A DNA stretch of 37,947 bases from Propionibacteriaceae bacterium (GTDB lineage Bacteria > Actinomycetota > Actinomycetes > Propionibacteriales > Propionibacteriaceae): NCBI GenBank assembly GCA_017882685.1, contig JADGPA010000072.1, positions 1-37,947 on the forward strand, read 5' to 3'. The notes under the pieces are model-generated. The model did no database searches. It was given only the letters and a program-made list of their open reading frames with translations, and had not been told where the DNA came from. A program made the translations under genes and the position numbers. This document shows, in pieces, positions 1 to 37,947 of the stretch (the stretch's first letter is position 1; each line of letters opens with the position of its first letter).

Positions 1-274
<274 letters not shown>

Positions 275-318
275 AGCGAAGGCGGTGAGTGGCGATTTCG
301 TGTTGCGGGAACGGCTTT

Positions 319-390
319 TCAGCGCATTCGACAACACACCATCGACGGCAGGCAGCGACAACACATGGTCGCGGAGCGCATCGAGGACAT
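319..390 (-). CDS. Cys/Met-rich leader peptide upstream of metY (candidate attenuator)
   Basis: A 23-codon ORF begins at ATG 388-390 and ends at TGA 319-321. It encodes 5 Cys (positions 10, 11, 13, 19, 20) and 5 Met (1, 4, 9, 17, 22). It includes two Cys-Cys pairs within MCCRC and MVCCRMR. Four of the five Cys codons are TGT, the rarer Cys codon in such G+C-rich DNA. A 10-nt direct repeat (minus-strand TGTGTTGTCG, at 329-338 and 356-365) places the two Cys-Cys pairs nine codons apart. The ATG lies 6 nt after a TAGTCT -10 box, so the transcript probably starts at the ATG (leaderless). Polycysteine leaderless ORFs acting as cysteine-responsive attenuators are known from mycobacteria. Here the gene controlled is metY, 148 nt downstream. 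Function is inferred from composition and position. Confidence 0.6.
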
Positions 391-396
391 GCGCGG

Positions 397-426
397 AGAC
401 TATCGCCGCGTCCGTTGAGTGGTCAA
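397..426 (-). promoter_or_regulatory. Promoter for the metY leader
   Basis: On the minus strand the -35 TTGACC (426-421) and the -10 TAGTCT (402-397) are separated by 18 nt, close to the SigA consensus. A start about 7 nt after the -10 falls on the A of the leader-peptide ATG at 390. It is divergent from the guaA promoter. Confidence 0.6.
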
Positions 427-460
427 TCGGGTCTTGGAATCCGAGAAGGCCGGTCGGCAA

Positions 461-466
461 TAGACT
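461..466 (+). promoter_or_regulatory. -10 box of guaA (leaderless type)
   Basis: TAGACT lies 8 nt before the guaA ATG, and no purine-rich ribosome-binding site is visible. The mRNA probably starts at or next to the ATG. Confidence 0.45.
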
Positions 467-474
467 CTGCTGCC

Positions 475-2028
475 ATGACTGCAGAACACGATCTGGTGCT
501 GGTGGTCGACTACGGCGCCCAGTACGCCCAACTCATCGCGCGACGCGTGCGCGAGGCAAAGGTGTACTCCGAGATCGTGTCGCACACGATGAGCGTCGCC
601 GACATGCTCGCCCGCAACCCGAAGGCGATCATCTTGTCCGGCGGACCGAGTTCGGTGTACGAACCGGGCGCCCCTCAGCTCGACGTGACCCTGCTCGAGG
701 CCGACGTGCCCGTGTTCGGCATCTGCTACGGCTTCATGGCGATGGCACAGGCACTCGGCGGCACTGTCGCCCGCACCGGCCAGCGCGAGTACGGCAGGAC
801 CACCGTCGAGGTGCTGGCGCCGGGAAGGCTGCTCGGCGGCCTGCCGGCAAGCCTGAGTTCCTGGATGTCGCACGGCGACGAGGTCACTGCCGCACCGGAG
901 GGGTTCACCGTCAACGCGCGGTCACCGCGTGCCACCGTCGCAGCGTTCGAGAACGACGAGTTGCGACTGGCCGGCGTCCAGTGGCACCCGGAGGTGCTGC
1001 ACTCCGAGCACGGGCAGGCCGTCCTGGAGCACTTCCTGCTCGACATCGCGGGCTGCCGTCCGACGTGGACGAGCTTCAACATCGCGGACGACCAGATCGC
1101 GCGCATCAAGGCTGAGGTGGGCGACGCCCGGGTGCTGTGCGCCCTGTCCGGCGGCGTCGACTCCGCCGTCGCTGCTGCCCTCGTGCAGGCGGCCATCGGT
1201 GACCAGCTGACCTGCGTGTTCGTCGACCACGGCCTGCTGCGCAAGGGCGAGGCCGAACGCGTGGAGACCGACTTCGTCGCAGCCACCGGGGTCTCGCTCG
1301 TCGTTGCGAACGAGCAGGACCGGTTCCTGAACGCGCTGGCCGGGGTGAGCGACCCGGAGACCAAGCGCAAGATCATCGGCAGGGAGTTCATCCGGACGTT
1401 CGAGGACGAGGCCCGCAAGATCAACGCTGCCGGCCCGATCGACTACCTCGTCCAGGGCACGCTGTACCCCGACGTCGTCGAATCCGGCGGCGGCGAGGGG
1501 GCTGCCAACATCAAGAGCCACCACAACGTCGGGGGCCTCCCCGACGACCTGCAGTTCACGCTGATCGAGCCGCTGCGCACCCTGTTCAAGGACGAGGTGC
1601 GCCAGGTCGGGCGGCAGTTGGGCCTGCCCGAGCACATCGTCGACCGGCACCCGTTCCCGGGACCCGGCCTCGGCATCCGCATCGTCGGGGCCGTGGACGC
1701 CGAGCGCCTGCGGATCCTGCGGGAGGCCGATGCGATCGTGCGCGAGGAGACCACCGGCGCCGGCCTCGACCACGACATCTGGCAGTTCCCGGTGGTGCTG
1801 CTGGCCGACGTCCGTTCGGTCGGGGTGCAGGGCGACGGTCGCACCTATGGCCACCCGATCGTGCTGCGTCCGGTATCCAGCGAGGACGCGATGACCGCCG
1901 ACTGGAGCCGGTTGCCCTACGACCTGCTGGAGCGGATCAGCACCCGGATCACCAACGAGGTGCCCGAGGTGAACCGCGTCGTGCTGGATGTGACGAGCAA
2001 GCCGCCGGGCACCATCGAGTGGGAATAG
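475..2028 (+). CDS. guaA: GMP synthase (glutamine-hydrolysing)
   Basis: 517 aa, the normal length. Converts XMP to GMP using ATP and glutamine-derived ammonia, the last step of guanine nucleotide synthesis in the cytoplasm. The N-terminal class I glutamine amidotransferase domain (about 1-190) carries the catalytic triad Cys84 (FGICYG), His171 and Glu173 (QWHPEV). The ATP pyrophosphatase domain has the P-loop SGGVDS (225-230). The C-terminal dimerisation domain ends in the conserved PGTIEWE. The ATG at 475 is chosen because homology starts there ([19 protein letters not shown]). Longer in-frame extensions upstream are not family-like, and a TAGACT box lies just before this ATG. It is monocistronic between divergent metY and convergent pspC. 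Nothing is missing. Confidence 0.97.
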
Positions 2029-2037
2029 CCCGGCGGC
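2001..2037. terminator. Stem-loop across the guaA stop codon
   Basis: A perfect 10-bp inverted repeat, GCCGCCGGGC (2001-2010) and GCCCGGCGGC (2028-2037), has a 17-nt loop that contains the guaA stop. It lies between convergent guaA and the PspC gene and could end transcription from guaA. There is no clear U-tract. Confidence 0.45.
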
Positions 2038-2044
2038 CTGAACG

Positions 2045-2302
2045 TCAGCGGTAGTCGGACGGCGGGGTGCTGGTGCCGCTGAACATCTTCTTCAGGTCGT
2101 CGAAGCCGGTCGGGCCGCCCTCTTCGAGCGGCAGGACGAGCCACAGGGCGATGTAGACGACGAGGACGACGCCGAAGAACAGCGACAGGACGACGGCGAG
2201 GATCCGTACGAGGCTGGCATCCGTGCCGAACGAGCGGGCGACGCCGCCACAGACGCCGGCGATCATCTTGTCGGAGGCGGAGCGGGTGAGTGGTTGCTTC
2301 AT
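2045..2302 (-). CDS. PspC-domain membrane protein (85 aa)
   Basis: Small stand-alone PspC protein. After a short N-terminus comes SDKMIAGVCGGVARSFGTD, the PspC signature, then a hydrophobic helix (LVRILAVVLSLFFGVVLVVY) and the typical IALWLVLPLEE end. The last 20 or so residues are polar (FDDLKKMFSG). The start ATG 2300-2302 has an AAGGAAA ribosome-binding site upstream; a longer in-frame extension has no family likeness. It is the third gene of a minus-strand operon, 23 nt after a 57-aa membrane protein and downstream of a PspC-toastrack protein. PspC proteins act at the inner membrane in envelope-stress signalling. The exact role of this paralogue is unknown. Confidence 0.85.
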   Translation of the reverse strand: MKQPLTRSASDKMIAGVCGGVARSFGTDASLVRILAVVLSLFFGVVLVVYIALWLVLPLEEGGPTGFDDLKKMFSGTSTPPSDYR

Positions 2303-2325
2303 GGTTTCTTTCCTTTCGAGGAACT

Positions 2326-2499
2326 TCAGTTGTGGTTTCGCGAGAGCAGGAGCATGCCCACGCCGATGACGACCATCCCTGCGGGGGCGAGTACCCCCAC
2401 CAGGTGCCAGTCGACATGTCCGTAGCTGTTCCACAGCCCCAACCCGGCGAGGGCAAGGGCGAGGATGCCGAATGCAAAGGCTGCGCGATCACGGGTCAT
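2326..2499 (-). CDS. Small two-helix membrane protein (57 aa), unknown function
   Basis: A short gene between two PspC genes. The product starts MTRDRAAFAFGILALALAGL and has two predicted membrane helices (about 8-23 and 34-52) separated by a polar turn (WNSYGHVDWH). It ends LLLSRNHN. Its ATG overlaps the stop of the preceding PspC-toastrack gene (ATGA), and GGAGGT lies 7 nt upstream, so the two are translationally coupled. This strongly supports it as a real gene despite its size. It resembles the short LiaI-like membrane partners that accompany toastrack proteins only in topology, and I do not recognise a family. It probably works with its neighbours at the membrane (inference). Confidence 0.75.
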   Translation of the reverse strand: MTRDRAAFAFGILALALAGLGLWNSYGHVDWHLVGVLAPAGMVVIGVGMLLLSRNHN

Positions 2500-3677
2500 C
2501 TGCGCACCTCCACGTCACCGAGGTCGACGTCCACCGTGACGTGCAGGGTGGACGCGCCCGCGATGGCCGCCGGATAGCTGTTGACTCCGGAGAGGTCGAA
2601 GCCGTCACGGCTCACCCCTTCGGTGTCGAACTCCCCGGCGCTGACCTTCCAGGTGACCTCGCTGGCGACCCCCGCCGGCAGGGTGAGGTCCACCGACCCG
2701 GCGTTCACCTTGATCGTCAGTTGGCGGTCGGTGGTCAGCGTCAACCTGCTGAGATCGAGTGTGACGTCGCCGGCGCTCACGTTGACGGCCGCAGGCAGCT
2801 CGCTGCTGGTCGTGACGATCCGCTTGTAGTCGCCGACGTCGGAGAGTCGGACGGCTGCGGCCGAGCCCATCATCGATGCGGTGACAAGCCCGGCGATGAT
2901 TGTTGCCGGCAGCAGCAGCGGCGGGCGTCCGGTGCGGGATGCGAGGAACAGCGTGAGGCCGAGCCCGGCCAGCACAGCAGACGCGTAGGCCAGCGGACCG
3001 CCGGGCACTCCGAGGAAGCCGAGGATCGTCACAACGAGCACGCCGGCACCTACGAGCACGAGCGCGAGCCACCAGAACTGGCGGCGGCGCCGCCGATCGG
3101 CGATCACGGCGGGCGGTTCGTTGTCGCGGACGACGAGGTCGGCGGCGGGGTCGGTGTACGGCTGCGTCCAGCGCTGCTCGGTCGCGGCGGGAAGCGCGGC
3201 GGCCTCGTAGCCGGGGGTGTTCTGTTCGGCCAGCCGAACCCGCCAGGCGTCGGCTGCACGCTCGAACGGGGTGGGCTCGAGGGGCAGCGCGGGGCGAGCC
3301 GTTCCGTGGTTGCGGAACCCGAAGAACCAGACCGCGAAGATGATGAGCACCGGACCGAGCCCGATGCCGCCGGAACTGGTGAGGCCGACGATGACCACGA
3401 GGGCGCCGATCGTTGCCGCGATGACGGTCGGGGTCGACCACGAACGGGTGAACGGAAGGAAGCGCCGGACGGGCATCTCGGCCTGGCCCTCGCGGGGCAT
3501 CAGCAGCAGGCCCGCGCCGTAGGCTGCGACCCCGAGGCCGCCGAAGAAGGCCAGTACGACGATCGCGATGCGCAACAGGTTGGGGTCGACCCGCCAGCGT
3601 CGCGCCAGGCCGGCGCAGACGCCGCCCACCATCGCGCCGCCACGGGGGCGGCTGATGACGGGGAGGTTCTCGGGCAT
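2496..3677 (-). CDS. PspC and toastrack-like multi-helix membrane protein
   Basis: 393 aa. Residues 11-62 are a PspC domain (GAMVGGVCAGLARRWRVDPN followed by a helix and LLLMP). Further helices lie around 83-100, 107-121, 202-222, 228-246 and 254-272. The C-terminal 110 residues (about 285-393) are a beta-rich DUF4097/toastrack-like region. It has recurring short strands (NVSAGDVTLDLS, KVNAGSVDLTLP, KVSAGEFDTEG), as in LiaF/LiaG-type envelope-stress proteins. The start ATG 3675-3677 is chosen because the PspC domain begins just after it; the upstream codons are not family-like. It heads a three-gene operon divergent from a lacI-kinase-regulator operon whose kinase also carries PspC. It is probably a membrane sensor or modulator of that two-component system; the partnership is inferred from proximity. 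Confidence 0.85.
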   Translation of the reverse strand: MPENLPVISRPRGGAMVGGVCAGLARRWRVDPNLLRIAIVVLAFFGGLGVAAYGAGLLLMPREGQAEMPVRRFLPFTRSWSTPTVIAATIGALVVIVGLTSSGGIGLGPVLIIFAVWFFGFRNHGTARPALPLEPTPFERAADAWRVRLAEQNTPGYEAAALPAATEQRWTQPYTDPAADLVVRDNEPPAVIADRRRRRQFWWLALVLVGAGVLVVTILGFLGVPGGPLAYASAVLAGLGLTLFLASRTGRPPLLLPATIIAGLVTASMMGSAAAVRLSDVGDYKRIVTTSSELPAAVNVSAGDVTLDLSRLTLTTDRQLTIKVNAGSVDLTLPAGVASEVTWKVSAGEFDTEGVSRDGFDLSGVNSYPAAIAGASTLHVTVDVDLGDVEVRR

Positions 3678-3751
3678 GTCACCATTCAACGCTCCCGGGA
3701 GCGCGCCGACCATCGGGGGAGACCCTGAAGCCCCCCCGCATCGGCGGTCGT

Positions 3752-3763
3752 GGGAAAAATCCC
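3752..3763. promoter_or_regulatory. Inverted repeat GGGA-N4-TCCC between divergent operons
   Basis: GGGAAAAATCCC has 4-bp arms around an A-rich centre. It sits 75 nt upstream of the PspC-toastrack start and beside the LacI-type operator. It could be a binding site for the neighbouring response regulator. This is position-based inference only. Confidence 0.3.
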
Positions 3764-3772
3764 AGCAAGCAT

Positions 3773-3786
3773 TGAGAGCGATTGCA
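3773..3786. promoter_or_regulatory. LacI/GalR-family operator
   Basis: TGAGAGCGATTGCA matches the LacI-family half-site scheme TGNNANC-GNTNNCA with a central CG. It lies in the divergent intergenic region, 122 nt before the lacI-type start codon. A TAGCGT -10-like box follows at 3810-3815. Autoregulation of the lacI-kinase-regulator operon, and possibly control of the divergent PspC operon, is the simplest reading. Confidence 0.6.
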
Positions 3787-3907
3787 TCACATGGTGGGTA
3801 TTGCCCTGATAGCGTTCGCACGGGCACGAGAAGCAGTGGTCGGCGGCACCATCCACGGCGGAGTGGCGCATCCGTCGGCCCGGTCGGTGAGACAGGAGGG
3901 CTCCGGA

Positions 3908-4921
3908 GTGGTCAGGTTCACCGGGGGACACTCGGCGCCCACCCTCGAAGACGTTGCCCGCATCGCGGGCGTCTCGCGGGCCACGGTATCGCGAGTCGTC
4001 AACGGCGGGACGCTGGTGGCCGCAAAGACCACAGAGGCCGTGCGTGAAGCCATCACCCAGCTCGACTACCACCCCAATCGCGCGGCCCGCGCTCTCGTGA
4101 CGCGGCGCACGGGCGTGATCGCCGTGATCGTTCCGGAGACCGACGAGCGGGTCTTCGCAGACCCCTACTTCCCGCAGGTCTACCACGGCGCACTGCAAGC
4201 CTTCGGTGACTCCGACGTGCAGGTGGTGCTGGCGATGTCCCAGCCCGGCGACAGTGCCTCGCGGATGGTCCGTTACCTCGAATCCGGACACGTCGACGGA
4301 GCGCTCATCGCCTCCCACCACGGTCCCTCTCTGGCGCAGGCGCTGGCGAAGTCGTGGCAGCCGGTGGTGTTCATCGGCGACCCGGAGGTGCCGGGCGTCC
4401 CCTTCGTCGAGCTAGACAACCGGGCAGCGGCGAGGGCAGCAACCCGGCACCTGATCGAGCGCGGCGCGCGCCGGATCGGCACCATCACCGGACCACTGGA
4501 CATGGGCTCTGCGCGTCAGCGGCTGGAGGGCTTCCAGGAGGCCATGGCCGAAGCGGGCCTGGATGGCAACCTGTACGTCGAGGGCGGGTACAACGCCCAG
4601 AGTGGCCAGGTGGTCGAGCAGTTGCTCGCCCGGGACCCCGGCCTTGATGGAGTGTTCGCCGCGAACGACCTGATGGCTGTCACGGCGATGGGTGTGCTGC
4701 AGCGCCTGGGACGACGAGTTCCCGAGGACGTGAAGGTCGTCGGCTTCGACGACGCAGCCATCGGCCGGCAGTGCACACCGCAGCTCACCACGATGACCAA
4801 CCCCGCCGCGGAGCACGCAAGGGCGGCGGCCGAGTTGCTGATCGAGATCCTTGCCGGCGGTGTCCCGGAAGCCAGAAACCTCATGGCGGCCAGCCAGCTG
4901 GTGGTACGCGGCTCCACATGA
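3908..4921 (+). CDS. LacI-family transcriptional regulator
   Basis: 337 aa, a normal length. The N-terminal HTH (residues 11-65) reads PTLEDVARIAGVSRATVSRV, then HPNRAARAL as the hinge helix. Residues about 68-337 form the periplasmic-binding-protein-like effector domain (GVIAVIVPETDERVFADPYF to VVGFDDAAIGRQ and LTTMTNPAAEHAR). The start is GTG 3908, set 8 nt after a strong AGGAGG; the longer upstream frame is not family-like. Its stop overlaps the next start (ATGA), coupling it to a PspC histidine kinase, which is unusual for a LacI protein because these mostly control sugar uptake genes. A LacI-type operator is found upstream at 3773-3786. The effector ligand cannot be read from the sequence; no sugar transport or catabolic genes are nearby. 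Confidence 0.92.
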   Translation: MVRFTGGHSAPTLEDVARIAGVSRATVSRVVNGGTLVAAKTTEAVREAITQLDYHPNRAARALVTRRTGVIAVIVPETDERVFADPYFPQVYHGALQAFGDSDVQVVLAMSQPGDSASRMVRYLESGHVDGALIASHHGPSLAQALAKSWQPVVFIGDPEVPGVPFVELDNRAAARAATRHLIERGARRIGTITGPLDMGSARQRLEGFQEAMAEAGLDGNLYVEGGYNAQSGQVVEQLLARDPGLDGVFAANDLMAVTAMGVLQRLGRRVPEDVKVVGFDDAAIGRQCTPQLTTMTNPAAEHARAAAELLIEILAGGVPEARNLMAASQLVVRGST

Positions 4922-6231
4922 CCCTTCGTGACGACCGGAGCTCGGTCGGTCCCGAGGCCGGCGCCAACGGGCCGGTCTCCTCAGGGCGGGCCTCGACGGA
5001 CTTGCAGCCGCGATCCACGCGTCCGCTGAGTGCGGCCTGGGTCGGAGGGGTCTGCGCCGGTCTCGCCGACCACCTCGGCTGGTCGGTCCTTCTGCTGCGG
5101 GTGGTCGCGGTCGTCCTCGGCGCCACCGGACTGGTTGGCGTCGCGATCTACTTCGCACTCTGGCTCGTGATGCCGGCGTCGGCCGAACAGCGCTCGGCCC
5201 CCGGCCTTGAGGCCAACACCCGCAAGGGGCTGCGTCCCCGCGGCTCCGTGACCCTGAGCCCTGTCGACCTTGGGATGGCGAGCGCCCTCGGCCTGCTCGG
5301 GGTCGGACTGTTGTGGATGCTGCAGGCATCCGGCTTCGCGTTGCCCATATGGGTACTGCTCGCCGGGCTGCTGGCAGCGACCGGGCTCGGCCTCATCTGG
5401 TGGCAGGCCGATCACCTGTCGACGAGGGAGCTGCGTCGGGGCTCGGGCTGGCGGCGACTCCTGGCGCCCCTGATGGCGCACTGGACGACCCTTGTGGCCA
5501 TCGGGGTGGGGCTGGTCGCGCTGACCGCTGCAGTTGCGGTGGTCGTGGTCGCCCAGCCGGCCCTCGGCGAGGTGGCCCGCACACTGCTGGTGCTCGGGCT
5601 CGCCGTGGGCGCACTGCTGCTTGCGGTGCTGCCCTGGATTCTGAGCGTCCGGCAGGCCCTCGCACAGGCGCGCGACGATGCGCTGGTCGCCGACGCAAGG
5701 GCCGACATGGCAGCCCACCTGCACGACTCCGTCCTGCAGACGCTGGCACTGATCCAGCGTCGGGCCGGCGACCCGAAGGCCGTCACGGCGCTGGCACGGC
5801 GGCAGGAGCGCGAGCTGCGGCAGTGGCTGTACGGCGAGAGCCCCGGCTCGGCGACCCTGTCTGAGGCCCTGTCGGCGGAGATCATCGACGTGGAGGACCG
5901 TCATGGCGTCGACGTCGAGCTTGTCAGCGTCGGCGACTGCCAACTGACCCCTGACGTGACCGCTGTGGTGAAGGCTGCCCGGGAGGCAATGGTGAACGCC
6001 GCCAAGCATTCCGGGGCCGAGCGGATCGACGTCTACGCCGAGGCCGACCCCGACCTGGTGTCGGTGTATGTGCGGGACCGCGGCAAGGGTTTCGACCTCG
6101 CCGATGTGGAGCATGACCGCATGGGTGTCCGCGGCTCGATCATCGAGCGGGTGAAACGAGTCGGCGGACGGGCGATAATCAGGACGGCGCCCGGTGAGGG
6201 CACCGAAGTGAGACTGGAGCTGCCGCGATGA
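4918..6231 (+). CDS. PspC-domain sensor histidine kinase (DesK/LiaS type)
   Basis: 437 aa. After a polar N-terminus comes a PspC domain at residues 35-86 (WVGGVCAGLADHLGWS, then a helix and LWLVMP). About four more membrane helices follow (roughly 120-138, 142-160, 190-212, 222-243). The cytoplasmic kinase core has the HisKA_3-like box AAHLHDSVLQTLALIQ with phospho-acceptor His269. The HATPase_c domain has the N box REAMVNAAKHS (Asn360), DRGKGF (387-392) and GVRGSIIERV. All catalytic motifs look intact. The ATG overlaps the lacI stop and the stop overlaps the response-regulator start, giving a three-gene translationally coupled operon. It probably senses membrane or cell-wall stress, with the divergent PspC-toastrack protein as likely partner (inference from related actinobacterial PSP/Lia systems). 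Confidence 0.93.
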   Translation: MTLRDDRSSVGPEAGANGPVSSGRASTDLQPRSTRPLSAAWVGGVCAGLADHLGWSVLLLRVVAVVLGATGLVGVAIYFALWLVMPASAEQRSAPGLEANTRKGLRPRGSVTLSPVDLGMASALGLLGVGLLWMLQASGFALPIWVLLAGLLAATGLGLIWWQADHLSTRELRRGSGWRRLLAPLMAHWTTLVAIGVGLVALTAAVAVVVVAQPALGEVARTLLVLGLAVGALLLAVLPWILSVRQALAQARDDALVADARADMAAHLHDSVLQTLALIQRRAGDPKAVTALARRQERELRQWLYGESPGSATLSEALSAEIIDVEDRHGVDVELVSVGDCQLTPDVTAVVKAAREAMVNAAKHSGAERIDVYAEADPDLVSVYVRDRGKGFDLADVEHDRMGVRGSIIERVKRVGGRAIIRTAPGEGTEVRLELPR

Positions 6232-6896
6232 CCGAGTCAGAGACCCCGACGACCCCCGCTGCCTGGCGGGTAGTGATCGTCGACGACCACGCCATGTTCC
6301 GCAGCGGCGTCCGCCACGACATCGGCGACCGGGTGCACCTCGTGGGCGAGGGCGAGGACGTGCCGACCGCTGTGGCGGCGATCCTCGCCGGAACGCCTGA
6401 CGTGGTGCTGCTCGACGTCCACCTGCCCGGCGGGGGAGGCATCGAAGTGATCAAGCAGGTGACAGCTGTGGAGCAGTCCGTGAAGTTCCTCGCGCTGTCG
6501 GTCTCCGACGCCGCGGAGGACGTGATCGGGGTGATCCGGGCGGGCGCCCGCGGGTACGTCACCAAGTCGATCTCTGCGGACGAACTCGTGGAGGCGATCG
6601 GACGGGTGGCCGAGGGCGACGCAGTATTCAGCCCCCGGCTGGCCGGCTTCGTTCTGGATGCGTTCTCCGGGGCCATCGACGTGGCCAGCATCGACGAGGA
6701 CCTCGACCGACTCTCGATCAGGGAGCGCGAAGTGCTGCGGCTGATCGCTCGCGGCTACGCCTACAAGGAGGTGGCCCGCGAGCTGTTCATCTCGATCAAG
6801 ACGGTGGAGACCCACGTCAGCAGTGTGCTGCGCAAGCTCCAGCTGTCGAACCGTCACCAACTCACGCGCTGGGCGACGGATCGCAAGCTGGTCTAG
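6228..6896 (+). CDS. LuxR/NarL-family response regulator
   Basis: 222 aa. The receiver domain (14-130) has the acidic pair in VVIVDDHAMFRSGV, phospho-acceptor Asp63 (VVLLDVHLP), the Thr/Ser switch region (FLALSVSD) and Lys in GYVTKSIS. The C-terminal LuxR-type HTH (about 160-220) reads LSIREREVLRLIARGYAYKE and then SIKTVETHVSSVLRKL. It overlaps the kinase stop by 4 nt (ATGA), so it is the cognate regulator. Targets probably include the divergent PspC operon and its own operon (inference). A stem-loop directly after the stop ends the operon. Confidence 0.95.
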   Translation: MTESETPTTPAAWRVVIVDDHAMFRSGVRHDIGDRVHLVGEGEDVPTAVAAILAGTPDVVLLDVHLPGGGGIEVIKQVTAVEQSVKFLALSVSDAAEDVIGVIRAGARGYVTKSISADELVEAIGRVAEGDAVFSPRLAGFVLDAFSGAIDVASIDEDLDRLSIREREVLRLIARGYAYKEVARELFISIKTVETHVSSVLRKLQLSNRHQLTRWATDRKLV

Positions 6897-6900
6897 CCCC

Positions 6901-6950
6901 GACTTGTCAGAATCTCGCTGCGCTATAGCTCAGTGAGACTCTGACAACTC
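6901..6950. terminator. Bidirectional stem-loop terminator
   Basis: The arms at 6901-6918 and 6933-6950 are complementary at 15 of 18 positions, around a 14-nt loop that itself contains GCTATAGC. It sits between the convergent response regulator and glsB genes. Confidence 0.7.
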
Positions 6951-6963
6951 GGTGGGTGCGGGG

Positions 6964-7215
6964 TCAGCGGCGGCGCTGGATCAGGTTGTAGATCCACAGC
7001 ACGAGCACGGAGCCGCCGATGGCCAGCACCCACGACCAGAGCGAGAAGAAGCCGGTGACGCCGCGGTCGAAGATGGCCGAACCGATCCAGCCGCCGACGA
7101 CACCGCCGATGAGGCCGATGACGAGGGAGGAGATCCAGCCACCCTTCTCCTTCATGATCGACTTCGCGATCGCGCCGGCGATGAGACCCATGATGATCCA
7201 GGCAATGAAGTTCAT
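6964..7215 (-). CDS. GlsB/YeaQ/YmgE family stress-response membrane protein
   Basis: 83 aa, the usual family size. It begins MNFIAWIIMGLIAGAIAKSI and continues with the glycine-rich helices SSLVIGLIGGVVGGWIG and WSWVLAIGGSVLVLWIYNL, then a basic end (QRRR). This is the three-helix Transgly_assoc pattern. Members are small inner-membrane proteins often induced by stress; no enzymatic role is proven for them. The start ATG 7213-7215 is preceded at 7 nt by a TAGCGT box, which suggests a leaderless mRNA, although GAAGGAC between the two could also serve as a weak ribosome-binding site. It sits next to the envelope-stress operon but is transcribed on its own. Confidence 0.9.
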   Translation of the reverse strand: MNFIAWIIMGLIAGAIAKSIMKEKGGWISSLVIGLIGGVVGGWIGSAIFDRGVTGFFSLWSWVLAIGGSVLVLWIYNLIQRRR

Positions 7216-7222
7216 GTCCTTC

Positions 7223-7228
7223 ACGCTA
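7223..7228 (-). promoter_or_regulatory. -10 box of glsB
   Basis: TAGCGT on the minus strand lies 7 nt before the ATG, predicting a leaderless or near-leaderless transcript. Confidence 0.4.
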
Positions 7229-7325
7229 GGGGTGCCCCACCCCTCTTGCGTATCGGGTCCGTCCACCACTCGACCCTGACCGGCCACGGGGGCGAGCCCC
7301 GGCAATCGGTGGGGGTGGGGCGGCG

Positions 7326-7331
7326 TAGGCT
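7326..7331 (+). promoter_or_regulatory. -10 box of pcrA
   Basis: TAGGCT lies 9 nt before the pcrA ATG, with no Shine-Dalgarno sequence between them. A very short or absent 5' leader is expected. Confidence 0.4.
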
Positions 7332-7340
7332 TGCCGGGCC

Positions 7341-9767
7341 ATGTCAGAGACCCTCTTTCCGGACCTGTTCAGCGCGGCCTTCGAGCCGCCGGTCCGGCCT
7401 GCGTCCAGCGAGCAGTCGGACCCTGAACGTCCGGACACAGCGCAGCAAGGGGCGGCGCGGCGTCAGGTGCGCGAGGACGAGTTGCTCGACGGCCTTAATC
7501 CTCCCCAGCGTCAGGCTGTTGTGCATGCAGACAGCCCGGTGCTCGTTGTGGCGGGTGCGGGTTCCGGCAAGACCAGGGTGCTGACCCGGCGAATCGCACA
7601 CCTGGTGGGTGTCCGCAAGGTGCACCCGGGGTCGATCCTCGCCATCACATTCACGAACAAGGCCGCGGCGGAGATGCGGCACCGGGTTGTCGAACTGGTC
7701 GGTAACCGGGCGAAGCTGATGTGGGTCTCGACGTTCCACTCGGCCTGCGTCCGCATCCTGCGCAGCGACATCGGCCGGTTCGGCATGAGCCGCACGTTCT
7801 CGATCTACGACGATACCGACGCCAAGCGGCTGATGACGCTGGTGCTGCGCGAGTTGGAGCTCGACCCGAAGCGCTACCCGGTGCGCGCGGTGCTGAACTG
7901 GGTGTCGAACTGCAAGAACGAGCTCGTTGACCACGAGACCGCCCGCAGCCGGGCTGCGGCGGGCAACGAGGAGGTGTACGCCGACGCGTACGCCGAGTAC
8001 CAGCGCCGGCTGAAGGCCGCCAACGCCCTCGACTTCGACGACCTGATCATGACCACCGTCCACCTGCTGCAGGCCTTCGGTGACCTGCGCGAACAGTACC
8101 GGCGACGTTTCAGGCACGTGCTGGTGGACGAGTACCAGGACACCAACCACGCCCAGTACGCGCTGGTGCGCGAGCTCTGCAGCGTCCACTCCGACGCTGC
8201 GGACGGACGCGAGGTGGACCCGCCCGAGCTCATGGTGGTCGGCGACTCCGACCAGTCGATCTACGCGTTCCGCGGTGCGACGATTCGCAACATCCTCGAC
8301 TTCGCCACCGACTTCCCGGGCGCGCGCACCATCGTGCTCGAGCAGAACTACCGCTCGACGCAGAACATCCTGAATGCGGCCAACGCCGTCATCACCCGAA
8401 ACCCGGGACGTCCGGAGAAGCGGCTGTGGTCGGACGCGGGCGACGGCGAGTTGCTTGTCGGCTACGTCGCCGATACCGAGCACGACGAGGCGCAGTTCGT
8501 CGCGGAGGAAATCGACCGGCTCACCGACGCCGGCGCGTCCCGTCCCGGCGATGTTGCGGTGTTCTACCGCACCAACGCGCAGTCGCGTGCGTTCGAGGAA
8601 GTGTTCATTCGGGTGGGCATGCCCTACCGGGTGGTCGGTGGCGTCCGGTTCTACGAGCGCAGGGAGGTGCGCGATGCGATCTCCTACCTGCGGGCGATCG
8701 CCAACCCCGACGACGACGTCTCGGTGCGGCGGGTGCTGAACGTGCCCCGCCGCGGCATCGGCGACCGCGCGGAGGCCATGATCGAGGCCTTCGCGGCATC
8801 AGAGCAGATCTCCTTCGGCGCAGCCCTCGACCGGGCGGAGGAGGCACCCGGCATCGCCGTCCGGTCGCTGAACCAGGTGCGTGGGTTCGCTGCCTTGCTG
8901 GCCGGCTACCGGCAGAAGGTGTCCAAGGGGGTGCCTGCCGACGAGATCCTCGCCGGGATCCTGAAGGACTCCGGTTACCTCGAGGAGCTCACCAGTTCCA
9001 CCGATCCCCAGGACGAGAGCCGGGTGGAGAACCTGGTGGAATTGGTCAGCGTCGCCGGTGAGTTCGTCGCGGCAGCCCACGCCGTGGACGTGCCGGAGGA
9101 CGAGAGCGAACTGGCTGCGGGCGCCCCGGAGCCGGACGACTCGCTGCCGGCCTTCCTCGAGCGGATCGCCCTCGTCGCCGACTCCGACCAGATTCCCGAC
9201 AACGACCCCGAAGCCGCCGGCGTGGTCACGCTGATGACCCTGCACACCGCCAAGGGCCTGGAGTTCAACACGGTCTTCCTCACCGGCTTCGAGGACGGGA
9301 TCTTTCCCCATCAGCGCGCGCTGGTTGACAAGAACGAGCTGGAGGAGGAGCGGCGGCTGGCCTACGTGGGCATCACGCGCGCGCGCCAGCGCCTGTACCT
9401 CACAAGGGCCAGCGTGCGTTCGCAATGGGGTTCGCCGCAGTACAACCCGCCGAGCCGGTTCACCGACGAGATCCCGGCCCATCTGATCGACTGGCGCCGC
9501 CTCGGCGTCGTCCGCACCAGCTACGCCTCACAGGCCGCCGCGCGGAGTGAGCAGGCGTGGCGCTCGACGGTGAGCTTCGGCGCGCGTCCCGCCATCAAGA
9601 CTGTGGCTTCTGTTGCCGTCGGTGACCGGGTGCTGCACACCACTTTCGGCATGGGGACGGTGATTGCCACGTCCGGCGCCGGTGATGGGGCGAAGGCTGA
9701 CGTGGACTTCGGGTCGACCGGGGTGAAGCGGCTCTCTCTCAAGCACGCTCCGATGGAGAAGCTGTAG
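7341..9767 (+). CDS. pcrA: ATP-dependent DNA helicase PcrA/UvrD
   Basis: 808 aa, superfamily 1A 3'-5' helicase used in nucleotide excision repair and replication-fork maintenance. A non-conserved 50-residue N-terminus is followed by the Q motif LNPPQRQAV (52-60), Walker A AGAGSGKT (71-78), motif II VLVDEYQDTN, motif III GDSDQSIYAFRGA, motif IV YRSTQNIL, motif V TLHTAKGLEF and motif VI EERRLAYVGITRA. The C-terminal 60 residues (VGDRVLHTTFGMGTVIATSG and on) are the Tudor-like module of PcrA/UvrD, which in other bacteria contacts RNA polymerase. All helicase motifs are intact. The ATG at 7341 is supported by the adjacent -10 box. It is monocistronic, convergent with an M23 peptidase gene. Confidence 0.96.
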   Translation: MSETLFPDLFSAAFEPPVRPASSEQSDPERPDTAQQGAARRQVREDELLDGLNPPQRQAVVHADSPVLVVAGAGSGKTRVLTRRIAHLVGVRKVHPGSILAITFTNKAAAEMRHRVVELVGNRAKLMWVSTFHSACVRILRSDIGRFGMSRTFSIYDDTDAKRLMTLVLRELELDPKRYPVRAVLNWVSNCKNELVDHETARSRAAAGNEEVYADAYAEYQRRLKAANALDFDDLIMTTVHLLQAFGDLREQYRRRFRHVLVDEYQDTNHAQYALVRELCSVHSDAADGREVDPPELMVVGDSDQSIYAFRGATIRNILDFATDFPGARTIVLEQNYRSTQNILNAANAVITRNPGRPEKRLWSDAGDGELLVGYVADTEHDEAQFVAEEIDRLTDAGASRPGDVAVFYRTNAQSRAFEEVFIRVGMPYRVVGGVRFYERREVRDAISYLRAIANPDDDVSVRRVLNVPRRGIGDRAEAMIEAFAASEQISFGAALDRAEEAPGIAVRSLNQVRGFAALLAGYRQKVSKGVPADEILAGILKDSGYLEELTSSTDPQDESRVENLVELVSVAGEFVAAAHAVDVPEDESELAAGAPEPDDSLPAFLERIALVADSDQIPDNDPEAAGVVTLMTLHTAKGLEFNTVFLTGFEDGIFPHQRALVDKNELEEERRLAYVGITRARQRLYLTRASVRSQWGSPQYNPPSRFTDEIPAHLIDWRRLGVVRTSYASQAAARSEQAWRSTVSFGARPAIKTVASVAVGDRVLHTTFGMGTVIATSGAGDGAKADVDFGSTGVKRLSLKHAPMEKL

Positions 9768-9779
9768 GAACCCGCGAGG

Positions 9780-9820
9780 CCCTTCGTCAGGCTCAGGGAG
9801 CGTTCGACAGGCTCGGGGGA
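9780..9820. repeat. Dispersed short repeat, copy 1 (two units)
   Basis: Two tandem units, TTCGTCAGGCTCAGGG (9783-9798) and TTCGACAGGCTCGGGG (9803-9818), lie between the convergent 3' ends of pcrA and the M23 gene. The 23-nt block 9780-9802 is identical to 36403-36425. Short CCCT/AGGG arms allow a small hairpin, as in REP-like elements. Confidence 0.7.
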
Positions 9821-9830
9821 GCCGGTTGGC

Positions 9831-10724
9831 TCAGCCCTCGGTGGGGGCGTCGGTGTACGGGGCGCCGTTCTTGTTGGCCTCGGGGTTCCAGCCGATGAAC
9901 TGCATCGGGTCGGTGCCGTGGCCGTTGATGTAGGCGGAGAAGTGCAGGTGGCAGGCGGTGGAAAGACCGGTGGTACCCACGTGCCCGACCAGTTCGCCCT
10001 TGTCGACCTTCTGGCCGACCTTCACGGCGTAGCTGGTCATGTGCAGGTAAGCGGTCTCCACGTTCACGCCGTTGATATAGCCGTGATCGATCCGGATGTT
10101 GTTGCCCGAGCCGCCGTTGTAGCCCATCTCGGCCTTCACGACGACGCCGGTCTGCGCGGCGTAGATCGGCTGCCCACACTCGCCGCCGATGTCGTCACCG
10201 TCATGCATGCGCATGTAGTGGAGGATCGGGTGCATTCGCATGCCGTAGGGCGAACCAACGCCACCGGCGGTCGGCCAGAGGAACTCGGCCAGGCTCTTGA
10301 GCCGCTCGATTTCCTTGCTGATCATGGTGGCGTCGCCGCTGAGTTCGCTGGCGCGGGCATCGAGGGCCGCGTCCTGCTGCGTCGCGACGATCTGGTCGCC
10401 GTCCTCACTGAGCTGCTGGGCACGCTCGGCCGCCAGGTCGGAGAGCGACGGGGCCGCCGTCCCGCTGGCCACGGCGACTGCAGGGATGCTGGCGATGGCG
10501 AGAGCGCCGGAGTCGGCGAAGGCCGTGCCGATCGAGTTCGTGGATGAGGTGGTGAAGGCACCGAAGCCGGCAACGGCGATTCCTGAGACAACCACCACAG
10601 TCGCGCCCCGCTTCAGCAGGTTGCGCAGGTGTGCAGCGGAGAAGCGCTTGCTCGTGGCCTCGGCACCGGGAATTCCGGGGAGTGCGCGACGCGGCTTGTC
10701 AGCCCGCAGTCGTGGAATGTCCAC
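9831..10724 (-). CDS. M23 family (LytM-type) peptidase, membrane-anchored
   Basis: 297 aa. A basic cytoplasmic N-terminus of about 40 residues precedes one membrane helix (41-58, ATVVVVSGIAVAGFGAF). A coiled-coil-prone linker follows (about 95-145, rich in Ala, Glu, Gln), then a C-terminal M23 domain (150-297). Zinc and catalytic residues are present: His174 and Asp178 in MHDGDDIG, His228 in YLHM, and HLH at 259-261. It is therefore probably an active endopeptidase for peptidoglycan cross-bridges outside the membrane. The start is GTG 10724, with GGGAG 5 nt upstream. It is divergent from sucC. The linker-plus-M23 layout resembles cell-separation peptidases of actinobacteria. Confidence 0.92.
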   Translation of the reverse strand: MDIPRLRADKPRRALPGIPGAEATSKRFSAAHLRNLLKRGATVVVVSGIAVAGFGAFTTSSTNSIGTAFADSGALAIASIPAVAVASGTAAPSLSDLAAERAQQLSEDGDQIVATQQDAALDARASELSGDATMISKEIERLKSLAEFLWPTAGGVGSPYGMRMHPILHYMRMHDGDDIGGECGQPIYAAQTGVVVKAEMGYNGGSGNNIRIDHGYINGVNVETAYLHMTSYAVKVGQKVDKGELVGHVGTTGLSTACHLHFSAYINGHGTDPMQFIGWNPEANKNGAPYTDAPTEG

Positions 10725-10760
10725 TTGTCTCCCGTTCAGAGTCCCCGTTGTGTCAAAGGT

Positions 10761-10777
10761 GCCCGTCCCAAGCGGGC
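10761..10777 (-). promoter_or_regulatory. Hairpin in the 5' leader of the M23 gene
   Basis: GCCCG and CGGGC form a 5-bp stem with a 7-nt loop inside the predicted 54-nt untranslated leader. The leader is too short for the known c-di-AMP riboswitch class. Confidence 0.3.
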
Positions 10778-10784
10778 AGGAAGG

Positions 10785-10825
10785 AGCTTATCATTTCCTT
10801 GGCTGTTTCTCAGAATCTCTCAGAA
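10785..10825 (-). promoter_or_regulatory. Promoter of the M23 gene with 10-bp-spaced direct repeats
   Basis: The minus-strand -35 CTGAGA (10813-10808) and -10 TAAGCT (10790-10785) are 17 nt apart. Two copies of TCTCAGAA (plus strand, 10808-10815 and 10818-10825) are exactly one helical turn apart and cover the -35 region, a layout suited to a tandem-site regulator. Confidence 0.5.
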
Positions 10826-10829
10826 ACTG

Positions 10830-10842
10830 GATACTTGGTATC
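10830..10842. promoter_or_regulatory. Palindrome in the M23-sucC divergent region
   Basis: GATAC-TTG-GTATC is a perfect 5-bp inverted repeat with a 3-nt centre, between the divergent M23 and sucC promoters. It is a candidate regulator site; no known family match is claimed. Confidence 0.35.
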
Positions 10843-10883
10843 TGAGGCGGGGCCAACCCGTGCAAACGCGCGGATCCGCCCAC

Positions 10884-10889
10884 TAGGCT
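10884..10889 (+). promoter_or_regulatory. Putative -10 box of sucCD
   Basis: TAGGCT lies 54 nt before the sucC GTG. No good -35 is visible. The leader has a normal ribosome-binding site, unlike several neighbours. Confidence 0.35.
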
Positions 10890-10943
10890 CGGCTGGACTT
10901 CGCCGACGGCGACCGGCGACCAAGAGTAGTGAACGGAGTCGGA

Positions 10944-12119
10944 GTGGATCTGTTCGAGTACCAGGCGCGGGACCTGTTCGAGGCGCACGGCGTCCCAGTG
11001 CTGCGGGGCATCACTGCCCGCACGCCCGAGGAGGCACGGGCCGCGGCGACAGAGCTCGGCACGCCGGTTGTCGTGGTCAAGGCACAGGTGAAGACCGGAG
11101 GCCGCGGCAAGGCCGGCGGCGTCAAGCTGGCGCGCTCTTCGGAGGAGTCGGCGGCGAGGGCGGGCGAGATCCTCGGCCTCGACATCAACGGCCACCGCGT
11201 CGATACCGTCATGGTCGCCGAGGGCGCCGACATCGTGGAGGAGTACTACTTCTCGCTGCTGCTGGACCGCTCGACCCGCAAGTACCTCGCCATGTGCTCC
11301 AAAGAGGGCGGCGTGGACATCGAGACCCTTGCGCGCGAACGTCCCGACGCGCTGGCGCGCATCGAGGTCGACCCGCTGGTGGGCCTGGACGCGGCGAAGG
11401 CCGACGAGATCGTCGCTGCCGCCGGCTTCCGCGAGGCCGACCGTGCGGAGATCGCGCGAGTGCTGGTGCTGCTCGGCGAGGTCTACCGCGACAACGACGC
11501 GACGCTGGTGGAGGTCAACCCGCTGGTGAAGACGGGTGAAGGGCGCATCGTCGCGCTCGACGGCAAGGTCACCCTCGACGGCAACGCCGCCTTCCGCCAC
11601 CCCGACTGGGACGCCTACGCCGACGAGTCGGCGGACGACGAACTGGAGGTGCGCGCGCGAGCGAAGAACCTGAACTACGTGAAGCTGGACGGCTCGGTGG
11701 GCATCATCGGCAACGGCGCAGGGCTGGTGATGAGCACCCTCGACGTGGTTGCAGCAGCAGGCAAGAACCTGCCCGGCCAGCCCAAGCCGGCCAACTTCCT
11801 CGACATCGGCGGCGGGGCATCGGCCCAGGTGATGGCCAACGGACTCGACATCATCTTGTCGGACTCGCAGGTGAGGGTGGTCTTCGTCAACGTCTTCGGC
11901 GGCATCACCGCCTGCTCCGAGGTGGCCAAGGGGATCAGGGACGCCCTCGGCATGCTGGGGGAGCGGGCCACAAGGCCGATCGTCGTCCGGCTGGACGGCA
12001 ACGCTGTCGAGATCGGCCGGCACATGCTCACCGAGGCGGCGCACCCCCTGGTGCAGCTGGCCGACACCATGGACGAAGCGGCCCGCCGGGCCGCCGAGCT
12101 GGCCGCAGCGGCAGAATAA
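10944..12119 (+). CDS. sucC: Succinyl-CoA synthetase beta subunit (ADP-forming)
   Basis: 391 aa. With SucD it interconverts succinyl-CoA and succinate with substrate-level ATP/GTP formation in the TCA cycle. It begins with the family pattern [20 protein letters not shown]. The ATP-grasp region (about 1-230) includes [20 protein letters not shown], and the C-terminal CoA-ligase domain has [19 protein letters not shown] and [16 protein letters not shown]. Start GTG 10944 is preferred because GGAG lies 5 nt upstream and family homology begins there; an in-frame GTG at 10929 would add 5 residues. It is followed after 12 nt by sucD, in one operon. Confidence 0.96.
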
Positions 12120-12131
12120 GGGGAATCGTAG

Positions 12132-13019
12132 ATGTCGATCTGGTTGGACCAGCGGGCAAAGGTCATCGTCCAGGGCATGACCGGCTCGGAGGGCCGCAAG
12201 CACACTCAGCGGATGATCGGGGCGGGTACCCGCATCGTCGGCGGCGTGACCCCCGGCAAGGGCGGGCAGGCGGTCACCTTCGAGGAGGATCCGGTTCCGG
12301 TCTTCAACTCCGTCCTCGAGGCCAAGGTTGCGACCGGTGCCAACACCTCGGTCGTGTTCGTCCCGGCCGCGTATACCCGGCAGGCGGTCATCGACGCCGT
12401 GGACGCTGCCCTCGACCTCGTAGTAGTGATCACCGAGGGCGTCCCGGTGAAGGACACCGCGGAGTTCGTCGCGTACGCCGCCGCGTCGGGCGCGACCAGG
12501 CTTCTGGGCCCGAACTGCCCTGGGCTGATCTCGCCCGGCAAGTCCAACGTCGGCATCATCCCGCCGACGATCTCCGGCCCCGGGCGGATCGGCCTGGTCT
12601 CGAAGTCGGGAACGCTGACCTACCAGATGATGTTCGAGCTTCGTGACATCGGCTTCTCGACCGCCGTAGGCATCGGCGGCGATCCGGTGAACGGCAGCAC
12701 CCACATCGACGCCCTCGCAGCTTTCGAGGCCGACCCGGAGACCGACGCGATCGTGCTGATCGGCGAGATCGGTGGGGATGCGGAAGAGCGGGCAGCTGCC
12801 TACATCGCCGACCACGTCTCCAAGCCGGTCGTCGGCTATGTCGCGGGCTTCACCGCCCCGGTGGGCAAGACCATGGGCCACGCGGGTGCGATCGTCACCG
12901 GATCCGCGGGCACCGCACGGGCGAAGAAGGCAGCGCTGGAGGCGTCCGGGGTGCGAGTTGGTCGTACGCCGAGCGAGACCGCTGCGCTGATGCGCGAGGT
13001 GATCGCCGGGCTGCGCTGA
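12132..13019 (+). CDS. sucD: Succinyl-CoA synthetase alpha subunit
   Basis: 295 aa, the standard length. The N-terminal CoA-binding Rossmann domain starts [31 protein letters not shown] and [14 protein letters not shown] are typical. The phospho-histidine is His250 in [17 protein letters not shown], within the C-terminal ligase domain. AAGGGGA lies 8 nt before the ATG. It is the second gene of the sucCD operon. The 42 nt after the stop reach the convergent 13062 gene and hold no clear terminator. Confidence 0.97.
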
Positions 13020-13061
13020 GGCCGGCGGCCGGCTGCGTCGGCGGGGCTCAGCTGACGGGGT

Positions 13062-15116
13062 TCAGGTGGCCTGACTGGCTCGCTGGCCGGCGCGCACGGC
13101 GACCTTGGCCCAGTCGGAGTCGGAGAAGTCGAAGGTCGTCGACGGGTTGGCCAGCAGGTAGACCAGGCGCGTGTCGACGCTCAACACGGCCACGCGGAAC
13201 ACCACGGTATCTGTGCCGGTCTTCTGCGTGACCATATAGGTCGAGCCGCTGATCTTCGCTTGGTTGGCACCGGTGCCCTTGACCGCGGGGCCTTCCTTGA
13301 CGCTGGCTGTCGGCGTCCGGTCGGGGCAGGCGGTGAGGTTCTTGTCCAGCTTGGTGGCCAGCGTCGCGACACCTTTGCTGTCGGCGAACGTGTAGACCAC
13401 CTGGTCGACACCGAAGCCCTGCGGCGCATTGCTGTCGTCGGCCATCAGCAGCGTCCGCTGGCCGACCGACTTGGTGCCGGAGACCGTCTTGAGGTTGATC
13501 GCCTCGCACAGGCTGCCGACGACGTCGAGCGTTGTCTTGGGTTCAGTTGCGCCCCAGCGCCCGGCGCCAGCGGTGATGCGCGGCAGGTCGGCCGGTACGA
13601 GCCAGCCGATCGGGTTGCCGGCAGGGGGCAGCGACGTGGCCACAGAGATGCTGCCGGGGCAGGTGCCCAGCTGACCGCCGCACCCTCGACTGAGTGCTGC
13701 TGCGGCGACGTTGGCCAGGTCGGATGCGGGCACCGCCGTGGCAGTGGCGACGTCGATCAGGCTCACGCTGCGGCCGGTGCGGCTGATCAGCAGCGAATGG
13801 AACTGGTCGGTCTGCTCCTGGACGGTCAGCCGGATGACCTGCGCGGAATCGGCCAGGCCGCTGATCGTGTTCGCACCGCTGATCAGTGCGATGGTGTCGG
13901 TGCAGGTGCCGGCCTGCACCAGTCGGGCGGCGTAGGCCCGGGTGGCGCCGGCGTCGTCTGCGTAGGTGTCGATGGCCTGCACGACGGTGCTGGCGGGCGA
14001 GGTGGACCCGGTGAGCTTCTTCGACGGGCTGCGCTGGGCGGCCGGCAGGCCGTCCGCCGTCGCGGGCAGGCACAGGGGCCGAAGGCCGTCCGGGTTGCCG
14101 TTGGAATCGACCCAGGTCGTGCCGCCAAGGGCGCCGAGGTCGGAAGCGGTGAGGAAGGGATCCTGCGCCGCGGCCGTACCGCTCTCGCTGGGGCCGCCAC
14201 TGGATGCCGTGGAACGCAGGGTCAGCGCCCAGACCACTCCGGCAACCACGAGGACGACGGCTGCGACGGCTGCGATCACGATAAGGGCCGGCCGGGAACT
14301 GCGGCCCTTCAGCAGGCCGGCGGCCGCCGGAACCTCAGCAGAGCCTGCCGGCACCTCCGCCACTGCGATGCCTGGCTTCGGCTCGCGGACTTTCTTCTCC
14401 CGGGAAGCCCGGGGCGGCTTGGACGCCTTGCCGGGCCTGGCCGCCGGTTCGGCCTGCGTCGCGGTGTCGACGACAGGTGCACCCTGCGAGCGAGAGAAGA
14501 AGCTCGGCTCGGACGTTGCGGTGCGGCCGGTGACCGGCGGCGCCATGATCGGAGCGTCCGCCGGCGCGGTGGGTGCGGTCGGCGCCGACTGCGGGAACAC
14601 GCTGGACCGCGTCGGGCTGGACTCGGAGCGCAGGGAGGTGGTCACCCGCGGCGGGGCGGGAAGGGTCGGCGCCTGGGCGGTGGGAGCCTGCACGGTGACC
14701 GGCGGCGGAGCGGTGGGTCGCACAACGGGCGGCAGGTGCGGCTCGAGCGCAGAGGCAGGGGACGTGGCGCTGGCCGCGGAACGCCGCGGCGCCGCGGAGA
14801 TGACCTCGCCCGGCTCCATGCTGGCCGAATAGCGCCGGCCGGCCGCAGGCGCAAGCCCGGCTTCGGAATCGGGAAGGACAGGGACGGGCGGCGGCACCGG
14901 CGTGGAGGAGTCCACGTCGAGCGGATCGCCAGGGCTCAGCGGGCTCATCGCGAACCGACCGCCCCGGCCGCTGCCGATGGAGGAAGGGCTGGTGGGCGAC
15001 GGAGCGTCGTCCGGCAGTGCCCGCGAGCCGAAACGGCCACCGGCGGGGGGATCGCCAGCATCGTCCGCGAGCGGTCCGAGCGCCCTCCTGGGCGTGGACG
15101 AACCCTCTTCTGCCAC
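13062..15116 (-). CDS. Single-pass protein with Pro-rich tail and duplicated extracellular (PknH_C-like) domain
   Basis: 684 aa. Residues 1-240 are low-complexity, rich in Pro, Ala, Ser and Thr. A basic stretch (ASKPPRASREKKVREPKP) precedes one membrane helix (277-300). The outside part (about 300-684) has two related units of about 180 residues. Each has a Cys near the start (PLCLP; SLCEA), a segment like QAIDTYADDAGATRAYAARL or VVYTFADSKGVATLATKLDK, and then a second Cys (GTCTDT; LTACPD). This layout recalls the sensor domain of PknH-type kinases, but no kinase domain is present. Start GTG 15116 is chosen because AAGGGA lies upstream and a TACACT -10 box (15158-15153) falls inside the longer frame that would start at 15182. 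Function unknown; perhaps an envelope sensor. Confidence 0.75.
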   Translation of the reverse strand: MAEEGSSTPRRALGPLADDAGDPPAGGRFGSRALPDDAPSPTSPSSIGSGRGGRFAMSPLSPGDPLDVDSSTPVPPPVPVLPDSEAGLAPAAGRRYSASMEPGEVISAAPRRSAASATSPASALEPHLPPVVRPTAPPPVTVQAPTAQAPTLPAPPRVTTSLRSESSPTRSSVFPQSAPTAPTAPADAPIMAPPVTGRTATSEPSFFSRSQGAPVVDTATQAEPAARPGKASKPPRASREKKVREPKPGIAVAEVPAGSAEVPAAAGLLKGRSSRPALIVIAAVAAVVLVVAGVVWALTLRSTASSGGPSESGTAAAQDPFLTASDLGALGGTTWVDSNGNPDGLRPLCLPATADGLPAAQRSPSKKLTGSTSPASTVVQAIDTYADDAGATRAYAARLVQAGTCTDTIALISGANTISGLADSAQVIRLTVQEQTDQFHSLLISRTGRSVSLIDVATATAVPASDLANVAAAALSRGCGGQLGTCPGSISVATSLPPAGNPIGWLVPADLPRITAGAGRWGATEPKTTLDVVGSLCEAINLKTVSGTKSVGQRTLLMADDSNAPQGFGVDQVVYTFADSKGVATLATKLDKNLTACPDRTPTASVKEGPAVKGTGANQAKISGSTYMVTQKTGTDTVVFRVAVLSVDTRLVYLLANPSTTFDFSDSDWAKVAVRAGQRASQAT

Positions 15117-15152
15117 TGCTTTCCCTTGTCGTAGATGCTGGATGTCCTCGTC

Positions 15153-15158
15153 AGTGTA
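15153..15158 (-). promoter_or_regulatory. -10 box for the 13062-15116 gene
   Basis: TACACT on the minus strand gives a transcript start near 15146 and a 30-nt leader ending in an AAGGGA site before GTG 15116. This argues against the upstream ATG at 15182. Confidence 0.4.
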
Positions 15159-15217
15159 GCCATCGCGGGCGTGTCCCCACATCCGTTACGAACGGGTTGG
15201 GTCAGCATGGACGAACC

Positions 15218-16456
15218 ATGCGAATCCCCAGGAACCGCGACCCCGAGCGGCTCAGGTTCACCGTTTCGAGCGCCCGAACCGTCCGACTGCCGCACATTCC
15301 CGACGCGCCGCCCCTGCTGCCCTGGCCGCTGGCCGCGCTCGGAGGCGGACTCCTGGCAGGGCTGGCCGGATCCCTGCTGGTGGCCGGGGTGGTCATGATC
15401 GCCTGGCTGAGCGCGCTCGCCATCGCCCTCCCCACAGCGCTCCGCTTCGCCGCGCAGGTGTGGCTCCTCGCACACGGCGGGGAGCTCGCGATCGGCTCCG
15501 ACGCTGTGACGCTCGTGCCGCTGGGACTGACCCTCGCCTTCGGTGTGATCTGTGCCTCGGTCGGCGGTTTCGCCTACCGGCAGGGACGGCAGGCCCGAGC
15601 CGCAGCCGAGGAGGCGGTCCGACGGCTGCTCCTGCTGGGTTCCATCGGGATGGTGAGCGCCGGCTACACCGTCTTCGCCGTCATCCTCGCCTGGACCGTG
15701 TCCGGCGCGACTGCCATCTGGCGGCCGGCCCTCGGCGCGCTGGTGGTGAGCGCCGTCGGCTCTGCGATCGGAGCCGGCATGGCGGCCGGCCTGCGTCCTG
15801 CGGGCCTGCGTCCCGACTGGCTCCGGCGCGGGCTGCGGGGAGCAGCGGCCGGGACGCTGGGACTCGTCGTCGCTTCCGCCGTCGTGCTCGCCACAGCCAC
15901 CGCGCTCGGCGAGCCGCGGATCGCCGCCCTCGAGGCCGGGCTCCGGTTCGACGCCGGCGGTGTGTTCGTCTGGTCGCTGGTGGCACTCGCCTACCTGCCC
16001 AACCTGCTCGGCTGGGCGGCCGCGTGGCTGCTCGGTGCGGGGTTCACGGTCGGCACCGGGTCATTGGTGTCGCTGTCAACGACAGAGCTCGGCATGCTTC
16101 CCGCCGTCCCGGTCTTCGGTGCGCTGCCGCCGGTCGGCGCCGCCGACCCGTGGATGCTCGCCTGGCTCGCTCTCGGCGTGACAGCAGCTGTGCTCACCGG
16201 CGTCGCAGCCGTGCGAGCGGGCCACACCGGACCGCTCGGAGCCCTCGCCGCCGGGGGAGCCGCGGGACTGCTCGCCGGCATCGCCTACCTGGCCTGGGCT
16301 GCGTCCAGCCGGGGCGGGCTCGGGAGCCTGCGCATGGCCGGGCTCGGGCCGCGACTGCTCGAGGCGCTCACCCTTGGCGTGCCGATCCTGCTGCTCGGGT
16401 CGGTGCTTGCAGCCATGGTCACCTGGTTCGTCCGCCGACGGAGCCCTGCGGCCTGA
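15218..16456 (+). CDS. DUF6350 family multi-pass membrane protein
   Basis: 412 aa. It is hydrophobic throughout with about 10 membrane helices and no soluble domain, and ends in a basic tail (VRRRSPAA). The gene directly before purN in many actinobacteria is of this family (DUF6350, related to the mycobacterial divisome membrane protein PerM); both topology and position fit. Start ATG 15218 gives a basic cytoplasmic N-terminus (RIPRNRDPERLRF), with a weak GGACGA site 6 nt upstream; longer upstream frames lack family character. It is divergent from the 13062 gene and 30 nt before purN, which has its own -10 box. A role in division or envelope homeostasis is inferred from the family. Confidence 0.75.
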   Translation: MRIPRNRDPERLRFTVSSARTVRLPHIPDAPPLLPWPLAALGGGLLAGLAGSLLVAGVVMIAWLSALAIALPTALRFAAQVWLLAHGGELAIGSDAVTLVPLGLTLAFGVICASVGGFAYRQGRQARAAAEEAVRRLLLLGSIGMVSAGYTVFAVILAWTVSGATAIWRPALGALVVSAVGSAIGAGMAAGLRPAGLRPDWLRRGLRGAAAGTLGLVVASAVVLATATALGEPRIAALEAGLRFDAGGVFVWSLVALAYLPNLLGWAAAWLLGAGFTVGTGSLVSLSTTELGMLPAVPVFGALPPVGAADPWMLAWLALGVTAAVLTGVAAVRAGHTGPLGALAAGGAAGLLAGIAYLAWAASSRGGLGSLRMAGLGPRLLEALTLGVPILLLGSVLAAMVTWFVRRRSPAA

Positions 16457-16473
16457 GGGCAGGGCGTGTTCGA

Positions 16474-16479
16474 TAGGGT
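16474..16479 (+). promoter_or_regulatory. -10 box of purN (leaderless type)
   Basis: TAGGGT lies 7 nt before ATG 16487, with no Shine-Dalgarno sequence. It supports a separate promoter for the purN-purH operon and a leaderless mRNA. Confidence 0.45.
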
Positions 16480-16486
16480 CGGGGCC

Positions 16487-17058
16487 ATGCCGATGCGCCT
16501 GGTCGTCCTGGTCTCCGGCTCAGGCACCCTGCTGCAGTCCCTGCTCGATGCATCCGCCACGGGGGAGCTGGACGCCTCCGTTGTGGCCGTCGGCGCCGAT
16601 CGGGATGACGCCTACGGCCTCGTTCGGGCCGAGCGGGCCGGCGTCCCCACCTTCGTGCATCCCTTTGAGCCCGGCGGAGACCGGGCCGCCTGGGACACCC
16701 GCCTGGCAGAACTGGTCTCGGCCCACGAACCTGACCTTGTGGTGAGCGCCGGCTTCATGAAGCTGGTCGGCCCGGCATTCCTCGCCTGCTTCGGCGGTCG
16801 CACGATCAACACGCACCCGGCGCTGCTGCCGTCCTTTCCCGGCACCCACGGTCCGCGCGATGCCCTCGCCCACGGGGTGAAGGTCACCGGCGCCACCCTC
16901 TTCCTGATCGACGAAGGCGTCGACACCGGCCGGATCCTTGCCCAGGAACCGGTGCGGGTGTTGCCGGACGACACCGTCGAGACCCTGCACGAACGCATCA
17001 AGATCGTCGAGCGGCAACTGCTGGTCGACGCCGTCAACGAATTCAGCCGAGGAAACAG

Positions 17059-17062
<4 letters not shown>
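16487..17062 (+). CDS. purN: Phosphoribosylglycinamide formyltransferase
   Basis: 191 aa. Transfers the formyl group of 10-formyl-THF to GAR in purine synthesis. Conserved parts are [13 protein letters not shown] (phosphate loop), GFMKLVGP and [12 protein letters not shown] with catalytic Asn108 and His110, and Asp146 in DEGVDTG; the spacing matches the E. coli enzyme offset by two residues. ATG 16487 fits the -10 box; ATG 16493 is a possible alternative two codons later. Its stop overlaps the purH start (ATGA). Confidence 0.95.
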
Positions 17063-18618
<1,556 letters not shown>

Positions 18619-18630
18619 GGATTGCGCCAA

Positions 18631-19482
18631 ATGACAGCGACCAGGATGGACGGCGGCGCCGTCGCGCGCTCGATCAAGGGCGAACTCGCCGCCCGGGTGG
18701 CCGCGCTGGCCGCCCGCGGTGTGCGGCCGGGGCTGGCCACGGTGCTGGTGGGCGACGACCCGGGCAGTCGCTCGTATGTCGCCGGCAAGCATCGGGACTG
18801 CGCAGAGGTGGGCATCGAGTCGATTCGTGTCGACCTGCCGGCCGATGCCTCCGCAGGTCAGGTCGCCGAGGCGATCGCGGCGCTGAACGCCAACGCTGAT
18901 TGCACCGGCTACATCGTGCAGCTGCCGTTGCCGCGACACCTCGACGACAACTGGGCGCTGGCCCTGATCGATCCCGACAAGGACGCCGACGGCCTCCACC
19001 CGGTGAACCTCGGACGGTTGGTGCTCGGCATGCCCGGTGCGCTCCCGTGCACACCGCGGGGCATCGTGGAACTGCTGCGCCGCTACGACGTGCCGCTGAA
19101 CGGGGCCGAGGTCTGCATCGTCGGACGCGGGACCACCGTCGGGCGTCCGCTCGGGCTGCTACTGACCCGCAAGAGCGAGAATTCCACCGCCACCCTTTGT
19201 CACACCGGCACTCGAGACCTGGCCGCCCACACCAGGGCTGCCGACATCGTCGTGGCAGCCGCCGGCTCGCCCGGCCTGATCACTGCTGGCCTGCTCAAGT
19301 CGGGCGCCGTCGTGCTCGACGTCGGCATCACCCGAACCACCGGGGGCCTGGTGGGCGACGTACATGCCAGCGCCTGGGACGTGGCGTCCTTGATCGCCCC
19401 GATGCCAGGCGGTGTCGGACCGATGACCCGCGCGATGCTGCTGAGCAATGTCGTGGATCGGGCCGAAGAGCTTGCGCAATGA
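18631..19482 (+). CDS. folD: Methylene-THF dehydrogenase / methenyl-THF cyclohydrolase
   Basis: 283 aa. Makes 10-formyl-THF from methylene-THF (NADP-dependent). The catalytic Tyr49-x3-Lys53 pair lies in [18 protein letters not shown], the cofactor loop [12 protein letters not shown] and [11 protein letters not shown] are diagnostic. The cofactor loop has Gly-Thr-Thr where many relatives have Ser-Asn-Ile/Val, a modest variant. ATG 18631 follows AAGGA by 9 nt; the in-frame TTG at 18622 overlaps this site and is unlikely. It is in the purN-purH-folD operon, with its stop overlapping the next ATG. Confidence 0.96.
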
Positions 19483-19775
19483 CCACCGACCACCGTCCGC
19501 CGAAGAACTTGGTCCAGCAGGTGCTGGGGCAGTGGCCGCTGGCGTTGGTGCTGTCCGGCGTCACGGTGGGATTGTTCATCGTCTTCCTTGGGCACTGGCG
19601 TGCGGGCAGCACCCTGATGGGGGCGGCGATCACCGTCGGCGGGTTGTTGCGCCTCATGCCGCAGCAGCGCGTGGGCCTGCTCGCCGTCCGCAACCGTGCG
19701 GTCGATTCGATCCTGCTGCTCGGTGTGGGTATCGGGGTCATCATCCTTGCGTGGTGGATTCCGCCGAATAGGTAG
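19479..19775 (+). CDS. DUF3017 family small membrane protein
   Basis: 98 aa. After a polar start ([18 protein letters not shown]) come three predicted helices (about 19-38, 42-56, 74-93). The size, topology and position immediately after folD match DUF3017, an actinobacterial family of unknown function. It is coupled to folD by an ATGA overlap. The last 35 nt overlap the 3' end of the convergent MFS gene. Confidence 0.85.
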
Positions 19776-20994
19776 GTCTCGACGGGTCCGCTTCGAGACG
19801 GTTCGGCATCTCGCGCAATGGGCGGACGGACACCGCCGCTGTCACGAGCAGCAGGACACCGCCGAGCATGTAGGTCACGGGCATGCCCAGCGCGTGTCCG
19901 GTGAGGCCGGCGGCCAGTGCGCCCACCGGCATCGTGAGGAAGGCCAGCATCCGGAATACAGACGTCACCCGGCCCAGGAGGGCAAGGGGGACGACCCGCT
20001 CCCGGTAGCTGTTCACGGTGATGTTCCACACCATGGAGAAGAATCCGGTGACCACGATCGATGTGAACGCCACCGGTACCAATGGCACTGCCCCCAGCGT
20101 GATCACAGCGACCCCGAAGGCGGCCAATGAGAGCAGCACGCTGATGCGCTGGCCGAGGTAGCGGGTCAGCCGGACGGTGACCGCAGCTCCCACCAGCGCG
20201 CCGACGGCGAAGGACGCCATCACGAGGCCGTAGGTCGACTGGGGCAGCTGGAGCACCTGCAGCACGTATAGAACCAACACCGCGATCACTCCGGAGGTCA
20301 CGAAGTTCACCATGCCGACCGCCAGAGCCAACGTCCGCAGCACCCGATGCCGCAGCAGATACCCGAGACCCTCCTTGAGCAGTTCGGTGTGGCTGGCAGT
20401 GCCCGTGTGTGCGGCCTTGCCGGGATCACGCCGGGCGACCAGGGCTGTGACGACCGCCCCGGTGGCGTAGGCGGCAGCCGCGAACCAGAACGGGACTGCC
20501 GGCCACAGGACAAAGGCTGCCGTGCCGACCATCGGACCGATCATGTTCGCTGCCAAGGCCATCACCATCTGGGTCAGGGAGTTCGCGCGCTGGAACTGGC
20601 TGGCGTCCACGAGCTCGGGCAGGACCGAGGACGAGGTGTTGTCGAAGAGGGGCGCTGCCAGGCCCAGGGCGAAGCCCAACCCGTAGACCAGCAGCAGGGA
20701 CGCCTCGCCGGCGCCGACCAGGGCGGCGAAGATCCCGGCCGTGACCGCCCGCAACGCGTTGGCGACCCACATGATCTGTAGCCGGGGCAACCGGTCGGCG
20801 ACGACTCCTGAGGCGAGCCCGAGCAGCAGCCAGCCAGCCTGGTGGAGCGCGTCGGTGAGCGAGATCAGGCGAGCATCGCGGGTGAGGGTTGCGGCGAGCA
20901 CCGGCAGCGCGCCGAACAACAGGCCTTCGGCCAGATAGGACGCAGCACTGCCGCTCCAAACGGCCCAGAAACGTCCCCCCAACGGCTGTGCCAA
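19741..20994 (-). CDS. MFS transporter (MFS_3/macrolide-efflux-like)
   Basis: 417 aa, about 12 membrane helices. The N-terminus (GRFWAVWSGSAASYLAEGLL) and the A-motif-like loop GLASGVVADRLPRLQIMW, followed by GFFSMVWNITVNSYRERVVP in the second half, fit the enterobactin/macrolide exporter branch of the major facilitator superfamily. The start is TTG 20994, unusual but supported by an excellent AGGAGGTGG site 7 nt upstream and by the family N-terminus. The substrate is unknown; export is inferred. The 3' end overlaps DUF3017 by 35 nt on the other strand. Confidence 0.87.
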   Translation of the reverse strand: MAQPLGGRFWAVWSGSAASYLAEGLLFGALPVLAATLTRDARLISLTDALHQAGWLLLGLASGVVADRLPRLQIMWVANALRAVTAGIFAALVGAGEASLLLVYGLGFALGLAAPLFDNTSSSVLPELVDASQFQRANSLTQMVMALAANMIGPMVGTAAFVLWPAVPFWFAAAAYATGAVVTALVARRDPGKAAHTGTASHTELLKEGLGYLLRHRVLRTLALAVGMVNFVTSGVIAVLVLYVLQVLQLPQSTYGLVMASFAVGALVGAAVTVRLTRYLGQRISVLLSLAAFGVAVITLGAVPLVPVAFTSIVVTGFFSMVWNITVNSYRERVVPLALLGRVTSVFRMLAFLTMPVGALAAGLTGHALGMPVTYMLGGVLLLVTAAVSVRPLREMPNRLEADPSRPTYSAESTTQG

Positions 20995-21033
20995 GGAACT
21001 GCCACCTCCTGCGCCAATCGTGGGACGCCGGGG

Positions 21034-21077
21034 TTCGGGTCTCGTCGGGATCAGATCGTCGGCTTCGGGTCTCGTCG
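21034..21077. repeat. 14-bp direct repeat, period 30
   Basis: TTCGGGTCTCGTCG occurs at 21034-21047 and again at 21064-21077, in the 85-nt gap between the HNH gene end and the MFS start. Too few copies to call an array. Confidence 0.6.
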
Positions 21078-21079
21078 AT

Positions 21080-22441
21080 CTACGTTCGATAGCGGTGATG
21101 CTGCCGCCATTTTCGCTCCCCCGGTGGAGCTCCTCGACCCGGCGGCGCTCCGAACTCGGGGTTGCCGCTCGCGGCCAGGCGGATCAGCCAGCCCGCGTGG
21201 GGATCCTTCGGGTCGGGTTCGACGATGTGGTGGTGGAAGCTGCACAGCATCACCCCGTTCGACAGCGATGTCGCGCCGCCGAGGAGCCAGGACAGGATGT
21301 GGTGCACCTCGCAGTCGGCCGGTCCGCGGTCGCAGCCGGGGAAGGCGCACCCCTGATCGCGTCGGATCACCAGTTGCCGCAGGGTCGAGGTGAACAGCCG
21401 TCGCTCGCGTCCCACGTCGAGCGGCCCCGAGTCGCCGCCCATCACGATGGGGAGAATCTCGGCATCACAGGCAAGGCGGCGGGCCTCGCGGGCGGTGATG
21501 CGATCCCCTGTGTTCAACAGCGTGGCCGTGCCCAGTCGTCCCACCAGCGTGTCGTAGTCGATGTTCACCAGCACCCGGGGACGGTCTGCGCCGTACCGGG
21601 GCGCCTCCCCGCAGGAGGAGTAGTGGTCGGCGAGCGTTACCAACGCATCGGCCGCAGCCTGTGCGTGGGAGATCTCCCCAGACGTCAAGAGCACCGCCGA
21701 GCGGTGTCGTGAGGCCAGGGCGCGGAGCAGCCCCACCACCTGCGCTCCGGCGACCTTACCCAGCTTGCCGCGCAGGATCCACGCGCCATCGGGGTCGCGG
21801 CGCCACGTGACATAGCGATCGCGCTCCTGCTCTGCCTCGATGCGCTCGATCGCCCGGCGGTCGGCGTCCTCGCCGACCTCGGGAGCGACCACCTCGACAG
21901 CGCGGTTGGCGAGCCGGGAGAGGCCGTACGGGCTGAACTCGCCGGCAAGTTCCACGAGGTGCGCGGCGACCTGCTCACGCTTGCAGGCGTCCAGTTCCGC
22001 AGGGAGACGGCTCAACCCGGTCACGATCACCCGGGCCTGCTCGACGGACACCTCGCCGCGCCCCAGCGCCGCGCCCACCACGGGAGCCTCCGCCAGCCGA
22101 AGCGCGAATCGCACCTCGTCGCGTGCCGACCGTGCCCAGTGGGTGTTCTGGTTGGTCACCCAGTTCGCCGTCTGCAGGCCCAGCTCCCGCTGGGTGGCTC
22201 CCCGAGCCTCGGCCTCTGCCAGCAGCGCCAGCCAACGCGCCTGTGCGCGGGTGGCGCGCACCTGGGCCGTAGCGAGCTCAGCGATCAGGCGCCGATCGGT
22301 GAGGCGCCACGGCTCCAGTTCCTCGGGGGCAGTGTCTGCGATCGCGGCTACCAGGGCGTCCAGCACCTGCGCCGGTTCGCCGGGGCAGGGGTCGATGAGG
22401 CTGATGCCTGAATCCGCCTCGTGGAACCCTGATTCGCTCAC
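21080..22441 (-). CDS. DUF222 and HNH endonuclease domain protein
   Basis: 453 aa. DUF222 occupies about residues 25-330. The C-terminal HNH module reads CAFPGCDRG, CEVHHILSWLLGGATSLSN and LCSFHHH, with both Cys pairs and the HH metal site intact. The tail is low-complexity and basic. This family is multicopy in many actinobacteria (13E12-repeat-like), and its biological role is unclear. Start GTG 22441 lies 7 nt after a TAGATT -10 box, so a leaderless mRNA is likely; ATG 22498 lies upstream of that box and is less plausible. The neighbouring degenerate genes suggest that this is a region of past rearrangement. Confidence 0.88.
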   Translation of the reverse strand: MSESGFHEADSGISLIDPCPGEPAQVLDALVAAIADTAPEELEPWRLTDRRLIAELATAQVRATRAQARWLALLAEAEARGATQRELGLQTANWVTNQNTHWARSARDEVRFALRLAEAPVVGAALGRGEVSVEQARVIVTGLSRLPAELDACKREQVAAHLVELAGEFSPYGLSRLANRAVEVVAPEVGEDADRRAIERIEAEQERDRYVTWRRDPDGAWILRGKLGKVAGAQVVGLLRALASRHRSAVLLTSGEISHAQAAADALVTLADHYSSCGEAPRYGADRPRVLVNIDYDTLVGRLGTATLLNTGDRITAREARRLACDAEILPIVMGGDSGPLDVGRERRLFTSTLRQLVIRRDQGCAFPGCDRGPADCEVHHILSWLLGGATSLSNGVMLCSFHHHIVEPDPKDPHAGWLIRLAASGNPEFGAPPGRGAPPGERKWRQHHRYRT

Positions 22442-22448
22442 GTGTTCC

Positions 22449-22454
22449 AATCTA
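22449..22454 (-). promoter_or_regulatory. -10 box of the HNH gene
   Basis: TAGATT on the minus strand is separated by 7 nt from GTG 22441, with no strong ribosome-binding site. Confidence 0.4.
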
Positions 22455-22515
22455 GAACCCGCCTCTGACACCTTCTCCCAGACCCTGCCCTGGCCCATTC
22501 CGGGCGTCCGGGCTC

Positions 22516-22915
22516 AATGAGGTGACGATCTTCCGCAGCTTCACGAACAAGCAGGGCGTGCTCTGTGCCGTTGTTGGCAGAGACGCCGCGCGCCAGTCCG
22601 GCAACGCCCACGCCGAGCTCGGGCCGTTCCCGTCACGGAGGCCGTCCGGCAGCTCGCTCATCACGAAGTCAGCAACGGCTTGTCCAACGGCGGCATGATG
22701 ACCCGACTGGCCTTCGAGGCCGGCACGGTGCCCGAGGTGGCCGAGCTGTTCGCCGGCGGCCCTCAGGGCAACCTCGACGCGATGACCGGCTTCTTCGCCT
22801 CGCGACAGTCGGCAGGGGAGGTGCGCGACGACCTGCCCGCCGCCGTGCTCGCCGAGGCATTCTTCAGCCTCACGTCGAGCTTCGTGATCATGCGGACGGT
22901 CCTTGGCGTCATGGC
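22516..22915 (+). pseudogene. TetR-family regulator remnant
   Basis: Two frames together resemble one TetR protein. Frame 1 from 22516 gives EVTIFRSFTNKQGVL, the end of a TetR HTH; the first part of the HTH is missing. From about 22632 a different frame gives VTEAVRQLAHHEVSNGLSNG, then AFEAGTVPEVAELFAGGPQG and FFSLTSSFVIMRTVLG, a TetR ligand-domain C-terminus. There is no start codon with the HTH, there is a frameshift near 22600-22632, and the 3' end runs into a membrane-protein fragment. It is decayed by N-terminal loss, frameshift and 3' deletion. Boundaries are approximate. Confidence 0.65.
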
Positions 22916-23277
22916 CCCGGCTCGGGCCGCTGTACCGTTTGTTCGTGCTGCTGGGCACGCCGACGCTGGCCGTGCAGGCTCTGGACCTGGGGCTGGTGGC
23001 GCCGCTGTCCCTGGGGACGGCCGTCCTGATGTGGCGCCGCCGTCCAGCCGGACACCTGCTGGCTGCGCTGTTCAGCGTGAAGGCAGTGACCATGGCCGGC
23101 GCGATCCTCGCGATGCTCATCTCGGCCTGGATGGTCGAGCGCAGGCTCGAGGTGGTGCCGTTCGCGATCTTCGTCGCCGTGACGGTGTTCGCCGGCTGGC
23201 TCGCGGTTAGGGTGCTGCGCTCGGCGGCCCTTCGTGACGCCTCGCTCGTTCCTCGCGAAGCCCTTCAGGGAGCGTGA
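22903..23277 (+). pseudogene. Membrane-protein fragment (about 115 aa), N-terminus lost
   Basis: The frame to the stop at 23275-23277 encodes GPLYRLFVLLGTPTLAVQAL, then further helices (APLSLGTAVLMWRRRPAG; FSVKAVTMAGAILAMLISAW; VVPFAIFVAVTVFAGWLAV). It looks like the C-terminal part of a small integral membrane protein. The only in-frame start (TTG 22903) sits inside the tetR remnant, and no ribosome-binding site is seen, so it is probably the other side of the same deletion junction (about 22910-22925). The last residues are encoded by a dispersed repeat. Expression as a short protein cannot be excluded. Confidence 0.55.
23228..23274. repeat. Dispersed short repeat, divergent copy 2
   Basis: It starts CCCTTCGT and ends CAGGGAGCG, like the copies at 9780 and 36403, but the middle differs (GACGCCTCGCTCGTTCCTCG). 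CTTCG and CGAAG arms allow a hairpin. It again lies between convergent gene ends (gap of 1 nt between stops), inside the frame of the membrane fragment. Confidence 0.45.
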
Positions 23278-23278
23278 A

Positions 23279-24997
23279 CTAGCGGAAGTCGCTCTCCAGG
23301 AACTGGTTGTCGGGCACCTGTTGGGCCACACGCTGGGCCTCGCGCTCGCGGAGCTCGACCCGACGGATCTTGCCGGAGATGGTCTTGGGCAACTCGGTGA
23401 CGAACTCGACGATCCGCACCCGCTGGTAGCCGCTGAGGCGCTCCTGGGCGTGGGTGAAGATCTCGCGAGCCGCCTCCTGCTGGCGGGCGGCCGCGTCCTG
23501 CACCAGGCAGATGAACGCCTTCGGCACCGCTGCCCGCAACGGGTCAGGGCTCGGCACGATCGCCACCTCGGTGACGTAGGGATGCTCCAGCAGGATCGAT
23601 TCCAGCTCGAACGGGGAGATCTTGTAGTCCGATGCCTTGAACACGTCGTCAGCCCGGCCGATGTAGGTGAGGTAGCCGTCGGCGTCACAGGACGCGATGT
23701 CGCCGGTGTGGTAGAAGCCGTTGCGGCAGGCCTCAGCGGTCATCTCCGGATCGTTGCGGTAGCCGGACATGAGCCCGAGGATCGGCTGCGACAGGTCGAG
23801 GCAGATCTCGCCCTCGTCGGGGCTCGGCTCCCCGGTCGCCGGATCGAGCAGCACCACGGGGTAGCCGGGCATGGGCCGTCCCATCGAGCCGTCCTTGACG
23901 AGCTGGCCAGGCGAGTTGCCGATGCAGCAGGTCATCTCGGTCTGGCCGAAGCCGTCCCGGATGGTCGCGCCCCAGGCCTTGCGCACCTGGGTGATCACCT
24001 CGGGGTTCAGCGGCTCTCCGGCGCCCAGCAGTTCACGGGGCGGCTTCGAGAGCCCGGTCAGGTCGGCCTGGATGAGCATGCGCCACACCGTCGGCGGGGC
24101 GCAGAAAGTGGTGACGTCGTGGGCGTCCATGACCTGCATCAGCGTTCCGGCGTCGAAGCGCTCGTAGTTGAACACGAACACCGTTGCCTGGGCCAGGAAC
24201 GGGGAGAAGAAGTTGCTCCAGGCGTGCTTGCCCCACCCGGGGGAAGAGATGTTCAGGTGCACGTCGCCGGGGCGCACGCCCAGCCACCACATGGTGGACA
24301 GGTGGCCCACCGGGTAGGACACCTGGGTGTGCGCGACCAGCTTGGGCCGGGCAGTGGTTCCGGAGGTGAAGTACAACAGGCTCAGGTCGGACGCCTTCGT
24401 CGGTGCGCTCGGCAGGTAGGACGCGGGCGCGTGGTGCGAATCGGCCATCGAGATCCAGCCCGACGGTGTGCCTTCGCCGACGCCGATGCGCAGGATCGAT
24501 TTCGGCAGTCCGTCCAACCGGTTCCGCAGGTTCGTCGGGGCCACCACCGCGCGCGCTTCGCCGTGCTCGGTCCGGTAGGCCAGGTCGTTCGCAGAGAGCA
24601 GCGTCGAGGTCGGGATGGCGACGGCGCGGATCTTGAGCAGGCCGAGCAGGAGTTCCCAGAGCTCGATGGTGTTGTTGAGCATCACGATCACGTGGTCGCC
24701 GGCCCCGATGCCTTGGCTGCGCAGCCAGCGCGCCACCTGGTCGGAGCGGCGCGACAGGTCGCCGTAGCTCCACGACTGGGTGCTCAGGTCGTCGGAGACG
24801 ATCGTGACGGCTGCCCGGTCGGGATGCTCGCCGGCCACCACGTCGAACCATTCGGTCGCGAAGTTGAACTCGTCCAGCTCCGGCCACCCGAACCCTGCCA
24901 CCGCGCCGGTGTAGTCCTGGCCGTGTTCGAGCAGGAAATCGCGAACCTCGCGCACTGCCCCGGTGGCTGCGGTGGCGGGACGGCCGGTGAACGCCAT
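23279..24997 (-). CDS. AMP-dependent acyl-CoA synthetase (medium-chain type)
   Basis: 572 aa. Activates a carboxylic acid to acyl-AMP and then acyl-CoA. AMP-binding motifs are YFTSGTTARPK (209-219), DGFGQTEMTC, YHTGDIASCD and GRADDVFKASDYKISPFELE. The acylation lysine is in LPKTISGKIRRVELREREA, near the C-terminus. The overall pattern (early EFNFATEWFDVVA; late PKAFICLV) resembles the ACSM/medium-chain branch rather than acetyl-CoA synthetase. Start ATG 24997 has AAGGAG 8 nt upstream. The substrate is not certain. A palindrome in its promoter region suggests a dedicated regulator, possibly TetR-like; the neighbouring tetR is dead. Confidence 0.92.
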   Translation of the reverse strand: MAFTGRPATAATGAVREVRDFLLEHGQDYTGAVAGFGWPELDEFNFATEWFDVVAGEHPDRAAVTIVSDDLSTQSWSYGDLSRRSDQVARWLRSQGIGAGDHVIVMLNNTIELWELLLGLLKIRAVAIPTSTLLSANDLAYRTEHGEARAVVAPTNLRNRLDGLPKSILRIGVGEGTPSGWISMADSHHAPASYLPSAPTKASDLSLLYFTSGTTARPKLVAHTQVSYPVGHLSTMWWLGVRPGDVHLNISSPGWGKHAWSNFFSPFLAQATVFVFNYERFDAGTLMQVMDAHDVTTFCAPPTVWRMLIQADLTGLSKPPRELLGAGEPLNPEVITQVRKAWGATIRDGFGQTEMTCCIGNSPGQLVKDGSMGRPMPGYPVVLLDPATGEPSPDEGEICLDLSQPILGLMSGYRNDPEMTAEACRNGFYHTGDIASCDADGYLTYIGRADDVFKASDYKISPFELESILLEHPYVTEVAIVPSPDPLRAAVPKAFICLVQDAAARQQEAAREIFTHAQERLSGYQRVRIVEFVTELPKTISGKIRRVELREREAQRVAQQVPDNQFLESDFR

Positions 24998-25034
24998 TGT
25001 TCGAACTCCTTCGACATGGTCCAGGTCTTCGGAC

Positions 25035-25068
25035 ACCCTATCGCCGCCGCCTACGCAACCGTAGGTTG
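25035..25068 (-). promoter_or_regulatory. Promoter/operator region of the acyl-CoA synthetase gene
   Basis: A minus-strand TAGGGT -10 box is at 25040-25035. Upstream lie two interlocked perfect palindromes, CCTACG-CAAC-CGTAGG (25050-25065) and CAACC-GTA-GGTTG (25056-25068), covering the expected -35 region. They are good candidates for a repressor site. Confidence 0.5.
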
Positions 25069-25093
25069 TATCGCTCACGCTCGCGGAAACCGA

Positions 25094-25118
25094 ACGGCCG
25101 GCCCCGAAGGCCGGCCGT
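25094..25118 (-). terminator. Intrinsic terminator of the distal subtilase gene
   Basis: A perfect 10-bp stem (25094-25103 with 25109-25118) has a loop that reads TTCGG on the coding strand, a stable UUCG-type loop. It starts 15 nt after the stop codon. A modestly T-rich stretch follows. Confidence 0.75.
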
Positions 25119-25132
25119 CACGTCAGGAGTCG

Positions 25133-27895
25133 CTATCCGATCGTCGAGAGTATGTGGATCGGCTTCGAGGTGTAGGTCTCCCAGTGCTTGCTCTTGGACG
25201 CCGTGCCCAGAGGCTTCAGGACCCTGAGCTGGAGGGTGTACGTGCCGGTCTCCAGACCGTAGACATGGCCCTTGTGGTAGACGCCACCGTCGAAGTAGAA
25301 GCCCTGGTAAACGGCATCCCTGGGCTGCTTGTACAGGTGGGTCGACTTGCTGCTGGCCTTTCCGGTGTTCCGGTTGTAGGTGCTCCAGTCGATGACGGCG
25401 TCGTAGGACTTCTTGGTCCTGGTATTGGTCACCTTCAGCTGCACATCGCTGGCCGGGTAGTCGAGGTGGTACAGCATTACCGGAGAATCGCCAGAGCTCG
25501 GGTCGAAAGTGTGCGTTGCGAGGTAATCCGGGGTGAGATTTCCGTTGTTGTCGAAGAACCCAACTGCAGGCAGGGTCCAGGTGTGGCCCTGCGCATCGAC
25601 AACAGGCTTGAACCCGTTGAGCACCTTCACGGCCTGGTAGTCACCGCGCACACCGGCGAACGGCACTGAGACGGTGTTGCCTGCGCCGGTGGTCCCGAAC
25701 TGCACCCAGCCGCCGTAGAGCAACCCGGCCCTGCCGGCAAGCACGGACGGCGCGGTCAGCTTCACCTTCACCTTCACGGTCTTGCCCGGCTTGATGGTGA
25801 TCGCCTTGCTGTAGACCTTGAAGCCGACCTCACTGAAGCCGTACAGCGGCGTGGTGGTGCCCATCGACGTGCCGCTGGTGCTGGCCACAGCGCTCACCCC
25901 GGACAACCGAGACGCCGTGTAGGTGAGCTTCTGGGCGGTCTTGTTGGTGAGCTTGACAGTGACGACGTGGCTCTTGCCCTCACCCAGCTTCAGGGTGGAC
26001 GGGGCAGCCGTCACGCCGGCATTGAGCGCCCCCGCAACGTTGACCAGCCCGGAACCCTGGCGGAACACGCCTTCGGGACGGGTGGTCACGCCGGCTTCGG
26101 TGGACTTCGCCACCGGGACGGCCGTGGCGTACAGCTGCTGCGCCGCGACGGCAGGCTGCCCCCTCAGGGTCGGCTTGGCCTGCAGGAGCAGGGCAACGGC
26201 GCCGGCGATGTAGGGGGCGGCCATGGAGGTGCCGGACAGGTTGCCGTGCCCGCCCTGCTCGATCGGAAGGGTCGAGTAGATATTCGCGCCCGGTGCGCTG
26301 ATCGTGGGCACAAGGCTCAGGTCGGCGGCGAGGCCGGCGCTGCTGGAGGTCGAGATCTGCCCGCCTTCGGGGTTGGGCAGGTCGGCCTGGACGTCCATCC
26401 AGGTCATGGTGTTGGACCCTGTGCCGATCAGGTTGGCCAGGTTCGTGCCGTGGGTGCCGCCGATGCTGATGGCGGGGATGCCGAAGTCAGGCTCGCCATC
26501 GCGCGCGGCGGTGAAGCTGTCCAGGTCAGGCACGCTGTTGTAGATCACCGCTGCCTCGGCACCGGCCGCGACCGCATTGGCGACCTTCTCGCTGAACGCG
26601 CAGGCGGTGGCGGGAGTAGTGCCGCCACGCTTGATCAGCAGCGCAGTACCGGCCGGGACCGGGGCGAGCGGGCCATTGCTGTTGCAGGCGTAGACCGCAG
26701 ATGCGACCCGCAGCTCGAGCTGGGTGGCGTTGTCGGCAGGGGCGTCAGCGGTGGCCTCGACCGGGGTGTAGGGGTACTTCACCCCGTTGACCTCGATCGC
26801 CTTGGTGCGGATCAGCGTGGGCTCGTACGACGCCACGGAGATGACGCCTGCGCCGACGGCAGGGGTGCCCGCGGAGAACAGCCCGGTATCACCGGAGTTG
26901 CCCGCGGCGACGGCCACAACAACGCCGGCCTTGGCCAGGTTGGCGACGGCGACTGCGTCGGGGTAGCTCGGCCACGAATCGAAGTCGCTGCCAAGGGAAA
27001 GGTTGACCACGTTCATCTTGTCGGCCTTGGCCCGGTTCAGCGCGGAGAGGATGAGAGCGGTGTCGGTGCTGCCCTCGCACCCGAAGACCCGGTAGGCGCC
27101 GAAGGTCACGTTCGGCGCAACACCGGTCGTGGAGTCGCCGTCACCGGTGCCCTTCGCGCCGATGATGCCGGCGACGTGGGTGCCGTGGCCCTCGCAGTCG
27201 TCCGGGTAGGCGTCGGCATGCGGGGTCCAGTCGGATTCATCGGTGGAATCTGGGTTATACGTGTCCCCGACGAAGTCGTAACCGAACTTCACCCGAGGCG
27301 CGCTGGCCCCGAAGTCCTTCGTCTCGTCGTTGGTGCCGCTGCCCTGCAAATCGACGTTGTTGTAGTCAATGCCGGTGTCGATGACACCAACCTTGATGCC
27401 GGTGCCGTCCTGGCCGACGCCGAGGGCGGCGATCTGGTCAAGCGCGCTGGACACCTTGGTCGCGGTCTTGGTGGTCTTGGGCAGCGCGACCCGGAGCACG
27501 GGGTAGACCGCCTTGACGCTCGGCGACTGGGCAAGGACCTTGATCTGGGCGTCGGTCGCGGTGACGCTCACGCCACTCCACAGCTCGGAGTAGCTGGTGC
27601 CGATCTTCGCACCGGCCGCCGTCGCTGCTGAGGTCGTCGACTTGGTGGCGCTCTGGTTGGCGAACTTGCTGCCGCCGCGGGACAGTGGGGTTGCCGCCGT
27701 CTCCACCAGGTAGCGGCCCGGGATCACCCGTGAGGCCGCGGTGCCGTCGGGCAGCTTGAGCTTGGCCGACGACGGGGTCGGGATCGGCATCGGTGTTGCC
27801 GATGCCGGGACGCTGATGGTTGCGGCAAACAAGGCGGTGACGGTGAGGCCTGCGGCCACAACTGACAACGCCCGCGCACGCGAGCTTGAAGACAT
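25133..27895 (-). CDS. Secreted subtilisin-like serine protease (S8) with PA insert, paralogue 1
   Basis: 920 aa. Signal peptide 1-33 (basic start, hydrophobic core, ASA). Residues about 55-135 look like an I9-type propeptide. The S8 catalytic domain has Asp173 (GVIDTGIDY), His237 (GHGTHVAG), the oxyanion Asn333 (AAGNSG) and Ser557 (SGTSMAAPYIAG). A PA-like insert (about 380-510) separates the last two. Cys234 and Cys273 sit beside the active site and are shared with the neighbour paralogue. The C-terminal 330 residues are beta-rich, Fn3-like, and end in LRVLKPLGTASKSKHWETYT. Start ATG 27895 follows AGGAG. It resembles Vpr-type extracellular proteases. No sortase motif or C-terminal helix, so it is probably released. 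Confidence 0.93.
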   Translation of the reverse strand: MSSSSRARALSVVAAGLTVTALFAATISVPASATPMPIPTPSSAKLKLPDGTAASRVIPGRYLVETAATPLSRGGSKFANQSATKSTTSAATAAGAKIGTSYSELWSGVSVTATDAQIKVLAQSPSVKAVYPVLRVALPKTTKTATKVSSALDQIAALGVGQDGTGIKVGVIDTGIDYNNVDLQGSGTNDETKDFGASAPRVKFGYDFVGDTYNPDSTDESDWTPHADAYPDDCEGHGTHVAGIIGAKGTGDGDSTTGVAPNVTFGAYRVFGCEGSTDTALILSALNRAKADKMNVVNLSLGSDFDSWPSYPDAVAVANLAKAGVVVAVAAGNSGDTGLFSAGTPAVGAGVISVASYEPTLIRTKAIEVNGVKYPYTPVEATADAPADNATQLELRVASAVYACNSNGPLAPVPAGTALLIKRGGTTPATACAFSEKVANAVAAGAEAAVIYNSVPDLDSFTAARDGEPDFGIPAISIGGTHGTNLANLIGTGSNTMTWMDVQADLPNPEGGQISTSSSAGLAADLSLVPTISAPGANIYSTLPIEQGGHGNLSGTSMAAPYIAGAVALLLQAKPTLRGQPAVAAQQLYATAVPVAKSTEAGVTTRPEGVFRQGSGLVNVAGALNAGVTAAPSTLKLGEGKSHVVTVKLTNKTAQKLTYTASRLSGVSAVASTSGTSMGTTTPLYGFSEVGFKVYSKAITIKPGKTVKVKVKLTAPSVLAGRAGLLYGGWVQFGTTGAGNTVSVPFAGVRGDYQAVKVLNGFKPVVDAQGHTWTLPAVGFFDNNGNLTPDYLATHTFDPSSGDSPVMLYHLDYPASDVQLKVTNTRTKKSYDAVIDWSTYNRNTGKASSKSTHLYKQPRDAVYQGFYFDGGVYHKGHVYGLETGTYTLQLRVLKPLGTASKSKHWETYTSKPIHILSTIG

Positions 27896-28018
27896 GCTCT
27901 CTCCTGAAGTCCGGACTAGCTGGGTTCCCGTCCGCTCCCCCCGAGCGCATCGACGCAGGCAGGATATCGGAGCGCGGAGGCCCCTATGTGATCGCGGACA
28001 GAATCGGTGCAGGACGCA

Positions 28019-28050
28019 CCACGCCCGGCCCCGGATGGGGCCGGGCGTGG
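28019..28050 (-). terminator. Intrinsic terminator of the proximal subtilase gene
   Basis: A perfect 14-bp GC-rich stem (28019-28032 with 28037-28050) has a 4-nt loop and begins 13 nt after the stop codon at 28064. It separates the two subtilase genes into independent transcripts. Confidence 0.8.
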
Positions 28051-28063
28051 TCGCTGCTCCGCG

Positions 28064-30805
28064 CTATGGAGTCGTGCGCTGAATGGTGAATGCAGGGGAG
28101 ACGTAGGTCTCCCAGTGGCTCTTGGTGCTCGCCTTGCCGAGCGCCTTGAGGACCCTGAGCTCCAGCACATAGTCACCGTTCGGCACCGTCAGGCCGGCCG
28201 AGGTGGTGTTGTTGAAGGGGATCTTCCCGTCGAACGTCAGGTCGAGCAAGCTGTCGTCGCGCCCGAACTCGCCGAGCTCGAGGAAGGTCTTGTGGCCCTT
28301 GAAGACCTCAGCACCCTTCTTTCCGTTGGGTGTCGCCTTGTAGACGTTGAAGAAGGCGTTGCTGACCGGGTAGTCGAAGTGGAACAACAGGTGCGGCTGG
28401 TGGGTGGCATCCGCGAGGGTGAAGACCGGCTTCGGGTCCGTGGGAGCCACGGTGTTAGCGGGATCGCCAGACGTGGACAGAGCAGGCAGGTCGGCAACCA
28501 CCTCGAGGGCGGTGCCAGCACTGTTCACGTCCCATGCATCCTGGAGCACCTTCACCTTCTGGTAGTCGCCGTAGATGCCGCCGAACGGGACCACGAGGGT
28601 CTTGCTCTTGTCGGACTTCGTGAACTTCACCCAGCCGCCGTAGAGCCAGCCCGTCTTCAGTGATGGCTGCTTGAGGTAGACCGCCACTTTCGCGCTCTTG
28701 CCGGCCTTCACCGTCACCGACTTCGACGAGAACTTCGCGGTCACCTTCTTGGTGCTGTAGTCGTACCAGAAGGTCGTCGGGCTCGGTCCGACGCCGGCAG
28801 CGTTCTGCACGCTCAAGGTGTACTTCTCGGTCTTCGTGCCGTGGTTGGTGAGGGTCAGCGTCTTCTTGTAGTAACTGCGGCGGTTCTCGCCGACCGAGAT
28901 CTTGCCCGGGCTGACGGTGGTGGCGGTCAGCGCAGCGGCGATCGCCTTGTCGACCTGGATCAGGCCCGCGCCCTGCCGCACCGTCGGCTCGTAGACACCC
29001 GGCACCACCGTCTGGCCGAACTGATACAACGAACTCACCGGGTTGGCCGTGTTCTGCAGGGCGGACCGAACGCCGGACACCTTGCCCCTCAGCTTCATGT
29101 TGCTTGCCTGCAGCAGCAGCGCCACCGAACCGGTCACGTGTGGCGCAGCCATCGAGGTGCCAGAAAGGTTGGCATAGCTCTTCTGCTCGATCGGGAAGGT
29201 TGACCAGATGTTCCCACCGGGTGCAGCGACATCCGGGGTGAGGGTGAGGTCAGCGGCCATACCGAACGAGCTGAAGTCGGACACCAGGCCAGCTTTCGGG
29301 TTCTGGGACGCCTTGGTGCTGGTGGTCCAGGTCAGGCTCGTGGGAGTCGACTTGGCCTGCGCGACGAGGGACATGCCATCGAATTGGGCAACGAAGACCA
29401 CCGGGATGGTGATTGGCTGGGCGCCGGCAACGGTCGGGCTCAGGATCCCGGCGGTGTTGTTGTAGATCACCGCACCGGCGGCACCGCCGAGTTGGGCGTC
29501 GTAGGCCTTCTGGTAGAAGGAACACGCGCCTCGCTCGATGAGCACGATCTTTCCGGTGACGCCGGTCAACGGCTGGCAGCCGTCGACATTGCCGCTGGGT
29601 GCGGCAGCCAGTGGTGAAGACCCGGAGTCCGGTGGCAAGGGTGCGGCTTCCGCCGGCACATAGCCGAAGTTGCCATCGGTGCCCGACGGCGCAGGGTCGG
29701 CTGAGAAGTAGCGCAAGGTGATATTGGTGTTCTCCACGGAGGCAACAGAGATCACCTTCGTGCCGACCCCCGGGCTGCCGGAGGAGAACAGGCCGGATGC
29801 ACCGCTGTTGCCCGCGGAAGCAACCACGAGGGTGCCGGCATCGGTCAGCGCGCTGGCGGCAGCTGCGTCCGGGTAGTCCGGCCAGGTCCCGAACGCATCA
29901 CCAAGGGACATGTTCACCACGTCCATGCCGTCAGCGGCCGCGCGGTCCATGGCAGCAAGGATCACCTCGGTGTCGGCCGAGCCGTCGCAGCCGAACACCC
30001 GGTAGGCGCCGAAGGTCACGTGAGGAGCGACGCCCTTGACGTGCCCCGTGGCTGGATCACCGTCGGCGCCGATGATGCCCGAGACATGCGTCCCGTGACC
30101 GTTGCAGTCGTCAGGGAACGCGTCCGGCACCGGCTCCGAGCCGGGGGTGTCGGAGTTGTAGTCGTCCCCGACGAAGTCGTAGCCGTACTTCACCCGAGGA
30201 GCACTCGGTCCGAAGTCGGCGTTGTTGCCCGGTGTCCCGGAGCCGCCGAGGTCTGGGTGGTTGTAGTCGATGCCGGTGTCGATGACGCCGACCTTGACCC
30301 CATCGCCCAGGTAGCCCGCAACCTGCGCGACGTCCGCGCCGATCATCGGCAGCGAGTACTTCAGCTCCGGCTCGACCTTCCGGTCGGGAAGCCGGACGGG
30401 GTAGACGGGGTAGATCGCGGTCACGCCGGGCAGCGAACGCAACCGGTCGACCTGGGATTGGCTCGCCTTCACGGAGAAGCCGTTCCACACCCGCGTATAG
30501 CTGTTAAGGACGGTCAGCTTCACGCCGTCGGTGCGGGCAGCGCTCTGGACGCTGGCCTGCCGCGATTTCGCCGCCGTCCGGCTGCCGCCGCGCAGGGACG
30601 GCGCCCCGGACACCTGGACGAACCACTTGTCCGGGAGGGCCTTCGCCTTCAGCGCGGCGGGGGCTGCACGGGCAGTGAGGTCCTTGCCAGTGCGGTCGAG
30701 CGGATCGGCGTTGGCTGGCACCGCGAGGGTGGTGCCGACGAGTGCAGCGATCGCAAGACCCACGCCGAGTCTGGTCAGGGTCCTGGGTGACGTGTTGCTG
30801 GGCAT
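28064..30805 (-). CDS. Secreted subtilisin-like serine protease (S8) with PA insert, paralogue 2
   Basis: 913 aa with the same layout as the gene at 25133-27895. Signal peptide (about 1-33, ending PANA), propeptide (about 58-138), catalytic Asp176 (GVIDTGIDY), His237 (GHGTHVSG), Asn333 (SAGNSG) and Ser551 (SGTSMAAPHVTG). A PA-like insert with IPVVFVAQFDG lies around 380-500. The C-terminal region ends LRVLKALGKASTKSHWETYV, almost the same motif as in the paralogue. Oxyanion Asn and catalytic His fall at identical residue numbers in both, so they arose by tandem duplication. Start ATG 30805 follows GGGAGA; the longer frame upstream is not signal-peptide-like. The substrate is unknown; probably nutrient or cell-surface proteolysis outside the cell. 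Confidence 0.93.
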   Translation of the reverse strand: MPSNTSPRTLTRLGVGLAIAALVGTTLAVPANADPLDRTGKDLTARAAPAALKAKALPDKWFVQVSGAPSLRGGSRTAAKSRQASVQSAARTDGVKLTVLNSYTRVWNGFSVKASQSQVDRLRSLPGVTAIYPVYPVRLPDRKVEPELKYSLPMIGADVAQVAGYLGDGVKVGVIDTGIDYNHPDLGGSGTPGNNADFGPSAPRVKYGYDFVGDDYNSDTPGSEPVPDAFPDDCNGHGTHVSGIIGADGDPATGHVKGVAPHVTFGAYRVFGCDGSADTEVILAAMDRAAADGMDVVNMSLGDAFGTWPDYPDAAAASALTDAGTLVVASAGNSGASGLFSSGSPGVGTKVISVASVENTNITLRYFSADPAPSGTDGNFGYVPAEAAPLPPDSGSSPLAAAPSGNVDGCQPLTGVTGKIVLIERGACSFYQKAYDAQLGGAAGAVIYNNTAGILSPTVAGAQPITIPVVFVAQFDGMSLVAQAKSTPTSLTWTTSTKASQNPKAGLVSDFSSFGMAADLTLTPDVAAPGGNIWSTFPIEQKSYANLSGTSMAAPHVTGSVALLLQASNMKLRGKVSGVRSALQNTANPVSSLYQFGQTVVPGVYEPTVRQGAGLIQVDKAIAAALTATTVSPGKISVGENRRSYYKKTLTLTNHGTKTEKYTLSVQNAAGVGPSPTTFWYDYSTKKVTAKFSSKSVTVKAGKSAKVAVYLKQPSLKTGWLYGGWVKFTKSDKSKTLVVPFGGIYGDYQKVKVLQDAWDVNSAGTALEVVADLPALSTSGDPANTVAPTDPKPVFTLADATHQPHLLFHFDYPVSNAFFNVYKATPNGKKGAEVFKGHKTFLELGEFGRDDSLLDLTFDGKIPFNNTTSAGLTVPNGDYVLELRVLKALGKASTKSHWETYVSPAFTIQRTTP

Positions 30806-30867
30806 GTCTCTCCCGAATGCTTGTCTGACCAAGGGCTTCGATGCCCCGAGGGGGTGTGGACATTGGC

Positions 30868-30873
30868 ACACTA
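30868..30873 (-). promoter_or_regulatory. Putative -10 box of the proximal subtilase gene
   Basis: Minus-strand TAGTGT lies about 60 nt before ATG 30805. Upstream (30902-30907 and 30915-30920) GCGTAC occurs twice, forming GTACG-N7-CGTAC. The rest of 30806-30941 shows nothing else I can name. Confidence 0.3.
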
Positions 30874-30941
30874 CGTGCGCTGGGCCGACACCCGTCAGTC
30901 AGCGTACGGGACCTGCGTACAACCTCGCAGTGAAGACATGA

Positions 30942-30975
30942 CAAGGGCGCGGGTGCGCAGGCACCCACGCCCTTG
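30942..30975 (-). terminator. Intrinsic terminator of mdh
   Basis: Arms CAAGGGCG-C-GGGTGC (30942-30956) and GCACCC-A-CGCCCTTG (30961-30975) pair at 14 of 15 positions with a 4-nt loop, 16 nt after the mdh stop. Confidence 0.8.
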
Positions 30976-30991
30976 GCGTTGCTGGTTCAGG

Positions 30992-32179
<1,188 letters not shown>

Positions 32180-32192
32180 TCAGGAGTGTGTC

Positions 32193-35049
32193 ATGGTGCA
32201 GTTCGACCTGACCCGGACCCGACGACGACCGACCCCATCAAGGCGTGGCATCGCCGCTGCCGTTTCCGTCGTCCTGACTGCGCTGGTCTCTCTCTCGCCG
32301 TGCTGCCGGCGTCCGCTGCGGGGGACGACCTGCGGGTGACCCTGCCCGGTGGGATGGCAGAACAAACCGTCATCGCAGCCTCGGGTACCTCGCTGCTCGT
32401 CTCGTCGACCGGCGGCAGGACTCCCGACAAGCTGAGCACGGACAACGGTGAGACCTTCGTACCGTTCACGCCGACAGTGCCGCCCAACGCCACCATCGCC
32501 CACGTCGCGCACGGGAAGGTGGTGTGGGCCACCATCGGCGGCGGGGCCACAACGCTGTACACCTACGATTTCGCCAACGCGGAACCGATGAAGGCCGTCG
32601 TGAAAGCCTGGGTGGAGGCTGCAGACGCCCACACAGCGGTCCTCCGGTCGGACGTCGACGGGGTCACCACCCGCTCAGCGCAGGACCTGGCCACCGGCGA
32701 GGTCCATCCGCTGCCGTTCACCCCACCCCCTGATGCCGTGGCAGACCGGACTACGGTCGATGTCGACGACGGCTCGCTGGTGCTGGCCACAACCACAACG
32801 ACGGACGCGGAAGGGCTAGCATCCGACGGGTACCTCGACCTGGTGCCGGTGACCGGCGAGGCCTCGCCGCTGGCGGCTCCTGCGGTCGTGCCCGGCCTTG
32901 TCTCCGCCGTCCTGCGTGGCGATCAGGTGATCTACGCAACGGCGGCGGCGGAGGGCTTCAGCATCTGCTTCCGCGACGTCGCCGGGTGGGAGTCCCCGTC
33001 CTGCCAGCCGTTCACCGTCGACGGCGTCCCCGACCCACGTGCAGCAACCGCAGCACTCGCCGTCGGCCTCGACTGGGTGCTGGTCACCCCGCGCTGGGGC
33101 GCCGGCTCGCAGGCCAACCTCGTGGTAAGCGGTACGGCGGATCCGGCAGCGCGGTAGCCGTCGTCGCGCCGGTTGCCAACCGGGTGGACGTGTTCGCTGT
33201 CGGCGACTCGCAGCGTCCGCTCGCCTCGGTGTGGAAGGGGACAACCGGCTACATCGGCCAGGTGAACACAGTCGGCACCATCTCTCCCCTCTTCGCTCAC
33301 CCGACCACTCCGGTGGACGTCACCGGGCTGCGGCTGACGGCTGACCGGCTGACGGGCCTCGACGACCGCACCGGTGACCAGGCCGCGGGCTACCAAGCCT
33401 GGGGACGGTCGCTCACCGATTCCGCGATCGCATCCGAGAAGCTGTTCGGTCCGCAGGCTGTCGCGATCGGCGCCTCCGGCTCGCGCACCCTGCTGGACGA
33501 CGGCAGCCGGCTGCAGCTGTACGACGGCGGGCAGCCCTCCGGCTCGCTGACACCGCCCAAGTACGGTGCGAACGCGGAATCGCTCAGCGGGCCCTACTTC
33601 TACGGCCGCACCGTCGCCTACGACCAGGTGATGCGCGTGGACGGGGCGGCGCAGCGCAAGGGCCAGGTGCGCGCACTTTTCGGCTCGCGGGCGCTGATGC
33701 TGACCAACCAGAGCCTCAACCGGTACGAGGTGGCCGACGTGACGTCCCCGGCGTCGGCGCGGGTCGACGTGCCCGCGGCGTTCCAGCCGGCCACCTTCGA
33801 CGCGCTGGGGCTTTGGGGCGACTACGTCCTCGGGTTCAACACCCTCGGTGCGTCCAGGACGCCGACGACGGTCGTGCTGGACTACCGCACACACCAGTCC
33901 TGGCAGCACGCCGGCTACCCGATCGAGATCGGGGACGGGTTCGTGGTGATGCAGCTGCCCGCCGCGGCTGGTGACAGCAACACCGACGCCGTGCTGGGGG
34001 TGTGGAACATCCTCAACGGCACGGTCACCCGCATGCCCGACCGCGACTGGAGCGCTGTCAGCTCCGATGGCAGCCACCGGCTGGCGTACAGCACCGGGTC
34101 GCAGCTGGTGGTGCGCGACATCGTCGGTGCTGGCCGGTCAGCGCCCCGGGTTCTCGGGGTCATCACGCAGCCCAGCCTGAACCTGATCACCGGCCAGGCC
34201 ACCTGGACTCCCTCCATCGACGCGAGCAAGGCGCTCGCCCGGGGCACCCTGACCATCGAGGGCAGCGCAGGGGTGGTCTACGCCGCGCCGCTCCCGGCCA
34301 CCCCGACCGGCTCGCTGCACGGCATGGCCTGGGACGGCAGGAACGGCGCCAACTTCGTGCTGCCGGGCACATACCGCTGGACGATCAGCCAAGGGGCCGT
34401 GGACGGCTCCGGCAACGTCGTCGCCGTGGACGGTACGTCGGCCGTCACCGGCACGATCGAGGTTGTCAGGATGCCGCTGGGGACCGTGACTGGCTCCGTC
34501 CCGACCATCCGCGGCACCACCCCGGTGGTGGGCCAGAAGCTGAGCGTCTCGGAAGGTGCCTGGTCGCCGACGAGCGGACTCGGGTTCTCCTACAACTGGT
34601 ACCGCAAGGGCACCACCGGGCCGATCGGATCCAGCCGGACCTACCAGGTGACCCCGGCGGACCTCGGCCGCCAGTTGCGGGTCGCCGTCACCGGCCAGGT
34701 GGCGTACTGGGCGTCCACGACGAAGGCCTCGGCTTACACGAAGAAGGTCGGCAAGGGCGCGCTCGGCACGGTCACCCCGACGATCGACAACAACCGGCCG
34801 AGGGTCCGCGCCGTGCTCACTGCGAACCCCGGCGCCTGGTCGCCGGCGGGGGTGAGGTTCGGCTACCAGTGGTACCGGGTGTCCTCGACTGGCAAGTCCA
34901 CGAAGCTGAAGGGCCAGAAGAACGCAACGCTCCTTGTGGGGAAGGCGCTTGCCGGCTACAAGGTGCGGGTGCGGGTGACCGGCAGCGCGACCGCCTACAA
35001 CAACAGCTCGGTGTACTCGGCGCGGACGGCGAGGGTCGCGAAGGCCTGA
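32193..35049 (+). pseudogene. Secreted protein with C-terminal Ig-like repeats, two frameshifts
   Basis: The start ATG 32193 follows AGGAG by 7 nt and encodes a signal peptide (MVQFDLTRTRRRPTPSRRGI, then AAAVSVVLTALVSLS). This frame stops at 32339. The continuation LAVLPASAAGDDLRV lies in another frame, joined if a (TC)5 tract at 32287-32296 had one unit less. That frame runs to a stop at 33155-33157. The rest (VAVVAPVANRVDVFAVGDSQ to the end) is in a third frame, restored by one extra G near 33144-33146. Intact it would be about 950 aa: a beta-rich N-terminal two-thirds, a FlgD-like segment (WDGRNGANFVLPGTYRWT), and two Ig-like repeats of about 95 residues (GAWSPTSGLGFSYNWYRKG; GAWSPAGVRFGYQWYRVS). 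Decay, phase variation or base-calling errors are all possible. Confidence 0.75.
32287..32296 (+). repeat. (TC)5 tract at a frameshift in the signal-peptide region
   Basis: Five TC units interrupt the hydrophobic core of the signal peptide. Four units would give an in-frame, complete signal peptide with an ASA cleavage site. A slippage-prone site. Confidence 0.7.
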
Positions 35050-35062
35050 GCCTGTCACTCGG

Positions 35063-35701
35063 CTACTGGCAGGTCAGTTCCGGACCGCCGTGGACGGTGT
35101 CCGGGCTGGACGCCCCGACCTCGCCGGTGTAGCTGATCGCCCTTCCGGTGAGCCGGGCCCTCTTCACGCCGGCGGTTGAGGCCACCTCGACGCCGTCGCT
35201 GGCGGCGAGCGCCGCGAATGTGGGACGCCACGGCAGCCGGTCGACAAGTCGGAGCCCGTCCGGCACCCGGTCGAGGGCCACCTCCCAGCCGATCGCGAGG
35301 GTGGCTGCGCCGCGGCGTCCGTAGTGGACGGTGAGGCCGCCCCAGGCGTGATCGACGAGGGCGAACCGGTTGCGGTCGCCGGCCACCTGGCAGAGCTGTG
35401 TTGCGCCGACCTTCGGCTTCCCCAGCCGCGCGACCAGGTCGGGCTCGAGCAGGCTCTGCGGGGTGCTGCCCAGCGGGCGGTCGCCGATCGCCCTGCCGCC
35501 GAGGGTCAGCAGCGGGTCCGTTGTGACCGTGGGCGTGGAGGAGTCGCTCGGCGTCTCGGCGGGCACGGGCGTGGCGGAGGTCGTCGCCGTGCCGGAGGTC
35601 GTTGTGGCTGGGGAGGTTGTCGCCGGGATCGTCGGCGTGACTGTCGCACCGGAGCAGCCGGTGAGCGCCAACGCGAGTGCGATCGCCAGCCGAGCCTTCA
35701 C
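35063..35701 (-). CDS. Putative lipoprotein, unknown function
   Basis: 212 aa. Signal peptide MKARLAIALALALTGC with lipobox LTGC (lipidated Cys16). Then a Ser/Thr/Pro linker (about 17-62) typical of Gram-positive surface proteins, followed by a 150-residue domain with two Cys (CQVAGDRNRF; final LTCQ) that may pair. Start GTG 35701 has GGAGG 5 nt upstream. The domain is not one I recognise. It is convergent with the Ig-repeat gene, with only 13 nt between stops, and divergent from the histidine phosphatase. Anchored to the outer face of the cell membrane. Confidence 0.8.
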   Translation of the reverse strand: MKARLAIALALALTGCSGATVTPTIPATTSPATTTSGTATTSATPVPAETPSDSSTPTVTTDPLLTLGGRAIGDRPLGSTPQSLLEPDLVARLGKPKVGATQLCQVAGDRNRFALVDHAWGGLTVHYGRRGAATLAIGWEVALDRVPDGLRLVDRLPWRPTFAALAASDGVEVASTAGVKRARLTGRAISYTGEVGASSPDTVHGGPELTCQ

Positions 35702-35773
35702 CGAACCTCCCGGGCTTCACGGTACCGCCCGCTCGCGCCGACGGACGGGGCGTGGGAGCCCGGCCTCGCTCTC

Positions 35774-35779
35774 TATGCT
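35774..35779 (+). promoter_or_regulatory. -10 box of the histidine phosphatase gene
   Basis: TATGCT lies 6 nt before ATG 35786, with no Shine-Dalgarno sequence. Leaderless type. Confidence 0.45.
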
Positions 35780-35785
35780 CGAACC

Positions 35786-36454
35786 ATGCGCCTGATCCTC
35801 GTCCGCCACGGCCGCACCGCCTCGAATGTCGGGTTCCTCCTGGATACCGCAGAGCCCGGCGCCGACCTCGACGACGGTGGGCTGGAGCAGGCGGCGTCCC
35901 TTGTGGAGCGGCTCAGCCACCACCAGATCGAGGCCGTCTACGTGTCCAACCTGGTGCGGACGCAGCAGACCGCGCGCCCCGTCGCGGAAGTCCGTGGACT
36001 CGAACTGCAGGTGCTGCCCGAGTTGCGCGAGGTCTCTGCCGGTGACGACGAGCTCTCCGCCGATGCCACGCGCTACATCGGCACCCTTGTCGCCTGGGGC
36101 AAGGGCGACCTTGATGCGCGCATCCCCGGCGGGGAGGACGCGCACGAGTTCATGGCCCGCTTCGACGCGGCGATCCAGACGATCGCGGCCTCCGGCAAGG
36201 ACGTCGTCATGGTGGTCAGCCACGGCGCGGCCCTGCGGGTCTGGTCGATGGTCAGGGTCAAGGGATTCACCGAAGCGCTCGGCAAGGCCCACCTGGACAA
36301 CACCGGCGTCATCGTCGCCGACGGCTCGATCGCGGACGGCTGGGAGCTGGCGGAGCTCCTCGGCGCCCGGGTCTTCGAGGAGCCCGAGCCGACGCCGGCT
36401 GACCCTTCGTCAGGCTCAGGGAGCGTCGGTCAGGCTCAGGGACAGGTCAGCTGA
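35786..36454 (+). CDS. Histidine phosphatase family protein (phosphoglycerate-mutase-like)
   Basis: 222 aa. The N-terminal phospho-histidine motif is LVRHGRT (Arg7-His8-Gly9), followed by YVSNLVRTQQTARPVAE. The second catalytic histidine is in VVSHGAALRVW. It fits the branch-1 histidine phosphatases of unknown substrate; it lacks evidence for true phosphoglycerate mutase. The last 18 or so residues (from DPSSGSGS to the end) are encoded by a dispersed repeat (36403-36440), so the natural C-terminus was probably shorter, near FEEPEPTPA. The stop overlaps the convergent purU end by 8 nt. ATG 35786 is supported by the adjacent -10 box. Confidence 0.88.
   Translation: MRLILVRHGRTASNVGFLLDTAEPGADLDDGGLEQAASLVERLSHHQIEAVYVSNLVRTQQTARPVAEVRGLELQVLPELREVSAGDDELSADATRYIGTLVAWGKGDLDARIPGGEDAHEFMARFDAAIQTIAASGKDVVMVVSHGAALRVWSMVRVKGFTEALGKAHLDNTGVIVADGSIADGWELAELLGARVFEEPEPTPADPSSGSGSVGQAQGQVS
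36403..36445. repeat. Dispersed short repeat, copy 3 (two units)
   Basis: The 23-nt block 36403-36425 is identical to 9780-9802. A second unit, GTCAGGCTCAGGGAC (36429-36443), follows. It lies inside the 3' coding end of the histidine phosphatase, against the convergent purU gene. Confidence 0.7.
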
Positions 36455-37298
36455 AGATGACCGTGCGGGCACCGTCCAGCAGGACGCGGTGCTCTGCGAA
36501 CAGCTTCACCGCCTCGGTCAGCGTCCGGCTCTCCTGCTCCTGACCGATCGCCACCAATTGCGGGACCTCCATGGTGTGGTCGACGCGGCGGACGTTCTGC
36601 TCGATGATCGGGCCCTCATCCAGGTCTGACGTGACGAAGTGGGCGGTGGCGCCGATCAGCTTCACGCCGCGCGAGTGCGCCTGGCGGTAGGGGTTGGCCC
36701 CCTTGAAGCCGGGCAGGAACGAGTGGTGGATGTTCACCGCCTTGCCGGTGAGCGCCTCGCACAACTCGGGGGAGAGGATCTGCATGTACCGGGCCAGCAC
36801 CACCAGCTCGATGTCGTGCTCCGCGACCACGTCGAGGATGTGCTTCTCCACCTCGGCCCTGGTGTCCGGCGTCACCGGGTGGTGCTCGAACGGGACGCCG
36901 TAGAAGCGGGCCAGGTCGCTCAGGTCGGGGTGGTTGGCGATGATCAGCGGCAGCGAGATCGGCAGGTAGCCCGAACGCTGGCGGAACAGCAGGTCGTTGA
37001 CGCAGTGTCCGGCCTTGCTGGCAAGGATGAGGGTGCGGCGGCGGCGTCCGACGTAGTCGAGGTTCCAGGCGGCGCCCAGGCTGTCGGCGATCGCAGCGAA
37101 CGCGCGCTCGAAGTGGGACCGGTCGAAGCCGGACTGCACCTGGACGCGCATGAAGAAACGGCCCGACTCGGTGGACGTGAACTGCTGGAGCTCGGTGATG
37201 TTGCCCCTGGCTTCGACGATCTCGCCAGTCACCTGGTGCACGATCCCGGGACGGTCGGCACACGACAGGGTCAGCAGCCAGTGGGTGGAGTCGATCAC
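36447..37298 (-). CDS. purU: Formyltetrahydrofolate deformylase
   Basis: 283 aa. Hydrolyses 10-formyl-THF to THF and formate, balancing the one-carbon pool. The N-terminal ACT domain (about 5-85) starts WLLTLSCADRPGIVHQVTGE. The formyltransferase-like domain has LILASKAGHCVNDLL, VNIHHSFLPGFKGANPY (Asn189, His191) and Asp227 in SDLDEGP. Start GTG 37298 lies 7 nt after a TACCCT box on the coding strand, so it is likely leaderless; the family N-terminus begins here, while the longer frame (30 more residues) is not conserved. The window also holds purN, purH and folD, which use the same cofactor pool. Confidence 0.95.
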   Translation of the reverse strand: MIDSTHWLLTLSCADRPGIVHQVTGEIVEARGNITELQQFTSTESGRFFMRVQVQSGFDRSHFERAFAAIADSLGAAWNLDYVGRRRRTLILASKAGHCVNDLLFRQRSGYLPISLPLIIANHPDLSDLARFYGVPFEHHPVTPDTRAEVEKHILDVVAEHDIELVVLARYMQILSPELCEALTGKAVNIHHSFLPGFKGANPYRQAHSRGVKLIGATAHFVTSDLDEGPIIEQNVRRVDHTMEVPQLVAIGQEQESRTLTEAVKLFAEHRVLLDGARTVIFS

Positions 37299-37305
37299 GG
37301 CTGAA

Positions 37306-37311
37306 AGGGTA
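37306..37311 (-). promoter_or_regulatory. -10 box of purU
   Basis: Minus-strand TACCCT is 7 nt before GTG 37298, without a Shine-Dalgarno sequence. Confidence 0.4.
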
Positions 37312-37349
37312 GCGCCCCGCTGGACCAGCCGTGTGGCCCGGGAGTCCAC

Positions 37350-37368
37350 GGTATGTTTCGCCCATACC
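37350..37368 (+). promoter_or_regulatory. Inverted repeat and -10 box upstream of icd
   Basis: GGTATG-N7-CATACC is a perfect 6-bp inverted repeat that overlaps a TATGTT -10-like box (37352-37357) and ends 22 nt before the icd ATG. It could be an operator or a leader hairpin. Confidence 0.4.
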
Positions 37369-37390
37369 AGCGGATTCAGGAGGCGCACGC

Positions 37391-37947
37391 ATGGCGAAGA
37401 TCAAGGTCGTCGGCACGGTTGTCGAGCTCGACGGGGACGAGATGACCCGGATCATCTGGCACTTCATCAAGGAACGCCTGATCCACCCCTACCTCGACGT
37501 CAATCTCGACTACTACGACCTCAGCATCGAGAGCCGTGACGCCACCGAAGACCAGATCACCGTGGACGCGGCCAATGCGATCAAGGCCCACGGCGTCGGC
37601 GTGAAGTGCGCCACGATCACCCCGGACGAGGCCCGCGTCGAAGAGTTCGGGCTGAAGAAGATGTGGGTCTCGCCGAACGGCACGATCCGCAACATCCTCG
37701 GCGGTGTGGTGTTCCGCGAGCCGATCATCATCTCCAACATCCCGCGGCTGGTGCCCGGCTGGACCAAGCCGATCGTGATCGGCCGCCACGCCCACGGCGA
37801 CCAGTACAAGGCCACCAACTTCAAGGTGCCCGGCGCGGGTCAGCTGACGATCACCTTCACCCCTGAGGACGGCTCCGAGCCGATCCAGCACGTCGTCGCC
37901 AACTACGGGCCCGACGGTGGCGTGGCGATGGGCATGTACAACTTCAA
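37391..37947 (+). CDS. icd: NADP-dependent isocitrate dehydrogenase, 5' part
   Basis: 185 codons visible; the gene continues past the right edge. The product begins [20 protein letters not shown] and continues [36 protein letters not shown] and [20 protein letters not shown], with the substrate Ser/Asn/Arg motif SPNGTIRN. This is the dimeric eukaryote-like NADP-IDH class rather than the E. coli Icd class. It oxidises isocitrate to 2-oxoglutarate. AGGAGG lies 7 nt before the ATG, so unlike its neighbour purU it has a normal ribosome-binding site. Confidence 0.95.

Follow-up and report, generated by a model that had tools for sequence, protein, structure and literature searches.

In the 2020 study by Canestrari et al. 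of mycobacterial polycysteine leaderless small ORFs, six loci are said to respond. The model proposed for these ORFs, in the form in which other papers cite it, is that a stalled ribosome frees the ribosome-binding site (RBS) of the next gene (PMC9031893, PMC9094748, PMC13236596), and leaderless Cys-rich upstream ORFs were described in mycobacteria by Shell in 2015 (PMC4633059). Seliverstov in 2005 had predicted Cys leader peptides upstream of the cys operons of Mycobacterium and Propionibacterium acnes and upstream of cbs in Bifidobacterium longum, in the part of that report cited here without terminators (PMC1262725). The six predicted Cys leaders of Mycobacterium tuberculosis amount, in the account cited, to 145 codons in total or about 24 each (PMC9094748); hence the 23-codon leader considered below is not, as its initial annotation had it, longer than the known ones. 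In a literature search that covered open-licence papers, no Cys leader upstream of metY was found.

A candidate leader ORF upstream of metY

The window, that is the whole stretch of 37,947 nucleotides analysed here, is a contig (C188) of a Propionibacteriaceae draft genome (G000; 2.98 Mb, 88.9% complete, 3.17% contamination). On its minus strand an ATG at 390 opens a candidate leader ORF of 23 codons plus stop (390..319), predicted to be leaderless and constant in length across 18 loci in 17 genomes, which contains five Cys (codons 10, 11, 13, 19 and 20) and five Met (codons 1, 4, 9, 17 and 22). Upstream lie a -35 element, TTGACC (426..421), an 18-nt spacer and a -10 element, TAGTCT (402..397), the latter separated from the ATG by the six nucleotides CCGCGC. 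The sequence thus agrees with the initial annotation in the promoter, its distance from the ATG and the length and composition of the ORF, as it does in the 148 nt from the leader stop to the metY ATG. In window positions 1..600 a promoter scan returned a single promoter-like site against a shuffle mean of 0.1, calling the same place with shifted hexamers (TTGACC, 16 nt, GATAGT).

The gene downstream encodes an O-acetylhomoserine sulfhydrylase (metY; PF01053 match), of which the window holds the 5' end (3..170, minus strand), cut by the end of the contig. Its ATG at 170 stands behind CAGGAGCGAA, with the Shine-Dalgarno (SD) sequence AGGAGCG at 179..173, minus strand (given as CAGGAGCGAAATG or CAGGAGCGAA). 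The untranslated spacer of 148 nt between leader and metY (318..171, minus strand) has 43% C and 22% G. Diverging from the leader on the plus strand, with its ATG at 475, is a gene that we take to be guaA. A full copy of metY, 94.6% identical over 56 aa to that of the window, is found on contig C177 of the same genome; its product scores above the TIGR01326 cut-off and the next gene above that of TIGR01139 (cysteine synthase A, cysK). As the window contig stops inside metY, the position of cysK in this genome is read from the C177 copy. The two copies of the metY-guaA region (window 1-1469 against C177, L184) are 89% identical and encode identical leader peptides; they probably represent two strains or species that were binned together.

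When both strands of the window were scanned with a rule for leaderless short ORFs (TANNNT, 5-8 nt, then ATG or GTG opening an ORF of 6-45 codons), this leader was the only candidate, and none of the 204 candidate short ORFs in 30 first-order Markov copies of the window was polycysteine. A similar scan of 816 kb of fetched loci (overlaps included) gave matches only at leaders before metY or cysK. Across the whole window none of 4227 Rfam families matched at its gathering score, including any known riboswitch. The Cys codons of the window leader read, in order, TGT TGT TGC TGT TGT. TGT had been called rare, and it is indeed the minor Cys codon, with 13 of 80 Cys codons in the 21 window ORFs of GC3 above 0.8, a filter that favours TGC and a sample in which some ORFs are possibly spurious. 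A 10-nt direct repeat, TGTGTTGTCG, is present in the window leader as annotated; being missing from all 17 other metY leaders, it was rejected as a regulatory site.

Conservation of the leader in relatives

Conservation was assessed in 41 genomes with the region itself and, with an RNA model built from 14 leaders, in 198 family genomes. Strong matches (E below 1e-18) lie upstream of metY in 17 of the 30 genomes of the Propionicimonas-type genus to which G000 belongs, at 18 loci when both copies in G000 are counted; matches weaker than about E 1e-4 were left uncounted, and six weak ones that were read (L058-L060, L066-L068) lack a Cys-run ORF at that position. Beyond the genus, matches below 1e-8 were obtained in three genomes of a genus here labelled g13. 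A pattern derived from the leader matched 15 stretches in genomes sampled one per species. (Propionicimonas is placed under Nocardioidaceae by NCBI.)

All 18 metY leaders have 23 codons and a TGA stop, and in every one a TANNNT element occurs 6-7 nt before the ATG, so placing the start codon at the transcription start predicted from the promoter. The gap from leader to metY is 112-150 nt; TTGACC is found 18-19 nt before the -10 element in 15 of the 18 and TTGCCA in two, with neither at this place in L048. Because this 23-codon ORF recurs before metY at 18 loci, each with a TANNNT element 6-7 nt before its ATG, the leader is, as judged from this comparison of sequences, a genuine ORF rather than a product of chance. 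Comparison with relatives had been named in the initial annotation as a test of its own proposal, and the Cys codons upstream of metY are kept. Three more genomes of the genus have divergent Cys-containing ORFs before metY (L014, MFSTRATCRCLGVPSMTR; L021, MNLVAVGRCCPGTPTLRDKTR; L033, MSHQDCLCFARCGVTLMCLRMR), while G010, G016 and G021 have metY with no recognisable Cys leader upstream.

The conservation is strong at the nucleotide level, and the pN/pS of the ORF (0.64 in frame versus 0.57 in frame +1) is uninformative, both of which can be cited for a reading in which no peptide is made and the conserved DNA is an operator or an accident. Yet the fixed length and frame, the kept spacing to the -10 element, the alternation of TGT and TGC and the link to both metY and cysK all speak for a translated leader, and we regard the explanation without a peptide as barely credible.

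Cysteine as the most likely signal

The most constant feature of the peptide is the tract at codons 10-13, which in the window reads Cys Cys Arg Cys (363..352, minus strand) and contains three or four Cys in all 17 distinct metY leaders (L011 was left out, its ORF being identical to that of L010). Where one of the four residues is not Cys the exception moves, being Gly at codon 10 in two leaders, Arg at codon 12 in four and Arg at codon 13 in two, and the Cys codons of the tract alternate between TGT and TGC from leader to leader. Further Cys occur at codon 19 in 10 and at codon 20 in 16 of the 17 leaders. The Met codons form no conserved run in these leaders: Met4 is present in three, Met9 in 13 (with Leu in the other four) and Met22 in 15 (with Ala in two). 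Met17 is found in all 17, where codons 16 (TCG) and 17 (ATG) are invariant; it is Ala in the cysK leaders L052 and L056 described below.

The gene context points the same way. In 12 of the 17 leader-bearing genomes cysK directly follows metY, and in two (G014, G176) a metB-like gene (above the TIGR02080 cut-off) and one more gene stand between them; from this gene order metY and cysK may form one transcript. In the remaining three (G006, G022, G177) cysK was found elsewhere in the genome (the G006 contig ends inside metY), with no Cys leader found upstream, though metY keeps its leader. A homologous leader stands directly before cysK in G013 and G016, on contig C51 of G017 and in the three g13 genomes; the G017 contig may be contamination, as that genome is 9% contaminated and the peptide equals that of g13. 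Since the Cys tract is kept and Met only partly, and since cysK either follows metY or carries a homologous leader itself, the signal is most likely cysteine.

The initial annotation had envisaged a mixed signal, with ribosome stalling at either Cys or Met codons controlling metY. The five Met codons of the window leader, the presence of Met17 in 17 and Met22 in 15 of the 17 metY leaders, and the similar mixture of Met and Cys in MetL, a leaderless peptide before metNIQ in Streptomyces lividans (PMC8079986, in the part cited), would accord with such a dual sensor. However, the number of Met varies, with Leu or Ala in their place at codons 9 and 22; Met17 belongs to a segment whose nucleotide sequence is conserved and is Ala in two cysK leaders; and homologous leaders stand before cysK itself. 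We therefore consider a dual sensor improbable. What survives of the original description is a conserved, leaderless and Cys-rich leader before metY; a mixed Cys and Met signal is not supported, nor does metY point to a methionine signal, given that cysK directly follows it in most of these genomes.

To place these leaders among other cysK genes, 80 upstream regions were picked from a longer list in the GTDB family, of which 67 were scored after 13 with an unrecognised gene start had been dropped. Nine hits were obtained, two of them without a -10 element, leaving seven of the 67 regions with a leaderless Cys-run ORF and a -10 before cysK. These ORFs belong to other genera of the family (L236, L240, L241, L264, L277, L284, L304); L277 and L284 (MITTRQALMSCCCASMCCCAC) resemble the g13 leaders, and the others (for example MTNASGIGAARAAAHVMCRCCRPRA) look different. 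In L236 and L241 a GGTGTTG in the Cys codons is, by eye, perfectly complementary to a CAACACC just after the stop, and a second GTGTTGTCG copy about 70 nt further on looks like an alternative pairing, again by eye. No significant pairing of the Cys tract was found in these seven family cysK leaders.

Predicted pairing of the leader with the metY ribosome-binding region

In the minimum-energy fold of the window RNA, computed for RNA free of ribosomes and for RNA carrying one at the leader stop, the CGCUCC of codons 5-6 (378..373) is predicted to pair with the GGAGCG of the metY SD (178..173). Beside this, the UGUGUUG of codons 9-11 (365..359) would pair with the CAACACA adjoining the SD (185..179), which is thus complementary to Cys codons, and the GCUGC of codons 12-13 with a GCAGC at 195..191 (all minus strand). 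Within the 60 nt before metY, codons 9-13 find a complement of 13 bp in L010 and of 16 bp with no interruption in L022 and L023 (TGCAGCAGCAACACAT, about 20 nt upstream of the metY ATG). When leader segments were slid along, complementarity peaked at this tract (mean z -1.18 over 17 leaders), with p below 0.05 in only four of the 17 individually.

The effect of a ribosome was modelled with footprint masks, covering nt 52-84 for a ribosome at the stop and nt 13-45 for one on the Cys codons. The predicted openness of the window SD rises from 0.11, with no ribosome or one at the stop, to 0.41 once the Cys codons are occupied. The mean for 18 leaders is 0.25 in the former state and 0.34 in the latter, and 13 of them gain more than 0.02. 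L022 and L023, in spite of having the longest pairing, show a gain of 0.00, because their helix lies upstream of the SD, and the whole region from -18 to +12 opens more in only 10 of the 18. An earlier mask over the whole leader as the state with the ribosome at the stop was discarded as unrealistic: it also blocked the SD-pairing strand, so that the SD seemed indifferent, and replacing it by footprint masks changed the conclusion on the SD.

In 16 leaders (the near copies L011 and L023 excluded), the 46 nt that precede the SD block were shuffled; the pairing of the tract (8.57) and that of the leader with the SD (2.22) exceed 100 of 100 shuffles, and the gain in SD openness 99 of 100, counts that overstate independence as the leaders are related. 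The control segment, codons 3-8, was reached by 95 of 100 shuffles. Taken individually, the shuffle fraction is below 0.05 only in L010, L012, L022 and L048 (0.23 in the window), and in four of the 16 (L015, L017, L024, L043) the Cys tract is unpaired with the metY side. The leaders' own spacers pair little better than those of other leaders (8.57 versus 7.67). Synonymous recodings, drawn with assumed GC3 weights, never reached the native SD gain (exceeding 100 of 100); they reached the native value in eight of 100 cases for tract pairing and in five of 100 for leader:SD pairing, which is borderline, and total pairing of the leader with the initiation region is ordinary, being reached by 41 of 100 recodings. 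Together these folding predictions suggest that a ribosome stalled on the Cys codons may free the metY RBS from leader codons 5-13.

Two other pairings were considered. That between codons 15-23 and the near spacer, striking by eye, does not exceed dinucleotide shuffles (mean z for 18 leaders, +0.68), with -21.3 for own spacers versus -20.8 for those of other leaders, and was rejected. A stem between codons 3-5 and 15-17 is the best of the slid versions and has 92.4% of cells paired, with no double-sided changes. Leader codons 15-17 (CCGTCGATG) are encoded by a CGTCGATGG that is nearly invariant in metY leaders, synonymous positions included, a near-invariance not explained by pairing to the metY RBS.

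Rho and intrinsic termination as less likely alternatives

A Cys leader peptide could also act through Rho, which would bind the C-rich spacer once the ribosome has left, while a stalled ribosome would refold the RNA and hide the site. The spacers are indeed C-rich and G-poor in all 18 cases, with C minus G from 0.10 to 0.25 and a mean of about 0.20; the mean is about 0.05 (-0.15 to 0.19) for 130 nt of upstream sequence at 16 metY homologues that lack the canonical leader, a comparison set in which the gene start is approximate in eight and three carry the divergent Cys-containing ORFs. The C-richness of the window spacer stands at the 99.7th percentile of the window, no terminator-like site occurs in window positions 1..600, and in none of the 18 metY spacers is the best hairpin followed by a U run. 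Rho was also proposed for the Cys leaders of Mycobacterium and P. acnes by Seliverstov in 2005, in a prediction called weak in the passage cited (PMC1262725). Set against this, C-richness is a mere proxy for a rut site, the folds offer in many leaders a direct route to SD opening that needs no Rho, and the mycobacterial precedent is, in the accounts cited, described as translational (PMC9031893, PMC13236596). Control primarily through Rho is accordingly a minority reading to which we still give appreciable weight.

If metY were controlled by classical transcription attenuation, its leader would contain an intrinsic terminator; in favour of this, the cysK leaders L052 and L056 carry a hairpin and U-tract 18-20 nt after the leader stop. 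These hairpins have z of -2.7 and -4.9, respectively, against 60 shuffles, and constrained folds of both leaders switch in the expected direction. However, no terminator-like site was found in window positions 1..600, those found being confined to L052 and L056; the number of terminator-like sites over these two loci does not rise above shuffles (1 versus 1.7 and 4 versus 3.2), their antiterminator pairing does not surpass that of randomised arms (fractions 0.44 and 0.36), and codons 15-23 pair with the near spacer no more than shuffles do. For metY we hold this explanation to be very improbable. L052 (from G016) and L056 (from G013) come from AT-richer relatives, and their hairpins would be an output unlike that of the metY leaders.

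Proposed mechanism and significance

With rather better than even confidence, we propose that the leader peptide attenuates a sulfide-assimilation operon (metY, mostly followed by cysK) in response to cysteine, and that it would do so by sequestration of the RBS. Transcription would start at the leader ATG, as the promoter indicates, and ribosomes would bind the ORF directly at its leaderless start. If Cys-tRNA is sufficient, the ribosome would get past the Cys codons, and the 5' half of the leader, codons 5-13 in particular, is predicted by folding to pair with the metY ribosome-binding region and keep the RBS closed. Were Cys-tRNA short, the ribosome would stall on codons 10-13 and cover the pairing strand, upon which the SD would open and metY be translated; the spacer behind the leader may in addition let Rho end unused transcripts. 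By this scheme metY is probably switched on when cysteine runs short. The initial annotation had suggested that the mechanism might differ from that of the mycobacterial leaders, but the folding leans, with exceptions, towards the same RBS sequestration.

A wider and more tentative proposal, which we regard as possible but on balance doubtful, is that a single cysteine-sensing cassette, comprising the promoter and a leaderless ORF (motif resembling M..T...M-CCC(C)..PSM), has shifted along with its target between metY-cysK and cysK inside one lineage and has more than one output. In the GC-rich genomes this would be occlusion of the RBS, the Cys codons themselves serving as the antisense strand to the ribosome-binding region of metY, and in the two AT-richer relatives it would be intrinsic termination.

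The above observations add metY of the Propionicimonas lineage to the genes that stand behind cysteine-sensing leader peptides, and the position of cysK, usually right behind metY, offers a reason why a gene of the homoserine pathway might be under a cysteine signal. They also provide a naturally occurring set of related leaders that differ in whether they carry a terminator-like hairpin and in how extensively they complement the RBS region, and on this set translational, Rho and intrinsic-terminator models can be separated.

Comparison with known systems

The leader would differ in mechanism from the ilvB1 attenuator of M. tuberculosis, likewise an actinobacterial leader peptide that senses charged tRNA, which, as described in the source cited, uses an intrinsic terminator and antiterminator and responds to other amino acids (PMC13236596). 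S. lividans MetL (MSTTSDRTPATEATTTPGARCMCRRMCAF) is also leaderless, mixes Cys and Met and precedes a sulfur amino acid gene with no clear terminator in the description cited; it differs in being described as methionine-related, in having no run of three Cys and in its target, the methionine importer metNIQ (PMC8079986). With three Cys codons (PMC8079986, Table 4), MetL could itself be a Cys or mixed leader.

The leaders predicted by Seliverstov in 2005 are likewise short ORFs that contain a Cys run and precede cysteine genes, and as with those of that set described without terminators, none was seen in the metY copies here; in contrast, two relatives' cysK copies have terminator-like hairpins, and the Cys run, placed near the stop in the earlier set, lies at codons 10-13 of 23 (PMC1262725, in the part cited). 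The mycobacterial polycysteine leaders too, as far as the cited accounts go, are leaderless ORFs of about 24 codons with a Cys run that stand first in a cysteine-metabolism transcript (PMC9031893, PMC9094748, PMC13236596). They differ in their targets, the present one being metY (usually metY-cysK), with only metY or cysK copies among the loci examined. On the folding predictions, the leader most likely works as its mycobacterial counterparts reportedly do. The type of regulator is thus one already known from related bacteria, and metY is its new target.
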